Positions 1 through 64,000 of a stretch of 64,000 nt of DNA are shown piece after piece. Position numbers and translations under genes: made by a program. This DNA comes from Terriglobus aquaticus (GTDB lineage Bacteria > Acidobacteriota > Terriglobia > Terriglobales > Acidobacteriaceae): the NCBI RefSeq assembly GCF_025685415.1, contig NZ_JAGSYB010000001.1, forward strand, positions 3,658,001 through 3,722,000, written 5' to 3'. Below the pieces are notes generated by a model. It was not told the origin of the DNA. It saw only the letters and a program-made list of their open reading frames with translations, and made no database searches. Positions within the stretch are counted from its first letter, which is position 1, and each line of letters opens with the position of its first letter.

Positions 1-5
1 ACACC

Positions 6-431
6 ATGCGCCGAGCTTTTCCAACCGCGATGAACGTGCGCGAGTCCGTCTCCGAGTGGCTCAGCATGCCCGTCGAAGAGGCCCGCCTCTTCAGCGACGC
101 GCAGCCGGGTTCCGGCGCCTGGCAGATGTGGGATTCTCTCTCGTACGTAGACAAGACTCCCGAGCAGGCTTCCCACGTTCTCGCTGCTTCGTACGGCGAC
201 ACGCGATCGTGCTCCGATCCCAAGCACTACCAGGTGGAACTTCACACGCGAGCGAACACGCCGGGCACCCAGGGCAGCTCCGCCGGCCCTACTTACTACG
301 TGCAGATGGAGCAGATCGCGGACGGCTATTCTGTGCGCGAGGCAATGCCACAGCCCGATCCCACCTGCGAGGGCCCAGTGATCGCTATCGATCCAAGCGG
401 CCACGAAGCCTCCACATCTGCTCGCCCATGA
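6..431 (+). CDS. Hypothetical protein, possibly 5'-truncated by the window edge
   Basis: A 141-codon reading frame begins with ATG at position 6. It is open right up to the window edge, so the true start may lie upstream and this may be the C-terminal part of a larger protein. I see no signal peptide, membrane segment or motif I recognise. Its TGA overlaps the ATG of the following methyltransferase (ATGA, 428-431), which implies translational coupling and a shared operon. I cannot assign a function. The coupling and the absence of competing frames support it being a real gene. Confidence 0.55.
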   Translation: MRRAFPTAMNVRESVSEWLSMPVEEARLFSDAQPGSGAWQMWDSLSYVDKTPEQASHVLAASYGDTRSCSDPKHYQVELHTRANTPGTQGSSAGPTYYVQMEQIADGYSVREAMPQPDPTCEGPVIAIDPSGHEASTSARP

Positions 432-1174
432 TTCTTCCGCGTCGAAAAAGACGAAGCGGTCCTGCGCCGCTGCACCCGTTCGATCTGCTGCACGGCACTG
501 AAACGGGAGCACTGATCCCCGGTGACGATCTGGCCACAGGGCACCGGCACGATCGCCACATCACGGCCTATCACGGCACCGCGCCCTCTCTCTTCCGCAA
601 ACTTATGGCCCAGTGGCAGCCGCATCGTCGCCACCCCTTGCAGCAGACCGCGTTTGTCGACGTTGGCGCGGGCAAGGGCCGCGCCATGCTGCTTGCGGCA
701 GAGCTGCCCTTCCGGCGCATCCTCGGCATTGAACTCCATCCGGCTCTCGCGGCATCCGCGCGCCGCAACCTGGAACGCTTCCAGCGGCAGCAGACCCGAA
801 AGACAGAGGATCGTCCGTCCATCCCCATGCGGTTGGAAGAGGCAGACGTGATGCGTCTCCGTATGCCCGCCGGACCGTGCTGCGTCTTCCTGTTCAACCC
901 GTTCGACCTGGTGTTGATGGATCGCTTTCTCGACAAGCTGACGCGCGACTTCCAGGGCCGCGAAGACGATCTGGATCTGCTGTATGTGAACGACGAGCAG
1001 CGCGACCTGATGCTTCAAGAGCACCCGCAATTCCAGGAGGTCTGGCGTGGCCGCATTCACCTCTCGCGCGAGGATCGTGACGCCGACAAGGCCATCATCG
1101 GCTACTGGGCCCAGGGCCTCTACGTGACCAGCGGATACGAGGATTGCGGCATCTGGCGATTGCGTAAGAAGTAA
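428..1174 (+). CDS. Class I SAM-dependent methyltransferase
   Basis: This 248-residue protein carries the SAM-binding glycine loop VDVGAGKG at about residues 77-84. An acidic end of strand 2 (GIELHP, near 99) follows, as in class I Rossmann methyltransferases. The later FNPF segment sits where the post-motif II/IV strand is expected. The frame is open further upstream, but I chose the ATG at 428 because it overlaps the stop of the preceding gene (ATGA) and the fold begins after it. No signal peptide is seen, so it should be cytoplasmic. The substrate cannot be read from the sequence. A strong hairpin follows the gene. Confidence 0.75.
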   Translation: MILPRRKRRSGPAPLHPFDLLHGTETGALIPGDDLATGHRHDRHITAYHGTAPSLFRKLMAQWQPHRRHPLQQTAFVDVGAGKGRAMLLAAELPFRRILGIELHPALAASARRNLERFQRQQTRKTEDRPSIPMRLEEADVMRLRMPAGPCCVFLFNPFDLVLMDRFLDKLTRDFQGREDDLDLLYVNDEQRDLMLQEHPQFQEVWRGRIHLSREDRDADKAIIGYWAQGLYVTSGYEDCGIWRLRKK

Positions 1175-1195
1175 AGCGGCGCGCACCTGTACGCA

Positions 1196-1232
1196 AAAGC
1201 AAAGGAGCCGAGTAACTCGGCTCCTCTGCTTT
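1196..1232. terminator. Bidirectional hairpin terminator between convergent genes
   Basis: A 10-bp perfect inverted repeat occupies 1204-1213 and 1215-1224 (GGAGCCGAGT / ACTCGGCTCC). It is flanked by AAAGCA and TGCTTT, which extend the pairing across a small internal loop. It lies between the methyltransferase and the convergent alcohol dehydrogenase and can serve both. Confidence 0.75.
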
Positions 1233-1246
1233 CGATACAACCGTAC

Positions 1247-2464
1247 TCAGGCTACCTTCGTGCGCACCTTCTCGATGCCCGTTTCGCGGAACGGATCAAT
1301 CACGATCTTGGTCACGTTGTCCTTCTTGTCGCGCCACGTCTTGTACATGTTCGGCACATCGTTGATGCCGATGCGGTGCGAAATCAGGAACGTCGGGTCG
1401 ATCTGGCCGGCGTACACGCGCTCCAGCAGCGGCTGCAGGTACTTGTGCATGTTGGTCTGGCCCATCTTCATCGTGATGCCCTTGCCAAACGCAGCACCGA
1501 AGTTCAGCTTGTCCAAGTCGCCGCCATACACGCCCGGGATCGACACCGTGCCGCCCTTGCGCACCGCCTGGATGCACTGGCGCAGCGCCGTGGGGCGATC
1601 CGTCTCCAGCATGAGGGCCTGGTCCACTTTGTCATACAAAGCGGTCACGTCGGTGCCGTGCGCTTCCATGCCGACACAGTCGATCACAGAGTCGGGCCCG
1701 ATGCCGCTCGAAAAGTCGCGCAGCGCTTCCAGGACGCTCATGTCCTTCTCGGCATAGTTCAGCACCGTGGCGCCGCAGTAATCGCGCGCCAGCGCAAGGC
1801 GTTCCGGGAAGCGGTCGATCGCGATCACGCGACCCGCGCCCAGCATGTAGGCACTGGCAATCGCAAACAGGCCCACGGGACCGCAGCCAAACACGGCGAC
1901 AGTATCGCCCGGCTCGATCTGCGCATTCTCCGCACCCTGGTAGCCGGTGGGGTAGATGTCCGAAAGGAAGAGAACCTTCTCGTCGTCGATGTCGCTCTCG
2001 ATCTTGATCGGGCCCACATCGCCAAAGGGCACGCGCACGTACTGCGCCTGGCCGCCGGCAAAGCCGCCGTATATGTGCGAGTAGCCAAACAACGCTGAGC
2101 CCGAGTAGCCGTACATCTGCTCGCAGATGCGCGCGTTCGGGTTGCTGTTATCGCACAGCGACCACAGGTCCTTCTTGCAGAAGAAACAATTGCCGCAGGC
2201 GATGGTGAAGGGGACTACGACACGGTCGCCCCGCTTCAGCTTCTTCACCTCGCTGCCCACCTCTTCGACGATGCCCATGAACTCGTGGCCGAGGATATCG
2301 CCCGACTCCATCGTGGGGATGTAGCCGTCGTAAAGGTGCAGGTCCGAACCGCAAATCGCGGTCCGTGTAATGCGTAGAATTACGTCAGACGGATTGATGA
2401 TGGACGGATCCGCAACCGTCTGAACCTCAACCTTACCCGTGCCCATCCAGCAAACGGCTTTCAT
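1247..2464 (-). CDS. Zinc-dependent alcohol dehydrogenase (formaldehyde dehydrogenase-like)
   Basis: This 405-residue medium-chain dehydrogenase has the catalytic zinc site Cys38 and His60-Glu61 (GHE). The structural zinc cluster is Cys90, Cys93, Cys96 and Cys104. A Rossmann NAD(P)-binding loop (FGCGPVG) lies near residue 207. The long insertion around residues 265-330 and the overall length resemble glutathione-independent formaldehyde dehydrogenase-like members rather than short yeast-type ADHs. The start at [10 protein letters not shown] is preceded by GAGGGAG at good spacing; an upstream in-frame ATG has none. The physiological substrate is not determinable. It lies downstream of the SRPBCC gene on the same strand, 73 bp away, so co-transcription is possible. 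Confidence 0.88.
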
Positions 2465-2537
2465 GTGTACTCCCTCGTGTATGCGTATGTCGATCGTGTC
2501 GCGCACCATGTGCGCTGTGTCATGGAATCGGTGCAGG

Positions 2538-3305
2538 CTAATCGTTGTCGCTCAGGCTGGCCCACAGGATCACGCCCAGAACAACCGGGATCGTGGCGAG
2601 TCCAACCGTCGTCAACGTGTCCGGCGACAGCTTGCCGATGAATCTGTTCTTGCGCGGCAAGTCCTGGGGATGTGCGCGGTCGCTGGTGCCCGGAGGCGTA
2701 GGCAGGTTCTCACCCATCAGTAGCTGCTTCAGCTTTCCGCTGATACCGCGACGGCCGGCGGGCTGACCTTCAACGGACGGGATCTGGCTGGACTCGATGA
2801 GCTCCTTCAGGTGCCGCAGATCCTCAATCACCAGTTGCCGCGGCGAGCGCGAAATCACCCCTGCAACGGCGTTCGCAATGGCACCGCCCGGTACAGTCCC
2901 GTCCACGATCATGGTCGCAACGGTGCCGCGACCGGCGGGATGCGGTTCCAGCGAAAGAATGTCCGTGGTGCCGGCCGTTGGCCCGGTAAGAACGCGGGAA
3001 ACATGCCGCTTGCCGGGTACCAGCTCCAGCTCTTCGGCGTCGAACTCGGTCTGCACACCCGTCCCGGGATCCTGCATCACCCAGTGAAGCTTGTTGCCCC
3101 CAATGCGGGTAACGCTGACCACGCCCTCTTGCCAGATCGGCAACAGGTCGATGCTGGCGTACGTGTTGTAGACCTCTTCCGGCGAGGCGTTGATCGTAGC
3201 CACTGCGTGCGCCCGAAGTCGGTTACCCTCCGAGTCGTTGGGTAGCGGCGTATAAGCGTTTCCGGTCCTGGGGAATCGAACTTCCTGAAGCGTTTCCGTC
3301 GGCAT
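2538..3305 (-). CDS. SRPBCC (START/Bet v1-like) protein with C-terminal membrane anchor
   Basis: This 255-residue protein opens with a polyketide-cyclase/SRPBCC-type domain (about residues 20-165). Its hallmark opening reads [18 protein letters not shown], followed by the typical WQEGVVSV segment. These domains form a hydrophobic ligand cavity. The last 24 residues contain one hydrophobic helix ([20 protein letters not shown]) ending in charged residues, so the protein is probably tail-anchored in the inner membrane. The start at 3305 has AGGAGA upstream, while the longer frame upstream is out-of-character arginine/alanine-rich sequence. It is probably co-transcribed with the alcohol dehydrogenase. 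The ligand is unknown. Confidence 0.75.
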
Positions 3306-3448
3306 GCTCTCTCCTGTGGCGCACACGCTGCCATGCCCATCGGGTGGCTGCGCGGAAGCGCCAGACGAGAGGTTGTGATGGCACCGGGGAAGAGGGCGTG
3401 GTCTAACGCACGCTGCCATCTCCCGCCAGAACCCGCGATCGGGTGCGA

Positions 3449-4228
3449 TCAGGGCCGCGCGGATCGAACCGGCAAAGCCTTCTCGATCCAGCGATCTACG
3501 GTGACAAACTGCAGGTCCGGCCGCGCAACCAGCGCAGCGGTTACGGCTATGCTGTCCGCCCGCGAATGTGGAGAGTCCCCGTCCAGGTGCGATGCATCGT
3601 GCAGCAGCACGTTGCTGGTGCGGCCGCGTTTGCGGTTCTGCTCGATGCCCCGGTCTACGTTCCGCAGGATGCGTTCGCTGCCCAGCGGCTCCCAGTCGTG
3701 CGCGGTCACGTTCCATTGCACGGGCTCCAGCCCCAGCGATCGCGCAATTCGAAAAACTCCGGGGCGTCGCGAACCGTACGGTGCGCGAAACACCCGGGGC
3801 GAGATGCCCAACGTGTCCTGCAGAATGGCCTGTGTCCGCTCCAGTTCTGTGCGAACACGGGCGTCGCTCTTGCGTGCCAGGTTGGGGTGCATCTCCGTGT
3901 GATTGCCGATTAGGTGACCGGCGGAGGCAACGCGTCGCGCAATCGCCGGATGCCTGCGCACGTGATTGCCGATCAGGAAGAACGTCGCGCGCACGCCGTG
4001 CTCGGCCAGCAGCTCCAGCAGCGGCTCCGTGTTGCGGGCGCTGGGGCCGTCGTCATAGGTGAGTGCGACCGTGTGGCGCGAAGGGTCGGGATCCGGCACG
4101 TCGATCAGTGTCTTGCCAAAGATCTGCGACGTGGGCCAGCCCGCCGCATACGACAAGCCACCCGTTACCAGGCCAAGCGCGCCCACACCGGCTGCGGTGA
4201 CAACGGCTGCTGTTTGCCACGTTTGCAT
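3449..4228 (-). CDS. Polysaccharide deacetylase (NodB homology, carbohydrate esterase 4)
   Basis: This 259-residue protein has an N-terminal hydrophobic segment (residues 6-28: signal or anchor) and then a NodB domain. All CE4 motifs are visible: TYDDGP (57-62) with the catalytic base and metal Asp, the HxxxH metal pair His110 and His114, RAPYG (about 148-152), the tryptophan-containing WNVTAHDW segment, and LLHD near the end. Family members remove N- or O-acetyl groups from peptidoglycan, chitin or similar envelope polysaccharides. The start at 4228 puts the hydrophobic segment at the N-terminus. A longer start at 4282 is possible because no clear ribosome-binding site decides between them. 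Confidence 0.85.
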   Translation of the reverse strand: MQTWQTAAVVTAAGVGALGLVTGGLSYAAGWPTSQIFGKTLIDVPDPDPSRHTVALTYDDGPSARNTEPLLELLAEHGVRATFFLIGNHVRRHPAIARRVASAGHLIGNHTEMHPNLARKSDARVRTELERTQAILQDTLGISPRVFRAPYGSRRPGVFRIARSLGLEPVQWNVTAHDWEPLGSERILRNVDRGIEQNRKRGRTSNVLLHDASHLDGDSPHSRADSIAVTAALVARPDLQFVTVDRWIEKALPVRSARP

Positions 4229-4288
4229 CGGTAGCAGTGTAGCGGAGACGTGAACGACTCGGGCAATCCATCCCGCATGCACACACTG

Positions 4289-5731
4289 TCAGTCTGGAAC
4301 GGATGCAGTCGCCAGAGCTTGGCCTTGAGCGCCACCGCCGCTGCGCTTACGGATCGCGAACGCAACCAGCCCCGTCACAAGTACGATTGCGGCCAGCCGC
4401 AGCTCTGCCGCAATCTGCGGGCGCGACACCACGATAAAGACGAATCCGCCTGTGGCGGCAAGCGCTGGCATTGGATACAGCGGCATCCGGAAGCGACCGG
4501 GAAGCCGGCGTTCACGCCGATGCTTCGGCAACAGCACAGCCACGCCCTGCAGCAGAAACTGGAACAGAATGCGAAGCACTACCAGCGACGCAATCACCTC
4601 CTGCAGCCGAAACAGGCAGCACACCACCGTAATGCCCGCAAGCGTGACCAGCGAGATCGCCGGGATGCGCAACCGCGGATGCAGCCGGCCGAACACCGCA
4701 GGAAAGTTGCCGTCCTGCGCCGCCGCGAACGGGATGCGCGAATACCCGAGCAGCAGACCGTAGATGGACGCCAGCGACGCCACTGCCACCAGCACCACTG
4801 CGACCGTTGCCGCGCCGTGCGCCCACGCATGTCCGGCAAAGGCGCGCTCCGCCAAGAGCGCCATCGTGTAGCGGCGCGCGCCGGCATCCGCATGGGTCAG
4901 CTCCTGCCACGGCAACACACCAAGCGTCGCGATGTTCATCAAGAGGTACAGCGTGCCCACAATCGCAATCGCGCCAAGCACGGCGCGCGGAATCGTGCGT
5001 TGCGGCGTGCGCAACTCGCCCGCCAGGAAGCACACGTTGTAGTAGCCCCAGTAGTCGTACGCGCTCACCAGCAACCCAGCGCCCAGCCCCGCGAAAAATG
5101 CTCCGCCAAAATGGAACGCACCCGGCGGAAAGCTGAACGCACGCGCAGCGGAAAAATGCGTGAAGCCCACGGCGATCACTGCCACAAGCGTCAACAGGAC
5201 GACGGCGCCCAGCACCCGCGTAACCGCGCCAATGCGCCGAATCGGTTGCAGCAGCAGCAGTGTGATCGCAACACATGCCGCAATCGCCAGCGCCGACAGT
5301 GTCCAGCGCGACGCACCCGGTAAAAACCATCCGCTGTACTGGGCAAACCCAATGCAGCCCGAAGCGATGGACAGCGGCGCCGACACCAGCAGCTGCCACG
5401 CGTATAGAAAGCTGAACAGACGCCCCCAGCGCGCGCCGTACGCTTCGCGCAGGTAGGCGTACGATCCGCCCGCCAGCGGATGAGCCGTGCCCAGTTCACT
5501 CCACGTGCAGCCATCGCAAATTGAGAGCACCGCGCCAAGCACCCACCCGAGCATCGCCTGCGGCCCGCCCATCGCGGTCACGATCAGCGGCAGCGTGATG
5601 AACGGGCCCACGCCGACCATGTCGATGATGTTGGCGCCCAGCGCACCGGCAGTGCTCAGGCCGCGATCCAGCAATGCGCTTCCGTGCGGTTCAGTAACGG
5701 CGGATTCAGCGGAGGTCGGCACTGCCGCCAT
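4289..5731 (-). CDS. APC-family amino acid permease
   Basis: This 480-residue protein is very hydrophobic, with about twelve membrane segments. The first helix carries a glycine-rich break (NIIDMVGVGPFITLP) typical of the APC superfamily, where substrate and cation bind. The loop LAGGSYAYLREAYG after helix 2 is also typical. The start at 5731 lies one base beyond the TAG of argininosuccinate lyase, so the two genes are translationally coupled. The frame upstream of this ATG merely overlaps argH and is not credible. The coupling suggests that it moves arginine, argininosuccinate or a related amino acid, but substrate specificity is inference. Confidence 0.85.
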   Translation of the reverse strand: MAAVPTSAESAVTEPHGSALLDRGLSTAGALGANIIDMVGVGPFITLPLIVTAMGGPQAMLGWVLGAVLSICDGCTWSELGTAHPLAGGSYAYLREAYGARWGRLFSFLYAWQLLVSAPLSIASGCIGFAQYSGWFLPGASRWTLSALAIAACVAITLLLLQPIRRIGAVTRVLGAVVLLTLVAVIAVGFTHFSAARAFSFPPGAFHFGGAFFAGLGAGLLVSAYDYWGYYNVCFLAGELRTPQRTIPRAVLGAIAIVGTLYLLMNIATLGVLPWQELTHADAGARRYTMALLAERAFAGHAWAHGAATVAVVLVAVASLASIYGLLLGYSRIPFAAAQDGNFPAVFGRLHPRLRIPAISLVTLAGITVVCCLFRLQEVIASLVVLRILFQFLLQGVAVLLPKHRRERRLPGRFRMPLYPMPALAATGGFVFIVVSRPQIAAELRLAAIVLVTGLVAFAIRKRSGGGAQGQALATASVPD

Positions 5732-5732
5732 C

Positions 5733-7235
5733 CTATGCCCCTGCCACTCCGTCTGTGGCGAGGCCTGCAAGCCGCCGCGCCTCTCGGAACAGCGCCTCCG
5801 ACGTGCGGGCCAGGTGCGCCCGCTCCGTGTCGATCCATCCTTCATCGTGCTCCTGCTGCGCCTGAGCGCGATCCAGTTCCGGGTCCAGCGCAACCGCCGC
5901 AGGCCCGCCCGGAATGCTGCGCACGGCTACGAAGTACTCCGGATCGAGCGCTTGCAATAGCTCCGGCAGCGCTAGGGTGAGGCCCGCCGCTATCGCCTGC
6001 TGGTGTACGTCCTGCGCGAGCGCCTTTGGGTCGTCGCTCGTTGCGCGGCGAACCGCGGCACTCACCATGCCATGCGCTTGGTGAAAGCTGATGCCGCCGC
6101 GCCGCACGAGCGTATCGGCAAGCTCAGTCACTGTCAGGAAGCTGCGCGAAGCTCGCTCGCGCATGCGTTCCGTGTGGAACGTCGCTTCGCTCAGTGCTCC
6201 CGCCAGCAGCGTGGTGGCGCGGTGCGCATCGGCAAACGCCAGGGCCACCAGCGGCTGCAGCGAATCTTCGCTGTCGTTCATGTCCGCGAACGGTGTGTTG
6301 TGCAGCGTGCCCAGCACGGCTTGCGCCTCGGTAAGCGCGCGCGAGGCCAGCACGCGCACATGCTCCAGCGGAACAGGGTTGCGCTTCTGCGGCATAATGC
6401 TGCTGATCTGCACATAGCCGTCACTCAGCCGCAAGAAGCCGAATTCCGCCGTCGACCACAGCAGCATCTCCTGCGCGAAACGGCCCAGCGAAAGCATTGC
6501 CGTGGCCAGTGCGCTGCAGGCTTCCGCCAGGTAATCCACCGCTGCAATCGCGCCATAGCTGTTGGTGATCAGACCGCGAAATCCAAGGCGCTCCGCCGTG
6601 TTCTCGCGGTCGATTGGAAAGCCCGTGGTGGTGATGGCGCACGCGCCCAGCGGCGACCGGTTCACCCGCGTGTAGCAGGCCTGCAGCCTTTCCGCATCGC
6701 GCTCCAGCACCTCGACGTACGCCATCAGAAAATGTCCCAGCGTGGTCGGCTGCGCGGGCTGGTTGTGCGTGTACGCGGGCAGGATGCTCGCGCGGTGTTC
6801 CGACGCAATCCGCAGCAGTGTTGTGCGAAGCGTTGCGTTGGCTTCCAGCGTTTGCAGCAGCCGCTCGCGCAGCACCATGCGATACATCGTCAGGTCCAGA
6901 TCATTGCGCGAGCGCGCCGTGTGAATGCGCCCTGCAAGATCGGGCCCGAGCGCCTCCGCAAGCTTTCGCTCGATCAGGAAGAACAGATCTTCCACGGAGC
7001 CGTCGTACTCCGCCGCAGCAATCGCGCTCTGATCCAGTTCAAGGATGGCTTGCAGGCATTGCGCCGCCTGCTGCTCGCTAAGGATGCCCTGCTTGGCCAG
7101 CATCAGCACATGGGCCAGGTCGATCTCCAGCAGCGACGGCAGAAAGAAGCGCTGCGCGTCCGCGAACACCTGCCGCAGAACGGTGTCACGGTAAACCGGC
7201 GCCGGAAACGTGGAAGCGGGAACAGACAAGATCAA
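5733..7235 (-). CDS. argH: Argininosuccinate lyase family enzyme
   Basis: This 500-residue member of the fumarase/aspartase superfamily has the lyase motif HTARSRNDL (about 105-113). It also has the signature loop SSIMPQKRNP near residue 280, which contains the mobile catalytic serine. The reaction expected is cleavage of argininosuccinate to arginine and fumarate. The first start codon is TTG at 7235 with only a weak GGA upstream, so the N-terminus is uncertain. No other arginine-biosynthesis gene adjoins it; instead a permease follows with its ATG one base after this stop. A dedicated catabolic or salvage paralogue is therefore possible. Confidence 0.82.
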   Translation of the reverse strand: MILSVPASTFPAPVYRDTVLRQVFADAQRFFLPSLLEIDLAHVLMLAKQGILSEQQAAQCLQAILELDQSAIAAAEYDGSVEDLFFLIERKLAEALGPDLAGRIHTARSRNDLDLTMYRMVLRERLLQTLEANATLRTTLLRIASEHRASILPAYTHNQPAQPTTLGHFLMAYVEVLERDAERLQACYTRVNRSPLGACAITTTGFPIDRENTAERLGFRGLITNSYGAIAAVDYLAEACSALATAMLSLGRFAQEMLLWSTAEFGFLRLSDGYVQISSIMPQKRNPVPLEHVRVLASRALTEAQAVLGTLHNTPFADMNDSEDSLQPLVALAFADAHRATTLLAGALSEATFHTERMRERASRSFLTVTELADTLVRRGGISFHQAHGMVSAAVRRATSDDPKALAQDVHQQAIAAGLTLALPELLQALDPEYFVAVRSIPGGPAAVALDPELDRAQAQQEHDEGWIDTERAHLARTSEALFREARRLAGLATDGVAGA

Positions 7236-7313
7236 ATCCAGGTTGTGTCGCAGTTTGTAATTGCTGGCTTTGCGGCAACGGTCGCCTGCACCGTTGCCGC
7301 CCCGCCGTAAGAG

Positions 7314-10211
7314 TTAGAAGTCGATACGCGCACCAAACTGCAGAATGCGCGCTTCCAGAACACTGCTCACCGGCAGCAGCGAAGGCTGCCCCGTGATCAC
7401 ACCGGCCGCGTTCACCGTGGCATTCGTGTTGATCGTGGTGAAGTTGCTGCGGTTCAGCAGGTTGTTCGCTTCCACAAAAATCTGCGGCTTCACGCGTTCC
7501 GCGATGGTCACGAAAGTACGCGTGTAGCGCAGGTCAGCCTGCACGATCTTGGGCGTGCGCAGCGTGTTGCGCGCCACAAAGAGCGGACGCTGCTGGCCGC
7601 CCGAGCGCGGGTCGTTGTTCAGCAGCGTGCCCGTGACCAGGTTCTGCTGGTCGCCGCTAGTTGCGTTCACCAGCAGCGCAAAGTTGTTGTCGTTGAACAG
7701 TCCGCGAACATACTTGTTCGCAAAGTGTGTGGTGGGCTGGTACACCGTCGAAGTGTTGAACCCGATCGGCCGGTTGATCGAGCTGTTCCCGCGATCGCGC
7801 CGGGGATTGCTCGGGTCCTCGATAAAGTTCGAAAACTCGTAGGTGTTGCCTTCGGGGGTGTTGTCGATCGCGTGAGACCACGCGAAGTTCGCCGACGAGG
7901 TCAGGCCTGCGGAGAACCGGTGGTTGTACGCCGCGATCAGCGCGTGATAGCTGGAGTTGTTGCCGATGTCGATGTAGCTGATCGCGTTGAAGGCAGGATT
8001 GGCGCGCGTGTTCGCATTCACCGCGGTGCTGTATACCGGCCGTCCGTCGGCCAGAAAGCTGGTCGGATTGATCAGGTTGCTGTTGCGCAGAAACTGCAGG
8101 TTGCGGCCGTTGCTCAACACGTAGCCGATGCGCAGCGAGTCACCCTTGGCCAATTGCTGCTCCACCTGCGCGTCCACATTCCAGGTGTACTCATTCTTGA
8201 ACCGCGAAGTGAGCGCGTACGGTGTCGGCGTGGGGAACTGTGCCTGGTTCGCCGCGCTGAACGTACCCGGAAACGCAACGCCGGAGCTGGGCGTGAGCGA
8301 CGTGATCAGGTTGCCGGTGTTGGTCAGGCCGTTCGAGTACAGCGGGTTGTAGTAGCTGTTCGTCGGCGTCGCCTCGTAGTACAGACCGCCGCTCAAGCGC
8401 AGCACCAGCCCGGGCTGCGCGTTGTAGGCCAGGCCCAGGCGCGGCGCGAAGTTCGCCATGGGAACGCGGAAGCTGCGCGTCTCCGCCAGCGGCGCATTGG
8501 CAATGCCGTTGGGAGCGCGGTACTGGTCATAGCGCACGCCGTAGGTCGCGGAAAGCTTCTGCGTGAGCGCCCACGTGTCCTGCGCAAAGAATCCGAAGAA
8601 CACCGTCTGGTACCCAGCACCCGGCTTGCCGATCGACGCAGCGATCGTGGAGTACGAGAACCGATTCGTGCCGTTCTTCGCCGCGGCATAGGCCGCCAGA
8701 GTCGGGAACGTGTACTGCGTATACACGTCCGCCAACTGCGTGTCGTTGTTCTTCTGGAAGCTCACGCCGAACTTGAACGCATGCGCTCCGCGGTTCAGCG
8801 AAATGTTGTCGTTGAAGGACGGGATTTTTTCCTGGTACTTATCGCCCGCAGCGTTCGTTCCACCAAAGCCGGACACCACGCCGCTGATCGTAATCATCGG
8901 TCCAGGTCCGGTGGCAGAGCCCGCAAAGTGCTGCTGGTTGCGGTACGGCCAAGATCCGCGGAACTCGTTCAGCAGGTTCGGCGTCAGCGTGCTCACCAGT
9001 TGCGCACCGATAATGTGCGCACGGTCCTGGAAGTCGGACTCCGCGCTCAACAAGAACTGGCCGCCCACGTTGGTGTTGAACGGGTAGTTGTTGCGGAAGT
9101 AGTTGTAGCGCACAAAGCCGTTGTTCTTGCTGTTCAGGATAAAGTCGCCACGCACGTCGACCCACTGGGCGCGCTGCACCTGCGGAGCTGTATTGAAGTC
9201 GCTCGCCGGCACACCCAGCGCGATTAGCGCGGCCTGGTTCGCCAGCGTCACCGTGTTCGCCTGCGGGTTGCCGCGCTTCAGGTGCTCGTACGCTCCAAAC
9301 AGGAAGAAGCGGTTGCGAACCACGGGTCCACCCAGCCGTCCTACCAGATCGTCGACATGCAGATTCGGCTTGGGCTGGTAGCCCGCGGTGCCCGGCACGC
9401 AGTTCTGGCCCATGGGGCAGCTGCTGGCCGCCTTGGGCCGCCAGATGTACTGCACGGCGCCGTGCAGGTTGTTGGTGCCCGCCGGCGTGATCACGTTGTA
9501 GATGATGCCGGCCGTGTTGCCAAACTCAGGATTGAAGCCGTTGCTGATGGTCTGCACCGTGTCGGTATAGCTATCGCTGATCGCAAACAGGCGCAGCCCG
9601 TAGCGATCCGACTCGGTATCCACCATGCCGTCCAGCTGGTAGTTCACGCGGTCCACCAGGCCGTTGGTGTTCAGCGTGCGCGGCACACCGTTCTCCGCAT
9701 TCGGGTGCCCCGTCACACCAGGCTGGAACAGGATGAAGTTATACGGGTTGCGCGACGTCAGCGGCAGGTTCTGCGTCTCCACGGAGCTGATCGTCCGGCC
9801 CAGGTCCGTGCGCGTCACCTCCAGCAGCGGAGCATCCGCCGAAACCTCAACCGTTGTCGCAACGGAGCCAGCCTTCAGCGTCTCGTTCAGCGACAGGTCG
9901 GTGCCCGCGTCCAGGTGAATGCCTGCCTGCGTCAGCGGCGCAAACGACGGCGCATTCGCGGTCACGGTGTAATCGCCCAGCGGCAGATCCGGCGCCACGT
10001 AGCGGCCGTCGTCGTTCGTCGTCAGCTCGCGCGTAAAGCCGTTGTTCAGGTTTTTGATCGTCACCGTCGCGCCGGGCACGGGAGCTCCAGCCGCATCCGT
10101 AATGGTGCCGCGCAGCGTGCCGTTGATTGCGTTGGCCTGGGCCAGCAGCGCCGGCGCGGGTGCCGCCAGCAGAACGGCGGAAAGGGCAATGGGAAGAAAC
10201 GTGTGCTTCAT
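7314..10211 (-). CDS. Oar-like TonB-dependent receptor with carboxypeptidase-regulatory domain
   Basis: This 965-residue outer membrane protein has a signal peptide (1-24, ending ALLAQA). A carboxypeptidase-regulatory-like Ig fold follows (about 29-110: GTLRGTITDAAGAPVPGATV). Next comes a plug-like region, then a large beta-barrel ending in phenylalanine (GARIDF), typical for BAM recognition. Such Oar-type proteins are expanded in Acidobacteriota and are assumed to take up large substrates or act in adhesion. The start at 10211 has an ideal AGGAGGT upstream. A ROK regulator ends about 150 bp upstream on the same strand. The substrate is unknown. Confidence 0.88.
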   Translation of the reverse strand: MKHTFLPIALSAVLLAAPAPALLAQANAINGTLRGTITDAAGAPVPGATVTIKNLNNGFTRELTTNDDGRYVAPDLPLGDYTVTANAPSFAPLTQAGIHLDAGTDLSLNETLKAGSVATTVEVSADAPLLEVTRTDLGRTISSVETQNLPLTSRNPYNFILFQPGVTGHPNAENGVPRTLNTNGLVDRVNYQLDGMVDTESDRYGLRLFAISDSYTDTVQTISNGFNPEFGNTAGIIYNVITPAGTNNLHGAVQYIWRPKAASSCPMGQNCVPGTAGYQPKPNLHVDDLVGRLGGPVVRNRFFLFGAYEHLKRGNPQANTVTLANQAALIALGVPASDFNTAPQVQRAQWVDVRGDFILNSKNNGFVRYNYFRNNYPFNTNVGGQFLLSAESDFQDRAHIIGAQLVSTLTPNLLNEFRGSWPYRNQQHFAGSATGPGPMITISGVVSGFGGTNAAGDKYQEKIPSFNDNISLNRGAHAFKFGVSFQKNNDTQLADVYTQYTFPTLAAYAAAKNGTNRFSYSTIAASIGKPGAGYQTVFFGFFAQDTWALTQKLSATYGVRYDQYRAPNGIANAPLAETRSFRVPMANFAPRLGLAYNAQPGLVLRLSGGLYYEATPTNSYYNPLYSNGLTNTGNLITSLTPSSGVAFPGTFSAANQAQFPTPTPYALTSRFKNEYTWNVDAQVEQQLAKGDSLRIGYVLSNGRNLQFLRNSNLINPTSFLADGRPVYSTAVNANTRANPAFNAISYIDIGNNSSYHALIAAYNHRFSAGLTSSANFAWSHAIDNTPEGNTYEFSNFIEDPSNPRRDRGNSSINRPIGFNTSTVYQPTTHFANKYVRGLFNDNNFALLVNATSGDQQNLVTGTLLNNDPRSGGQQRPLFVARNTLRTPKIVQADLRYTRTFVTIAERVKPQIFVEANNLLNRSNFTTINTNATVNAAGVITGQPSLLPVSSVLEARILQFGARIDF

Positions 10212-10359
10212 GGGAACACCTCCTGGAAGTGCGGCAAAGACCGGGCCGCTTAGGATCGTGCTTCGGGTTGAGGTACGGTGTGCCAACCTGCGCGTCTGGT
10301 TGGCCTCGTCTGGTTCCGCCGGTCGCCTTACGGGTGGCGGTGGCAACTACAAATTGGAG

Positions 10360-11595
10360 TCAACAGAGCAGGCCGGCCTCCGCGGCCGACAACGACAGCG
10401 ACACTGCGCCAAATAACTGTGCTTCGGGCCCAAGCGACGAAGCCCGCAGCTTGGGTTGAGCGAATTCGTTTTCCCGCAGAAACGCTTCCGTGGCCGAGCA
10501 CAACGTGCGGTGCGCGCCCACGCCGCCACCCAGAACCACAAGCTGCGGGTTGTACAGCAGCGACAGCGTTCCAATCGCGTCGGCCAGGATGCGCGCCGTC
10601 TCCGTGGTCACTTCCAGCGCCAGCGTATGACCCTCATCGGCCAGGTCGAACACCTCGGGTGCGTGCAGCCGCATCAAGTCAGCCTTGGCCGCGCGCCGCT
10701 CGCGTCGCAGCGCCTTCTGCCACATCGCTTCCACGCCGGCGCCGCCGATCGCGCGCTCCAGTTGCCCTGTCTCTTCCAGCCGCACCGGTTCGCGAGGCAT
10801 GCCGTACACCGGCAGGTAGCCGATCTCGCCAGCGGTCCAATCCGCACCGTGGTGCAGCGCTCCGCGCAGAAAGATGCCCGCACCCACGCCCGTTCCCAGC
10901 GCGATAAAGATGAAATCATCCACGCCTTGCGCTTCGCCCCGGTACTGCTCGCCAAGCGCCGCCAGGTTCACATCATTCTCGACCGTGCAGGAGATCTTCA
11001 TCTCGCGCTCCACCAGAGCGCGCATCGGGAATTCAGTCCACCCCTGCAGGTTCGGCGCGGCCAGCACCACGCCATGGTCCACGTCGGTAATGCCCGGCGC
11101 GCCTACGGTCAGGTGCAGCACGCGCGCTGAAACGTCGGTCTGCTGCATCATCTCGCGAATGCCGGTCTGCATCAGCGACACGATGGTCCGCGGTGTCTTC
11201 TGCCGTTCGTTCAGGTGCGTCGCCCAATGCGCCACCGGCGTCCCGTTCAGGTCCGCCAGCATCATCCGCAGCCGGGTTCCACCCACATCCGCACCCGCCA
11301 CCAGCCCATGGCTGCTATTGAATCGCAACAGGCTCGGCGGCCGGCCACCAGAGCTCTCGCCATCGCCCAGATCTTCGATCAGCCCCAGCCTCGTCATGTG
11401 CGCGATCGACACGGAAACCGTGGTCGCAGACAGGCCGGACTTCCGCACCAGGTCGGCCTTCGAGCAAGGGCTGTTGCCGCGCAGAAGGTTCAGCAGCAGG
11501 CGGCAGTTCGACTCACGCAACTGCGACGGCCGCGCCGCCTCCGCGCGCATCGGCAACCGCGGAGCCACGGTGTGTTTGCCGCCTGTGCGGCGCAT
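10360..11595 (-). CDS. ROK-family transcriptional regulator (NagC/XylR type)
   Basis: About 411 residues. An N-terminal winged helix-turn-helix (KADLVRKSGLSATTVS, about residues 45-60) is followed by a ROK sugar-kinase-like domain. That domain has the phosphate-binding motif DVGGTRLR and the second glycine motif ALGTGVGAG. The CxCGxxGC zinc motif common in ROK proteins is absent; the corresponding stretch lacks cysteines. The domain order fits a sugar-responsive repressor rather than a kinase. The start is uncertain: ATG 11595 was chosen, with TTG 11619 an alternative. It is divergent from the PIG-L gene, and an inverted repeat between them could be its operator. Confidence 0.8.
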   Translation of the reverse strand: MRRTGGKHTVAPRLPMRAEAARPSQLRESNCRLLLNLLRGNSPCSKADLVRKSGLSATTVSVSIAHMTRLGLIEDLGDGESSGGRPPSLLRFNSSHGLVAGADVGGTRLRMMLADLNGTPVAHWATHLNERQKTPRTIVSLMQTGIREMMQQTDVSARVLHLTVGAPGITDVDHGVVLAAPNLQGWTEFPMRALVEREMKISCTVENDVNLAALGEQYRGEAQGVDDFIFIALGTGVGAGIFLRGALHHGADWTAGEIGYLPVYGMPREPVRLEETGQLERAIGGAGVEAMWQKALRRERRAAKADLMRLHAPEVFDLADEGHTLALEVTTETARILADAIGTLSLLYNPQLVVLGGGVGAHRTLCSATEAFLRENEFAQPKLRASSLGPEAQLFGAVSLSLSAAEAGLLC

Positions 11596-11633
11596 CGTCT
11601 TGAGAATTCGGCTTGCCAAGCGGGTTTGCTGAG

Positions 11634-11654
11634 TTTATACGGAACGTGTACAAA
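11634..11654. promoter_or_regulatory. Candidate operator for the ROK regulator
   Basis: An imperfect palindrome TTTATAC-N7-GTACAAA occupies 11634-11654 (6 of 7 positions symmetric). It is AT-rich against GC-rich surroundings and sits in the 150-bp divergent space between the ROK gene and the PIG-L gene. Length and symmetry suit a dimeric winged-helix repressor. Binding is inference. Confidence 0.4.
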
Positions 11655-11744
11655 GTCTGCAAGCTTTCCTCAAAAGTTTTTGTTCACGGCGACTTTGTTC
11701 TGCTACGCGCCGTCCGTAAGAAAGCGCCTGTTGAAAGGGAAACG

Positions 11745-14636
11745 ATGAAGCAAATGCGGCAACACCTGCTGGGGCAGGGAGTACGAAAGCGAGTTGCAAC
11801 CATCGCTTTAGCGGCTGTGTCTTCGTCGTGCCTGCCCATCCCGGCACAGCAAAGCTCTGCAACCCCGTCCGCGACCGTTCCCTGGCGGCAGCAGCAGGAC
11901 GCCTACGCCGAACCGCTGCCTTTTGATCGCGGTGCAGCAGGCCTCGCGCAGAGCCTGCGCAAGCTAAGCACCCGCGCCAGCCTCATCCAGATCAACGCGC
12001 ATCCCGACGACGAAGACGGCGGCATGCTCAGCTATGAGAGCCGCGCCGTGGGTGCCGACGTTTCTCTGCTTGCGCTCAATCGTGGCGAAGGCGGCCAGAA
12101 TGTGATGACCGGAGACTTCTGGGACGCCCTCGGCATCCTGCGCACCCAGGAACATCTGCAGGCCAATCACTTCTACGGCGACCATCTCTACTACACGCGC
12201 GTCGCCGACTTCGGTTTTTCGAAGACGCTCGAGGAAGCTCTCGCGCAGTGGGGACACGACCGCGTTCTCGAAGACGTCGTGCGCGTCGTTCGCACCGTCC
12301 GTCCCATGGTGGTGACCAGCGTCTTCGCTGGCTATGTGTCAGACGGTCACGGCCATCACCAGACCGCGGGTGTCATGGCGCAAGAGGTCTTCAAAGCCGC
12401 TGCCGATCCGAAGATGTTCCCCGACCAGATCAAGGAGGGCTTACGGCCTTGGGCACCACTCAAGGTGTACGCTCGAGTACCCTTTGCACGGGTCACGGAG
12501 AAAGGCATCTTCGACTACGCCACCGGCAAGTGGGAACCGGTCGTCTTCAAGAACTACGTCACCGGCGAAGTGATGCACCAGGTGCCTGCGGCCACCATCG
12601 AGGTGCCCGAGGGAACCTATGACCCATCGCTCGGCGAAAGCTACTTCCAGTTGGCCCGCGAGGGTCTGAACGAGCAGAAATCGCAGAACGGCGGTGTGGG
12701 ACGCCCGCCCGCCGGTCAGTTCGATTCGCCCTACCACCTCTACGCGACTCGCGTCGAAGGTGGCCATCCACCCGCGCACGAGCAGAGCTTCTTTGACGGT
12801 ATTGACACCACCTTGCCCGGCATCGCGGACTACCTGCAGGGCGCGGAAGCAGGCAGCGCGCGGGAGAAGCTGCAGGGCATTGCGCAACAGGTTTCCGATG
12901 CGTCCGCCGCCTTCGATGCACGGCATCCCGAGCGTTGCGCACCGGCGCTGGGGCGCGGCCTGCAGCAGACCCGGGCGCTGATCCTCGATCTGCAACAGCC
13001 GAACGAGAGCGACGGCCGCTACAACGCCATCCACGAGCTCCAGCTCAAGCAGGTGCAGTTTGAGCAGGCGCTCAACCAGGCGCTCGGCATCCAGTTGCTC
13101 GCGGTCGTCCAGCCCCAGGGTGTCGATGCCGCGCGCATCGGACCCTTCGGCCCAACGGACGCCGCCAGTGCGGCCGCCGGCAGTCCGTTTGCCTCCACCA
13201 CCGTCATCCCCGGCCAAAGTTTCGCGGTCAGCGTGCACGTCGCCGACCAGGGCGCTGTGCCGGTTCAAGTAGAAAGCGTGCGCCTCACTCCAACCGCCGG
13301 CGACTGGAAGCTGACCGACCAGAGCCCCGCGCTCAACAGCCTGCCTGCAGGCACTGCGGCCGACGTTCTGTTCAGCGCCACCGTTCCGCAGGACGCTCCC
13401 ATCACCGAGCCCTACTTCTCGCGCCCCACCCTCGAACAGAGCTTCTACGACATCCACGACGGCCGCTATCTCACGCTGCCGACTATGCCGTACCCGCTCT
13501 CAGCGCACCTCACCTATACCTACAACGGCGTCGCCGTCACCGCGCAGGAGGTGGTGCAGACTGCGCGGCGCGAAACGGGCCTTGGCATCGCGTTGAATCC
13601 GCTGCTGGTCGCTCCCGCCATCAGCGTGCGCGTGACTCCGCCCGCAGGCGTCATGCCGCTCAGTGCAACCACGCTTCCGCTGGACGTGATCGTTCACAGC
13701 AGCGTCAAGGGACCGGCAACCGGTACGGTCGCTCTGAAGCTGCCTGCTGGATGGCGCTCCGAACCGGCAACTGCCACTTTCTCCACCTCCCGTGATAACG
13801 AGGATGTACATCTGCAGTTCCAAGTCGATCCTCACGGCGTGCAAGCCAAACAGTACTTGATCTCCGCAATCGCCACCTCGGGCGGCAAGCAGTTTACGCA
13901 GGGCTTCTACACTATCGGCTGGCCGGGCATCCGTCCCTACCCGCTCTACTCACCCGCCGCATACCGCGCAACCGGCGTAGACGTGAAGACCGCTCCCAGC
14001 CTGCGCGTCGCGTATGTCATGGGTCCCGGCGACGATGTTCCTCAGTCGCTGGAAAACCTCGGCATCCACGTCACAGAGCTCAGCTCGAGCGACCTGGCAG
14101 GCGCCGACTTGAGCGGGTACGACGTGATCCTGCTCGGCATCCGCACCTACGCCGCTCGGCCGGAACTGCGCGTGCTCAACAATCGCCTGCTCGACTACGT
14201 GAAGAACGGCGGCGTCGTCATCAGCCAGTACCAGACCGCGGAGTACGACCGCAACTACGCGCCCTATCCGCTCAGCGTCCCCGGCGACGCGGAAAAGGTC
14301 GTCGAGGAAAAAGGCGAAGTGAAGATCACGGCGCCTGCGGATCCCGTTCTGAACTGGCCGAACGCGATAACCCTTCGCGACTTCGACGGCTGGGTGGAGG
14401 AGCGCGGTCACGGCTTCCTGCGCAGCTACGACGCGCACTACACCGCGCCCGTAGAGATGCACGACGCCGGTCAGGATCCCCAAACCGGCGGCCTCGTCTA
14501 TGCCCAGTACGGCAAGGGCTACTACGTCTATCTCGCCTTTGCCTTCTTCCGCGAAATGCCCGAAGGCGTACCCGGCAGCTATCGCATCATGGCCAACCTG
14601 CTCAGCATCGGCAAGAATCCGAAGCTGCCGCACTAG
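11745..14636 (+). CDS. Secreted PIG-L/LmbE-family deacetylase, multidomain
   Basis: This 963-residue protein has an N-terminal hydrophobic export signal (about 15-35) and then a PIG-L zinc deacetylase domain. HPDDE (86-90) supplies zinc ligands, and GHGHHQTAG (about 200-208) supplies further histidines. Beta-rich, probably Ig/NEW3-like, segments follow (about 480-760). The C-terminal part (about 790-960) contains LxGYDVILLGIRTYAARPEL and resembles a glutamine-amidotransferase-like fold. Family members deacetylate N-acetylglucosamine-containing conjugates. The start at 11745 has AAAGGGAAA upstream and places the signal peptide at the N-terminus. It is divergent from the ROK regulator, which may control it. 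Confidence 0.82.
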   Translation: MKQMRQHLLGQGVRKRVATIALAAVSSSCLPIPAQQSSATPSATVPWRQQQDAYAEPLPFDRGAAGLAQSLRKLSTRASLIQINAHPDDEDGGMLSYESRAVGADVSLLALNRGEGGQNVMTGDFWDALGILRTQEHLQANHFYGDHLYYTRVADFGFSKTLEEALAQWGHDRVLEDVVRVVRTVRPMVVTSVFAGYVSDGHGHHQTAGVMAQEVFKAAADPKMFPDQIKEGLRPWAPLKVYARVPFARVTEKGIFDYATGKWEPVVFKNYVTGEVMHQVPAATIEVPEGTYDPSLGESYFQLAREGLNEQKSQNGGVGRPPAGQFDSPYHLYATRVEGGHPPAHEQSFFDGIDTTLPGIADYLQGAEAGSAREKLQGIAQQVSDASAAFDARHPERCAPALGRGLQQTRALILDLQQPNESDGRYNAIHELQLKQVQFEQALNQALGIQLLAVVQPQGVDAARIGPFGPTDAASAAAGSPFASTTVIPGQSFAVSVHVADQGAVPVQVESVRLTPTAGDWKLTDQSPALNSLPAGTAADVLFSATVPQDAPITEPYFSRPTLEQSFYDIHDGRYLTLPTMPYPLSAHLTYTYNGVAVTAQEVVQTARRETGLGIALNPLLVAPAISVRVTPPAGVMPLSATTLPLDVIVHSSVKGPATGTVALKLPAGWRSEPATATFSTSRDNEDVHLQFQVDPHGVQAKQYLISAIATSGGKQFTQGFYTIGWPGIRPYPLYSPAAYRATGVDVKTAPSLRVAYVMGPGDDVPQSLENLGIHVTELSSSDLAGADLSGYDVILLGIRTYAARPELRVLNNRLLDYVKNGGVVISQYQTAEYDRNYAPYPLSVPGDAEKVVEEKGEVKITAPADPVLNWPNAITLRDFDGWVEERGHGFLRSYDAHYTAPVEMHDAGQDPQTGGLVYAQYGKGYYVYLAFAFFREMPEGVPGSYRIMANLLSIGKNPKLPH

Positions 14637-14651
14637 CCCCCGGAAATGACA

Positions 14652-14675
14652 ACGGCGCGCATCGCTGCGCGCCGT
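14652..14675. terminator. Hairpin between convergent genes
   Basis: A 9-bp perfect stem (ACGGCGCGC / GCGCGCCGT, 14652-14660 and 14667-14675) with a 6-nt loop sits in the 67-bp gap between the PIG-L gene and the convergent prolyl oligopeptidase. There is no clear T-tract on either side. Confidence 0.6.
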
Positions 14676-14703
14676 CCTCACTCCTTCCGTCGGCGATCCG
14701 CTG

Positions 14704-16854
<2,151 letters not shown>

Positions 16855-16912
16855 GGGAAAAGACTCTCCTGAGCAGAGACGGGCGCGTCAGACTATTGCG
16901 AGAATAAACCTC

Positions 16913-18046
16913 ATGCCGATCCGCCGCGCCATGCTTCTGCTCTGGATGTTCTGTGCCGCCGCGATCGCCCGCGCGCAAGCCACACAGCCCGCTCGAGCCA
17001 CGCCGCCGCCGGCGCAAGCCACTTCACAGCCGGCTCAATCGTCCGCCTCGCAGGACCCACAAACCGACCAACCGTACACACTCCAGACCGGCGCGTCGCT
17101 CATCCTCGTCCCCACCACCGTCGACATCAAGGGCAAAGTCCTCTACGGCCTCACCAAAGATCAGTTCACGCTTACCGACGACGGCCAGCCACGCCCCTTC
17201 CGTCTCGAAGAATCGACTGAAGGCATCGGCCTCAGCCTCGTCGTCCTTCTGCAGTGCTCGCGCTCGGCCATCGTGGAGTACAGCCGCTTCCAGGGCCTGC
17301 CCACCATGATCGATTCGCTCATCGGTGCCGCCCCGCACGAGGTCGCTCTCGTCCGCTACGGTGCTCACCCTGAGTTGATCCAGCCCTTCACCCGCAAGCA
17401 GGACAAGATCGAAGCCGCCATGCCCCGCATGGCACCCTGCGAAGACAACGCCGCGGCCACCACCGACGCGCTCAGCTACGCCGCTTCCATCCTTGAGAAC
17501 CGCGATCCTCGGTACCGCCGCGCCATCATGCTCATCAGCGAAACCCGCGACCACGGTTCGCACGTGCCCGAAGCGCAGGTCATCGCCCAGCTTGGCCGCA
17601 ACAACATCGTCGTCGACAGCTTCGCCTACTCGCCCTACCGCGACGACCTGCGCGACGAGGTAAAGCCCGGCCGCGGCCCCGGCCTCTTCGGCACGGCACT
17701 GCAACTGCTCATGGCCACCGTGCAGGCCTTCCGGCAAAACGTCCCCAAGACCGTCTCGCGCCTCTCCGGCGGCGAGTACGACAACTTCGGCACAGAGAAG
17801 GGCTTCGACAACGCCGCGCTGCGTCTGGCCAACCGTATCCACAACTACTACCTGCTCAGCTTCACAGTGCCCGGCGGCGCTACACCCGGCCTGCACGAGC
17901 TCGAAGTCAAAATCCCACAGTATCCGGAAGCCACCATCCGAGCCCGCCGCAACTACTGGGTCGGTGCCCCGCCAGACGCCAGCACTGCACCAGCCCCCGC
18001 CGCACCCGCAGGTTCCGACAGCAATACCCAAGCCAAGCCTCAGTAG
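16913..18046 (+). CDS. Secreted VWFA-related domain protein (acidobacterial type)
   Basis: This 377-residue protein has a signal peptide (about 1-22, ending ARA), a low-complexity Ala/Pro/Gln linker, and then a von Willebrand A-like domain. The entry strand VLVPTTVDIKGKVLYGLTKDQF is the characteristic opening of the VWFA-related family abundant in Acidobacteriota. The canonical DxSxS metal site is not obvious (LLQCSRSAI in its place), so metal binding is doubtful. The C-terminus is again Ala/Pro-rich. It is divergent from the peptidase; the 58-bp intergenic space must hold both promoters. The function is unknown, probably envelope-associated. Confidence 0.8.
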   Translation: MPIRRAMLLLWMFCAAAIARAQATQPARATPPPAQATSQPAQSSASQDPQTDQPYTLQTGASLILVPTTVDIKGKVLYGLTKDQFTLTDDGQPRPFRLEESTEGIGLSLVVLLQCSRSAIVEYSRFQGLPTMIDSLIGAAPHEVALVRYGAHPELIQPFTRKQDKIEAAMPRMAPCEDNAAATTDALSYAASILENRDPRYRRAIMLISETRDHGSHVPEAQVIAQLGRNNIVVDSFAYSPYRDDLRDEVKPGRGPGLFGTALQLLMATVQAFRQNVPKTVSRLSGGEYDNFGTEKGFDNAALRLANRIHNYYLLSFTVPGGATPGLHELEVKIPQYPEATIRARRNYWVGAPPDASTAPAPAAPAGSDSNTQAKPQ

Positions 18047-18186
18047 CACCGAAGCCGCAGCGAAGTGGGAGCAGGACAGCAGGCTCCTCATAGTCGCGGT
18101 TGAGGTGAGAGGCCCCAGGATCCTGATGAAGCCGCACTAAGGAGGGAGCAGGGACCTTCAGGCCCCTGTATCTGGCCGCCTGAAAA

Positions 18187-18198
18187 GGGCTTCAGCCC
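18187..18198. repeat. Short intergenic palindrome GGGCTTCAGCCC
   Basis: A 5-bp stem with a 2-nt loop (18187-18198) lies in the 167-bp gap between the VWFA gene and the convergent aldo/keto reductase, followed by a second GGGGCTTCG. It may act as a terminator or be a member of a dispersed intergenic palindrome family. Similar G/C-rich palindromes occur at 23362-23403. Confidence 0.35.
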
Positions 18199-18213
18199 GG
18201 GGCTTCGTCACAC

Positions 18214-19242
18214 TTACCGCGAAGACCGATCGCCCTCACCCGGCAACGCACCCGGCAACGCACCCGCCATCGCCGGCTCTTCAGCCTTCTTCTCATACGC
18301 ACTCGCGGCCGAGAGCGCATCCTGCTGCTCCGCGCTCAACTCCAACTCCGCCGCCCGGAACAAATCTTCCAGGTGCTCTTCCTTCGTCGCGCTCGCAATC
18401 GGAGCCAGCACATTCGGCCGCGACAGCAACCACGCCAGTGCCACCGAAGCCATCGACGCACCCGCCTCGTCACTCACCTTCCGCAGCGCGTCCAGAATCT
18501 TCATGCCGCGATCGTCGAAATACTTGCTCACCGTACCTTCGCGCTTCACGCCTTTGGCATCGTCCGCACTCTTGTACTTGCCGGTCAGAAATCCAGCAGC
18601 CAGCGAGAAGTAGGGAACCACGCCCAGCGAGTACTCCGCCACCACCGGCGCCAGGTCCGTCTCATACTGCTCGCGCGTGTACAGGTTGTAGTTAGGCTGC
18701 AAGGTCTGGTAGCTCTCCCACCCCGCGTTGCGCGCCACTTCAATGGCCGCACGCAGGCGCCGGCCGTCGTAGTTGCTCGCGCCTACCATGCGCACCTTGC
18801 CTTCGTGCACCAGCGCATCCAGCGTGCGCACGGTCTCTTCCAGCGGTGTGTCCTTGTCGTCCTGGTGGGTCTGGTACAGGTCAATGTGGTCGGTCTGCAG
18901 CCGGCGCAGCGAAGCCTCGACCGCCTCGCGAATGTACTTCGCGCTCAGCCCTTTCTTGCCCTCGCCCATCTCCATGCCGACCTTGGTCGCCAGCACTACC
19001 TGGTCGCGCTTGCCGCTCTGCTTGAACCACTTGCCCAGGATGGTCTCGCTCTCGCCGCCCTGGTTGCCCGGCGCCCACCGCGAATACACATCCGCCGTGT
19101 CGATGAAGTTGAACCCGCGCTCCACAAAGCGATCCAAAATGCGGAAGCTCTGCTGCTCGTCGATCGTCCAACCAAACACATTGCCGCCCAGCATAATGGG
19201 CGACACCGGAACCTGAAGCTTGCCAAGAGAACGCATCTGCAT
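18214..19242 (-). CDS. Aldo/keto reductase
   Basis: This 342-residue TIM-barrel oxidoreductase shows the family catalytic tetrad: Asp and Tyr in DTADVYS (about 48-54), Lys in LATKVG and His in YQTHQ. The NADPH-binding end includes the usual late IASATKEEHLED segment. The substrate is probably a carbonyl compound, but this cannot be narrowed down. The C-terminus carries a small 12-bp tandem duplication (GALPGALPGEG) beyond the usual family end. The TG-rich start at 19242 is the first plausible ATG; MRSLGKL two codons later would also serve. Confidence 0.88.
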   Translation of the reverse strand: MQMRSLGKLQVPVSPIMLGGNVFGWTIDEQQSFRILDRFVERGFNFIDTADVYSRWAPGNQGGESETILGKWFKQSGKRDQVVLATKVGMEMGEGKKGLSAKYIREAVEASLRRLQTDHIDLYQTHQDDKDTPLEETVRTLDALVHEGKVRMVGASNYDGRRLRAAIEVARNAGWESYQTLQPNYNLYTREQYETDLAPVVAEYSLGVVPYFSLAAGFLTGKYKSADDAKGVKREGTVSKYFDDRGMKILDALRKVSDEAGASMASVALAWLLSRPNVLAPIASATKEEHLEDLFRAAELELSAEQQDALSAASAYEKKAEEPAMAGALPGALPGEGDRSSR

Positions 19243-19353
19243 ACAAGCTCAGATGCCGCACTCACAACGAGAGTGTCATCCTGAGCGCAGCGAAGGACCT
19301 GCTTTCGCCCCTGCCACATTCCGACACACCAGGCATTGCAGAAGGGAACGCCG

Positions 19354-20217
19354 CTAGTTCATCCAGCGCTTGTCCTTCGGATCCCGCCGCCGCTCATCTT
19401 CCGGTGAAACGTAGCGGCCCTCGTTGTCGAAATGCACTTCGCGGTTCTGCTTCCGCATGTATACCTGGAAGCTCTTCGCCGCGCGCTTGCGCTTCCACCG
19501 GTAGTAGTCATTGCGCCATCCGTACCACCGCTCACTCAGCGACTTCCCCACACTCCGGTTGCCGTAGCCCACCTTCGCATACCGCACGTAGAGGAACGCA
19601 AACAGGCCGCAGCACAGCTCCAGCGTCGCGCTGAACACCTCGCGCGACCACACCAGCAGTCCAAGCCGCCACACCACCATGATCGCGACCATGTACTTCG
19701 CCTTCATCCGGATCACAAAGAACAGCAGGAACTCCACGTCGCCGTACAGCAGAGCAAACGCCACCAGCACCGCAAACAGCGGCCCAAACATCCCCAGGTA
19801 CAGGCTGTTCGGTCCACCAAACAGCGTCATGCCCGCCGGCATCATTCGTCCCAGTGCGGCCAGCAGCACTGCTGCCGCTCCGCCTGCGACCGCAGAGCCC
19901 ACGTACAGCCGCACCAGCCATTGCGCGCCCCGCGTCTCCTCCAGCGTCGTCGCCGTAAACCACAGGGTCAGCAGGGCAAACGCAGTATTCAGAAATCCAA
20001 TGTTGATCACCGGATACGTGAACACCTGCCACACCCAGCCGTGCAGCGCTACAAAGGGCATCAGCCCCAGCGTGACCAGCAGCCGCGAGTACAACCCCGG
20101 CGCAAACCAGCTCAGCAGACCCAGCGCGAAAAAAATAACCAGGTTCAACAGCACCAGCTTGCGGGTCGCACCCGCAAACGGTGGCAGCGTCAGTGTCGTG
20201 CTTCCCGTGGAACGCAT
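19354..20217 (-). CDS. Rhomboid-like membrane protein lacking the catalytic serine motif
   Basis: This 287-residue protein has about six membrane helices (residues 22-210) followed by a very basic and then acidic cytoplasmic tail (YYRWKRKRAAK, ending EDERRRDPKDKRWMN). Helix order and loop pattern resemble rhomboids. Where an active enzyme has GxSG, this protein reads YLGMFG, and no matching late-helix histidine is evident. It is therefore likely a non-proteolytic pseudo-rhomboid. The start at 20217 has AAAGGGG upstream. The role is unknown; partner binding or membrane-protein quality control is conceivable. Confidence 0.6.
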   Translation of the reverse strand: MRSTGSTTLTLPPFAGATRKLVLLNLVIFFALGLLSWFAPGLYSRLLVTLGLMPFVALHGWVWQVFTYPVINIGFLNTAFALLTLWFTATTLEETRGAQWLVRLYVGSAVAGGAAAVLLAALGRMMPAGMTLFGGPNSLYLGMFGPLFAVLVAFALLYGDVEFLLFFVIRMKAKYMVAIMVVWRLGLLVWSREVFSATLELCCGLFAFLYVRYAKVGYGNRSVGKSLSERWYGWRNDYYRWKRKRAAKSFQVYMRKQNREVHFDNEGRYVSPEDERRRDPKDKRWMN

Positions 20218-20361
20218 CCCCTTTATCCTATGCTCCGTCTGCTACGGTCAGAATGTGTCCGGAGTCCGGGCAAACAACCCCGCCACACCGTCTCGCGTCT
20301 GCTGTGAAAACAGGGGATGTGCTCTGAACCACTCCCGGTGCCCAACAGAAGGAAGGATCCA

Positions 20362-20574
20362 ATGGCTGCTACCTGCCCCGAGTGCGACAACCCCCTCGAC
20401 ATCGACGTGGACGACGTGGAAGAAGGGGAAACCGTCACCTGTGACGAGTGCGGTACCGAGCTGGAGGTCATCTCCACCGAGCCGCTGCAACTCTCCGTGG
20501 TCGACGCCGAAGGCTACGACGACGAAGACGACGGGTACCGTCACACCGGCAGCGACGACGAGGACGACGAGTAG
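20362..20574 (+). CDS. LysW-like acidic zinc-ribbon protein
   Basis: This 70-residue protein starts MAATCPECDNPLDID and contains a second CDECG, so two CxxC pairs (Cys5/Cys8 and Cys31/Cys34) form a zinc ribbon. The spacing and the following TELEVISTEPLQL match LysW, the amino-group carrier protein of lysine and arginine synthesis. True LysW ends in EDWGE, whose terminal glutamate carries the substrate. This protein instead ends in a longer acidic tail, DDEDDE. No LysX/ArgX ligase is nearby. GGAAGGA precedes the start. It is either a divergent carrier or a separate small zinc protein. Confidence 0.65.
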   Translation: MAATCPECDNPLDIDVDDVEEGETVTCDECGTELEVISTEPLQLSVVDAEGYDDEDDGYRHTGSDDEDDE

Positions 20575-20673
20575 CGCCGCCACACGGGTCTTCACCGCGC
20601 GACCTTGCGCCGGCAACCGTGTTCTTACCTGGCAGAAGGAGCGTGGCGCTCGCCGCCACGTATACTGCAAGCC

Positions 20674-21060
20674 ATGAGCCTCATTCGCCGTATTCGCATC
20701 GTTTCCGGTCGCCATCTGCGTTCCGCGATGCTCCTGCCTGGTCTCGTCGTTCTGGCCAGCACGGCCGTCTCGCTTACTCCGGTCGCGCATGCCCAGGCAG
20801 CGCAGCCTCGAACGGTCGACGGCAAGGTCGTCAGCGGCGGCCAGCCCGTCAAGGGCGCGGTCGTTCACCTGAAGGACACCCGCACCCTGGCGCAGAAGAG
20901 CTACATCACCGCCGAAGACGGCACCTACCGCTTCGCCCAGCTCTCCAGCACCTCCGACTACGAGGTCTGGGCCGAAAGCAACGGCAAGAAGAGCTCGACC
21001 AAGACGATCAGCTCCTTCGACAACAAGTCCAGCTTCAACTACACGCTCAAGGTCGACTAG
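20674..21060 (+). CDS. Small secreted carboxypeptidase-regulatory-like protein
   Basis: This 128-residue protein has a basic start and a hydrophobic export signal (about 18-40, ending AHAQA). A single carboxypeptidase-regulatory-like beta-sandwich follows (about 45-126), beginning TVDGKVVSGGQPVKGAVVHLKD. These domains also cap the N-terminus of the Oar-like receptors in this window, but here the domain stands alone. It should be periplasmic or surface-located. A TATACT element lies just upstream of the start. The function is unknown; it may act as a structural or binding module. Confidence 0.7.
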   Translation: MSLIRRIRIVSGRHLRSAMLLPGLVVLASTAVSLTPVAHAQAAQPRTVDGKVVSGGQPVKGAVVHLKDTRTLAQKSYITAEDGTYRFAQLSSTSDYEVWAESNGKKSSTKTISSFDNKSSFNYTLKVD

Positions 21061-21248
21061 CTCTCAGCGCCACGATTCGTGGCACTAAGACGACCCATTC
21101 GGCACGTACATGGAAGTTCGATCCACCCAGGCAGACAAGCCCCGTTCTTCGTGCGCACCTGCCGCGAAGATCGGGGCTTAACTGCTGGTTCTGACAAACA
21201 GCCATCCACCTCGTGACCCGACCGCGAGTCGAACAAGGACGCAAACAG

Positions 21249-21274
21249 AAAAGCCCTGCCGAAGCAGGGCTTTT
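21249..21274 (-). terminator. Intrinsic terminator of rplU-rpmA
   Basis: An 11-bp perfect stem (AAAAGCCCTGC / GCAGGGCTTTT, 21249-21259 and 21264-21274) with loop CGAA lies directly after rpmA. In the minus-strand reading the stem ends in a run of Ts, as expected for Rho-independent termination. Confidence 0.85.
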
Positions 21275-21290
21275 CTACATCTGTCTAAAA

Positions 21291-21551
21291 CTACGCCGCA
21301 ACCGGCTCCACCGAAACGAACCGGCCATGGTTACCACGGTCCGAGAACTTCACGCGTCCGCCAACCTTGGCGAACAGGGTGTCGTCCTTGCCACGGCCCA
21401 CGTTCAGGCCGGCCTTGATCGGTGTTCCACGCTGCCGCACGATGATCGACCCACCGGTGACCACTTCGCCCGCAAACGCCTTTACGCCCAACCGCTGTGC
21501 ATTGGAATCGCGGCCGTTGGAAGAGCTTCCGCCGCCTTTTTTATGTGCCAT
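21291..21551 (-). CDS. rpmA: 50S ribosomal protein L27
   Basis: This 86-residue protein begins [20 protein letters not shown], the conserved L27 N-terminus that reaches the peptidyl-transferase centre. The conserved RQRGT and [10 protein letters not shown] segments follow. Length is normal. It follows rplU by 66 bp in the usual L21-L27 order and ends at a strong terminator. Confidence 0.98.
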
Positions 21552-21617
21552 CTCTGTCTCTCGCTCTCAGGCGGCCCCTTCGGACCGCGATCTTTCGAAC
21601 CGGCAGGGCCGGGGAAG

Positions 21618-21950
21618 TTACTTGTTCTCGGCCTTGAAGCTCTTGCCGTTCACCAGGATCTCGTTGATGCGGACCTCGACAAAGCCCTGACGATGTCCCT
21701 GCATCTTCTTGTACTGCTTCTTCCGCTTGAAGTGGAAGACCAGGATCTTGTCGCCGCGGCCTTCGCCCACAACCTCGGCCAGCACCTTCGCGCCACCCAG
21801 CTCCTGCTCAAAGCTGCCCGCTTCGCCGCTCACGGCCAGCACATCGCTGAACTCGATCTTGCCGTCTTCGTGCGCCAGCGTCTCCACGCGCACGGTCTCA
21901 CCGGGAGCTACGCGGTACTGCTTGCCACCTGTCCGAATCACTGCGTACAT
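21618..21950 (-). CDS. rplU: 50S ribosomal protein L21
   Basis: This 110-residue protein begins MYAVIRTGGKQYRV, the L21 signature opening. It also contains the conserved KILVFHFKRKKQYKKMQGHRQ segment that contacts 23S rRNA. Length is normal. GGAGG precedes the ATG at good spacing. It is first gene of the rplU-rpmA operon. The roughly 250-bp upstream leader may carry its promoter. Confidence 0.98.
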   Translation of the reverse strand: MYAVIRTGGKQYRVAPGETVRVETLAHEDGKIEFSDVLAVSGEAGSFEQELGGAKVLAEVVGEGRGDKILVFHFKRKKQYKKMQGHRQGFVEVRINEILVNGKSFKAENK

Positions 21951-22202
21951 CTTTCAAACCTCCGCGCGTTCGCCCGGTGGGCGACGCGTTGCTGGAGCAA
22001 ACCGTAGCCGGCCTAACCCCGCTCAACCTGTCCGTGAGGAGCCTCGGGCTCCGGGTCCGCGCCGCTTCCGGCTCGTCCGGCAGGCCGCACCGGGATCACT
22101 CACCCGCACAGCCGCCTGTTCCGCTCAACCCTCGAAGCATACCTCGAACAGAGCCTCAGGTCAACCCCGCCACACTTCTGCGGCGAACTCCCTGCCCAAA
22201 TA
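21951..22202 (-). other. rplU upstream leader, no gene
   Basis: This stretch between rplU and the msrB terminator has no credible reading frame. It is GC-rich and contains a tight hairpin at 22038-22052 (GGAGCC-TCG-GGCTCC). It presumably holds the ribosomal-protein promoter and a structured 5' leader. I could not identify a known leader motif. Confidence 0.4.
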
Positions 22203-22230
22203 GATCAGGGGCCGTAACGGCCCCCTGATC
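22203..22230 (-). terminator. Terminator hairpin downstream of msrB
   Basis: GATCAGGGGCCG (22203-22214) and CGGCCCCCTGATC (22218-22230) pair with one bulged C around loop TAA. It begins 22 bp after the msrB stop. The very strong stem suits termination of msrB transcription before it reaches rplU. Confidence 0.7.
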
Positions 22231-22251
22231 CAACCCACATCGCGGCTCAGC

Positions 22252-22692
22252 TTACTTCGATCCACCCTCAACCCCTTCAAAGTTCAGGGAAGCCGAGTTG
22301 ATGCAGTACCGCAGCCCCGTCGGCCGCGGCCCATCCGGGAACACATGCCCCAGGTGCGATCCGCAGTTGCTGCAGACTACCTCCACCCGCCGCATGCCAT
22401 AGCTGTTGTCCTCGATCGCCTTCACCGCCGTCGGCGACACCGGCTCATAAAAGCTCGGCCACCCCGACCCCGACTCGAACTTGTGGTCGCTCTTGAACAG
22501 CGGCGCATTGCACGCGCCACAGTGGTACAGCCCGTCCGCGTGGTTCTCGTACAGCTTGCCCGTAAACGCCCGTTCCGTGCCCTTGCCGCGCAGAATCGCA
22601 AACTGCTCCGGCGACAGCAACTCGCGCCACTCCGCCTCGGTCTTCTCCACCGCGTAGCCGCTGCCGGCCGTCGTTTCCGTCCCATTCGCCAT
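22252..22692 (-). CDS. msrB: Peptide-methionine (R)-S-oxide reductase
   Basis: This 146-residue SelR-domain enzyme reduces methionine-R-sulfoxide in proteins. The zinc site uses CGAC and CSNC pairs. The catalytic cysteine is in RYCIN near the C-terminus, with the conserved GSGWPSF substrate loop. There is no signal peptide, so it is cytoplasmic. The start at MANGTE has GAGGTGGAAACG upstream; the in-frame codons before it lack an SD. It lies 66 bp downstream of ridA on the same strand, so the two stress-protection genes may be co-transcribed. Confidence 0.96.
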
Positions 22693-22758
22693 CGTTTCCA
22701 CCTCGTACTGATTAGATGGATTTCCGGCCCACACGTTGCGACCGGCCGACCCGAACCG

Positions 22759-23154
22759 CTAGGCGAAGCGCGCGACCGCCTCGATCTCCACACGCGCATC
22801 CCGCGGCAGCCGCGCCACCTGCACCGTCGACCGCGCCGGCATCACTTCGGCCCCCGCAAATGCCTCGGCATAAATCGCGTTCACCGCAGCAAAGTCGTTC
22901 ATGTCCGCCAGAAACACCGTCGTCTTCACCACGTCCGTCATTTGCAATCCGGCCGCGCCCACCACCGCTGCCAGGTTCTTCAACACCTGCCGCGCCTCGG
23001 CCTCCACGCCGCCGCTCACCAGCGCACCGCTCGCCGGATCGAACCCGACCTGGCCCGACGTAAAAAGCAGATCCCCTGACCGGACCGCCTGGCTGTAGGG
23101 ACCAATGGCGGCGGGCGCATCCTGCGTTGCAATAGCTGCTTTGTTCTGAGGCAT
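22759..23154 (-). CDS. ridA: RidA family enamine/imine deaminase
   Basis: This 131-residue protein has the YjgF/YER057c/UK114 fold signature IGPYSQAV near the N-terminus. The catalytic arginine is in MPARSTVQVARLP near the C-terminus. RidA hydrolyses reactive 2-aminoacrylate-type intermediates from PLP enzymes and works as a cytoplasmic trimer. The start at MPQNKAAIAT was chosen for normal family length and the TTTTGGGGT upstream; ten extra codons are possible. It is followed by msrB. Confidence 0.95.
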   Translation of the reverse strand: MPQNKAAIATQDAPAAIGPYSQAVRSGDLLFTSGQVGFDPASGALVSGGVEAEARQVLKNLAAVVGAAGLQMTDVVKTTVFLADMNDFAAVNAIYAEAFAGAEVMPARSTVQVARLPRDARVEIEAVARFA

Positions 23155-23473
23155 ACCCCAAAATACCAGCCCAGCCGTAAGCACGCTCCGAGCCGAACTC
23201 CCGCCAAACCAACCTCCGCCACCGGCGCTTTTCCTGCAAATCCGCCCACTCTGACCATTACTTCACGGTTACCAACCCATTCGTGGGATCGGATTCTGAG
23301 CTGTTTCTCATGTACCTTGGCGTCGCTCAGGCGTTTGCACCCGTTCCCCGCAAAGGGGCAGCAGCCCTCAGGCTGTAGCCCCGTTCTCGCAGCCGCAGGC
23401 TGCCGCGGGTGCAGCCCGTTCGCTGAGCGCGCCAGGGTCACCAACATCTCGTTTCTGGGAGGGAGTTCGCCGC
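23155..23473. other. Divergent intergenic region with GC-rich palindromes
   Basis: This 319-bp space lies between ridA (minus) and the outer membrane protein gene (plus). It carries two palindromes, CAGCC-CTCA-GGCTG (23362-23375) and GCAGCC-GCA-GGCTGC (23389-23403). It also has GCAGCCC repeats at 23361 and 23411. I see no gene. Promoters for both flanking genes must lie here, but no convincing -35/-10 pair stands out. Confidence 0.4.
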
Positions 23474-25204
23474 ATGCAGGTCCGGTTCTGGAAGATGCTC
23501 CTGGCGACAGCTCTCAGCGGTCTGCTGCTGTCGTGGCTGCTTCCCGCCACCGTGAGCGCGCAGGCCCTGGCGAGCAATCCCAACGACTGGCCCACCTCCC
23601 GCGTCGACCTCTTCGCCGGCTACAGCTACCTGAAACCCATGCACGCCAACGTGGGCACCGCCAACGAGGCCAAGCCCATCACCACCGGCGGCCTCTTCAG
23701 CGTCGCCGGCTATTTCAACAATGTTCTGGGCGTGGAACTTGCCGGCTCCTACCACCCCAGCGGCCCCAACGATTGCGTCGAATCCGTCCAGGGCGGCCTG
23801 ATTGTGCGCCACAATATCAGTCGCCTCGTTCCCTTCGTTCACGCTCTGGGCGGCGGCTCCAAGGTCGGCGGGCCTGACGCGCAGCCCTGCACCTGGGGTC
23901 ATGGCTACACCGCCGGCATCGGCGTCGACTTCGACCTCCACACCCTCCACAACCATCTCGCCATCCGCCCCATCCAGGCCGACTACAACTACAACTACGT
24001 CGACTTCGGGCCCTCGAATCCGCCGGCCAACACCTCCGGCGGCATCATCAAGATGAACGCCTACTCGCTGTCCACCGGCCTCGTCGTCCGCTTCGGCGAC
24101 ACCGGTTCCCGTGGCGAAACCAGCTACGGCCCCGCGCTCGCGTGCGAGGCCAATCCCACCACCGTCAATTCCGGTGAGCCCGTCACCGTCACCTCCAGCA
24201 ACACCGGCCTGAACAAAAATCGCCGCACCACCTATACCTGGACCACCACAGGCGGCAAGCTCTCCGGCTCCGGCGAGACCATCCAGATCGCCACCGACGG
24301 CCTAGCCCCCGGCACCTACACCGTGAACGGCCGCGTCATGCAGGGCGGCCACCTCTCTCAGCAGGCCACCTGCCGCGCGGAGTTTCAGGTCACCGGCCCG
24401 GCTAATGCCACCGCAACCTCTACAGCGCCAGCCAACGGCACCGCACTCCCGACCTCGCCTGCCAACAGCAGGGCACTCTCGGCATTACCGGCAACTTCCG
24501 CCACGTCGGGCGCCTCGCTTACCGTCGGCTGCACCGCCGCCCCGGCCATGCTCAACCCCGGCGAAAGCGCCACCCTCACTACCAGCGTCAGCGGCAACGG
24601 GGGCCGCTCGCTCACCTACAGCTACACCGCCTCCGCCGGTCAGGCCAGCGGCACCGGACCAACCGGCACCCTCAACTCCGGCGGCGCCGCACCCGGCGAC
24701 ATCATCGCCACCTGCACCGCGACTGACACCTCGGGCGCCACCGGCAGCGCCAACACCACCGTCCGCGTCATCGACCCGCGGTCTGCCGCCGCTGCGGCGA
24801 CCCAGGCCATGTGCACCATCAGCTTCGAGCGCGATCGCCGCCGCCCCGCCCGCGTCGACAACGAAGCCAAGGGCTGCCTCGACGACATCGCCATCAATCT
24901 CCAGCGCGACTCCGGCTCAGAGCTCGTCATGATCGGCAACAACAGCACCGGCGAACGCACCGACACCGCCGCCGAACGCGCCGCCAACGCCAAGCTCTAT
25001 CTCACCCGCGAAAAGGGCGTCGACCCTGCCCGCATCTCGCTGCGCATTGGCCAGGCCGGCGACCGCAGCGTCACCAGCACCCTGATTCCGGCCGGCGCGC
25101 ACTACGACGATTCCATGTCCGTCCCGGTCAACGAGTCCGCCGTGCAGCACAGCGGCGAGGCCTACGGAACACCGCAGTCCACCCGCCAGACGCACCGGCG
25201 CTGA
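23474..25204 (+). CDS. Outer membrane beta-barrel protein with Ig-like repeats and OmpA-like C-terminus
   Basis: This 576-residue protein has a signal peptide (1-30, ending VSAQA). An eight-stranded OmpA-type barrel region follows (about 40-215; opening RVDLFAGYSYLKP). Two Ig/PKD-like segments come next, each starting with a cysteine-bearing strand (LACEANPTTVNSGE and VGCTAAPAMLNPGE), joined by a Ser/Thr/Ala/Pro linker. The last ~130 residues (ERDRRRPARVDNEAKGCLDDIAINLQ, AANAKLYLTREKGVDPARI) resemble the OmpA peptidoglycan-binding domain. A likely role is anchoring the outer membrane to the wall. GGGAGGGAG precedes the start. Confidence 0.75.
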   Translation: MQVRFWKMLLATALSGLLLSWLLPATVSAQALASNPNDWPTSRVDLFAGYSYLKPMHANVGTANEAKPITTGGLFSVAGYFNNVLGVELAGSYHPSGPNDCVESVQGGLIVRHNISRLVPFVHALGGGSKVGGPDAQPCTWGHGYTAGIGVDFDLHTLHNHLAIRPIQADYNYNYVDFGPSNPPANTSGGIIKMNAYSLSTGLVVRFGDTGSRGETSYGPALACEANPTTVNSGEPVTVTSSNTGLNKNRRTTYTWTTTGGKLSGSGETIQIATDGLAPGTYTVNGRVMQGGHLSQQATCRAEFQVTGPANATATSTAPANGTALPTSPANSRALSALPATSATSGASLTVGCTAAPAMLNPGESATLTTSVSGNGGRSLTYSYTASAGQASGTGPTGTLNSGGAAPGDIIATCTATDTSGATGSANTTVRVIDPRSAAAAATQAMCTISFERDRRRPARVDNEAKGCLDDIAINLQRDSGSELVMIGNNSTGERTDTAAERAANAKLYLTREKGVDPARISLRIGQAGDRSVTSTLIPAGAHYDDSMSVPVNESAVQHSGEAYGTPQSTRQTHRR

Positions 25205-25256
25205 CCGCTCCAACATCCGCGCGCGGTCCGCGCATGGACCTCGCCCGTAACTTTGC

Positions 25257-25262
25257 TACACT
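25257..25262 (+). promoter_or_regulatory. Candidate extended -10 for the tRNA-Pro gene
   Basis: TGC-TACACT (box 25257-25262) lies about 90 bp before the tRNA in the gap after the outer membrane protein gene. The -35 region is poor, so this is tentative. Confidence 0.3.
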
Positions 25263-25353
25263 ACAAAGGTTGGTGTTCGCGACCTACCACGCGATCCGCT
25301 GCCAACCGCCTTGCACGCAGACCCATCGCGCAGCAGGGCACCAGCAACACCGT

Positions 25354-25430
25354 CGGGGAGTGGCTCAGCCTGGTAGAGCACCTGGTTCGGGACCAGGGGG
25401 TCGGAGGTTCGAATCCTCTCTCCCCGACCA
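25354..25430 (+). tRNA. tRNA-Pro(CGG)
   Basis: A complete 77-nt cloverleaf is present. The acceptor CGGGGAG (25354-25360) pairs with CTCCCCG (25420-25426), giving the C1-G72 pair typical of bacterial proline tRNAs, and is followed by encoded ACCA. The D-arm is GGCTCAGCCTGGTAGAGC-like. The anticodon stem CCTGG/CCAGG encloses TT-CGG-GA with the anticodon at 25388-25390. The T-arm is GGAGG-TTCGAAT-CCTCT. It reads CCG codons, which are frequent in this GC-rich genome. Confidence 0.96.
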
Positions 25431-25562
25431 TCTTCTAAAACCCTTCAAATCTCTGCACAGCGTGCGATCAAAGGATCGAAGCGTACACCCAGCAGTTCCC
25501 CGGGGAGCTTTCTCCTCACCAGCGGTATACCGTAGGGCTGGACAAGTCGGGCGAGGGAAGCT

Positions 25563-29951
<4,389 letters not shown>

Positions 29952-29985
29952 CGAAGTCGGGAATTCCGCATCGGGGGAAAAGAAT

Positions 29986-30372
29986 TTGGAGACATGCCGG
30001 GTACTTGTCATCGAAGATGAGCTGTTGGTCGGTCTTGATCTCGTTTTCACGCTGCAGGGTGCGGGTTTCCGGCAGGTGGAGCACGCAATGAACGAGCCCG
30101 AAGCCTTGGACCGCCTCCACTCCGAAACCTGGGACGCCGTCGTGGCCGACGCAAACCTGAACGGCCGCGGCATCCACCGCATCGCAGAACTCCTGCAGAA
30201 AAAGCGTCTGCCGTTCCTCGTCGTGACGGGGTACGCCCGCGAGAACCTCCCGGCCGTCATCGGCGAAGCTCCAGTCCTCACCAAGCCCTTTTCTCATCGA
30301 GAGGTCGTTCGCAGCGTGCAGCAACTCTGCGGCTGCCTCCCCAACTTGTTGTCAAGCCCCACCACGGCCTAA
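29986..30372 (+). CDS. Single-domain response regulator
   Basis: This 128-residue receiver domain has the acidic pair Glu10-Asp11 (VLVIEDE), the phospho-accepting Asp55 (AVVADANLNG), Thr81 and the conserved Lys100 (LTKPF). There is no output domain, so it acts by protein interaction, as do partners of HWE kinases. It starts at TTG 29986 with GGGGGAAAAG upstream. It sits 34 bp after the CheB-CheR-HWE kinase, its likely phosphodonor. Confidence 0.9.
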   Translation: METCRVLVIEDELLVGLDLVFTLQGAGFRQVEHAMNEPEALDRLHSETWDAVVADANLNGRGIHRIAELLQKKRLPFLVVTGYARENLPAVIGEAPVLTKPFSHREVVRSVQQLCGCLPNLLSSPTTA

Positions 30373-30389
30373 GACCTGCTCGTTCAGCC

Positions 30390-30568
30390 ACTTACACTTG
30401 GCATGCAATTACTTCCAGACTTCTATACTGGAAGTAGGGGTAGCTGCTTAGAGAAACCTGCCGCGCTTCTGTAACTCTCCGCGCATCAGGAACTTACAGC
30501 TAAGTTTTCTCGAAACAGGAACTTACACTGCCCTCGGAGTGCAACCCTCCTTGTTTGAAGAACTTACA
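30390..30568. repeat. Cluster of ACTTACA repeats with an inverted repeat
   Basis: In the 219-bp gap between two convergent genes, ACTTACA occurs four times (30390-30396, 30492-30498, 30521-30527, 30562-30568). Two copies are part of an identical 12-mer CAGGAACTTACA, 29 bp apart (30487-30498 and 30516-30527), and a third keeps GAACTTACA (30560-30568). A perfect 8-bp inverted repeat (ACTTCCAG-N9-CTGGAAGT, 30411-30435) lies between the first two. The array is AT-richer than its neighbours. It could be a protein-binding array or the relic end of a mobile element. Confidence 0.5.
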
Positions 30569-30591
30569 AAAAGCAGGGGTGGGGGGCGGGG

Positions 30592-31917
30592 TCACATGTA
30601 ATCGACGCCGTACTGCACCGGAATCTGCGTAAACGCAATCCGCGTCGGCGCACTATCCCGCGCCGGCAGCATTCCAGCAAAATGTACCGTCGTGTGACCA
30701 TGCTTCAGGTTCAGCCGATCCAGCGCGCGCGATAATTCGTTCCGCGCATGCGTATCGCGAAACAAGTCCGGTTGCTGCGCGCGCTCATCCGTAAGCCGGT
30801 TCAGCGTGATGCCAACGAAGAACGGCCGCCCAGTGCCTGGCCCGGTCGGCTGCTTCTGCCAAAGCTCGCGCAGCGCTTCCAGGAGCGACAACGTATCCTG
30901 CGTCGCCGGAAACCGCGCCTCCATGCCCCAGTTGTGGTGCCGGATGCCAGAGTGGTGCTGCTGCAGCTTCGCCGCCTGCGCTTCCTCAGCGCGCGAAACC
31001 TGGTAGCGAATCGTAAGCGAAAGCGTTCCGGCGCAGAAGTGCTCCATGCGCAGCCGCATCGCGGCCTTGTGCAACAGCTTGTGCGCGACGGCCCAGGCGC
31101 CCTCCGCTGAGCGATGCTCCGGTGCCAGCACGTGCGAGTGCCCAAGCGACTGCTGCGTCTCGCGCGGCACCGGCGCGCCGTCGTCGCCCGTCACATGCCC
31201 ACGCAGCCAGTGGTACAGCCGCTCGCCCCACACCGAGTTCCACAGCTTGTGCATCTGCTCGCGCGACAGCGCCAGCAACTGCTCCATCGTCGTCACACCC
31301 TTGCGGTTCAGCATCAGCTCCGTGCGCGCGCCCACGCCGGGCAGGTCGCGCAGCTCAAGCTGCAAGAGCGATCGCGGCAACTGCGATGGCAACAGGCCAA
31401 CCAGGCCGTCGGGTTTCTGCATGTCGCTGGCAATCTTCGCCAGGTAGCGGTTCGGAGCCATGCCGATGGAACACCGCAGCGTCTCGCCAACGTCGTCTCG
31501 AATCGCCTGCTTGATGCTCAGCGCGATCTGCCGCGCGCGCGGCGGCTCCTGCTCGCGCCCGATCAACTGACAGGTCACCTCATCGATCGAAGGCACATGC
31601 GCAACAGGGCAACAGCGTTCCACAGCCGCGTGAATCTTGTGGCTGAACTCCGCGTACGTTGTGTGATTGCCTTGCACCAGCAGGATGTCCGGGCAAATCT
31701 GCTTCATGTCCGCGACGCGCGTGCCCGTTTTGATTCCGAGCGCCTTGGCCTCATACGAAGCCGCGATCGCAACCGTGGTATCCGCAAACGTCGGCACCAC
31801 TGCCAGCGGCCGGTTGCGGTACTCCGGATTCAGCTGCTGCTCCACGGAAGCAAAGAAGCTGTTCAGGTCAACGTGCAGAAACCCGAAAAAGTCGTGTTGC
31901 GGCAGGACCAGATCCAC
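30592..31917 (-). CDS. dinB: Y-family DNA polymerase (DinB/Pol IV type)
   Basis: This 441-residue translesion polymerase has its first catalytic Asp in HVDLNSFFASVE (Asp17) and its acidic pair in PSIDEV (about 110-114). Helix-hairpin-helix DLPGVGARTELML lies in the thumb, and a little-finger domain follows. QPDLF near residue 380 matches the beta-clamp-binding pentapeptide but lies further from the C-terminus than usual. The steric-gate region FFASVE is conserved. The start is GTG with AGAGG upstream. It should bypass lesions after DNA damage. No LexA-type box is recognised upstream. Confidence 0.9.
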   Translation of the reverse strand: MDLVLPQHDFFGFLHVDLNSFFASVEQQLNPEYRNRPLAVVPTFADTTVAIAASYEAKALGIKTGTRVADMKQICPDILLVQGNHTTYAEFSHKIHAAVERCCPVAHVPSIDEVTCQLIGREQEPPRARQIALSIKQAIRDDVGETLRCSIGMAPNRYLAKIASDMQKPDGLVGLLPSQLPRSLLQLELRDLPGVGARTELMLNRKGVTTMEQLLALSREQMHKLWNSVWGERLYHWLRGHVTGDDGAPVPRETQQSLGHSHVLAPEHRSAEGAWAVAHKLLHKAAMRLRMEHFCAGTLSLTIRYQVSRAEEAQAAKLQQHHSGIRHHNWGMEARFPATQDTLSLLEALRELWQKQPTGPGTGRPFFVGITLNRLTDERAQQPDLFRDTHARNELSRALDRLNLKHGHTTVHFAGMLPARDSAPTRIAFTQIPVQYGVDYM

Positions 31918-32104
31918 GACAGCCTCTCTCCACCAGTTTATTCACCTCACGAGAGGCAGGCGTGCACGCGGCGGACGCGGCATTTCGAACAGGTACAGGG
32001 CACTATTGCCGCTCCGCAACTGTTCACCTGACGTCCCGGAGCGCAACTGACGATTGAGCGCATCAAGAAGTTTCGGGGATTGCGTAAAAAGATCGCTCTC
32101 GTCG

Positions 32105-32132
32105 TTGGAAAGTCCGAATGTCCTGCTATAGT
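32105..32132 (+). promoter_or_regulatory. Candidate sigma-70-type promoter of the second Oar-like receptor
   Basis: TTGGAA (32105-32110), a 16-bp spacer and TATAGT (32127-32132), preceded by TGC, precede the receptor start by about 78 bp. This is the clearest promoter-like sequence in the 292-bp region between dinB and the receptor gene. Confidence 0.5.
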
Positions 32133-32209
32133 CGCTCCATTCACCCAATCTTTACAGAGGTTTGCTGCGATGGAGCGCTCTTCGCGGCAGATCGCGGAGT
32201 CGTGTCTCG

Positions 32210-35200
32210 ATGAAGAGAGCTGCACTATTTGCGTCGGCTACCGTGCTCAGTGCCGGTATGCTGCTTGGCCAATCGCAGAACGGAAGCATCGCCGGCGTCA
32301 TCACCGATCAAGGCGGTGCCGTGGTCGCCGGAGCAACCATCACCATCACGAACGTAAACACCGGTGCGGTGCGCACCACGACGACCGACCGGGCGGGCAC
32401 GTACAACGTCCAGGGACTGCTGCCGCAGGATTACCGGGTGAGCGTCACGGCGCCTGGGTTCGCGGCCTCCGAGGCCAAGCTGAACGTGTCAGTGGGCTCG
32501 TCGAATACGATCAACGTGAAGCTGGCGGTCGGGCAGCAGTCGGTGACAGTGGACGTCGCCGCAAACGCGCTGGCTGGAATCAACCTGGAGAACGCCGAGC
32601 AGTCGCAGGTCGTGGACACGCAGCAGTTGTTGGAACTGCCAACCGAGACGCGCAATCCCTACGACTTCGTCCAGCTATCCGGCAGCGTCAGCGCCGATCC
32701 CAGCGCCTCGTCCCGCGGTGTGGGAGTCAACGTGAACGGTGCGCGCTCTGCGTCTACTGAGATTCTGCTGGACGGCATTGAGAATACAGCCCTGTTCGGC
32801 GTCTCGGTGGCGACGATCGTGCCAGTGGATTCCGTACAGGAATATCGTGTGATCACCAACAACTTCGGGCCGGAATACGGACGCGCGTCCGGTGGCGTGG
32901 TGAATGTGGTGACCAAGGGTGGTACGAACCAGTTCCACGGCACGGCGTATGAGTTCTATCGCCCGTCCACCTTCGCTTCGAACAGCTATTACAACAACGC
33001 CAACGGCATTTCGCAGCACCGCTTTGTTCGCAACAACTTCGGATACTCCGTGGGTGGTCCGATCATCAAGGACAAGCTGTTCTTCTTCAATAACACTGAG
33101 TGGCTGCGGGTTCGCAGCAGCAATGTGGTGCAGTTCTACGTGCCCACGTCGCAGTTCATCAACGCCTCGAACGCAAACACCCAGGCATTCTTCCAGAAGT
33201 TTGGAAAGATCTCCGGAACACCGACTGGCAAGATCCTGACACTTGGCCAGATTGGCCAGGACCCGAAGGTGGTCTCGAGTGCCGTCACCAATGCGTTTTC
33301 GCAGGACCGCACCTCCCTGGAATCTCGTTTTCCCGGTGTCTTCACCGATGCGTTCCCAATTCTGCAGCAGGTGAACGTGACGGTTCCGATCGATGCCGGC
33401 GGCGGATCTCCGCAGAACACCTACAACATCGACGGACGCCTGGACTTCAATCTAGGCACCAAGACGCAGATGTATGGCCGCTACGTTCTATATAACGCCG
33501 CGTACTTCTCGGGCTCTGTGAACAACAGTCCTTATGCCGGGTACAACACGAGTGAAACCACCAAGGCGCAGAACCTGGTGTATGGACTGACTCACACCTT
33601 CACCGACCGTTTCACTTCGCAATTGCAAATTGGCCTGCTTCGCTACAACGACAATCAGCCGCTTGGCGACAATCCTGCTGGGCCAACGCTCTTCATCAAC
33701 AGCAGCAGCGCTCCATCAGTTGCGGGCAATCAGTTCGTTTTCCCCGGCTACAACGAAAAGAGTGCCGGCAACGGACTGCCTTCCGGTGGTCCGCAGAACA
33801 ACATCGTCATCAGCCCTGTGTTCACCTTGCTGCACGGACGCCACACGATCACCTTTGGCGGTCAATACGACTACATCCGCGACAATCACACCTTCGCCAT
33901 CTACGCGAACGCGCAGGAAGCCTTGCTCCAGAACGGCACGAATGGCGCTTTGGTCAATTTCCAGAGCGGCGTCTTCAACTTCTTCCAGGCCAACCTGGAT
34001 CCGCAAGGCAAGTTCCCCTGCGTGAAGGACCTGAACACGGGCCTGGTCAACCAGACACCCGGATGCACGATCACCACGCCGATCAGCCAGCCGAGCTTTG
34101 CCCGTTCGAACCGCTACCACGAAGGCGCTGGCTTTGTGAACGACACCATCAAGGCGACACCCCGGCTGACGCTGAACGTGGGCCTGCGGTACGAACTGTA
34201 TGGAACGCAGCACAACAAGAACTCGGCGCTGGACTCGAACTTCTACTTTGGGACCAGCGGCACGCTGCAGGATCGCATTCGGGCTGGCAAGGTGCTGAAC
34301 GTGAATGCAGGCGCTCCCGCAGATGTGCAGAACCCGGGAGGCAAGCTGTGGAACACGAACTACAAGCAGTTTGCGCCGCGCGTCTCGTTCGCATATGACC
34401 TGTTTGGCGATGGCAAGACCAGCCTGCGTGGTGGTTACGGCATGAGCTATGAACGGAACTTTGGCAATGTAACCTACAACGTGGCGTTGAATCCTCCAGC
34501 GCAGTTGGCCATCAGCTTTACCAACGTTGACGTGGGTGCTCAGATTCCGATCAGCACCGGCGTCCTGGGCAGCTTCAGCGGCGGCTCGGGCGTGAGCAAG
34601 GCGATTCCGCCGGGAACTGTGCGTGCCGTCGATCCGAGGATCAAGCCCGCGTATTCGCAATTCTTTTCTCTGAGTGTGGAACATCAACTGAAGGGCAACA
34701 TTACCGCTGGGCTTGCGTACAACGGCTCCCGTGGCATTCACAACTACTCCATCGCAAACTACAACCGCAGCTACTATGGGCGGGTGTACGAGGGCGATGC
34801 GGCCAAGTACACGACAGGTGCGGCCAACAGCAATCGGTTGAACCCGCAGTACACCTCAATCAACGTACGCGGCGCCGATGGTGACAGCTACTACCACAGC
34901 CTGAATGCTTCGTTGCGTGCCTCGAACATGCTGAACACCGGCCTGTCGCTGACATCGAACTACACCTACTCGCACTCGACGGACAATACATCGTCCACGT
35001 TTACCGATGGCGCTTCGGGCACCGTGAATAGCGTTGCCTACTTTGACCCGTTCAATCATGCGCTGGATCATGGGAACTCTGACTTTGACCAGACGCACCG
35101 CATTACGGTGGGACTCGTTTACCAGGTGCCGTTCGCTGGTTCCGCGCTCACAAAGCGAGTGCTGGGCGGCTGGGAAGTTGGAAGCACGTTCGCCGCGCAG

Positions 35201-35713
35201 ACCGGAACGCCCTTCTCGGTCTACGACTGCGGTCAGAATGTGGTCACGGTGTGCCCGCGTGCCAGGTTCGCAACCAAACCCAGTTTCAAGCGGACCGGCA
35301 ACTCGGTTCCTGTTGCAAACTCGCCGGATGTGTTCCAGTACATCACCTTCCCGACGTACAACAAGGCGAATTACCCCGTATACAACGACCCGACAGTTGG
35401 TTATTCGGACCTGCCGACGATCGTGGGCGGCTACGATAACTTCCCCGGCGGCATGACGGCGCGCAACGCGTTCCGCGGGCCAGGTAACTTCACCTTCAAC
35501 GCCGACGTGAACAAGCGGATTCTGATTACAGAACGAGTGTCGTTCCAGCTTCGGGCTGAGCTATACAACGTGCTGAACCATGCAAACTCCTTTGTGCCTG
35601 CATCGTTCGGATCGATCGACGTTTCAAGCACCCCATACTTCCCGGTACAGAAGAACGGCTTCGGTCCTGGCGGCAACCGTCAATTGCAACTGGCTGGCAA
35701 GCTTATCTTCTAA
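32210..35713 (+). CDS. Oar-like TonB-dependent receptor
   Basis: This 1167-residue outer membrane protein has a signal peptide (1-20, MKRAALFAS through LLGQ). A carboxypeptidase-regulatory domain follows (about 24-105: GSIAGVITDQGGAVVAGATI). A plug-like region contains NVNGARSASTEILLDGIEN, then a long barrel ends in a hydrophobic strand finishing LIF. GGAG precedes the start. It is followed by a strong terminator, so it is monocistronic, and next to a second receptor of the same family. The ligand is unknown. Confidence 0.88.
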   Translation: MKRAALFASATVLSAGMLLGQSQNGSIAGVITDQGGAVVAGATITITNVNTGAVRTTTTDRAGTYNVQGLLPQDYRVSVTAPGFAASEAKLNVSVGSSNTINVKLAVGQQSVTVDVAANALAGINLENAEQSQVVDTQQLLELPTETRNPYDFVQLSGSVSADPSASSRGVGVNVNGARSASTEILLDGIENTALFGVSVATIVPVDSVQEYRVITNNFGPEYGRASGGVVNVVTKGGTNQFHGTAYEFYRPSTFASNSYYNNANGISQHRFVRNNFGYSVGGPIIKDKLFFFNNTEWLRVRSSNVVQFYVPTSQFINASNANTQAFFQKFGKISGTPTGKILTLGQIGQDPKVVSSAVTNAFSQDRTSLESRFPGVFTDAFPILQQVNVTVPIDAGGGSPQNTYNIDGRLDFNLGTKTQMYGRYVLYNAAYFSGSVNNSPYAGYNTSETTKAQNLVYGLTHTFTDRFTSQLQIGLLRYNDNQPLGDNPAGPTLFINSSSAPSVAGNQFVFPGYNEKSAGNGLPSGGPQNNIVISPVFTLLHGRHTITFGGQYDYIRDNHTFAIYANAQEALLQNGTNGALVNFQSGVFNFFQANLDPQGKFPCVKDLNTGLVNQTPGCTITTPISQPSFARSNRYHEGAGFVNDTIKATPRLTLNVGLRYELYGTQHNKNSALDSNFYFGTSGTLQDRIRAGKVLNVNAGAPADVQNPGGKLWNTNYKQFAPRVSFAYDLFGDGKTSLRGGYGMSYERNFGNVTYNVALNPPAQLAISFTNVDVGAQIPISTGVLGSFSGGSGVSKAIPPGTVRAVDPRIKPAYSQFFSLSVEHQLKGNITAGLAYNGSRGIHNYSIANYNRSYYGRVYEGDAAKYTTGAANSNRLNPQYTSINVRGADGDSYYHSLNASLRASNMLNTGLSLTSNYTYSHSTDNTSSTFTDGASGTVNSVAYFDPFNHALDHGNSDFDQTHRITVGLVYQVPFAGSALTKRVLGGWEVGSTFAAQTGTPFSVYDCGQNVVTVCPRARFATKPSFKRTGNSVPVANSPDVFQYITFPTYNKANYPVYNDPTVGYSDLPTIVGGYDNFPGGMTARNAFRGPGNFTFNADVNKRILITERVSFQLRAELYNVLNHANSFVPASFGSIDVSSTPYFPVQKNGFGPGGNRQLQLAGKLIF

Positions 35714-36079
35714 CTTGTCTGCATAGCCGTCACGAGGGCCCACATCGCTTGATGTGGGCCCTTGTCCATTCAGCGCAGCTAGGACGTGCGTCGTTTTGAT
35801 CCTGGCTCTTCTGCTCACCTGGAGGGGCCGGGCTGGTGGTTCCCCGCAGAGGCTGGGACTCGTGTCCGCGGTTAGACGAACGCTGTGGCCTCGGAGCTTC
35901 AGATATCCGCACCGGTAATGCTTGACAGCGCAGGGGGCTTGCTGCACTGTGAGGAGAACACCCACATTTCAGGACAGTGAATTGTCGGCGGACGAGCTCT
36001 CTTGCCGTCGAGACGCAACGTTGCATTGGTACGTACCGCAACATCGCCCCCTCGCGTGGGCTTTCCGGAGGCAGTACTC
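35714..36079. other. Intergenic region between tandem receptor genes
   Basis: This 366-bp region holds the terminator of the upstream receptor gene and the leader of the next one. TTGACA (35922-35927) is a consensus -35, with CACTGT (35945-35950) 17 bp on as a weak -10. No credible gene is present. Confidence 0.4.
35736..35761 (+). terminator. Intrinsic terminator
   Basis: An 11-bp perfect stem (GGGCCCACATC / GATGTGGGCCC, 35736-35746 and 35751-35761) with loop GCTT is followed by TTGTCC, shortly after the receptor stop codon. Confidence 0.8.
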
Positions 36080-39000
36080 GTGAAAAAGTTTGTTCTGGCA
36101 GTATCCCTTGCTACTGCGGCAGTAAGCGTCATTCCCATCACCATGGCCGCCCAGGCTACCGCGACGGGTTCCGTTGTCGGTGTGGTGACAGATCCGTCGG
36201 GTGCTGCCATTGCGGGTGCGTCGGTGACGGTCACCGCCAAAGGCACCAACGCTGAGCGCAAAACGACGACCAACGGCGCGGGCCAGTATCGGTTCGACCT
36301 GCTGCCTGCTGGCGATTACATGGTGCATGTGACCGCGGCGGGGTTTGCCACAACGGATACGTCGAACCTGACCCTGCAGGTGGGCGCAACGACCACGGCC
36401 AATGTGCCGCTGACGACCGGATCGGTGAACACCACGGTCGACGTGGCCACGGTCAATCAGTTGCTGGACGCCGAAAAGACCGACAGCTCGACGAACGTGA
36501 CGCCGCAGCAGGTACAGGAGCTGCCGCTGAACGGCCGCGACTTTGCGAATCTGGCCATCCTCGCACCGGGCGTGAAGCTGGTCGACAGCTATGACCCGAC
36601 CAAGAATCGGTACGCCGTCTACGCGGTGAACGGCTCCAGCGGACGCAACACCAACACGACCGTCAACGGCATCGATAACAAGGACAACACGGTCGGCGGC
36701 GCGGTGATGCAACTGCCGCTGGAAGCTGTGCAGGAGTTCAAGATCAGCACGGCACGCTTCTCTGCTGAGAACGGCCGCAGCGAAGGCGCAGCGCTGAACG
36801 TGATCACGAAGAGCGGCACGAATCAGTTCCACGGTTCGCTGTTCGGCTTCTTCCGTTCGGATGCGATCCAGAACAAGAACTACTTCGACGAACAGGCAAA
36901 GAATCCGAAGCCCGCGTACAGCCGCCAGCAGTACGGCGGTTCCATCGGCGGACCGATCCTGAAGGACAGGGACTTCGGCTTCTTTGCGTATGAGGGTCTG
37001 CGTGAACGGTCGAGCCTGTCAGTTGACGCGGCCTCATTTGCGGAGTTGACCCTGGCGATTCCACTCGGCGCTGTCCCGGCTCACACCATCGGCACGCCAT
37101 TTGATGAGAAGCGTTACAACGGCCGCATCGATCATCAGTTCAGCGACAAGGAGCACCTGTACTTCTCCTACGCGGCGCAGGACAACAAGAGCCAGAACGA
37201 TCAATCGACCAACCAGGTGGATACGACCGAAGGCAACTTCACCATCAACGACCTGATCCTGGCAAACGTAACGCTCGACAGCGTTCTGAGCAGCAAGGCA
37301 GTTAACAACTTCACCGCTGGGTTCCAGTACTGGAACAATCTGATCGACTCGACGATCCGCAAACCGTACTTTACGTTCCCAGACGGAGCAAGCTTCGGTA
37401 CGAATGCGAATGTGCCGCAGAAGTCGAGCCAGCACAAGTTCCAGTTCCGGGACGACTTCAGCTACTCGCTCAGCAAGCACACGCTGCGGACGGGTGTGGA
37501 CGTGCTGTACGAGCCCCAGGTTGGCGGATTCTTCGAGAACAATCCGACGCCCGAATTCGATTTCTACGAAACGGCGCAGCAGATCCTGAGCAACGCCGAC
37601 GGACATACGCCGAACGGATTCGCATCGGCGGGCGCGATCGCTTCCTCGACAGGTACATCGGGCGATCCGAGGTTCAATCTTTCGCCGAAGATGGTGGGTG
37701 TCTACTTCCAGGATGACTGGCGGCTGTCGAACCGCCTTCTGCTGAATCTTGGTATCCGCTACGACAAGGACATCAACACCTACGGCATCGATAAGCAGGC
37801 CAACAGCCGCACCTACCAGGAGCTACTCGCGGCAACCGCTTCGGGCGTGAGTACCGTCCCAAGCGTGCGCGCAAACCAGGCAGGCGGCGGCTATACCCCG
37901 AGTCTGAGCTACATTGGCGGCAACTACAACGGTCTGCCGCAGAACGATAACAAGGACATCAGCCCGCGTGTCGGTTTCTCTTACGACCTCTCGGGCAACG
38001 GTCGCTTCGTCGTACGCGGCGGATACGGTCTGTACTTTGGCCAGTCGTTTGAAAATATCCCGCTGTTTATGATCCAGCAGGCGAATGCTGCGGTGTTTGC
38101 GAACACGTACAGCATCTCCTGTGCGGGTCCGACGGATACCGGCTGCTCGTCTGCTAACGTTGTGCCGGGTACGAACATTCTGCTGAGCCGGTACCGGTAC
38201 GGCGTTGACCCGGCACCGGTGATCCCGGCGGCTTCGTTCAACCTGGCTGCCGGTTCCACGGGCCGCCTGATGGCGCCCAACTACCGCAATCCGTATACAC
38301 AGCAGATCAATTTCGGATTCCAGTACGCGCCCACTGCGTCGTCAGTTGTGGAAGTGGAATATGTGCAGGCCCGCGGCCTGCACGAAAACAAGACGCTCAA
38401 CATCAATCCGACGCAATACTTTGCTGGTGGTGCGCGACCGTTCTCAGCGGCGTTCGCCAAGGCAGGTGTACCGGTACTGGGTCGTATCGCGGAAGAGGCT
38501 TCAATCGGCCGGTCTTACTATGACGGTTTGAACCTGAGCTACCGGGCGCAATTGAAGAAGTATGTGAGCGCGACTGTGAACTACACCTATGCAGCCGCGC
38601 TTGCATTCGAGGGTGCCTCGGCGTCGTTCCGCAACACGGCCACAAACCCGTTCCTGGGTGCGTTGCGTGATCAGGACTTCGGTTTCGTCCCGAACAACGA
38701 AACGCATCACCTTACGGCGGCGGGCACGTTCTTCACCAAATACGGTATTGAGATTTCGCCGATTCTGCAGGCTGGATCGTCACGCCCGCTCGATCCGGAA
38801 ATTTCGACGGACCTATGGAGCATCGGTTCAGGCCGCACCAATGCGCACGCCCCGCTTGCTCCCGGTGCAAAGCCGACGCTCGCAAATTTTGTGAATGAGT
38901 ACCAGGCCCTGGTTGCGCAGGCGGCAGCATTGACCGCGAGCACAGGCGCAACGGTCAGCGTGGGAACGGTCTACCGTAATTGCCTGGCTGCTGGAACGTG

Positions 39001-39280
39001 TGTTGAGTCACACTACAACACGCTGCGCGGCATCCCGGACATCCAGCTCGATGCGCGTGTGGGCGATACCATCACGTTGCACGAGCGTTACAAGCTAAAC
39101 CTGTTTTTCCAGGGCTTCAATCTGACGAACCGGGCTAACTTCGGCGCTAACTACGTCGGAAACATCAACTCCTACGCCGCCGGATCGACTGCGCTGAATC
39201 CGGCAGGCTTTATCAACCCAAGCAGCACCGTCATCCCCCGTGCGTTCACGGGTGAGTTCGGAGCTCGTTTCTCCTTCTAA
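36080..39280 (+). CDS. Oar-like TonB-dependent receptor
   Basis: This 1066-residue outer membrane protein starts at GTG (VKKFVLAVS) with GGAGG nine bases upstream; upstream codons in the frame lack an SD. The signal peptide ends near AAQA (about residue 25). The carboxypeptidase-regulatory domain begins GSVVGVVTDPSGAAIAGASV. The plug-like region has the QVQELPLNGRDFANLAILAPG motif that is the hallmark of acidobacterial Oar-like receptors. The barrel ends GARFSF. It shares architecture with the upstream receptor but differs in sequence, so ligands probably differ. Confidence 0.88.
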   Translation: MKKFVLAVSLATAAVSVIPITMAAQATATGSVVGVVTDPSGAAIAGASVTVTAKGTNAERKTTTNGAGQYRFDLLPAGDYMVHVTAAGFATTDTSNLTLQVGATTTANVPLTTGSVNTTVDVATVNQLLDAEKTDSSTNVTPQQVQELPLNGRDFANLAILAPGVKLVDSYDPTKNRYAVYAVNGSSGRNTNTTVNGIDNKDNTVGGAVMQLPLEAVQEFKISTARFSAENGRSEGAALNVITKSGTNQFHGSLFGFFRSDAIQNKNYFDEQAKNPKPAYSRQQYGGSIGGPILKDRDFGFFAYEGLRERSSLSVDAASFAELTLAIPLGAVPAHTIGTPFDEKRYNGRIDHQFSDKEHLYFSYAAQDNKSQNDQSTNQVDTTEGNFTINDLILANVTLDSVLSSKAVNNFTAGFQYWNNLIDSTIRKPYFTFPDGASFGTNANVPQKSSQHKFQFRDDFSYSLSKHTLRTGVDVLYEPQVGGFFENNPTPEFDFYETAQQILSNADGHTPNGFASAGAIASSTGTSGDPRFNLSPKMVGVYFQDDWRLSNRLLLNLGIRYDKDINTYGIDKQANSRTYQELLAATASGVSTVPSVRANQAGGGYTPSLSYIGGNYNGLPQNDNKDISPRVGFSYDLSGNGRFVVRGGYGLYFGQSFENIPLFMIQQANAAVFANTYSISCAGPTDTGCSSANVVPGTNILLSRYRYGVDPAPVIPAASFNLAAGSTGRLMAPNYRNPYTQQINFGFQYAPTASSVVEVEYVQARGLHENKTLNINPTQYFAGGARPFSAAFAKAGVPVLGRIAEEASIGRSYYDGLNLSYRAQLKKYVSATVNYTYAAALAFEGASASFRNTATNPFLGALRDQDFGFVPNNETHHLTAAGTFFTKYGIEISPILQAGSSRPLDPEISTDLWSIGSGRTNAHAPLAPGAKPTLANFVNEYQALVAQAAALTASTGATVSVGTVYRNCLAAGTCVESHYNTLRGIPDIQLDARVGDTITLHERYKLNLFFQGFNLTNRANFGANYVGNINSYAAGSTALNPAGFINPSSTVIPRAFTGEFGARFSF

Positions 39281-39299
39281 TCGGAGATGAAACACAGCA

Positions 39300-39327
39300 G
39301 AAAGGGACCGCAGATGCGGTCCCTTTC
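39300..39327. terminator. Hairpin terminator between convergent genes
   Basis: A 12-bp perfect stem (GAAAGGGACCGC / GCGGTCCCTTTC, 39300-39311 and 39316-39327) with loop AGAT lies between the receptor and the convergent Gfo/Idh/MocA gene. Its A- and T-rich ends suit both directions. Confidence 0.8.
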
Positions 39328-39349
39328 GCTTGTGGCGAGATGCGCATCG

Positions 39350-40699
39350 CTAGCTGCTTTGCTGTTCGGGCAAAGGACCGCGAGTCGGGCCGGGCGGCGG
39401 TGGGATGCGAACGGCTTTGCCGGTTGCGGCCGCCTTGTAGATCGCGTCCATGACTCGCTGGTCCTGCAGGCCCTCTTCGCCGGGCGTGCGTGGCTGCCGG
39501 TTGTTCAGAACGCATTGGCTGAAGTGGTCCATCTCGATGGCGAACTGGTCCTTGTCGGGCAGTTCGGGTTGAAAGGTGACTTCTTTGCGTTCTTTGGGGT
39601 CGCCCGAGGCGCCGGGCAGGCCGAAGCTGTCGGCCTCGCCAAGCTTGCTGAAGCGCAGCTTCGCACCGTGATAGCCGAAGGCTGGGTCCATCTCCGCCAT
39701 GCCGTCCGTTCCTTCCATGCGCAGGAAGGTCGAGCGATGGACGTCGTACGAGCAAGTGAGCGTGGCGACCATGCCGGACGGAAACCGCAGGAGAAACGAG
39801 CAGCGCGATTCGACCTCAGCAAACCGCGGATCGTCTTTGGGCTGCACGGTCACGGCGGTGACTTCCTCAGGTTCCTCATCGGTCAGAAAGCGAGTGGCGT
39901 TCAGGCAATAGACGCCGACATCGGGCAGGCAGCCGCCGCCGGCCAGGGCGCGCTTCAAGCGCCATTGAGTGGGGTCGCCCTCATTCTGCGAATTCGACGC
40001 CACGACCGAGCGAATCTTGCCGAGCTTGCCCGCTTTGATCGAGTCCTGCAGGAAGCGGTTCATCGGCTCGTACTGCTGGCGGTACGCAATCATCAGCTTC
40101 ACGTTGGCGCGCTTGCAGGCGTCGATCATGGCTTCGCAGTCCGCGGCGCTGGTGGCCATGGGCTTTTCGCACAAGATGTGTTTGCCAATCTTGGCGCCGC
40201 GGATCACAAACTCCTTGTGCATCGAGTTCGGCAGGACGATGTAGATCGCCTCCACCTCAGGCATGTCCTTCAGGCGCTCGAAGTTCTGGTAGTCGGTGAT
40301 GTTCGATTCCGGAATGCCGTATTGCGCGGCGATCTTCAGCGCCTTGTCGCGATGGCCGCTGACCAGGGCTACCAGCTTGCAGTACTTCGACGTCGCAAAG
40401 GCAGGCAGGATCTGGTCGATGCTGAGATGGCCGATACCCACGATGGCGTAGCCGACACGGCGTCCCGGGGGCAGGAACGGCCCGGGTGTCTGGCTGGCCT
40501 GTTCGGTCGAGGTGTTGCTCACAGGCGGCAGCTGCACCTTGTTGCTCTGGCCCGGCTTGGCCTGTGCGCCGGCCTGAGCGGCAAGTTCGGGAGCCGTGGC
40601 CAACGCGGCGAGTGTGCCCACGCCCGTGGCAGCGGTTTGCAGGAAGCGGCGACGCGTGGTGCCGGTCTCAGGGGCGGCGTGCAGGGTCTCGTCCATCAT
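39350..40699 (-). CDS. Tat-exported Gfo/Idh/MocA family oxidoreductase
   Basis: This 449-residue protein has a twin-arginine signal, TTRRRFLQTAATG (about residues 14-26). A Pro-rich linker and a Rossmann domain with AIVGIGHLS follow. The catalytic Lys is in CEKPMAT and the C-terminal domain includes GGGCLPDVGVYCLNATRF. It resembles periplasmic glucose-fructose oxidoreductase-like proteins, which carry tightly bound NADP and fold before Tat export. The substrate, probably a sugar, is undetermined. It is divergent from the metallo-beta-lactamase-fold gene and related to the cytoplasmic paralogue at 49018-50079. Confidence 0.85.
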   Translation of the reverse strand: MMDETLHAAPETGTTRRRFLQTAATGVGTLAALATAPELAAQAGAQAKPGQSNKVQLPPVSNTSTEQASQTPGPFLPPGRRVGYAIVGIGHLSIDQILPAFATSKYCKLVALVSGHRDKALKIAAQYGIPESNITDYQNFERLKDMPEVEAIYIVLPNSMHKEFVIRGAKIGKHILCEKPMATSAADCEAMIDACKRANVKLMIAYRQQYEPMNRFLQDSIKAGKLGKIRSVVASNSQNEGDPTQWRLKRALAGGGCLPDVGVYCLNATRFLTDEEPEEVTAVTVQPKDDPRFAEVESRCSFLLRFPSGMVATLTCSYDVHRSTFLRMEGTDGMAEMDPAFGYHGAKLRFSKLGEADSFGLPGASGDPKERKEVTFQPELPDKDQFAIEMDHFSQCVLNNRQPRTPGEEGLQDQRVMDAIYKAAATGKAVRIPPPPGPTRGPLPEQQSS

Positions 40700-40813
40700 G
40701 CGCAGTGGGATGCTGCGCGACGGACTGCGTGTTGCGAGCAGGTCCGGTCAGGGTGCGACATGGAGGCGTTCCAGTGCATGGGACGGTGTGGGCGCGCTAT
40801 TCTGCTGTGCGTT

Positions 40814-41932
40814 ATGAAGATTTGTGTTGCTTTGCTGTTGAGCGCGGCTTGCCTGGTGAGCGGGGGTGCCGCAAAGGCGCAGGGACGGCCAACCAAACCA
40901 ACTGCCGCCACCAACACTGCGGCTGCGCCTGTTCACGTTACACCGTCCGCCGGCGACTTTGCTCGCCCGGGCGATCTGCATGTGTGGTTTGTGGATGTGG
41001 AAGGCGGCCAGGCCACGCTGTTCGTCACTCCGCAAGGCACATCGCTGCTGATCGACACGGGGTGGGAGGATCACAATGCTCGCGATGCCGACCGGATCGC
41101 GGCGGCAGCGCGCGCTGCCGGCCTGCACCGCATCGACTTCGTGCTGATCACGCACTACCACGAGGACCATGTGGGTGGGGTACCCCAACTGGCGCAGCGG
41201 ATTCCCGTGGGGACCTACTTTGACCATGGAGACTTGTACGAGAAGGTCGACATCAACCAGCAGATTTTCGGAGCTTATCTGCAGGAATTGGAGCGGAGCC
41301 ACGCCCGCCGGGTCTCGGTTAAAGCAGGGGATCGGTTGCCCGTGCCCGGGCTGGACGTGCTGGCGTTGAGCAGTGAGGGTAAAGTGATCAATCGCGATCT
41401 GCCAGGCGGCGGTGCCGTGAATCGCTACTGCGAGCAGGAGCCTGTTCCGCACGAAGACCGGACCGAGAACGGGCATTCGCTAGGCGTAATGATTACGTTT
41501 GCGGGGACGCGCATTCTCGACCTGGGCGATCTGACCAAGGATCGCGAACGCATGCTGATGTGCCCGAGCAATCGGCTGGGCGGCGTGGACATCGACATCG
41601 TGTCGCACCACGGATGGGAGCAGAGCAGCTCCGCCGCGCTGGTGCACGCCATTCAGCCACGCGTTGCCATCATGGACAACGGTGCGACCAAGGGCGGCAG
41701 CGTGCCGGTGTTGGACGTGTATCGCAGCTCTCCAGGCCTGGAGACGCTATGGCAGTTGCACACCAGCGAGGAGGGCCGCAAAGCCGGTCCGCGAGAGAAT
41801 ACCGCCGAGGCGTTCATCGCAAATCCGCCGGGTGTCGACGGCAACATGATCGAGCTGGTGGTCCACAGGGACGGCACGTTTGCCGTCAAGAACGATCGTA
41901 CCGGCATGGTGCGGAGCTACGGCCGCAAGTAG
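40814..41932 (+). CDS. Secreted metallo-beta-lactamase-fold hydrolase (ComEC C-terminal-like)
   Basis: This 372-residue protein has a signal peptide (about 1-22, ending AKAQ). A metallo-beta-lactamase fold begins LHVWFVDVEGGQATLFVTP, the typical opening of the ComEC/Rec2-like subgroup. Metal-site motif HYHEDH lies at about 113-118; DLGDLT and the later SHHG supply further ligands. Such exported enzymes may act as nucleases or phosphodiesterases, but here the substrate is unknown. The start MKICVALLLSAAC puts the signal peptide first; no strong SD is evident. The gene is divergent from the Tat-exported oxidoreductase. Confidence 0.82.
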   Translation: MKICVALLLSAACLVSGGAAKAQGRPTKPTAATNTAAAPVHVTPSAGDFARPGDLHVWFVDVEGGQATLFVTPQGTSLLIDTGWEDHNARDADRIAAAARAAGLHRIDFVLITHYHEDHVGGVPQLAQRIPVGTYFDHGDLYEKVDINQQIFGAYLQELERSHARRVSVKAGDRLPVPGLDVLALSSEGKVINRDLPGGGAVNRYCEQEPVPHEDRTENGHSLGVMITFAGTRILDLGDLTKDRERMLMCPSNRLGGVDIDIVSHHGWEQSSSAALVHAIQPRVAIMDNGATKGGSVPVLDVYRSSPGLETLWQLHTSEEGRKAGPRENTAEAFIANPPGVDGNMIELVVHRDGTFAVKNDRTGMVRSYGRK

Positions 41933-42056
41933 AGCCGGGGTCTTCTCGCAGAACGTGGCCGAAGCGTCTGCAAAGCTGGTGCGTCTCACGGTTGACTTCT
42001 TGCCAGAGGCAGACGATACGTCGCCGAGGCCGAGGCACCGCGTAGAATCTGCCCGT

Positions 42057-42764
42057 ATGCCCCAGGTTCCGCCGCACCTGTCCGCCGCCGCCATTCGCTT
42101 CCTGCAGCATTTGCAGCGCAACAATGATCGCGATTGGTTCAACGCGCGCAAGGATCTCTTTACACACGAGGTGCAGGACCCGTGGCTTGCGGTGTTGGAA
42201 GCGGTGAATCAGCGCCTGGCGGAGTTTGCGCCCGACTATGTGCGACCGGCACGCAGAGCGGCCATGCGCATTTATCGCGACATCCGCTTCAGCAAAGACA
42301 AGCGGCCGTACAAAACGAACATAGCCGCATGGTGGTCGACCACGACAACGGAACGAACCAACGGCGGCGGATTCTATGTGCACGTGTCTCACCAGGATGT
42401 GGTGGTTGCAGCGGGCGTTTACATGCCGTCGCCGGCGCAGTTGCTGCTGATTCGGAGACACCTGCAGCAGCACCATGCGGAGCTGCGCGGCATGCTGAAC
42501 AGCTCAAAGATCCGCAAGTTGATGCCAGAACTGGACAGCAACCCTTTGAGGCGCATGCCGAAGGGCTTTTTGCCTGACGACCCCGCGGCCGATCTGCTGC
42601 TTTGCAGGCAGTGGGCTTTGAGTGCGAAGCTGCCGCTGGAGGTGGCGACCTCACCGAAACTGGTGAACGAGATCGCGAAGCGTTTTCGCGCCGTCGCGCC
42701 AATGGTTGCCCTGCTGAACGCTCCATTGCTGGCTGGGCGAGCTCCGCGCAAGAGCCTGTTCTGA
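42057..42764 (+). CDS. DUF2461 family protein
   Basis: This 235-residue protein matches DUF2461. It opens FLQHLQRNNDRDWFNARKDLF, then MRIYRDIRFSKDKRPYKTNIAAWW, then YVHVSHQDVVVAAGVYMPSPAQL and LRRMPKGF. The family is widespread and cytoplasmic, and no biochemical function is firmly established. The frame is open upstream past a longer ATG at 41880, but that would overlap the preceding gene. I chose 42057, where the family homology begins. Confidence 0.85.
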   Translation: MPQVPPHLSAAAIRFLQHLQRNNDRDWFNARKDLFTHEVQDPWLAVLEAVNQRLAEFAPDYVRPARRAAMRIYRDIRFSKDKRPYKTNIAAWWSTTTTERTNGGGFYVHVSHQDVVVAAGVYMPSPAQLLLIRRHLQQHHAELRGMLNSSKIRKLMPELDSNPLRRMPKGFLPDDPAADLLLCRQWALSAKLPLEVATSPKLVNEIAKRFRAVAPMVALLNAPLLAGRAPRKSLF

Positions 42765-43079
42765 GCGCCGCTGTGTGGAAAAAAAGCTCGATTCCGTTGG
42801 AGATTTGTACCTTTGGGAGCACTTCTCCACAGAAAAACGGGCAAGACCCGAAGAAAACCGAAGAAAACCAGAGTTTGGGAGTTGACATCCTCGCCGGAAA
42901 CGCCGATGGTGATAGGCGGAACGAGCGGAAAAGCCGCATAAACACTGGCGATCTCGACACAGCCGATGCCTGACCTGCCGGGATGGCGGGGCATTCAAGT
43001 GGCGATCTCCGGTCCCTGATGAGGGCAGCGCCGTTCGAGATACACGCGACCCCGCAACCGGGGCCAAAAGGAGCAACCT
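42765..43079 (+). promoter_or_regulatory. Leader and candidate promoter of the HU gene
   Basis: This 315-bp gap contains no credible gene. TTGACA (42882-42887) is a consensus -35, followed after 17 bp by GATGGT (42905-42910), a poor -10. A run of GAAGAAAACC-type direct repeats lies at 42850-42870. The leader ends in AAAAGGAG before hup. Confidence 0.4.
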
Positions 43080-43376
43080 ATGGCAAAGGGACTTACCAAA
43101 ACCGCACTCATCCGCACGCTCGCCGAGCAGTCGGAACTGCCCACCAAGAAGGTCAGCCAGTTCTTCGAACTGATGGCGTCGACCGCCGTGAAGGAAACCA
43201 AGAAGAACGGCGAGTTCACGATTCCGGGCATCGGCAAGCTAGTGAAGGCAGAGCGCAAGGCACGCGTGGGCCGCAACCCGCAGACCGGCGAAGCCATCAA
43301 GATCAAGGCCAAGACCGTGGTCAAGTTCCGCATCGCCAAGGCTGCGAAGGATGCAATCGCGCCCGTGAAGAAGTAA
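43080..43376 (+). CDS. hup: HU-family DNA-binding protein
   Basis: This 98-residue histone-like protein begins MAKGLTKTALIRTLAEQ. The central beta-arm segment includes GIGKLVKAERKARVGRNPQTGE, with the proline-tipped DNA-intercalating arm (RNPQTG). The C-terminal helix is lysine-rich. Such dimers bend and compact DNA. A strong AAAAGGAG ribosome-binding site and a tight terminator frame it, consistent with a highly expressed monocistronic gene. Confidence 0.96.
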   Translation: MAKGLTKTALIRTLAEQSELPTKKVSQFFELMASTAVKETKKNGEFTIPGIGKLVKAERKARVGRNPQTGEAIKIKAKTVVKFRIAKAAKDAIAPVKK

Positions 43377-43397
43377 GCGCTTTCTCTTCGAATCAGC

Positions 43398-43427
43398 AAA
43401 GGCCGCGGCGGGTGCCGCGGCCTTTTT
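43398..43427 (+). terminator. Intrinsic terminator of hup
   Basis: A 12-bp perfect stem (AAAGGCCGCGGC / GCCGCGGCCTTT, 43398-43409 and 43414-43425) with loop GGGT and trailing Ts follows the HU gene by about 20 bp. It also faces the convergent M20 peptidase. Confidence 0.9.
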
Positions 43428-43454
43428 CGTGCTCTAGCGCTCAACTCCGTTGAA

Positions 43455-44648
43455 TCAGGTGCTCGCGATCATTGCGGCCAGCAGGGCCGTGCGCGGGATG
43501 AGATGGTCGGTCAAGAGGCTCTCATGCGCAGCGTGCGCGCCCTCGCCAACCGGGCCCATACCGTCGAGTGTGGGTGTGCCGAGGGCGGCGGTGAAGTTGC
43601 CGTCGGAGCCGCCGCCGGTGGCGGCTTCGTTCAGCTCGAAGCCGAGTTCCAAGGCCAGTGCGCGGGCTCGTTCAAAGAGGGCGACTGTGCCCGTGGAGCG
43701 CTCCATGGGCGGTCGATTCAGGCCGCCTGTGATCTGGACCGTGCAGCCCGGGTCGTGAGCGGCGAGGCCGGTGAGCGTCGCATGGATGCGATCGGCATCT
43801 GCCACTATGGGAACGCGGACGTCGATCTCGGCCCAGGCGCTGGCGGCGACGACGTTGCTGCGGGTGCCGCCGCCGATCACGCCGGGGTTCACAGTGATGC
43901 CAAAATCTTTGTCGGCTTCCGAGAGTTCGGCAATCCGCGGCAGAAGGCGGGCGAGTTCCAGCACGGCCGAACGCCCTTTCGCGAAATCGACACCGGAATG
44001 GGCCGCAACGCCGGCGACCTCGACGCGGTAGTTGCCGATGCCTTTGCGTGCAGTTTTGTAAGCGGCATTGTCGCGGCTGCCGGGCATGCCCTGCGCCGGT
44101 TCAAGAACGAACACTGCCTCGGCCAGCGCGCCCAGCCGCTCCGTGTGCTCGCGGGACACGGGGCTGCCAACCTCTTCGTCGGGGTTGAGCAGCAGAATCA
44201 GTGGGCGGGCGAGATCCGAGACCTGCTGGACGCTGGCGATCGCGGTGATCGCCATGAGCACGCCAGCCTTCATGTCCAGCACGCCCGGCCCCCACAGGCG
44301 CGGGTTGCTGTCGCGATCGGGATCTTCGCGCCAGGGCATGCGAGCCAGCGTGCCGAGTGGCCAGACGGTATCCAGGTGACCTAGCAGCAGCAGCGGCTTG
44401 GTCCCGGCAGGCTGGGGCGTGCGAGGTTCGAACCAGACCTCCGTCACGTCGCCGAAGCTCTCTTGCGGGTGGCGCAGGACGTGGGCGCCCGCGGCTTGTG
44501 CCCATTGCTCCACCTGATCGGCGGCGCGATTCACTGCGGCAGGGGCGTCGCTGGGCGATTCGATCTCGACGAGGGCGCGCAACCGGGTAAGCATCTCGGG
44601 CTGCCGGGCTTCGACCGCGGCGCGTATCTGCTGTGATTCGGGAGACAT
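43455..44648 (-). CDS. M20 family metallopeptidase (glutamate carboxypeptidase-like)
   Basis: This 397-residue enzyme has the dizinc site of the M20 family. His91 and Asp93 are in GHLDTVWP, Asp125 in GPGVLDMKAG, and the catalytic/metal Glu158-Glu159 in NPDEEVGS. The lid dimerisation domain lies at about 185-300 (GIGNYRVEVAGVAAHSG). It resembles carboxypeptidase G2 and would remove C-terminal glutamate or a related residue. No export signal is seen. GGAG lies close to the ATG. It is divergent from lpxC. Confidence 0.9.
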   Translation of the reverse strand: MSPESQQIRAAVEARQPEMLTRLRALVEIESPSDAPAAVNRAADQVEQWAQAAGAHVLRHPQESFGDVTEVWFEPRTPQPAGTKPLLLLGHLDTVWPLGTLARMPWREDPDRDSNPRLWGPGVLDMKAGVLMAITAIASVQQVSDLARPLILLLNPDEEVGSPVSREHTERLGALAEAVFVLEPAQGMPGSRDNAAYKTARKGIGNYRVEVAGVAAHSGVDFAKGRSAVLELARLLPRIAELSEADKDFGITVNPGVIGGGTRSNVVAASAWAEIDVRVPIVADADRIHATLTGLAAHDPGCTVQITGGLNRPPMERSTGTVALFERARALALELGFELNEAATGGGSDGNFTAALGTPTLDGMGPVGEGAHAAHESLLTDHLIPRTALLAAMIAST

Positions 44649-44804
44649 AATCTCCGTTATAGGCGCTGTGAGGCGGAAGCAGGTACTGTGGCAAATCCGA
44701 CACAGTTGCGGGACTGTAACAGAGGCGTATGCTAACGCTCGTTAGCGGTTTCGTACACGGCGTTCCGAGCTTCCGTGTGCGGCGCAGAGGCTTTGTAGAA
44801 ACGT

Positions 44805-45755
44805 TTGCAGTCGCAGGCCCATACCGAATTCACGCTGAGCGAGCCGCTGTCGTTTGCCGGCGTGGGTCTCCATTCCGGCGCTCCGGTGCAGATGCGGTTG
44901 ATTCCCGCACCTGCGGGTTCCGGCATCGTGTTCCGCCGCACCGACCTGGATAACTTCGAGATTCCCGCCAACGGCCGCAACGTGGCGCGCGTGAGCTACG
45001 CCACCAGCCTGATGCGACAGGGCGTGCTGATCTCCACGACCGAGCACCTGTTGAGCGCGCTGATCGGGCATGGCGTGGACAATGTAATCGTAGAGATCGA
45101 CAACCTCGAGGTGCCGATTCTGGATGGCTCGGCGCTGCCCTACGTGGAGGCTTTTCTGCGGACGGGGCTTAAGGCGCAGCGCCGGAAGCGCGAATACATC
45201 CGCATTTTGAAACCGGTGGAGGTCACGGAGAACTCGCGCGATGGGGTGAAGTTCATCGGTGTGTACCCGGGCCGCGGATACCAGATTGACTACTGCATCG
45301 ACTTCCGTGCGCCGATAGGAACGGAGCGTTTTCTGGGCGATCTGGAGACGGGCGCTTATGCCGATCTGATCGCTCCCGCCCGCACGTTTGGATTTCGCGA
45401 GGACGAGCCCATGCTGCGCAATATGGGCCTGATCCGTGGAGCGAGCGATGCCTGCGCCATCATCATCGGCGAAGGATCGGTGCAGAACGGGCCGTTGCGG
45501 TTCCCGGATGAATTCGTGCGACACAAGGTTCTGGACCTGATCGGCGATCTTGCTCTGGCGGGCCGCCGCATCCAAGGGCGGGTCGTCGCCGAGCGTGCGG
45601 GGCACGCCATGCACACGGCACTGGTGAGCAAGCTGATGAAGGATCGGAGTGCCTGGGAACTGGCCCATGGGTACGAGGATGACGCCGTCTCAGTGCGGCC
45701 TGTGGACGCTTCGGCTACTCTCTCCGGCTCCCACATGCTGCCCGCGCACGCCTGA
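44805..45755 (+). CDS. lpxC: UDP-3-O-acyl-N-acetylglucosamine deacetylase
   Basis: This 316-residue enzyme catalyses the committed step of lipid A synthesis, so the organism makes LPS. Zinc ligands are His81 in STTEHLLSAL, and His and Asp in the EFVRHKVLDLIGDLAL helix; the catalytic His is in ERAGHAMHT. It starts at TTG 44805, since a TAG occurs in frame three codons upstream (44796) and GAGG precedes it. The stop overlaps the folK start (TGATG), implying translational coupling of envelope and folate genes. Confidence 0.97.
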   Translation: MQSQAHTEFTLSEPLSFAGVGLHSGAPVQMRLIPAPAGSGIVFRRTDLDNFEIPANGRNVARVSYATSLMRQGVLISTTEHLLSALIGHGVDNVIVEIDNLEVPILDGSALPYVEAFLRTGLKAQRRKREYIRILKPVEVTENSRDGVKFIGVYPGRGYQIDYCIDFRAPIGTERFLGDLETGAYADLIAPARTFGFREDEPMLRNMGLIRGASDACAIIIGEGSVQNGPLRFPDEFVRHKVLDLIGDLALAGRRIQGRVVAERAGHAMHTALVSKLMKDRSAWELAHGYEDDAVSVRPVDASATLSGSHMLPAHA

Positions 45756-46234
45756 TGCCTCTGGCGGCCATTGCGCTGGGGAGCAACCTGGCAGGGGAGC
45801 ACGGCAGCCGCGAAGCAATCCTCGAGGGAGCCGTGAACGCACTCAATGCCTTGGGAACCGTCAAGGCGCGATCTACCTGGCACGAGACCGATCCGGTTGG
45901 CTACGCGGAACAGCCGCGCTTTCTGAACGGTGCCGTTCTGCTGCAGACCGATCTGCCCCCGCAGGAATTGCTTCGCGGTTTGCTCCGGGTCGAGCAGCGC
46001 TTTGGGCGCGACCGGACGCATGGCATTGCGAACGGACCTCGAACGCTGGACTTGGACCTCCTGCTGTACGACGACTTGATCCTCGAAGCGCCGGAACTGG
46101 TGTTGCCGCACCCGGCGATGCATACCCGCAGCTTCGTGCTGGCCCCGCTCGCGGAAATCGCGCCGGACTGGATCCACCCTCTCCTTCGCACCAGCGTCCG
46201 AGATCTGTTCGCGAGCGTAAGCTGTTCAGCATGA
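45755..46234 (+). CDS. folK: 2-amino-4-hydroxy-6-hydroxymethyldihydropteridine diphosphokinase
   Basis: This 159-residue HPPK transfers pyrophosphate from ATP to the folate pterin precursor. Conserved features are ALGSNL at the N-terminus, FLNGAV, and GPRTLDLDLLLYDD, whose aspartates bind magnesium. The LPHPAMHTRSFVLAPL end is also typical. The ATG overlaps the lpxC stop and its own stop overlaps the ATG of the ArsR gene (ATGA), so the three genes are translated as a coupled run. Confidence 0.96.
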   Translation: MPLAAIALGSNLAGEHGSREAILEGAVNALNALGTVKARSTWHETDPVGYAEQPRFLNGAVLLQTDLPPQELLRGLLRVEQRFGRDRTHGIANGPRTLDLDLLLYDDLILEAPELVLPHPAMHTRSFVLAPLAEIAPDWIHPLLRTSVRDLFASVSCSA

Positions 46235-46599
46235 GCAGGAAGGGCAAAGCGAAAACCGGCAAGCAGGCAGGCGCGAAGCCCGGCACCGATTCGGTTGCGG
46301 AGCAGGACGCTGTTCGAAGCAGGGCAGAGGCCAGCGACCACCAACTGGTGCTGGTGAGCAAGGCGCTATCGGACCCCACTCGGGTTTCTATCCTGCGCAG
46401 GATCGCCGCCGGACAGGCGCGGTGCGGCGACGTGCGGGAGTGCCTGGGCGTGAGCGCGGCAACCCTGTCGCACCACATGAAAGAACTGGAGCGCGCTGGC
46501 CTGATCACGTCCGAGCGCGAGGGCCGCTTCGTTCACGCCAGCCTTGAGAAGAAGGCGTGGAAGCAGCACATCGCAGAGCTGAAGTCGCTGCTCTCGTGA
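46231..46599 (+). CDS. ArsR-family winged-helix regulator
   Basis: This 122-residue protein has a Lys-rich N-terminal extension (1-35) and then an ArsR-type winged helix. The recognition region reads VSAATLSHHMKELERAGLI and the wing REGRFVHASL. Cysteines in ARCGDVRECL fall near the alpha-3 helix where metal-sensing members place their CxC or equivalent site, but spacing is unusual, so metal sensing is uncertain. The ATG overlaps the folK stop. A longer frame that antedates this ATG only overlaps lpxC/folK and is spurious. An aquaporin gene follows. Confidence 0.85.
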   Translation: MSRKGKAKTGKQAGAKPGTDSVAEQDAVRSRAEASDHQLVLVSKALSDPTRVSILRRIAAGQARCGDVRECLGVSAATLSHHMKELERAGLITSEREGRFVHASLEKKAWKQHIAELKSLLS

Positions 46600-46702
46600 C
46601 GAAGGCGAATGCGTCCCGATTCGCTTTGCGCGCCGATGTCTTTTTGCGCTGACGAGCTCGCTGTGTGCTGTGTAGAGTGGTTGCGTTCAGGAGATCGTTT
46701 CT

Positions 46703-47437
46703 GTGATTGCGCGTGGCCCCTTGCTGGGCGAATTTATGGGCACGTTTGTGCTGATGTTGCTGGGCAATGGCGTGGTGGCCGGCGTTCTGCTGAAGAAGAC
46801 CAAGGCTGAAAACGCGGGCTGGATGGTGATTACCACCGCGTGGGCCTTTGCCGTTCTGAGCGGCATTTTTGTCGCCCAATTATTCGGATCTCCCGATGCT
46901 CATCTGAACCCTGCGTTCACGTTGGCCGCCGCGATCAAGACGCACGCCTGGTACACGGTTCTGCCGTACATGGCGGTGCAGGTTGCGGGCGCCTTCCTGG
47001 GTGCGGTGGCGACGTGGCTCTTCTTCTATCCGCATTGGGCGGTCACGGACGATCCGGGGGCAAAGCTCGGTGTGTTCGCCACCGGTCCGGCGATTCGCCA
47101 CTATGCTTCCAACTTCTTTTGCGAGGTGCTGGCCACGTTTGTGCTGGTGCTGGTTGCGGGCGGCATGAGTTCCAAGCTGGTGCTGACGACCGGCGCCGCG
47201 GCAGGCCTGAGTCCGCTGCTGGTGGGCTGCCTCGTGTGGGGCGTTGGTCTGTCGCTAGGCGCAACGACGGGGTATGCCATTAATCCGGCGCGCGATCTGG
47301 GGCCTCGGCTGGCTCACCAACTGATGCCGATCGCGGGCAAGGGCACCAGCGACTGGGCGTACGCGTGGGTGCCGATCCTGGGACCGCTCGTGGGTGGAGC
47401 GTTGGCTGGCTACGTCCTTCTGCGGATTGGTGCATAA
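46703..47437 (+). CDS. glpF: MIP-family channel, glycerol facilitator type
   Basis: This 244-residue six-helix channel has both half-helix motifs: HLNPAFT (NPA) and GYAINPARDLGPR (NPARD). The Asp after the second NPAR is the residue distinguishing glycerol facilitators from water-only aquaporins, which have Ser there. Inner membrane transport of glycerol or other small neutral solutes is expected. The start is GTG with AGGAG upstream. No glycerol kinase is nearby, so the glycerol role rests on the motif alone. The ArsR gene lies 103 bp upstream, and some arsenite channels belong to this family. Confidence 0.85.
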   Translation: MIARGPLLGEFMGTFVLMLLGNGVVAGVLLKKTKAENAGWMVITTAWAFAVLSGIFVAQLFGSPDAHLNPAFTLAAAIKTHAWYTVLPYMAVQVAGAFLGAVATWLFFYPHWAVTDDPGAKLGVFATGPAIRHYASNFFCEVLATFVLVLVAGGMSSKLVLTTGAAAGLSPLLVGCLVWGVGLSLGATTGYAINPARDLGPRLAHQLMPIAGKGTSDWAYAWVPILGPLVGGALAGYVLLRIGA

Positions 47438-48237
47438 AGCTGCGGCAGCGGCACGCGGTCGGGCTCTACGAACTTTTGACGAGCCTGTTCGCTGGTCAGC
47501 ATCGCATCGGAATAGAACGCGCTGAGTGCGCTGCCATGCAGTTCCGGAGCGTGTTGCAGCAGCAATTGCGCGAAGCTGACCGGCCCTGCGGCCTGCAGGT
47601 GAACGCGCAATAAATGAACCCAGGCGTGCGTGCGAGTCGCATGGAACAGCGCTTCGCTGCCGCACGCCTGGCGAAGATACGTCCGCAGGTGTCCGGCGAT
47701 GGTTTGAGCGGCCAGGCCGGCGGGAACGCGCTGCAGCATGAGCACGGTGTAGCGCAGGTGATCGCCATGGCGAAAGTTTGATGGCTGGATCTCCGCGGCG
47801 TGGAAGCTCTGCAGGAAATCCTCATCGGTCTGCTGGCTACTTCCAAGGTGAATGCCGTGTTGCGCCGCCATGGCCACAGCCGCGGCGAGTGCTTCGGGAT
47901 CGTCGGGGGGCAGCGTGTTGCGCGGCGGCGTGGCGATCGCGTGCCGCGCCGCTGCAGCCTGGCGCCTGGCCCTGAGCGCGGCGGCCTGCTCGCGTTCGGC
48001 ACGATCCGCAACTGCTCCTGCGCTGAGCGGGCCAAGGATCACGGCGAGGAAAGCGAACAGAACGAAGGGCAGAATGTAGAGGAACAGCAGTTCAAGCCGG
48101 CCAAAAGCTAGCGGACTGACCAGCGCCGTCGTGGCGAGCAGCAGAGCCATAACGGCAGCCAGGATGCGGCGTTCGCGCCTGCGGCGTACCTGGTCGGGGC
48201 TCGGCTCTGGGGTAGCCAGCGCGTCCATGCACATCAT
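47410..48237 (-). CDS. Conserved membrane protein with FxHxDHL and HxTxTxAW motifs
   Basis: About 275 residues. Two hydrophobic helices near the N-terminus (about 25-46 and 49-72) are followed by an Arg/Ala-rich coiled region and a C-terminal domain. That domain has the histidine-rich pattern FRHGDHLRYTVLMLQ and HATRTHAWVHLLR. The pattern resembles an uncharacterised family I cannot name with confidence, and the histidines may bind metal. Its 3' end overlaps the 3' end of the aquaporin gene by 28 bp (convergent). The start is chosen among clustered ATGs at 48237-48228; the SD is weak. Confidence 0.6.
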   Translation of the reverse strand: MMCMDALATPEPSPDQVRRRRERRILAAVMALLLATTALVSPLAFGRLELLFLYILPFVLFAFLAVILGPLSAGAVADRAEREQAAALRARRQAAAARHAIATPPRNTLPPDDPEALAAAVAMAAQHGIHLGSSQQTDEDFLQSFHAAEIQPSNFRHGDHLRYTVLMLQRVPAGLAAQTIAGHLRTYLRQACGSEALFHATRTHAWVHLLRVHLQAAGPVSFAQLLLQHAPELHGSALSAFYSDAMLTSEQARQKFVEPDRVPLPQLYAPIRRRT

Positions 48238-48296
48238 CTTCGCAGACCCGCCGCGATCTTCCGCGGCCGTTGCGCTTACACTAAAGGTGCAAGCTG

Positions 48297-48932
48297 ATGA
48301 CGTGGACGAGTGCATTTGGGAAGGGCAGCGGCTGGCTGCTATGGAAGATTGTGCGCGGTCTTGCGCTTTCCAGGATCTCGCCCAATACGCTCACGTTCAT
48401 CGGCCTGATCATCAACATCATCGCCGCGTTTTTCTTCGGCTACGCCCGGAACAGCAATGCCGATCGCATGTTTTTGTATGCCGGCCTGATCCTGATCGGC
48501 GCTGGCCTGTTTGACATGGTGGACGGCCGCGTTGCGCGGGCGACGAACCAGGTCTCGGTCTTCGGGGCGTTCTTTGATTCGGTGATCGATCGCTACTCGG
48601 ACGTGGCGATCTTCTTCGGTCTGCTGGTCTACTACGCGCGCGGCAACCGCTTCCAGTATGTCGTGCTCGCCGCCTTCTGTATGACGGCAAGCCTGATGGT
48701 GAGCTACACACGAGCGCGCGCCGAGGCGCTGATCGGGTCGTGCAAGGTGGGCTTCATGGAGCGGCCGGAGCGGATTGTTCTGGTCATTCTGGGCGCTCTG
48801 TTCAACCGTTGGGGCGTGATGGCGCCTGCCCTGTGGGTGCTGGCGTTTATGACTACCCTGACCGTCATCCATCGCATTCGCTACACGTTTCTGGAAACGC
48901 AACGGCGCAAGCTGAGCGCGGCAACGCTGTAG
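48297..48932 (+). CDS. CDP-alcohol phosphatidyltransferase
   Basis: This 211-residue membrane enzyme contains the complete DGxxARx8Gx3Dx3D signature (Asp76-Gly77, Ala80-Arg81, Gly90, Asp94, Asp98), which binds two divalent metals and the CDP-linked lipid. Around six membrane helices are visible. It joins a diacylglyceryl-phosphate group to an alcohol head group. The head group (glycerol phosphate, inositol phosphate or other) cannot be read out. AAAGGTG precedes the start. Confidence 0.9.
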   Translation: MTWTSAFGKGSGWLLWKIVRGLALSRISPNTLTFIGLIINIIAAFFFGYARNSNADRMFLYAGLILIGAGLFDMVDGRVARATNQVSVFGAFFDSVIDRYSDVAIFFGLLVYYARGNRFQYVVLAAFCMTASLMVSYTRARAEALIGSCKVGFMERPERIVLVILGALFNRWGVMAPALWVLAFMTTLTVIHRIRYTFLETQRRKLSAATL

Positions 48933-49017
48933 CGTCTTGCCATACATTGAGCGCGCGTGCGCTGCCCGTCACGGCGGTACAGGCGGCATCCGGTTGCGAT
49001 AGGGTACCCTCGCAAGC

Positions 49018-50079
49018 ATGATCGATCTGGGACGTCTTTGGGGGCGCCGGAACAACGCAGCGGCAGGACCGGATGCGTTTGGGTATGCCGTCGTCGGGCT
49101 GGGCCGCATTGCCGAGCATTTTCTGCGTGGCATCCAGGATTCGCCCTTTGTGCGAGCGACTGCGCTGGTCAGTGGCGACTCGGGAAAAGCGGCGAAGCTG
49201 GCTAAGCAGTATGGTGTGCCGTTTACGTGTGGTTACGCCGACTTTGAATCCTTGCGCGAACGCGAGGATGTGCAGGCGGTGTATCTTGCGCTGCCGGTCA
49301 GCATGCATCGCGAGTTTACGGAGCGTGCGGCGCGCATCGGCAAGCATGTCTTCGTCGAGAAGCCGATGGCGAGCGATGCCGCCGAGTGCCGGGCGATGGT
49401 GGACGTGTGCCGGTCTGCGGGTGTCCTGCTGAGCGTGGCGTACCGGTGTCCTTTTGACCCGATGCATCAGCGGTTGCAGTCGCTGATTGCCGAGGGCGCG
49501 CTGGGGCACGTGGAAAGCATCGAATCGAGCTTTGGCTTCAAGCTGGCCGCGGATGACTGGCGCTGGAATAACGACCTGGCGGGCGGCGGATCGGCGTACG
49601 ACGTGGGAGTTTACCCGCTGAATGCGGCACGATTTCTAATGCGAGCCGAGCCGGAGATTACTTCGGCAGCCGCTACCGTGAGCCCGGCGGGCATGGAGTC
49701 GTCCATTGCCTGGACGATGCGTTTTCCGAACGGCGCGGAGGCGCGTTGCAGCTCTTCGTACCTGCAAGAGCTGCCGAACGTGTTGAGGGTGCGAGGCTCT
49801 GCCGGAGAGCTGACGCTAGACCCCGCGTACACGCACCGCGTGCGCCTGCCGCTGCGTGGCTGGATCACCGATCCGGTATCTGGCAAGCGTGTGGAGATCA
49901 ACGACATTGCGCCGTCGAGCACGCCGTCGCACTTCCGTTTGGAGGCTGAGCATCTGGCGGAGTGCGCGCGTGTGGGCGAGCCGGTGATCACGTCGGGCGA
50001 AGACGGCCTTCAGGACATGGAACTGATTGAGCAGATGTACGCGACGGCGGGCGTGAGCCGGCAGGCCGTGCCGCGCTAG
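49018..50079 (+). CDS. Gfo/Idh/MocA family oxidoreductase
   Basis: This 353-residue NAD(P)-dependent oxidoreductase has AVVGLGRIAEHFL as the Rossmann glycine loop, the catalytic Lys in VEKPMAS, and the C-terminal dimer sheet with LAGGGSAYDVGVYPLNAARFL. It is clearly related to the Tat-exported paralogue at 39350-40699 but has no signal peptide, so it is cytoplasmic. The substrate is probably a sugar or sugar derivative. Its TAG shares the palindrome CTAG with the stop codon of the convergent glycosyltransferase gene. Confidence 0.88.
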   Translation: MIDLGRLWGRRNNAAAGPDAFGYAVVGLGRIAEHFLRGIQDSPFVRATALVSGDSGKAAKLAKQYGVPFTCGYADFESLREREDVQAVYLALPVSMHREFTERAARIGKHVFVEKPMASDAAECRAMVDVCRSAGVLLSVAYRCPFDPMHQRLQSLIAEGALGHVESIESSFGFKLAADDWRWNNDLAGGGSAYDVGVYPLNAARFLMRAEPEITSAAATVSPAGMESSIAWTMRFPNGAEARCSSSYLQELPNVLRVRGSAGELTLDPAYTHRVRLPLRGWITDPVSGKRVEINDIAPSSTPSHFRLEAEHLAECARVGEPVITSGEDGLQDMELIEQMYATAGVSRQAVPR

Positions 50080-51035
50080 GCCGATGTTTGGCGCAGCAGC
50101 CGGAACGGAAATCCGTTGTCGAAGTTGCCGCGGAAAGCGTCGGCATGGGCCTTCACCACAAGTCGAATTCGCTGCAGAGGACGGTCATCGCGGAAGGCGA
50201 GAATGGCGGCAGAGAGCGCCACAACGCGGCGTAGCGCAAAGATGAGCGCGCTGAGCGTGCCGTGCTCGATGCGATGGATGATCGTGGTGTTCCGCAGTTC
50301 GAAGTAGCGGAACGCGAAGGCGCGAAAGGGCGCGCGCGCATGACGAACGCCCAGGAACGAACGCTCTGCGTAGCCGCTGCGTGCGGCCTCCTTGTGGCGG
50401 ATGATGCTGGCCGGCGCGAGCAGGATGGGGCCGGCCTTGCGCAGGCGCATGCAGTATTCCGTATCGTCGCCGTTGAGGAAGAACTCTGCGCGCGGTAGAC
50501 CAACCTGCGGGATGACGGCAGACCGAATGAGCAGGCCGACGAAGGAGGAGAAGCGGAGAGGAACGGGGCTGGCGGTGCCTGCGAGTGTCGACGCGGCGAC
50601 GCCGTTTTCCAGCCGCATGTGGTTGTCCTGGGGGACACCCTCCGCAGAAACCTTAAAGTTGGCGATGGCGATGGCGCTGGTGTTTGCGCTCGCTGCGAGC
50701 GCCTGTTGCAGCGCATCCGGGGCGGGCTCAGCATCATCGTCCATCAGCCAGATCCAGTCGAATCCTGCCTGCTGCCCGAGCTGAAGGCCGCGATGGAAGC
50801 CGCCCGCACCGCCTGAGTTCGTCTCTTCGCGAGCAAGTGTGATGCGATCGTTCTGCAGATAGCCGCGCTCGCGCAGCAGGTCTGCGGTGCCGTCGGTCGA
50901 TCCGTTGTCAATGACGAAGATGCGGTCGACGGGATGCGTCTGCTGGAGGAGAGCGTCGATGCACTCGACCAGCAGATGCTTGCGGTTGAACGTGACAAGC
51001 GCGACGCAAATTGAAGGCGCGCTCCCTGTGCTCAA
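50076..51035 (-). CDS. GT2 family glycosyltransferase
   Basis: This 319-residue GT-A enzyme opens SICVALVTFNRKHLLVECIDALLQQT. The nucleotide-sugar/metal motif is DDD in WLMDDDAEP (about 97-100). The later NGDDTEYCMRLRKAG and HKEA segments are typical of rhamnosyl- and galactofuranosyl-transferases. The TTG start overlaps the glf stop (TTGA, 51032-51035), so the protein is translationally coupled to UDP-galactopyranose mutase. A galactofuranosyltransferase role is therefore likely, though inferred. Confidence 0.85.
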   Translation of the reverse strand: MSTGSAPSICVALVTFNRKHLLVECIDALLQQTHPVDRIFVIDNGSTDGTADLLRERGYLQNDRITLAREETNSGGAGGFHRGLQLGQQAGFDWIWLMDDDAEPAPDALQQALAASANTSAIAIANFKVSAEGVPQDNHMRLENGVAASTLAGTASPVPLRFSSFVGLLIRSAVIPQVGLPRAEFFLNGDDTEYCMRLRKAGPILLAPASIIRHKEAARSGYAERSFLGVRHARAPFRAFAFRYFELRNTTIIHRIEHGTLSALIFALRRVVALSAAILAFRDDRPLQRIRLVVKAHADAFRGNFDNGFPFRLLRQTSA

Positions 51036-52153
51036 GCGGCGCTTCCTGCGGGCTCCGGTTCACGCACGCTGCCCAGGCCATGGCGCTCCGCTACCACAAG
51101 CGCCTGCGCGACCACCTGGTCCATGTTTAGGTACCGGTACTGCGCGAGCCGGCCGACAAATGTAGTCGAGGTCTCCGCGTCGGCCAGCGCCTGGTACTGC
51201 TTGTAGAGTTGCTGGTTCTGTTCGCTTGGAACGGGATAGTAGGGATCGCCCTCGGCCTGGGGGTACTCGCGCACGATGGAGGTGCCCGTGTGGGTTTGCC
51301 CGGTCAGGTGTTTGAACTCCGTGATGCGGGTGAACGCGAAATCGTTGGGGTAGTTCACTGTGCCCACGGGCTGAAACTGCTGCTGATCCTGCAGGTGCTC
51401 GTGCTGGAACGAGAGGGAGCGGTACGGCAGCTTGCCGAACCGGTGATCGAAGTACTCATCGATGGGGCCGCTGTAGAAGATGTGCTCGAAGTGCGACCGG
51501 TCGACTTCCTTGAAGTCGGTCCCAAGCTCCACGCGAATGTTGGGGTGATCGAGCATGTTCTGAAACATGCGGGTGAAGCCGTCGCGCGGCATTTTCTGAA
51601 AGCTGTCGGTGAAGTAGCGATCGTCGTCGTTGGACCGCGTGGGGATGCGCGCGGCCACAAGCGCGGCGAGTTCAGACAGGTCCATGCCCCACTGCTTGCG
51701 TGTGTAATTGCGGAAGAACTTGTCGCACAGATCGCGACCCACGCTCGAAAGCACGACGTCTTCGCTGGTGCGAATCGGATCACGGGGTTCACGCACCTTG
51801 TCCAGGTACGCCGCCGCTTCCTCTTCAGACAGGTTCATCCCGTATAGGCGGTTGATGGTGATGCGGTTGATGGGGATGGGGTACAGCTCGCCCTCGACGG
51901 ACGCGAGCACGCGATGCTCGTAGTCGCGCCAAGCGGTGAACCGCGACAGGTAGTCGGCGACATGCGGCGCGTTGGTGTGGAAGATGTGCGGGCCATACCG
52001 GTGAACCAGCACGCCGTGCTCGTCCGGATGGTCGTATGCATTGCCGGCGATGTGAGTGCGGCGGTCGAGAACGACCACCTGTTTGCCCGCGAATGCTGCG
52101 CGTTCTGCAAGAACGGTACCGGCGAACCCGGCGCCTACAACAAGAATTGCCAC
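51032..52153 (-). CDS. glf: UDP-galactopyranose mutase
   Basis: This 373-residue flavoenzyme converts UDP-galactopyranose to UDP-galactofuranose. It starts at GTG directly with the FAD-binding strand VAILVVGAGFAG. RRTHIAGNAYD, YGPHIFHTN and the NYTRKQWG segment are family-diagnostic, as is REYPQ near the C-terminus. Codons upstream in the frame do not resemble the family. It is flanked by a flippase (upstream, 76 bp) and a coupled glycosyltransferase, forming a galactofuranose-containing polysaccharide cassette. Confidence 0.95.
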   Translation of the reverse strand: MAILVVGAGFAGTVLAERAAFAGKQVVVLDRRTHIAGNAYDHPDEHGVLVHRYGPHIFHTNAPHVADYLSRFTAWRDYEHRVLASVEGELYPIPINRITINRLYGMNLSEEEAAAYLDKVREPRDPIRTSEDVVLSSVGRDLCDKFFRNYTRKQWGMDLSELAALVAARIPTRSNDDDRYFTDSFQKMPRDGFTRMFQNMLDHPNIRVELGTDFKEVDRSHFEHIFYSGPIDEYFDHRFGKLPYRSLSFQHEHLQDQQQFQPVGTVNYPNDFAFTRITEFKHLTGQTHTGTSIVREYPQAEGDPYYPVPSEQNQQLYKQYQALADAETSTTFVGRLAQYRYLNMDQVVAQALVVAERHGLGSVREPEPAGSAA

Positions 52154-52229
52154 AGAAGTTAGGGTATCAGGGCCGGTTCCCGCGTCGCAGTCGCGGGCCG
52201 GTTGCAGGCAGAAGGCCGCTACCGCCGTT

Positions 52230-53507
52230 CTACGCCGGACGACGGTCGAGCAGGTGGATGCCGATGCGACGCAGATACCACAGCATGGCGAGCACGATGA
52301 AGGTCTCCGTCGCCAGTACCGCCGCACCCGCGCCGGGCGCGCCCATGCGCCGGATGAGCACCCACGCAAATGCCACGTTGAACACGCCAGCCGTCACCAG
52401 AATTCGGCTGAATGCTTTCTCATGGCCGAACACCACCATCGTCTGGATGCCCAGGGTGCTGCTGATCGCGACCAGGAAAGGGATAAACGCGGTCCAGCGA
52501 AGCGTGCTGTTGGTGGTGGCATTGCTGAAGCCGAAGGCGAGGCGCGACAGCAGCGGCGAACATAAAAGAATGGCGAGCGAGCCCGCAAACGTAGGCACGG
52601 CAATGGTCAGCAGGCTCTTGCGAACGAAGCGCACCGCGCGTTCCGGCGACTCTTTCACAAGCGTGTTGACGTGCGGAAACAGCACCTGGGTGAGCGGAAT
52701 GAGCATGCCTTGGGCGGCGCGGATAATCTTCTCCGCCGCGCTGAAGTAGCCTGCCTCCGTGACGCCACCGAGCATGCCGACAAGGAACACGTTGGTGTTG
52801 GTGTAAAGCGTCACCGCGGCAGTGGACAGAAAGAGATGCCAGCCCTCGCGCAGGAGCAGCCGCAGATCTGCAAAGGCAGGCAGCGCCGCGCCCTTCCAGT
52901 TGGACCGGACCGCGACCGCGAAGCCCGCCACGCCCGCCAGCAGAGGCGCCGACGATTGCAGCGCAAGCGCAAGGATCGTGTCCGCCGGCCCGTGCACCAG
53001 GAAGAAGACTGCGCCCACGGTCAGCATTTTGCTGACCCCGGTGATGATCGAGATGTTCTTCATCTTCTCGATGCCCTGGAAGTACCAGACCGGAAAGAGC
53101 ACGTTGCCCAACACGGAAAGATAGGCCACCAGGTACGCGGTACGCGCGGCTGCCATGGCGGGGATGGCGAAGGTGATTCCGAGCAACAGAGCAAAGCCGG
53201 CTATCAGCAGCGTTGCTTTAATCAGCAGAACGCCCCAGAAGGTCTGCCGCACGGTTGTGTCGTCGTCACCCTTGGCAATGGCGATGCGCTTGGTTGCGGA
53301 CAGGTTGAAGCCGTAATCCGTGAAGATGGTGAAGTACTGCGCAAAGGCTTGGGCAAGCGCGATAAGACCGTAGTTGCCCACGCCGAGCACGCGTATCAGG
53401 TAGGGCAGAACGAGCATCGGCAGCAGGTAATTGAGGCCCTGCAGCGAGTACAGCCAAAGAGTGTTGGTCAGCAGCTTCTTGCGATGGGATCGGCCGGGTT
53501 GGCGCAC
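52230..53507 (-). CDS. Polysaccharide flippase (Wzx/MOP superfamily)
   Basis: About 425 residues with 12-14 membrane helices. The N-terminal stretch NTLWLYSLQGLNYLLPMLVLPYLIRVLG followed by NYGLIALAQAF is typical of Wzx O-antigen flippases, which flip lipid-linked repeat units across the inner membrane. The start was set at GTG 53507 with AGGA upstream because the further upstream frame is arginine- and glutamine-rich and antisense to the YceH gene. It is first gene of the flippase-glf-glycosyltransferase cassette. Confidence 0.85.
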   Translation of the reverse strand: MRQPGRSHRKKLLTNTLWLYSLQGLNYLLPMLVLPYLIRVLGVGNYGLIALAQAFAQYFTIFTDYGFNLSATKRIAIAKGDDDTTVRQTFWGVLLIKATLLIAGFALLLGITFAIPAMAAARTAYLVAYLSVLGNVLFPVWYFQGIEKMKNISIITGVSKMLTVGAVFFLVHGPADTILALALQSSAPLLAGVAGFAVAVRSNWKGAALPAFADLRLLLREGWHLFLSTAAVTLYTNTNVFLVGMLGGVTEAGYFSAAEKIIRAAQGMLIPLTQVLFPHVNTLVKESPERAVRFVRKSLLTIAVPTFAGSLAILLCSPLLSRLAFGFSNATTNSTLRWTAFIPFLVAISSTLGIQTMVVFGHEKAFSRILVTAGVFNVAFAWVLIRRMGAPGAGAAVLATETFIVLAMLWYLRRIGIHLLDRRPA

Positions 53508-53609
53508 GTGGTCCTGGACGGGATCAGTTTGCGTCCGCTGCAAGGGCAACGGCACGTGCCCAGTGTACCGTGCAAGCCAGCCATCAAGGTCGGGCCGTAT
53601 GCTTTGGGC

Positions 53610-54281
53610 ATGTTGCAGATTTCGGCGGTGGAGGCGCGCGTACTGGGCGCGCTGATGGAAAAGGAAATCACGACGCCGGAGTACTATCCGCTGTGGCTGA
53701 ACGCGCTGGTCGCGGCGTGCAATCAGAAGAGCTCCCGCGATCCCGTGATGCAGTTGAGCGAGCGCGAGGTGGAGACGGCCCTGCGATCGCTGGAAGGCAT
53801 GGAGCTGGTGCGAGCCGATCATGGGTCGCGCGTAGAGCGGTATGAGAATCGCGCGCGTACCGTGCTGCACCTGCGGCGCGACGAAACCGCCCTGCTGTGC
53901 CTGTTGCTGCTGCGCGGGCCGCAGACACCCGGCGAGTTGCGGGGGCGCGCCGAACGCCTGTTTGAGTTCGAGGACGTCGCCCAGGTGAACGCTGCCCTGC
54001 AACGAATGAGCAGCGCCGGCGAGGAGAGCACGCAGCGGACTGAACCCCTGGTGCGCATGCTGCCGAGGCAGCCCGGGTCTCGAGAGTCGCGCTTCGTTCA
54101 CCTGTTGACGGAATCCGATGCGCCCAATCCAGCCGCGAGCAATGCCTCATCCGCAGAGACGCCAGCCGCGTCCAGCAGCGGAACGGACCGGTTGTGTGCG
54201 TTGGAGGAGGTTGTCGCCCTGCTGACAGAGCGGGTGCGGCATCTGGAAGACGCGCTTGGAGTCGCTCAGCCGAACGAGTGA
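53610..54281 (+). CDS. YceH-family protein (DUF480)
   Basis: This 223-residue protein begins with the DUF480 signature: EARVLGALMEKEITTPEYYPLWLNALVAACNQKSSRDPVM. Two winged-helix-like domains follow (VETALRSLEGMELV and LLLLRGPQTPGELRGRAERL). A variable Ala/Ser linker leads to a short C-terminal coiled coil (LEEVVALLTERVRHLED). The biochemical role of the family is not established. The much longer frame upstream is antisense to the flippase and was discarded. Confidence 0.88.
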   Translation: MLQISAVEARVLGALMEKEITTPEYYPLWLNALVAACNQKSSRDPVMQLSEREVETALRSLEGMELVRADHGSRVERYENRARTVLHLRRDETALLCLLLLRGPQTPGELRGRAERLFEFEDVAQVNAALQRMSSAGEESTQRTEPLVRMLPRQPGSRESRFVHLLTESDAPNPAASNASSAETPAASSSGTDRLCALEEVVALLTERVRHLEDALGVAQPNE

Positions 54282-54417
54282 TGCGGACTACGCAGAGGTC
54301 TGCCGTAAACCCCGTCCGGACGCCAAATGCTGCCGATTGGTTTTCTGCGTAAAACCTCCATGGAAGCGATTCGCTCTGTGTCTGTAGCGAAATCAGCTGA
54401 TGCCCAGGAGGTTGGCC

Positions 54418-54879
54418 GTGGTTGCACTAGGGTCGGTGTTGCGCGCGATCTTTGGCTATTACTTTCTGGTGCTCGTGGTCCGCATTGTGGGGCGGCGTCC
54501 CGGAAAGCAGCTTACTCCGTTTGAGTTTGTGCTGATCTTCTTTTTGGGCGGCCTGATGCTGACCGGCATCGTGGCCAATGAGATGTCGCTGGCCAACGCC
54601 GTGTGCCAGATCATCGCCATTTCCGTGGCGCATTACGCCCTGGTCTGGATTCGCATGAGGTCGTCGCGTGTGTCGCGCTTTCTGGACGGCACTCCATTGA
54701 TCCTGATGGAAGGCGGACACTGGCGCTCGCGCACCATGCGCAAGATGCGGATCTCGTACTCCGACGTAATGGCCATGGGACGAGACCAGGGCCTGAAGAC
54801 CTTTGACGAGATGGGCACAGTAACGCTTGAGCGGAATGGCGAGATGAGCATTTTGCCAGCGGAAGATCAGAACCAGTAA
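54418..54879 (+). CDS. DUF421 (YetF-like) membrane protein
   Basis: About 153 residues. Three membrane helices (about 5-25, 32-52, 58-78) precede a cytoplasmic DUF421 domain (VSRFLDGTPLILMEGGHWR, MRKMRISYSDVMAMGRDQGLKTFDEM). The start was set at GTG 54418 because AGGAGG sits ideally before it; an in-frame ATG at 54400 would overlap that SD. It is the first of a four-gene run with a second DUF421 gene. The molecular function of this family is poorly known. Confidence 0.8.
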   Translation: MVALGSVLRAIFGYYFLVLVVRIVGRRPGKQLTPFEFVLIFFLGGLMLTGIVANEMSLANAVCQIIAISVAHYALVWIRMRSSRVSRFLDGTPLILMEGGHWRSRTMRKMRISYSDVMAMGRDQGLKTFDEMGTVTLERNGEMSILPAEDQNQ

Positions 54880-54903
54880 CCAGCGGAAACAAGGCGGTCG
54901 TGC

Positions 54904-55452
54904 GTGGCGGATTCGAAGAAGCTGTTTGACCCGGTCTCCGGGGAGGAAGTGCCAAAGGTCGACAACGCCATCGCGGTTGGCGAAGACCTGAGCTTTCAGG
55001 AACGTTGGTGGACGTTTGAACGGATCGTCTGGGTGATCTTCTCGCTCATCTTGCTGGCAGACGTGCTAGGTGTGTTTGGCCGCGGCTGGCTGTCCAAAGC
55101 GGAGTTGAAGAATCCCGACAGCGGCATGCATGTGAAGTACGAGCGCGTTGAGCGCGCGATGACGCCGTCGGTCTTCTCGATCCAGTTCGATCAGTCCGCC
55201 GTACACAATGGCAATGTGCAGTTGTTTGTAAGCAACAGCATCGTCAAGGATCTGGGTGCATCGCGCGTGATCCCTCAGCCAGAGCACTCAGTCATCGGCG
55301 ACGGTGGCATCCTGTACGACTTTCCGACGCAGGGACGAGATCCGTTGACGGTGCAGTTGGAGTTGCAGCCCTCGTTTCCGGGCGTTCATCCCTTCACACT
55401 GCAAGTGCCCGGCATGGCTGCCACGGGTAGCCGTGTGGTCGTGGTGCCTTAG
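54904..55452 (+). CDS. Single-pass membrane protein between two DUF421 genes
   Basis: This 182-residue protein starts at GTG. A hydrophilic N-terminus (1-38), one membrane helix (about 40-58, IVWVIFSLILLADVLGVFG) and a beta-rich, probably periplasmic domain (65-182) make up the protein. I do not recognise a family. The stop lies two bases before the ATG of the second DUF421 gene (TAGCCATG), and the first DUF421 gene ends 24 bp upstream, so it is embedded in the operon and probably acts with those proteins. Confidence 0.8.
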   Translation: MADSKKLFDPVSGEEVPKVDNAIAVGEDLSFQERWWTFERIVWVIFSLILLADVLGVFGRGWLSKAELKNPDSGMHVKYERVERAMTPSVFSIQFDQSAVHNGNVQLFVSNSIVKDLGASRVIPQPEHSVIGDGGILYDFPTQGRDPLTVQLELQPSFPGVHPFTLQVPGMAATGSRVVVVP

Positions 55453-55454
55453 CC

Positions 55455-55964
55455 ATGGCAACCATCATTCATGCGGTGATCGGATACTTTGTGTTGACGC
55501 TGGTCGTACGCGTGCTGACGCGGCGGCCTGGCGCGCAGATGACGTTGTTCGAGTTCGTGATCGTCTTCCTGATGGGCGGCGTGATCATCCTGAGCACGGT
55601 GGGCAACGACCGCAGCATGACGAATTGCTGCTGTGCCGTTCTGGCCGTTGGTGGGCTGCACCGCATTGTGAGTGGTCTGCGGCTCCGGTATCCCAAGTTC
55701 AGCATCGTCCTGGTGGGTTCGCCCCTGGTGCTAGTACGAAAGGGAGTGTTGCAGAAGCGTGTCATGGAAGGCATGAACCTGGCGCCGGAAGACATCATGG
55801 CATCTGCTCGTTTGAACGGACTGAAGAGCTTCGATCAGATCGACTACGCCATTCTGGAGCGCAACGGCGGTATCTCGATCATCAAGAAGGAAAAAGAGGA
55901 AGGTGGGGGCGGGGACCAGGCACAGGCCGGTGGCCAGCAGGGAATGCAGAAGCAAGACACGTAA
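55455..55964 (+). CDS. DUF421 (YetF-like) membrane protein
   Basis: This 169-residue protein has three membrane helices (about 4-22, 30-50, 58-74), then a cytoplasmic DUF421 domain (FSIVLVGSPLVLVRKGVLQ, APEDIMASARLNGLKSFDQIDYAILERNGGIS). The tail is Lys/Glu/Gly/Gln-rich. It is a paralogue of the gene at 54418. It is separated by two bases from the preceding single-pass protein and 16 bp from the following MFS gene. Confidence 0.82.
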   Translation: MATIIHAVIGYFVLTLVVRVLTRRPGAQMTLFEFVIVFLMGGVIILSTVGNDRSMTNCCCAVLAVGGLHRIVSGLRLRYPKFSIVLVGSPLVLVRKGVLQKRVMEGMNLAPEDIMASARLNGLKSFDQIDYAILERNGGISIIKKEKEEGGGGDQAQAGGQQGMQKQDT

Positions 55965-55980
55965 CTAAGAGGCGGTGAGT

Positions 55981-57438
55981 ATGGCAGCAGCGACGCAGAC
56001 GCAAGAGGCGCAGGAACGAACGATAGAAACAGATTTGCCGCATCGGCTGGACCGGCTGCCGTGGTCGAGTTGGCATGTTCGCATCCTCATCGCGCTGAGC
56101 ACCTCCTGGCTGCTCGATGGTCTGCAGGTCACGCTGGCGGGATCGTTGTCGGGCATTCTGCAGGGCAAGCAGGGCCTGAGCCTGAGCGAATCGCAGTTTG
56201 CGTTTACGGCGACCATTTACCTGATCGGCGCGGTCATGGGCGCCTTGTTCTTTGGTGTGCTTACCGACCGGTTCGGCCGGCGCAAGCTGTTTCTGATCAC
56301 GCTTGCCACGTACTCAGTGGCCACGCTGGGCAGCGCCCTGTCGCACGGTATGGTCAGCTTTTGCATCTCGCGGTTCCTGGTCGGCTTCGGTGTGGGTGGC
56401 GAGTACGCCGCCATTAATTCCGCGGTCGACGAGTTGATTCCTGGCAAGGTGCGCGGCACCGTGGACCTGATCGTGAACGCGAACTTCTGGGTCGGCGCAA
56501 GCATCGGCTCCCTTGCGACCTATGGTCTGTTGCACGGCAGCCCGCACATGCAGACGGTGGGCTGGCGTTGGGCGTTCGCTATCGGAGCGGTGCTTGGCGT
56601 GGCGGTGTTGCTGCTGCGGCTTGGCGTGCCCGAGAGTCCGCGCTGGCTGATGCTGCGCGGCCGGGAAGACGAGGCCGACAAGATCACAAGCGAGATCGAA
56701 GGCAAGGTCAGCAAGGGCAAACCCGACAGCCTGCCACCGATCGAGGGCGACAAGCTGAAGCTTGCCGTCAGCGATCACACGCCGCTCGGCGAAATCCTGA
56801 AGAACATGAGCGGTGAGAATCGCATGCGCTCCGTTCTCTCGCTGGTGTTGATGGCCGCGCAGGCGTTCTTCTTCAACGCAGTCTTCTTCACATACGGTCT
56901 TGTCGTGAAGCGGTTCTTTCACGTGAGCGACAACGACCTGCCGCTGCACCTGCTGCCGTTTGCGATCGGTAGCTTCTTTGGTCCTGTGCTGCTCGGCAAG
57001 CTGTTCGACAAGCTGGGCCGCAAGCCGATGATCATCGCTACCTACGCCATCGCAGGATGCCTCCTGATCGGCACCCTGATTCCGTTTGGCATGGGCACCA
57101 TTGGGACCCGTGGCCTCGGCATCATGTTTACGATCATCTTCTTCGTGGCTTCCAGTGCGGCGAGTGCGGCTTACCTCACCGTCAGCGAAATCTTCCCGCT
57201 GGAGATTCGCGCCTTTGCCATCGCGCTGTTCTATTCCATCGGAACGCTGATCGGTGGTGTCGGCGCGCCCATTCTGTTCGGTGCCCTGATCAAGACCGGC
57301 TCGCACTGGGCGGTTTCGAGCGGGTGGGCGCTGGGAGCCTTCCTGATGCTGCTGGGCGCAGCGTTCGAATGGAAGTGGGGCATCGAGGCAGCAGGGCAGT
57401 CGCTCGAAAATGTGTCCAAGCCGATGTCGAGTCGCTGA
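55981..57438 (+). CDS. MFS transporter (sugar/aromatic-acid porter-like)
   Basis: This 485-residue major facilitator protein has twelve predicted helices, the loop 2-3 motif DRFGRRKLF, the RFLVGFGVGGEYAA motif after helix 4, PESPRWL at the end of helix 6, and the central KLGRK repeat motif. These match the sugar-porter and niacin/aromatic-acid porter branches. The substrate is not determinable. ATG 55981 was chosen over GTG 55975 because the AGAGG spacing fits the ATG. It is last gene of the DUF421 operon, followed by a hairpin. Confidence 0.85.
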   Translation: MAAATQTQEAQERTIETDLPHRLDRLPWSSWHVRILIALSTSWLLDGLQVTLAGSLSGILQGKQGLSLSESQFAFTATIYLIGAVMGALFFGVLTDRFGRRKLFLITLATYSVATLGSALSHGMVSFCISRFLVGFGVGGEYAAINSAVDELIPGKVRGTVDLIVNANFWVGASIGSLATYGLLHGSPHMQTVGWRWAFAIGAVLGVAVLLLRLGVPESPRWLMLRGREDEADKITSEIEGKVSKGKPDSLPPIEGDKLKLAVSDHTPLGEILKNMSGENRMRSVLSLVLMAAQAFFFNAVFFTYGLVVKRFFHVSDNDLPLHLLPFAIGSFFGPVLLGKLFDKLGRKPMIIATYAIAGCLLIGTLIPFGMGTIGTRGLGIMFTIIFFVASSAASAAYLTVSEIFPLEIRAFAIALFYSIGTLIGGVGAPILFGALIKTGSHWAVSSGWALGAFLMLLGAAFEWKWGIEAAGQSLENVSKPMSSR

Positions 57439-57474
57439 CGTGGTGAGTTCTAAAGCGACGCTTGAAAGGAGAGC

Positions 57475-57497
57475 GTACCGCCCACAGCAGGCGGTAC
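57475..57497. terminator. Hairpin between the MFS gene and the convergent TROVE gene
   Basis: An 8-bp perfect stem (GTACCGCC / GGCGGTAC, 57475-57482 and 57490-57497) with a 7-nt loop is flanked by GAAAGGAGAGC and ACTCTTTC, which extend it. It is suitable for terminating both converging transcripts. Confidence 0.7.
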
Positions 57498-57503
57498 ACT
57501 CTT

Positions 57504-58861
57504 TCATTCGACCGAATCGAGTACTGGCATCTCTGCCTCCTCCTCGAGTTCGCGAATGTAGTCAAGAACGGCCTCTGAGAAGCCGTCGATGTGGTTCCAC
57601 TCACCGTATCCGACGCCGTGCTTCGCAGACGCGACGTTGATCATGTAGCCGCGGCCTGACGGCGCCGGAACCGGATCCGCCGACTGCTCGTCCGTGATGA
57701 CCACAATGCGGTCACATCGCTCGCGAACACTGCGGAGCGCCGAACCGAGATGCGTTCCCGCATGCTGCTGACTGACCTCCATGGCGTCACGCAGGGCGAA
57801 GCCGCGACGCGCCGGCACATACTGCAGGCCGTTGGAGAAGGTGTAGAGGCTCACCGACCCCGCGACCTCCCGCAGCAGCATGGCCAGACCATACGCCTCG
57901 TCGGTGCGCAGCATCTCCGACCGTCCAGACAGCGGGGACACCATCGATCCCGAGACGTCCACCAGAACGACCGTGTGGCCGGTCAGGGGCTGCGCCTCCG
58001 CGAGCGAGCGGAACATCGCCCGCTCCAGAGCACCCTCCAACCTTGGCGCATGGCGAGCCGCGGCAAGATAGCGGAAGGGCAGAACGCGGTCCGTCCGCAT
58101 CGTGTTCAGGCCGTCGACGATCGCGGTCTCCGGCACATTCGCCGCCTGCATGTTTCGCAGGTTGCGCAACAGTGCCAGGGCGCCCAGCTTGCGCTCGGCG
58201 AGCAGACGTTCCCAGTGCGCACGCTTGTCTCCACCGGACGAGAGCGCTACTTCCCAGGTATCGGGCGTGGCGAGTTCGCCCGCGACGAGACGCTTCCAGA
58301 GCTGCGCCTGCGCGTCATCGACGGGCTTGGCGTGGCAGAGGAAGAGCACGTCGCGCAAGCGCACGCTGCCGGCACGGTCGTACTTGGCCAGCGCGTACTC
58401 GTCGAAGCGGGTGAAAGCAGAGGCAAGCCCCTTCTTCACCTGCGCAGACAGCGGAACCCGACCCTCGCTCCAGTACATGGCAACGAATCCGTGAGTTCGT
58501 CTGCACGCTGGATAACGCGGGCAAGCGTCCGTGCGACCAGGGCGCGATGAGTGCTGTAACGAGCCATCTCGCGCACCAGCAGCAGCGGTGCGTGACGCAG
58601 ATGCATGCGGGTGCGCGCTTCGACAGCCAGATCCGCCACGGAGACAGCATCAACCTGCGGCACCAGCTCTCGAATCCGGCTTGCAATGGTTACGCCACTC
58701 TCGTAGAACTCACCCTCCCACAGCATGCATGCCATGACCGAGCGCCGCAGCGCCTGATACGGCGAGAGGACAACAGCGGGCGCTCCCTCGTGAGTGCGAG
58801 GAGTCGCGGGACGTGGCTGGAAGGGGACCAGCCGGCTAAGGTTCAATACATTCAACTTCAT
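57504..58861 (-). pseudogene. rsr: Ro60/Rsr-like TROVE domain protein split by a frameshift
   Basis: Two overlapping minus-strand frames make one protein. The N-terminal part (58861-58436, MKLNVLNLSRLVPF) holds the start of the HEAT-like TROVE ring (YQALRRSVMACMLWEGEFYESG, MARYSTHRALVARTLARVI). The C-terminal part (to 57504) continues with MYWSEGRVPLSAQVKKGLA and ends in a von Willebrand A domain with the metal-site motif DVSGSM. The natural transition would read DELTxFVAMYW; one base is missing near 58487-58488. The joined length, about 453 residues, is normal for bacterial Ro60. It binds Y RNAs and misfolded RNAs. The gene may be a pseudogene, a sequencing error or a two-part gene. Confidence 0.85.
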
Positions 58862-58920
58862 TGGACACCTCCTCCTTTCGAGAAGTGGCGGTTGTTGATC
58901 CGCCGCGAGGGCGGGTGGAT

Positions 58921-59030
58921 CGCCGGGGAACAGGCGAGTACGGCATAGCTACCATGACGATTGCCACGGGCAGGGATCGAACCTGCTACCTCCGTCTTGC
59001 GACGGCGCTCTCCCAGATGAAGCCGTTCTC
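58921..59030 (-). ncRNA. Y RNA-like structured RNA with tRNA T-arm (copy A)
   Basis: This RNA lies between the small Cys-rich gene and the TROVE gene. A 9-bp closing stem with one mismatch pairs 59022-59030 with 58936-58944 (minus strand GAGAACGGC / GCCGTACTC). Inside, in transcript order, are TTCATC, a hairpin CCGTC-GCAA-GACGG (58992-59005), a perfect T-arm GCAGG-TTCGATC-CCTGC (58970-58986), and a 5-bp hairpin CCGTG/CATGG in the acceptor position. The closing stem runs into a GTTCCCCGGC block (58921-58932). Stem, TTCATC, T-arm and block are shared with the copy at 59442-59558. The anticodon-like loop has only four bases, so it is not a tRNA. Confidence 0.7.
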
Positions 59031-59049
59031 TTCACCACCGGCGCAGAAG

Positions 59050-59388
59050 TTAGTCTTCGTTATCGTCATCGTCCTCATCGTCGGAAACGGCGACGCTGAT
59101 CGCGGTTTCAGCGAAGCCCAGGCCGGCCTTGAAGCCTGCATTCTTCGCCGGGCGGTCCTCCACGCGGATCGCCAGCTTCTGCATCTGCTGCCACGACGGG
59201 CGATTCTTGTCGTAGTAGCCGGTGCACTCATGTACCGGGAACGGCAGCAGGAGATTGGGTTCCACCCGCGTGCAGATCATCACCTGCTCGCTTTCGCGAA
59301 AGCCGGAGAGGATGAGTCCACAGGTGCAAGTGCTGCACAGGGCGACGGACCCGATGGGAGTCGCACCTTTCATGTTGAGCTTGCCCAT
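59050..59388 (-). CDS. Small Cys-rich, acidic-tailed protein inside the Ro60/Y RNA locus
   Basis: About 112 residues, starting MGKLNMKGATP. Cysteines occur as LCSTCTCG (near 20-25), then VMIC and HEC, so a zinc-ribbon-like site is likely. The pattern GFRESEQVMIC...PFPVHECTGYYD resembles small uncharacterised bacterial proteins I cannot name. The C-terminus is strongly acidic (DDEDDDDNED). It is flanked on both sides by T-arm-bearing RNAs on the same strand and followed by the TROVE gene, suggesting a role with Ro60 or its RNAs. A longer start at 59454 would run into the upstream RNA. Confidence 0.7.
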   Translation of the reverse strand: MGKLNMKGATPIGSVALCSTCTCGLILSGFRESEQVMICTRVEPNLLLPFPVHECTGYYDKNRPSWQQMQKLAIRVEDRPAKNAGFKAGLGFAETAISVAVSDDEDDDDNED

Positions 59389-59441
59389 GGCAAGGTCTCT
59401 CTTTCTACTGGCGCATCGTCCAGAGTCTGGGCCATAAAGCT

Positions 59442-59558
59442 GGCCGGGGAACAAGCGAGAACGACGGACGGTGCTCTATCCACTGAGCTACGCGGCACGG
59501 TGTCGCGGCAGGATTCGAACCTGCGACAACCCGCGTCCTAGGCGATGAAATCGTCCTC
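59442..59558 (-). ncRNA. YrlA-type Y RNA: circularly permuted tRNA mimic (copy B)
   Basis: In transcript order the RNA reads as follows. The 9-bp closing strand GAGGACGAT (59550-59558) is followed by TTCATC. GGAC-gc-GG (59531-59538) comes next, then the T-arm GCAGG-TTCGAAT-CCTGC (59508-59524). An acceptor-like stem CGCGACA/TGCCGCG is closed by triloop CCG (59491-59507, one C-A mismatch). TA and the D-arm GCTC-N8-GAGC (59473-59488) follow. CCGTCC (59466-59471) pairs with GGACgcGG, and GTCGTTCTC (59457-59465) pairs with the closing strand. Thus T-arm, acceptor and D-arm occur in permuted tRNA order, entered through the anticodon-stem end. A GTTCCCCGGCC block follows. The nearby Ro60 gene supports a Y RNA identity. 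Confidence 0.75.
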
Positions 59559-59587
59559 TACTGCCACCGCTCGACTTATTGCAGCGC

Positions 59588-59636
59588 GTAACTCTGCTAT
59601 CTCGGCGCGTTACGAAAGCCACGCGCCGAGTTAGCG
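59588..59636 (-). ncRNA. Long GC-rich hairpin within the Y RNA cluster
   Basis: CTCGGCGCGT and ACGCGCCGAG form a perfect 10-bp stem around a 10-nt loop. TAACTC and GAGTTA just outside can pair as an alternative outer stem that shares the CTC. It lies between copies B and C and may be part of either transcript or a processing hairpin. Confidence 0.45.
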
Positions 59637-59648
59637 CACCTATAGCGG

Positions 59649-59721
59649 GAACTAGCGGTCCGGGCGTAACTGGGACTCGAACCCAACCTGCACAGCTCCG
59701 GAGATCTGTGCAGGCCGACCG
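59649..59721 (-). ncRNA. Structured RNA with tRNA T-arm (copy C)
   Basis: In transcript order, CGGTC (59717-59721) pairs with GACCG (59656-59660). Inside are a 9-bp hairpin CCTGCACAG/CTGTGCAGG with a 10-nt loop (59687-59714) and a T-arm TTGGG-TTCGAGT-CCCAG (59670-59686). The closing strand is followed by a TAGTTCCCGC block comparable with the GTTCCCC block after copies A and B. No D-arm or matching acceptor is present. It looks like a divergent third copy. Confidence 0.5.
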
Positions 59722-59733
59722 AAAAAGTAGCCC

Positions 59734-59758
59734 GTACCTATCGCCACGCGATAGGTAC
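59734..59758 (-). ncRNA. Perfect 10-bp hairpin followed by T-tract
   Basis: GTACCTATCG and CGATAGGTAC (59734-59743 and 59749-59758) form a perfect stem with a 5-nt loop. On the minus strand a TTTTT run follows eight bases later (59722-59726). It could be an intrinsic terminator or processing signal between units of the RNA cluster. Confidence 0.5.
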
Positions 59759-59765
59759 TGCTTTG

Positions 59766-59829
59766 CCAGGGGAATGAGCGCACACGGAATCCCAACAGGG
59801 ATCGAGGGACAGTCGAAGTACCCGCGTGC
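59766..59829 (-). ncRNA. Possible fourth small structured RNA
   Basis: GCACGCGG (59822-59829) pairs with CCGTGTGC (59780-59787) over eight positions with one G-U. The interior includes an ATCCC-TGTT-GGGAT hairpin and a TCGATCCCTG segment like part of a T-arm. The closing strand is followed by CATTCCCCTGGC, resembling the block after copies A and B. It is weaker than A-C and has no intact T-arm. Confidence 0.35.
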
Positions 59830-59872
59830 TTCGCCACCCGGCGAAGAATCGATTGCTGCAATGCTTAGGGAG

Positions 59873-60000
59873 TGCGTAGGACCCGGTGCGATGTTACTTG
59901 CAGGTGGGGAACCAACCCAGGAGCATGGCCCGGCGATCGCCACAAAAGCTAAACGCTTCCGGGGACCTACGCATCGTGTTGTGCGTTGTGATTAACATCG
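59873..60000 (-). other. Structured leader with interleaved complementary segments
   Basis: Two perfect 8-bp pairings interleave: CGATGTTA (59993-60000) with TAACATCG (59889-59896), and TGCGTAGG (59966-59973) with CCTACGCA (59873-59880), the latter extended by CCGG/CCGG. They can form either a pseudoknot or alternative folds. The region lies at the presumed 5' end of the RNA cluster. It also contains a TGGG-TTGGTTC-CCCA hairpin. No protein-coding gene is credible here. Confidence 0.45.
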
Positions 60001-60024
60001 GGCTTCTCCTACGCAGGTGTGACT

Positions 60025-60055
60025 ATCTCATGCGCGTCAGGCAGAGCGCAAGGAG
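60025..60055 (-). promoter_or_regulatory. Tentative promoter of the Ro60/Y RNA locus
   Basis: On the minus strand TTGCGC, 18 bases and GATAGT occur between the cupin stop codon and the first structured RNA. Both boxes are only partial matches to sigma-70 consensus. I did not see a sigma-54 promoter, which drives some other RNA-repair operons. Confidence 0.25.
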
Positions 60056-60116
60056 AAAGTAGACATAACTCAAATATTTTCGGTGTAAGAGGGGATGTAA
60101 CTTAGGCGAGCGCGGC

Positions 60117-61337
60117 TTACAGGATCGCGTTTGCCTCCCTAGGGATCCTTGCGAGATCTTCGGCGGAGAGATTCGTGTGCGCCATAGCTACCTGTGCTGG
60201 CAGCGCGCGGAGCCACTGGTTGAGAGAAACCTCGCTGTACTTGCCGGTCGCAAACATCTCTAGGTAGACGAGGTCGGTGGTACCCGTGTTCTCGATGTAG
60301 TGGCCGGCCATCGAGGGAACGTAGCCGACGTCGTTGGCGTGAAAGTCCATGGTGCGCGCGGCTTCCTTGGCGTTGAAGACGGTCATGCGTCCCTGGCCGG
60401 CGATCCAGAACTGCCACTCGCTGCCGCTGGGATGCCAGTGCAGTTCGCGTAGGCCGCCGGGCTTGAGGGTGACCAGGCCTGCTGCGATCTTGGTCGAAGC
60501 GGGAAAGTTGTGCGAGTCGATCACGCGCAGATGACCGTTCTCGCTCTCCTTGGTCGGCTTCATCTGCGAAGGCCGGAAGGTAAACACCTGCTTCGAAGCG
60601 GGCGCGTGCGAAGCGGACTCGGCGCGGTCCTGCGCCAGTGTCTGGTGTGGCGGGTCGCTGGGAAAGATGTAGAGCGGTTCGCCCTTCGGCAGCTTGCTGA
60701 TTGCGGCGGCGTCGAGCTTGAAATTCTTCTGGAGGACATCCGGAGGCGTGTGCTTCAGCCAGTCGCTGATCAGGAACGTGCTCTCTTCAGAAAACGAGCC
60801 CTGATTGAAGACAAGCAGGAACTCGCAGCCGTCGTCGCCGGTGCCCTGTATGGAGTGCGGGTAGCCGGCAGGGAAGAGCCACAGGTCGCCCTCGGCCACG
60901 TCGTCAATGAACATGCTGCCGTCGGGGCTGAGCACGGTGACGCGGGCGTTGCCCTTGAGCATGATGGCCCACTCGTCGGCCACGTGCCAGTGCAGCTCGC
61001 GGTAGCTGCCCTTGGTCAGCCGCATGTTGACGCCGGCGATCTCTTTTGAGTCGGGCAGATCGCGCTCGGTCACTTCGTGAGTCCAGCCGCCCTCCTGTAC
61101 GCGACGGTGCGTCAGGTCAAAGCTGTACCAGATTGGCGGAACGGCCCCGTGATCGGTCGGTGGCGGCATGTTGCTGTTCGGGTTGAGAGCGACAAGGCCG
61201 GTGTTCGACTGGCCCGGGTTGCTGCTGGAGTGGTCCCGGTCGGCTTCTCTGGTGTTTTGCGCGGTTTGGCCCATGGCGGTGGTGATTGCGGCGGCAGCGG
61301 TCGCGCTGCTGGCGAGAAAGTCACGGCGTGAGGTCAC
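60117..61337 (-). CDS. oxdC: Tat-exported bicupin, oxalate decarboxylase type
   Basis: This 406-residue protein starts at GTG with AGGAG upstream. A twin-arginine signal (VTSRRDFLASSATAAA) comes first. Two cupin domains follow, each with the manganese-binding ELHWH motif (ELHWHVADEW and ELHWHPSGSEW) plus the later His. The lid segment reads SEEST, retaining the Glu that in OxdC supports decarboxylation rather than oxidation. The expected reaction is oxalate to formate and CO2, in the periplasm. It is divergent from the YccA-like gene. Confidence 0.85.
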   Translation of the reverse strand: MTSRRDFLASSATAAAAITTAMGQTAQNTREADRDHSSSNPGQSNTGLVALNPNSNMPPPTDHGAVPPIWYSFDLTHRRVQEGGWTHEVTERDLPDSKEIAGVNMRLTKGSYRELHWHVADEWAIMLKGNARVTVLSPDGSMFIDDVAEGDLWLFPAGYPHSIQGTGDDGCEFLLVFNQGSFSEESTFLISDWLKHTPPDVLQKNFKLDAAAISKLPKGEPLYIFPSDPPHQTLAQDRAESASHAPASKQVFTFRPSQMKPTKESENGHLRVIDSHNFPASTKIAAGLVTLKPGGLRELHWHPSGSEWQFWIAGQGRMTVFNAKEAARTMDFHANDVGYVPSMAGHYIENTGTTDLVYLEMFATGKYSEVSLNQWLRALPAQVAMAHTNLSAEDLARIPREANAIL

Positions 61338-61498
61338 TGCGTCTCCTGCGGCTGGCCGGTGCGGGCCAGAGAGTAGGATGCGCGGGCCGTGGTGTGACGC
61401 GCCACCTGCCGTATGCGCGCACCGGAATCCGAAAATTAGAGTCAAATAGAGTAAGGGTTGGGGCAGGTAAAGCACGGCCTCGGAAGGTTGGTTTCCGC

Positions 61499-62158
61499 GT
61501 GAATACGCAACGCATGAACGGTTATCCCATGGTCCTGGAGGGCGCCACCGAGCGGACGTCCTCGCTGTTGGGGAAGGTACTTGGCATCACCTCGCTCGGC
61601 TTTCTCGCCACGGCGGTGGGTGTGGCCACGGCGCCACCGTGGGGCATGTTCATCGGCTTCATCACCGTGCTGGCGCTGGTTTTTGCGATCCAGCTTGCCA
61701 AGAAAGCGAGCCCTGTGGCGGCGCTTGGCATGTTTCTGCTGCTCGGCTACTTCATGGGCTGGGAGATCGGTCCGCTGATCCACCGCTACGTGGCTACGAT
61801 TGGGCCGGCGGTGGTCTTCCAGGCGGCTGCGACGACGGCCCTGGGCATGGCCGCAATGGGCTGCATCGCTTACCTGTTCACCATCGACTACCGCCGCATC
61901 GCGGGCGTCGGCATGGCCGGGCTGCTGGTGCTCATTCTGGCCGGCATCGCCAGCATGTTTTTCCACCTCATGTCGCCGGACACATATAGCTGGCTCACGC
62001 TGGTAGTGTTCACCCTGTTGACGGTGGCTGACTTTGCGCGCATCCGGGCGGGTGGCAACGGCCAGCGTGCCACGGTGCTGGCGCTGACCATTTATCTGGA
62101 CGGCATCAACATCTTTTTGGCCGTGCTGCAGTTGATGGGCGGACGTCGCCGTGACTAA
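61499..62158 (+). CDS. Bax inhibitor-1/YccA-like membrane protein
   Basis: About 219 residues with seven membrane helices. The C-terminal helix IYLDGINIFLAVLQLMGG is the hallmark of the BI-1/YccA (TMBIM) family, with the conserved Asp in the last helices. Bacterial members modulate the FtsH protease or leak calcium. The start is GTG 61499 with GGAAGG upstream, while ATG 61514 lacks an SD. It shares a strong terminator with the convergent flippase. Confidence 0.85.
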   Translation: MNTQRMNGYPMVLEGATERTSSLLGKVLGITSLGFLATAVGVATAPPWGMFIGFITVLALVFAIQLAKKASPVAALGMFLLLGYFMGWEIGPLIHRYVATIGPAVVFQAAATTALGMAAMGCIAYLFTIDYRRIAGVGMAGLLVLILAGIASMFFHLMSPDTYSWLTLVVFTLLTVADFARIRAGGNGQRATVLALTIYLDGINIFLAVLQLMGGRRRD

Positions 62159-62178
62159 CGTCCAGCGACAACGAGCAA

Positions 62179-62204
62179 AGAGCCGGTCTGCCTAGACCGG
62201 CTCT
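62179..62204. terminator. Shared terminator of convergent genes
   Basis: An 11-bp perfect stem (AGAGCCGGTCT / AGACCGGCTCT, 62179-62189 and 62194-62204) with loop GCCT overlaps the stop codon of the minus-strand flippase and lies 20 bp after the YccA-like gene. Confidence 0.8.
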
Positions 62205-63721
62205 GCTGTTTGCAGGCGCCGACGCTGGATGCGCTCGCGCAGGATCTGGACGAGTTCGCCCATCTGAAACGTGGGCCAGGCGGCCGCAGCCAGCAGAAGC
62301 GATGTGCCGACGGCCGCCGCCACACCCACCGGCAGCGACCAGTGCGCCTCGCGCAGGGCCGGCCAGGCCACCGCGGCAAAAGCAACCACGATGAATCCAC
62401 AGAAGCGCCACAGCAGGCCCTTGCCGAACTGGTATTCGACGGGAAAGAGGCGTGTGTTCAGGCGGACAACGCCGGCGGTCTGGATGATCTCCCACGTGAG
62501 CCAGGTGACGATGAACCCTGGCAGGCCGAAACGGTGCATCACCGGCACAGCGACCGCGAGCATGACCGAATAGCCGATGAGGATGAAAGTCGAGAGCTCC
62601 TCGTGTTCGTTGGACGAGGACTGGAACTGCGTCTTGTGCTCCTTCAGGCCGAGCACCGCGGAGACGAGCGCCATCAGGAAGCAGAGCTCCGGCTGGTACA
62701 GGTGCCGCTTGTGCAGCCACACGGTAAACAGCAGCGGGCACATCAGCAGGCTGCCGATCGAGACCACCGGGATCAGGAACAGGACCAGGCGTTCGGAAAG
62801 GTCGTAGAGGCGGCGCAGGCGCGGCCAGTCCTGGCGACCGACCATCAGCGTAATGTCCTGCGCGAACACCGAGGACGCCATGCTGAGCAATTGGCGCGAC
62901 ATCTGGAAGACCACCCGGACCACGCCGAACAGGGCGACCGTCCCTGGGCCCATTACGCGTTGAATGACGAGAATCGGTCCTTGCCAGGTGAGAAAGCCTG
63001 CAATGGAGATCAGGCCGAAGTGTCCGCTGGGCTTCAGGATGGCGCGAACCGTGCTCCACGATCCGGCAGAAAGGCTGGGCACCAGCGCGGGTGCGATGCG
63101 CCGCAGGTCGACCAGGGCGAAGAGCAGGAACACCAGGTACGACGCCAGTTGCAGCCCCGCCAGCACCGGGAACGACGCCCGGAAGAAGATCGCGGCCGCC
63201 ATGCTCAGGATCATCAGCAGGCGTTGCGCGCTGGAGATGTAGTTGCCGCGATGCAGAAGGCCGACCGCCATGTAGCTGTTCGTAAGAAGGCTAAGGAACA
63301 TGTTGCCGCTGATCTGGAGAATGATGAGGTACAGCGTGACGGCGGCGGCACTGGGCGTGACGTGGTGCAGGCGCAGCCAGCCGGCCACCGGCAGGACGAA
63401 GACGATGAGGCCGCCGATCGAGAAAACGGACGCGATCAGGAGCAAGAGGCGAAAGGCGCTGGCCTGGATCGTGCGGGCGCCAGGGAGGTCGCCACCGTTG
63501 TACAGGATGGTGATCTGGTTCGAGGCGTAGGTCTGGATGCCGTAATTCAGGGTGTTCAGGTAGCTGACGGCAGCGGTCAGAGCCAGCCATTCGCCGTAGG
63601 TCTCGATGCCGGACGGGTAGAACTTGAAGAAAAAGGGTGGGACAAGAAGCTGGGTGAGGACGGTCAGCCCCTGGCCGACGAAACCGGTCAGCAGGATCTG
63701 CAGGAGGCGCCTGAGGCTCAT
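62192..63721 (-). CDS. Polysaccharide transporter / flippase-like membrane protein
   Basis: This 509-residue protein has about 12-14 membrane helices. The opening RRLLQILLTGFVGQGLTVLTQLLVPPFFFKFY and YGEWLALTAAVSYLNTLNYGIQTY are typical of the MOP/MviN-like flippase superfamily involved in surface polysaccharide export. It differs from the flippase at 52230-53507 and stands without glycosyltransferase genes in this window. The 3' end runs into the shared terminator. Confidence 0.8.
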   Translation of the reverse strand: MSLRRLLQILLTGFVGQGLTVLTQLLVPPFFFKFYPSGIETYGEWLALTAAVSYLNTLNYGIQTYASNQITILYNGGDLPGARTIQASAFRLLLLIASVFSIGGLIVFVLPVAGWLRLHHVTPSAAAVTLYLIILQISGNMFLSLLTNSYMAVGLLHRGNYISSAQRLLMILSMAAAIFFRASFPVLAGLQLASYLVFLLFALVDLRRIAPALVPSLSAGSWSTVRAILKPSGHFGLISIAGFLTWQGPILVIQRVMGPGTVALFGVVRVVFQMSRQLLSMASSVFAQDITLMVGRQDWPRLRRLYDLSERLVLFLIPVVSIGSLLMCPLLFTVWLHKRHLYQPELCFLMALVSAVLGLKEHKTQFQSSSNEHEELSTFILIGYSVMLAVAVPVMHRFGLPGFIVTWLTWEIIQTAGVVRLNTRLFPVEYQFGKGLLWRFCGFIVVAFAAVAWPALREAHWSLPVGVAAAVGTSLLLAAAAWPTFQMGELVQILRERIQRRRLQTAEPV

Positions 63722-64000
63722 GGGCTTGAGTGTACCGGGCCGCTTCCCGGGGCGGGTGCATCTTTCTGGCTTGGAGAACGTCCTATAAAGTGTGCTATTC
63801 TACACAACGCTGGAGAAATGCGCCCAGATGGTTCGGTCCTTACACGGCCGCTAACCTTGCGCCGCGGACCTTAGAGCCGCACAGAGTTTCGTCCAGCCAA
63901 CTGGCACACGACGTATTGACTGCAACAGGCTACGTGTCTCGCGGGTGGGAACGGCGGGTCCGTTTGAACCTGTATCTCCGTCCTGTTGCACTAACTTTTA
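63722..64000 (+). promoter_or_regulatory. Window-end intergenic region with a candidate promoter
   Basis: No credible gene is seen in the last 279 bp. On the plus strand TTGGAG (63771-63776) and an extended -10 TGC-TATTCT (box 63796-63801) stand 19 bp apart, with TATAAA between. It may start a transcript leaving the window. A long 5' leader would follow. Confidence 0.35.

What the first reader, a model, noticed from the sequence alone, without database searches (positions are those of the whole stretch)
57504..60060. Ro60/Rsr locus with a multi-copy Y RNA cluster and a small extra protein
On one strand, in transcript order: structured leader, two or more T-arm RNAs, a 112-residue Cys-rich acidic protein, another T-arm RNA, then a TROVE (Ro60) gene. 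Ro60 with adjacent YrlA-type Y RNAs is known in bacteria. A tandem cluster of several divergent tRNA-mimicking RNAs interleaved with a small unknown protein, with no visible RtcB/RtcA ligase or PNPase neighbour, is not something I recognise. It could be a distinct Ro60 RNP variant in Acidobacteriota.
Basis: partly seen in the sequence, partly recalled or inferred. Interest (0 to 1): 0.88.

Follow-up and report, generated by a model that had tools for sequence, protein, structure and literature searches.

The report
Ro60 gene with tRNA-mimic RNA array
Next to a Ro60 gene, many bacteria and some phages carry a row of small RNAs that share one handle and each display a different tRNA-like shape, some with a full anticodon loop, which suggests a particle that handles, repairs or shields tRNAs.

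Summary
Window 60016-57504 (minus strand): conserved leader, short Y RNA, T-arm RNA, YrlA-like Y RNA, 112-aa four-Cys acidic protein, another Y RNA, and a Ro60/TROVE gene that is frame-shifted in this genome. A covariance model (R1) from 32 such RNAs matches 66 of 69 TROVE loci, 35 of the 38 that gave no training RNA, always before TROVE. The main class covaries strongly. It is a circularly permuted tRNA including an anticodon arm with a canonical 7-nt loop (U33 30/32, purine 37 32/32). Other classes on the same handle show an anticodon-like hairpin alone, a differently connected tRNA, or a separate module. Rfam's YrlA model reaches its cut-off in 0 of 33 loci. Ro60 plus array also occurs in Caulobacterales, Desulfobacterota, Firmicutes and phages; there I found the small protein beside TROVE in 1 of 27 loci. 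Some relatives carry RtcB or Hen1-Pnkp in the locus. Best reading: a tRNA-damage RNP; anticodon-nuclease decoys are the boldest open reading.

The parts
59873..60016 (-). Conserved structured leader: outer helix CTGCGTAGGAG / TCCTACGCA, its 5' arm holding the Shine-Dalgarno-like AGGAG
   Evidence: nhmmer relatives: 50 matches in the fetched acidobacterial loci, including loci without TROVE; positions. Not searched outside those loci
59894..59998 (-). Possible leader ORF, 34 codons, inside the leader element
   Evidence: ORF of 25-36 codons, start 7-12 nt after the SD-like motif, in 46 of 51 sequences (50 matches plus the window), exactly 30 codons in 27 of the 46; no codon-position or synonymous signal, so coding is not shown
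59765..59842 (-). Short Y RNA: common basal stem plus anticodon-like hairpin CGA-CTGTCCC-TCG (position 37 is C here) and a second hairpin
   Evidence: R1 46.9 bits, E 6.7e-7; short-class alignment
59638..59756 (-). Probable Y RNA with T-arm (59670-59686) in normal tRNA order; tentative
   Evidence: T-arm, stem arms; not an R1 match here, the RNA at the same place in L077 is
59601..59630 (-). Perfect 10-bp hairpin between two Y RNAs; possible processing or terminator element
   Evidence: sequence
59442..59572 (-). Y RNA, U class: permuted tRNA with anticodon arm (loop CTAGGAC), T-arm 59508-59524, acceptor-like hairpin, D-arm; two basal-stem pairs broken in this copy
   Evidence: R1 106.1 bits (training row); Rfam YrlA 43.7 bits, below its cut-off 69
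59050..59388 (-). 112-aa four-Cys protein with acidic tail
   Evidence: family alignment of 61: C18, C21, C39 invariant, C55 in at least 90%
58921..59043 (-). Y RNA, I class: D-loop half and GAGC, anticodon-like arm, T-arm 58970-58986, acceptor-like hairpin, distal UAGCU
   Evidence: R1 64.5 bits, E 1.5e-10; class pattern
58436..58861 (-). Ro60/TROVE gene, N-terminal part (first frame)
   Evidence: matches the intact relatives
57504..58478 (-). Ro60/TROVE gene, remaining part with the vWA domain (second frame)
   Evidence: Pfam TROVE 4.4e-14; intact in relatives

Best explanation
A Ro60 (Rsr-like) ribonucleoprotein locus. Shown by computation: a subfamily of TROVE proteins is encoded after an array of structured RNAs that share one basal stem (6-bp helix, one bulged U, GG/CC, internal loop, 8-bp helix, conserved UUCCC and UACUUC) and differ in the module on top: a complete circularly permuted tRNA with an anticodon arm, an anticodon-like hairpin alone, a tRNA connected through the D-loop or in normal order, or a separate module in RNAs of about 157 nt. 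Inferred: Ro60 binds the shared stem (it resembles the vertebrate Ro60 site, a helix with a single bulged base), and the tops engage enzymes that act on tRNA, so that the particle senses, sorts, repairs or shields cleaved or threatened tRNAs. The Cys4 acidic protein is probably an added zinc-binding adaptor or regulator of the acidobacterial form.
For: Covariation on sequence-only alignments: 94.9% of cells paired against 38-47% when slid, 26 of 37 pairs changed on both sides, 32 RNAs; a second set of 25 R1 matches, 24 of them from other phyla, unnamed bacteria or phages: 87.3% against 41-49%, 30 of 36 pairs. 157-nt class 24 of 40 pairs, short class 13 of 17 (predicted structures). R1 matches in 35 of 38 TROVE loci without a training RNA; 231 placed matches before TROVE, 0 after (209 of 209 checked end before a conserved N-terminal motif). 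Across the order 64 of 394 genomes have R1 at E<=1e-6, 59 of these also TROVE; 0 R1 matches in 15 loci with small protein and no TROVE. Anticodon-loop signature: U33 30/32, purine 37 32/32, 34-36 variable. RtcB in L076 and L097, Hen1_L and PNKP_ligase in L071. Arrays in 4 of 5 phage loci fetched.
Against: No expression, binding or enzyme data. In the window TROVE is frame-shifted and one basal stem is damaged. RtcB was found in only 3 of 12 genomes tested. R1 matches without TROVE exist: G101, G274, G404 (no TROVE in the stretch available) and a second site in G273. ARAGORN's tRNA calls on rejoined pieces depend mostly on the T-arm, not on the anticodon arm. The rows of both main alignments were picked by me: the first by motifs, the second as R1 matches, which leans towards the structure. 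The small protein has no known family and also occurs without TROVE.
Confidence: 0.5

Rival explanations
1. RYPER-type decay machine: each Y RNA tethers Ro60 to PNPase and gates substrates, as in Deinococcus; several Y RNAs give several gates or partners, and tRNA likeness is only the docking shape.
For: Established for D. radiodurans (passages of PMC4726728, and PMC8394870); PNPase is in the window's genome.
Against: Does not explain conserved anticodon loops or RNAs whose top is only an anticodon-like hairpin. PNPase is not beside the window locus; I did not look for it in the relatives' loci.
Confidence: 0.25
2. Decoy library: the RNAs bind or distract anticodon nucleases or other tRNA-attacking proteins, in bacteria and in phages.
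For: 62 of 93 hairpins at the expected place have U33 and purine 37, with 26 different anticodons, GUN 24 of 62; arrays in phages; competition with an anticodon nuclease was raised for YrlA (passages of PMC7790460).
Against: No nuclease partner identified; the GUN excess is not corrected for relatedness; some RNAs have no tRNA-like top. The same passage says that YrlA is not cleaved by the Salmonella nuclease.
Confidence: 0.2
3. Remnants of tRNA genes or chance T-arm repeats near a TROVE gene.
For: tRNA-like pieces; depositors annotated two phage copies as tRNA-Ser and tRNA-Thr.
Against: Permuted order, common basal stem, covariation, place before TROVE.
Confidence: 0.02
4. In this genome the locus is decaying and not functional, while functional in relatives (compatible with the readings above).
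For: TROVE split, broken pairs in RNA 59442-59572; a weak small-protein match with a stop in same-genus G013.
Against: Small protein and RNA 58921-59043 look intact; a single-base assembly error is possible.
Confidence: 0.5

Closest known systems
YrlA / Rfam RF02553 (Salmonella and other bacterial Y RNAs)
   Same: Ro60-adjacent RNA with basal stem and a circularly permuted tRNA-like domain of T-arm, acceptor-like hairpin and D-arm (passages of PMC11472068, and PMC8394870)
   Different: Here also an anticodon arm with 7-nt loop, which the Rfam consensus and those passages do not show, a different conserved basal stem, and several classes per locus; no YrlA match at its cut-off in the 33 loci scanned that way
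rsr-yrlBA-rtcBA RNA repair operon of Salmonella
   Same: Ro60 plus Y RNAs with RNA repair genes (passages of PMC7790460)
   Different: Window has no adjacent RtcB; more Y RNAs; an extra Cys4 protein
RYPER of Deinococcus (Rsr, Y RNA, PNPase)
   Same: Ro60 and Y RNA (passages of PMC4726728)
   Different: No PNPase link shown; several Y RNAs with anticodon-like parts
TROVE proteins of phages (jumbo phage survey PMC7824862)
   Same: The survey notes TROVE in some jumbo phages as an RNA repair platform with a tRNA-like partner (passages)
   Different: The passages that I saw do not describe RNA arrays

Membership tests
Ro60/TROVE | TROVE domain | tested here: met
   PF05731 E 4.4e-14 in the window; a profile of 15 intact relatives hits PDB TROVE protein 9l5y (3.7e-43) and Ro60 9nen (7.1e-9)
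Ro60/TROVE | vWA domain with MIDAS DxSxS | tested here: met
   DVSGS invariant in the 15-protein alignment and present in the window fragment
Ro60/TROVE | One intact reading frame | tested here: not met
   Two frames in the window; 65 of 68 fetched loci open at that point
Ro60/TROVE | Binds Y RNA | not testable with these tools
   needs pull-down
Rfam YrlA RF02553 | Score at or above the gathering cut-off of 69 bits | tested here: not met
   43.7 bits in the window; no match at cut-off in 18 and 15 loci. L069, a TROVE locus of another type, also has none, so the cut-off is strict
Bacterial Y RNA (broad) | Encoded beside Ro60, basal stem, tRNA-like or other effector module | tested here: met
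   protein binding itself not tested
RNA repair operon (RtcB type) | Adjacent RtcB | tested here: not met
   Not beside the window locus; inside the locus of L076 and L097. RtcA was not searched
Small Cys4 protein: any known family | Pfam, NCBIfam or PDB match | tested here: not met
   (best NCBIfam E 0.0029, 3 of 38 members)
Small Cys4 protein: zinc binding | Bound metal | not testable with these tools
   inferred from four conserved Cys

The most novel reading that the evidence does not exclude
Ro60 arrays are decoy and adaptor libraries: one protein carries many RNAs, each a different rewiring of tRNA or a bare anticodon stem-loop, that intercept anticodon-cleaving enzymes or present cleaved tRNAs to repair, used by bacteria and by phages against each other; Acidobacteriota add a zinc-binding partner and a leader that may read tRNA state through translation.
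Probability: 0.2. Interest if true: 0.92.

Novelty: new variant of a known kind. Interest (0 to 1): 0.75.

Why it matters
What bacterial Ro60 and its tRNA-like Y RNAs do is largely open. An array in which one stem carries bare anticodon-like hairpins, full permuted tRNAs and differently connected tRNAs is a natural dissection set: deleting or swapping members would test directly whether Y RNAs act as nuclease decoys, repair adaptors or decay tethers. The class is missed by the Rfam YrlA model at its cut-off, and in two phage records members overlap features annotated as ordinary tRNA.

Tried and rejected
Rejected: tRNA pseudogenes (covariation and permuted order). Rejected: a programmed frameshift in TROVE; 65 of 68 fetched loci are open there; of the two other split genes, L058 is interrupted by Ns and L102 is a divergent gene broken elsewhere. 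Weakened: the ARAGORN rejoin test. First pass: 20 rows that passed my feature filter, of 102 T-arm rows, were all called tRNA; native order 6 of 20, shuffles 0 of 200, acceptor halves swapped between loci 147 of 200. Second pass: 42 of 47 and 31 of 32 rows, out of 172 and 54 matches given; native order 8 of 47 and 7 of 32; shuffles 0 of 470 and 0 of 320. But with the anticodon part shuffled 390 of 400 were still called, acceptor strand shuffled 288, D-arm shuffled 324, T-arm shuffled 19 of 400, so the test mainly shows the T-arm; the anticodon arm rests on loop conservation and pairs. Weakened: the leader ORF, since differences fall evenly on codon positions and synonymous changes are not enriched.

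Led nowhere: AlphaFold of the small protein (pLDDT 57.3, then 65.7), Foldseek against PDB (best E 3.0), a DNA pattern that I wrote with a wrong gap length.

Literature: Chen 2014, Wang 2018, Sim and Wolin 2018, Sim 2020 and Burroughs and Aravind 2016 are not held, so I do not know whether such arrays are described there. Nine paper searches were made; only 29 and 72 named Acidobacteria, and I saw listings (titles and starts of abstracts); none showed such an array in Acidobacteriota.
Full report
What is in the window. On the minus strand from 60016 to 57504: a structured leader, a short Y RNA (59842-59765), a T-arm RNA (59756-59638, tentative), a hairpin, a YrlA-like Y RNA (59572-59442), a 112-aa Cys-rich acidic protein (59388-59050), another Y RNA (59043-58921) and a TROVE gene (58861-57504). 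The TROVE domain is a Pfam match (E 4.4e-14). Rfam gives one match in 54-64 kb, YrlA at 43.7 bits, under its cut-off of 69. ARAGORN's only tRNA in the window is at 25354-25430. The TROVE gene is split in two frames in this genome; 65 of the 68 fetched loci are open across that point, the other three (L069, L102, L103) holding divergent genes.

The neighbourhood recurs. TROVE occurs in 70 of 397 genomes drawn from the order, all in one family. I fetched 68 of these loci; with the window that makes 69, and one genome (G252, contig start inside the gene) was left out. The small protein was found in 57 of 69 (L042 and L044, for example, are weak or partial). T-arm motifs lie mostly before TROVE on its strand; against this, motifs counted as downstream were seen in six loci (L047, L056, L062, L074, L102 one each, L103 five) and antisense ones in four (L037, L057, L074, L087), in L057 and L074 next to true tRNA clusters. 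Contig titles show Granulicella, Edaphobacter, Terracidiphilus, Occallatibacter, Bryocella and Acidicapsa; same-genus relative G014 has the contig length and place of a record titled uncultured Terriglobus (L173), so the window's genus is probably Terriglobus or close to it (inference).

The main RNA class (U). A sequence-only alignment of 32 RNAs that I picked by motif (A4), with a structure drawn by hand on one of them, gives 94.9% paired cells; sliding the partners gives 38.4-47.3%; 26 of 37 pairs change on both sides; no shuffle of 500 reached the observed values. The order is: basal stem, second stem, UACUUC, anticodon arm, variable region, T-arm, acceptor-like 7-bp hairpin often closed by a GNRA-type tetraloop, UA, D-arm, rest of the anticodon stem, second stem, UUCCCC and basal stem. 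In tRNA numbering the ring is opened inside the anticodon stem. Loop position 33 is U in 30 of 32, 37 a purine in 32 of 32, 32 a pyrimidine in 31 of 32, while 34-36 vary. A second alignment of 25 RNAs, picked from the R1 matches (24 from loci titled as other phyla, unnamed bacteria or phages, and one, L233, titled Acidobacteria), gives 87.3% against 40.7-48.5% and 30 of 36 pairs. Because the rows are R1 matches they lean towards the structure. There the inner acceptor pairs are badly aligned (38% paired), the small anticodon hairpin is paired in 75.7%, and the two pairs that join D-arm and anticodon arm in 97.9%. The permuted relation of YrlA to tRNA is known (passages of PMC11472068); the review passages that I saw list D, T and acceptor arms for YrlA (PMC8394870).

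Other classes. R1, a covariance model of the U class, has 232 matches at E<=0.01 in 84 sources. 66 of 69 loci have at least one, median 3, most 7. 31 of the 69 loci gave training rows; of the other 38, 35 have a match. All 231 placed matches lie before TROVE (measured to the stop-to-stop frame with a 420-nt tolerance; 209 of 209 that could be measured end before a conserved N-terminal motif); L069's match was not placed. 52 matches of at most 92 nt have no T-arm by my strict motif, though some of them show a weaker one and one (L059) is cut by a contig end. 23 of the 62 canonical anticodon-like loops are in RNAs under 95 nt. In 24 short RNAs 13 of 17 predicted pairs change on both sides. A class of about 157 nt shares the basal stems and has its own module: 24 of 40 predicted pairs (23 RNAs). 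The I class, between small protein and TROVE, gave 37 rows. In 17 of these the script read a D-strand: GAGC with a distal AGCT 9, GAGC without 2, GAAG, GAGG or GGAG pairing locally with CUUC and no distal partner 6, the reverse 0. By eye three further rows (L039, L066, L074) have GAGC with the distal partner, and L046 can be read both ways. Hand arithmetic on the script's 17 gives p about 0.002, with relatedness ignored and the rule chosen after looking. Three of the local kind match Rfam tRNA over its D, anticodon and T arms (L056; L057 and L079).

Anticodons. Of 93 hairpins at the expected place, 62 have U33 and purine 37; GUN anticodons make up 24 of the 62 (GTT 13, GTC 7, GTG 3, GTA 1). 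This is not corrected for relatedness, and the hairpin position was my choice.

Specificity. In 394 genomes of the order 64 have an R1 match at E<=1e-6, and 59 of them are among the TROVE-positive. Of the 5 others: G242 is cut by the contig end; G328 keeps the start of TROVE and then diverges; G404 has no TROVE in the 1.4 kb that follow; G274 has none in the 3.4 kb that follow its one match; G101 keeps the small protein and one RNA. G273, TROVE-positive, has a second R1 site (61.3 bits) without TROVE in the 8.2 kb fetched. Of the 11 TROVE genomes without an R1 match in that stricter search, eight give one, not all strong; L073 (contig end), L102 and L103 do not. In 15 stretches with the small protein and no TROVE there is no R1 match.

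The small protein. In 61 sequences C18, C21 and C39 are invariant and C55 is present in at least 90%; many have an acidic tail. No Pfam, NCBIfam or PDB family fits. In a search of the phylum 22 of 396 genomes have it, seven of them in other families, without TROVE in the stretches fetched. Of 27 TROVE loci that I set apart as outside Acidobacteriaceae, 1 has it (L214, titled Opitutia, perhaps misbinned). It was not searched for in other phyla away from TROVE (one search failed). In what I saw it is an addition to the Ro60 array, not part of its core.

The leader. An element at the head of the window locus has 50 matches in the fetched acidobacterial loci, including loci with the small protein but without TROVE (L128-L133, L141). 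It holds an AGGAG motif in its outer helix and an ORF of 25-36 codons in 46 of 51 sequences, the window included. The substitution pattern does not support peptide conservation. I leave it as a candidate leader or attenuator; it was not searched for in other phyla.

Beyond the phylum. R1 matches at E<=0.05 occur in 29 of the 30 of these that I searched (three of the 30 are outside the set of 27, and L236 has none), among them Asticcacaulis, Caulobacter, Phenylobacterium, Desulfobacterales, Pelotomaculum and Cellvibrio. One match, in L217, lies after TROVE. In phage records, 80 of 50,697 encode a relative, 56 over at least 80% of the protein. Of the five that I fetched, four have RNA arrays before TROVE (L237 4, L238 3, L239 8, L240 4 plus one weak match on an annotated tRNA), one crAss-like phage has none. 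The matches L237:3271-3402 and L238:3315-3446 overlap features annotated as tRNA-Ser and tRNA-Thr.

Functional context. RtcB lies before TROVE inside the locus of L076 and L097; Hen1_L and PNKP_ligase proteins lie directly before the Y RNA and TROVE of L071; a BCS1-type AAA ATPase is in L036 and L097 and an AAA domain in L076. RtcB was found in 3 of 12 genomes that I chose, the window's own far from this locus. Rsr with RtcB is known from Salmonella, where tRNA fragments induce the operon and the authors name competition with an anticodon nuclease as one possible role of YrlA (passages of PMC7790460). A jumbo-phage survey calls TROVE an RNA-repair platform with a tRNA-like partner (passages of PMC7824862).

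Mechanism. Shown: RNA structures, place, co-occurrence. Inferred: Ro60 binds the common stem; vertebrate Ro60 binds a lower stem with a single bulged cytidine (passages of PMC4726728). Inferred: the tops bind tRNA-acting enzymes. I give 0.5 to a tRNA-damage RNP, which includes repair adaptor and shield; the decoy and decay-tether readings are listed as rivals and partly overlap with it.

Novelty. Ro60 with Y RNAs and permuted tRNA mimicry are known. New as far as I could check: an anticodon arm in the mimic, several topologies on one handle, arrays of up to seven matches in a bacterial locus and eight in a phage, the Cys4 partner. The key earlier papers on bacterial Y RNAs could not be read here, so part of this may have been seen before. 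The check before this submission changed facts, not odds.

Noticed in passing
L128-L133, L141 (small-protein loci without TROVE): The leader element and the small protein persist where TROVE and all R1 matches are gone, so the two may form a unit of their own.
   Followed up: partly
L237:3269-3343 and L238:3319-3386: Phage features annotated as tRNA-Ser and tRNA-Thr overlap Y RNA matches before a TROVE gene.
   Followed up: partly
L071:3795-7729: Hen1 and Pnkp RNA repair genes directly before a Y RNA and TROVE.
   Followed up: yes
L036, L076, L097: BCS1-type or AAA ATPase gene among Y RNAs and TROVE in a branch of the family.
   Followed up: partly
L075:3599-4189; by eye also L070, L072, L080: ORF6N-domain gene on the opposite strand next to TROVE.
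   Followed up: no
L046, L051, L059: Second, divergent copy of the small Cys protein in the same locus.
   Followed up: no
L135, L137, L139, L140 and others: Distant relatives of the small protein in other Acidobacteriota families without TROVE nearby.
   Followed up: no
L156 (G273:C133): A second Y RNA-like site (61.3 bits) in a TROVE-positive genome, without TROVE in 8.2 kb.
   Followed up: no
L055:5866-5911, L070:5087-5133: Acido-Lenti-1 RNA (Rfam RF01687) in the stretches around these loci.
   Followed up: no
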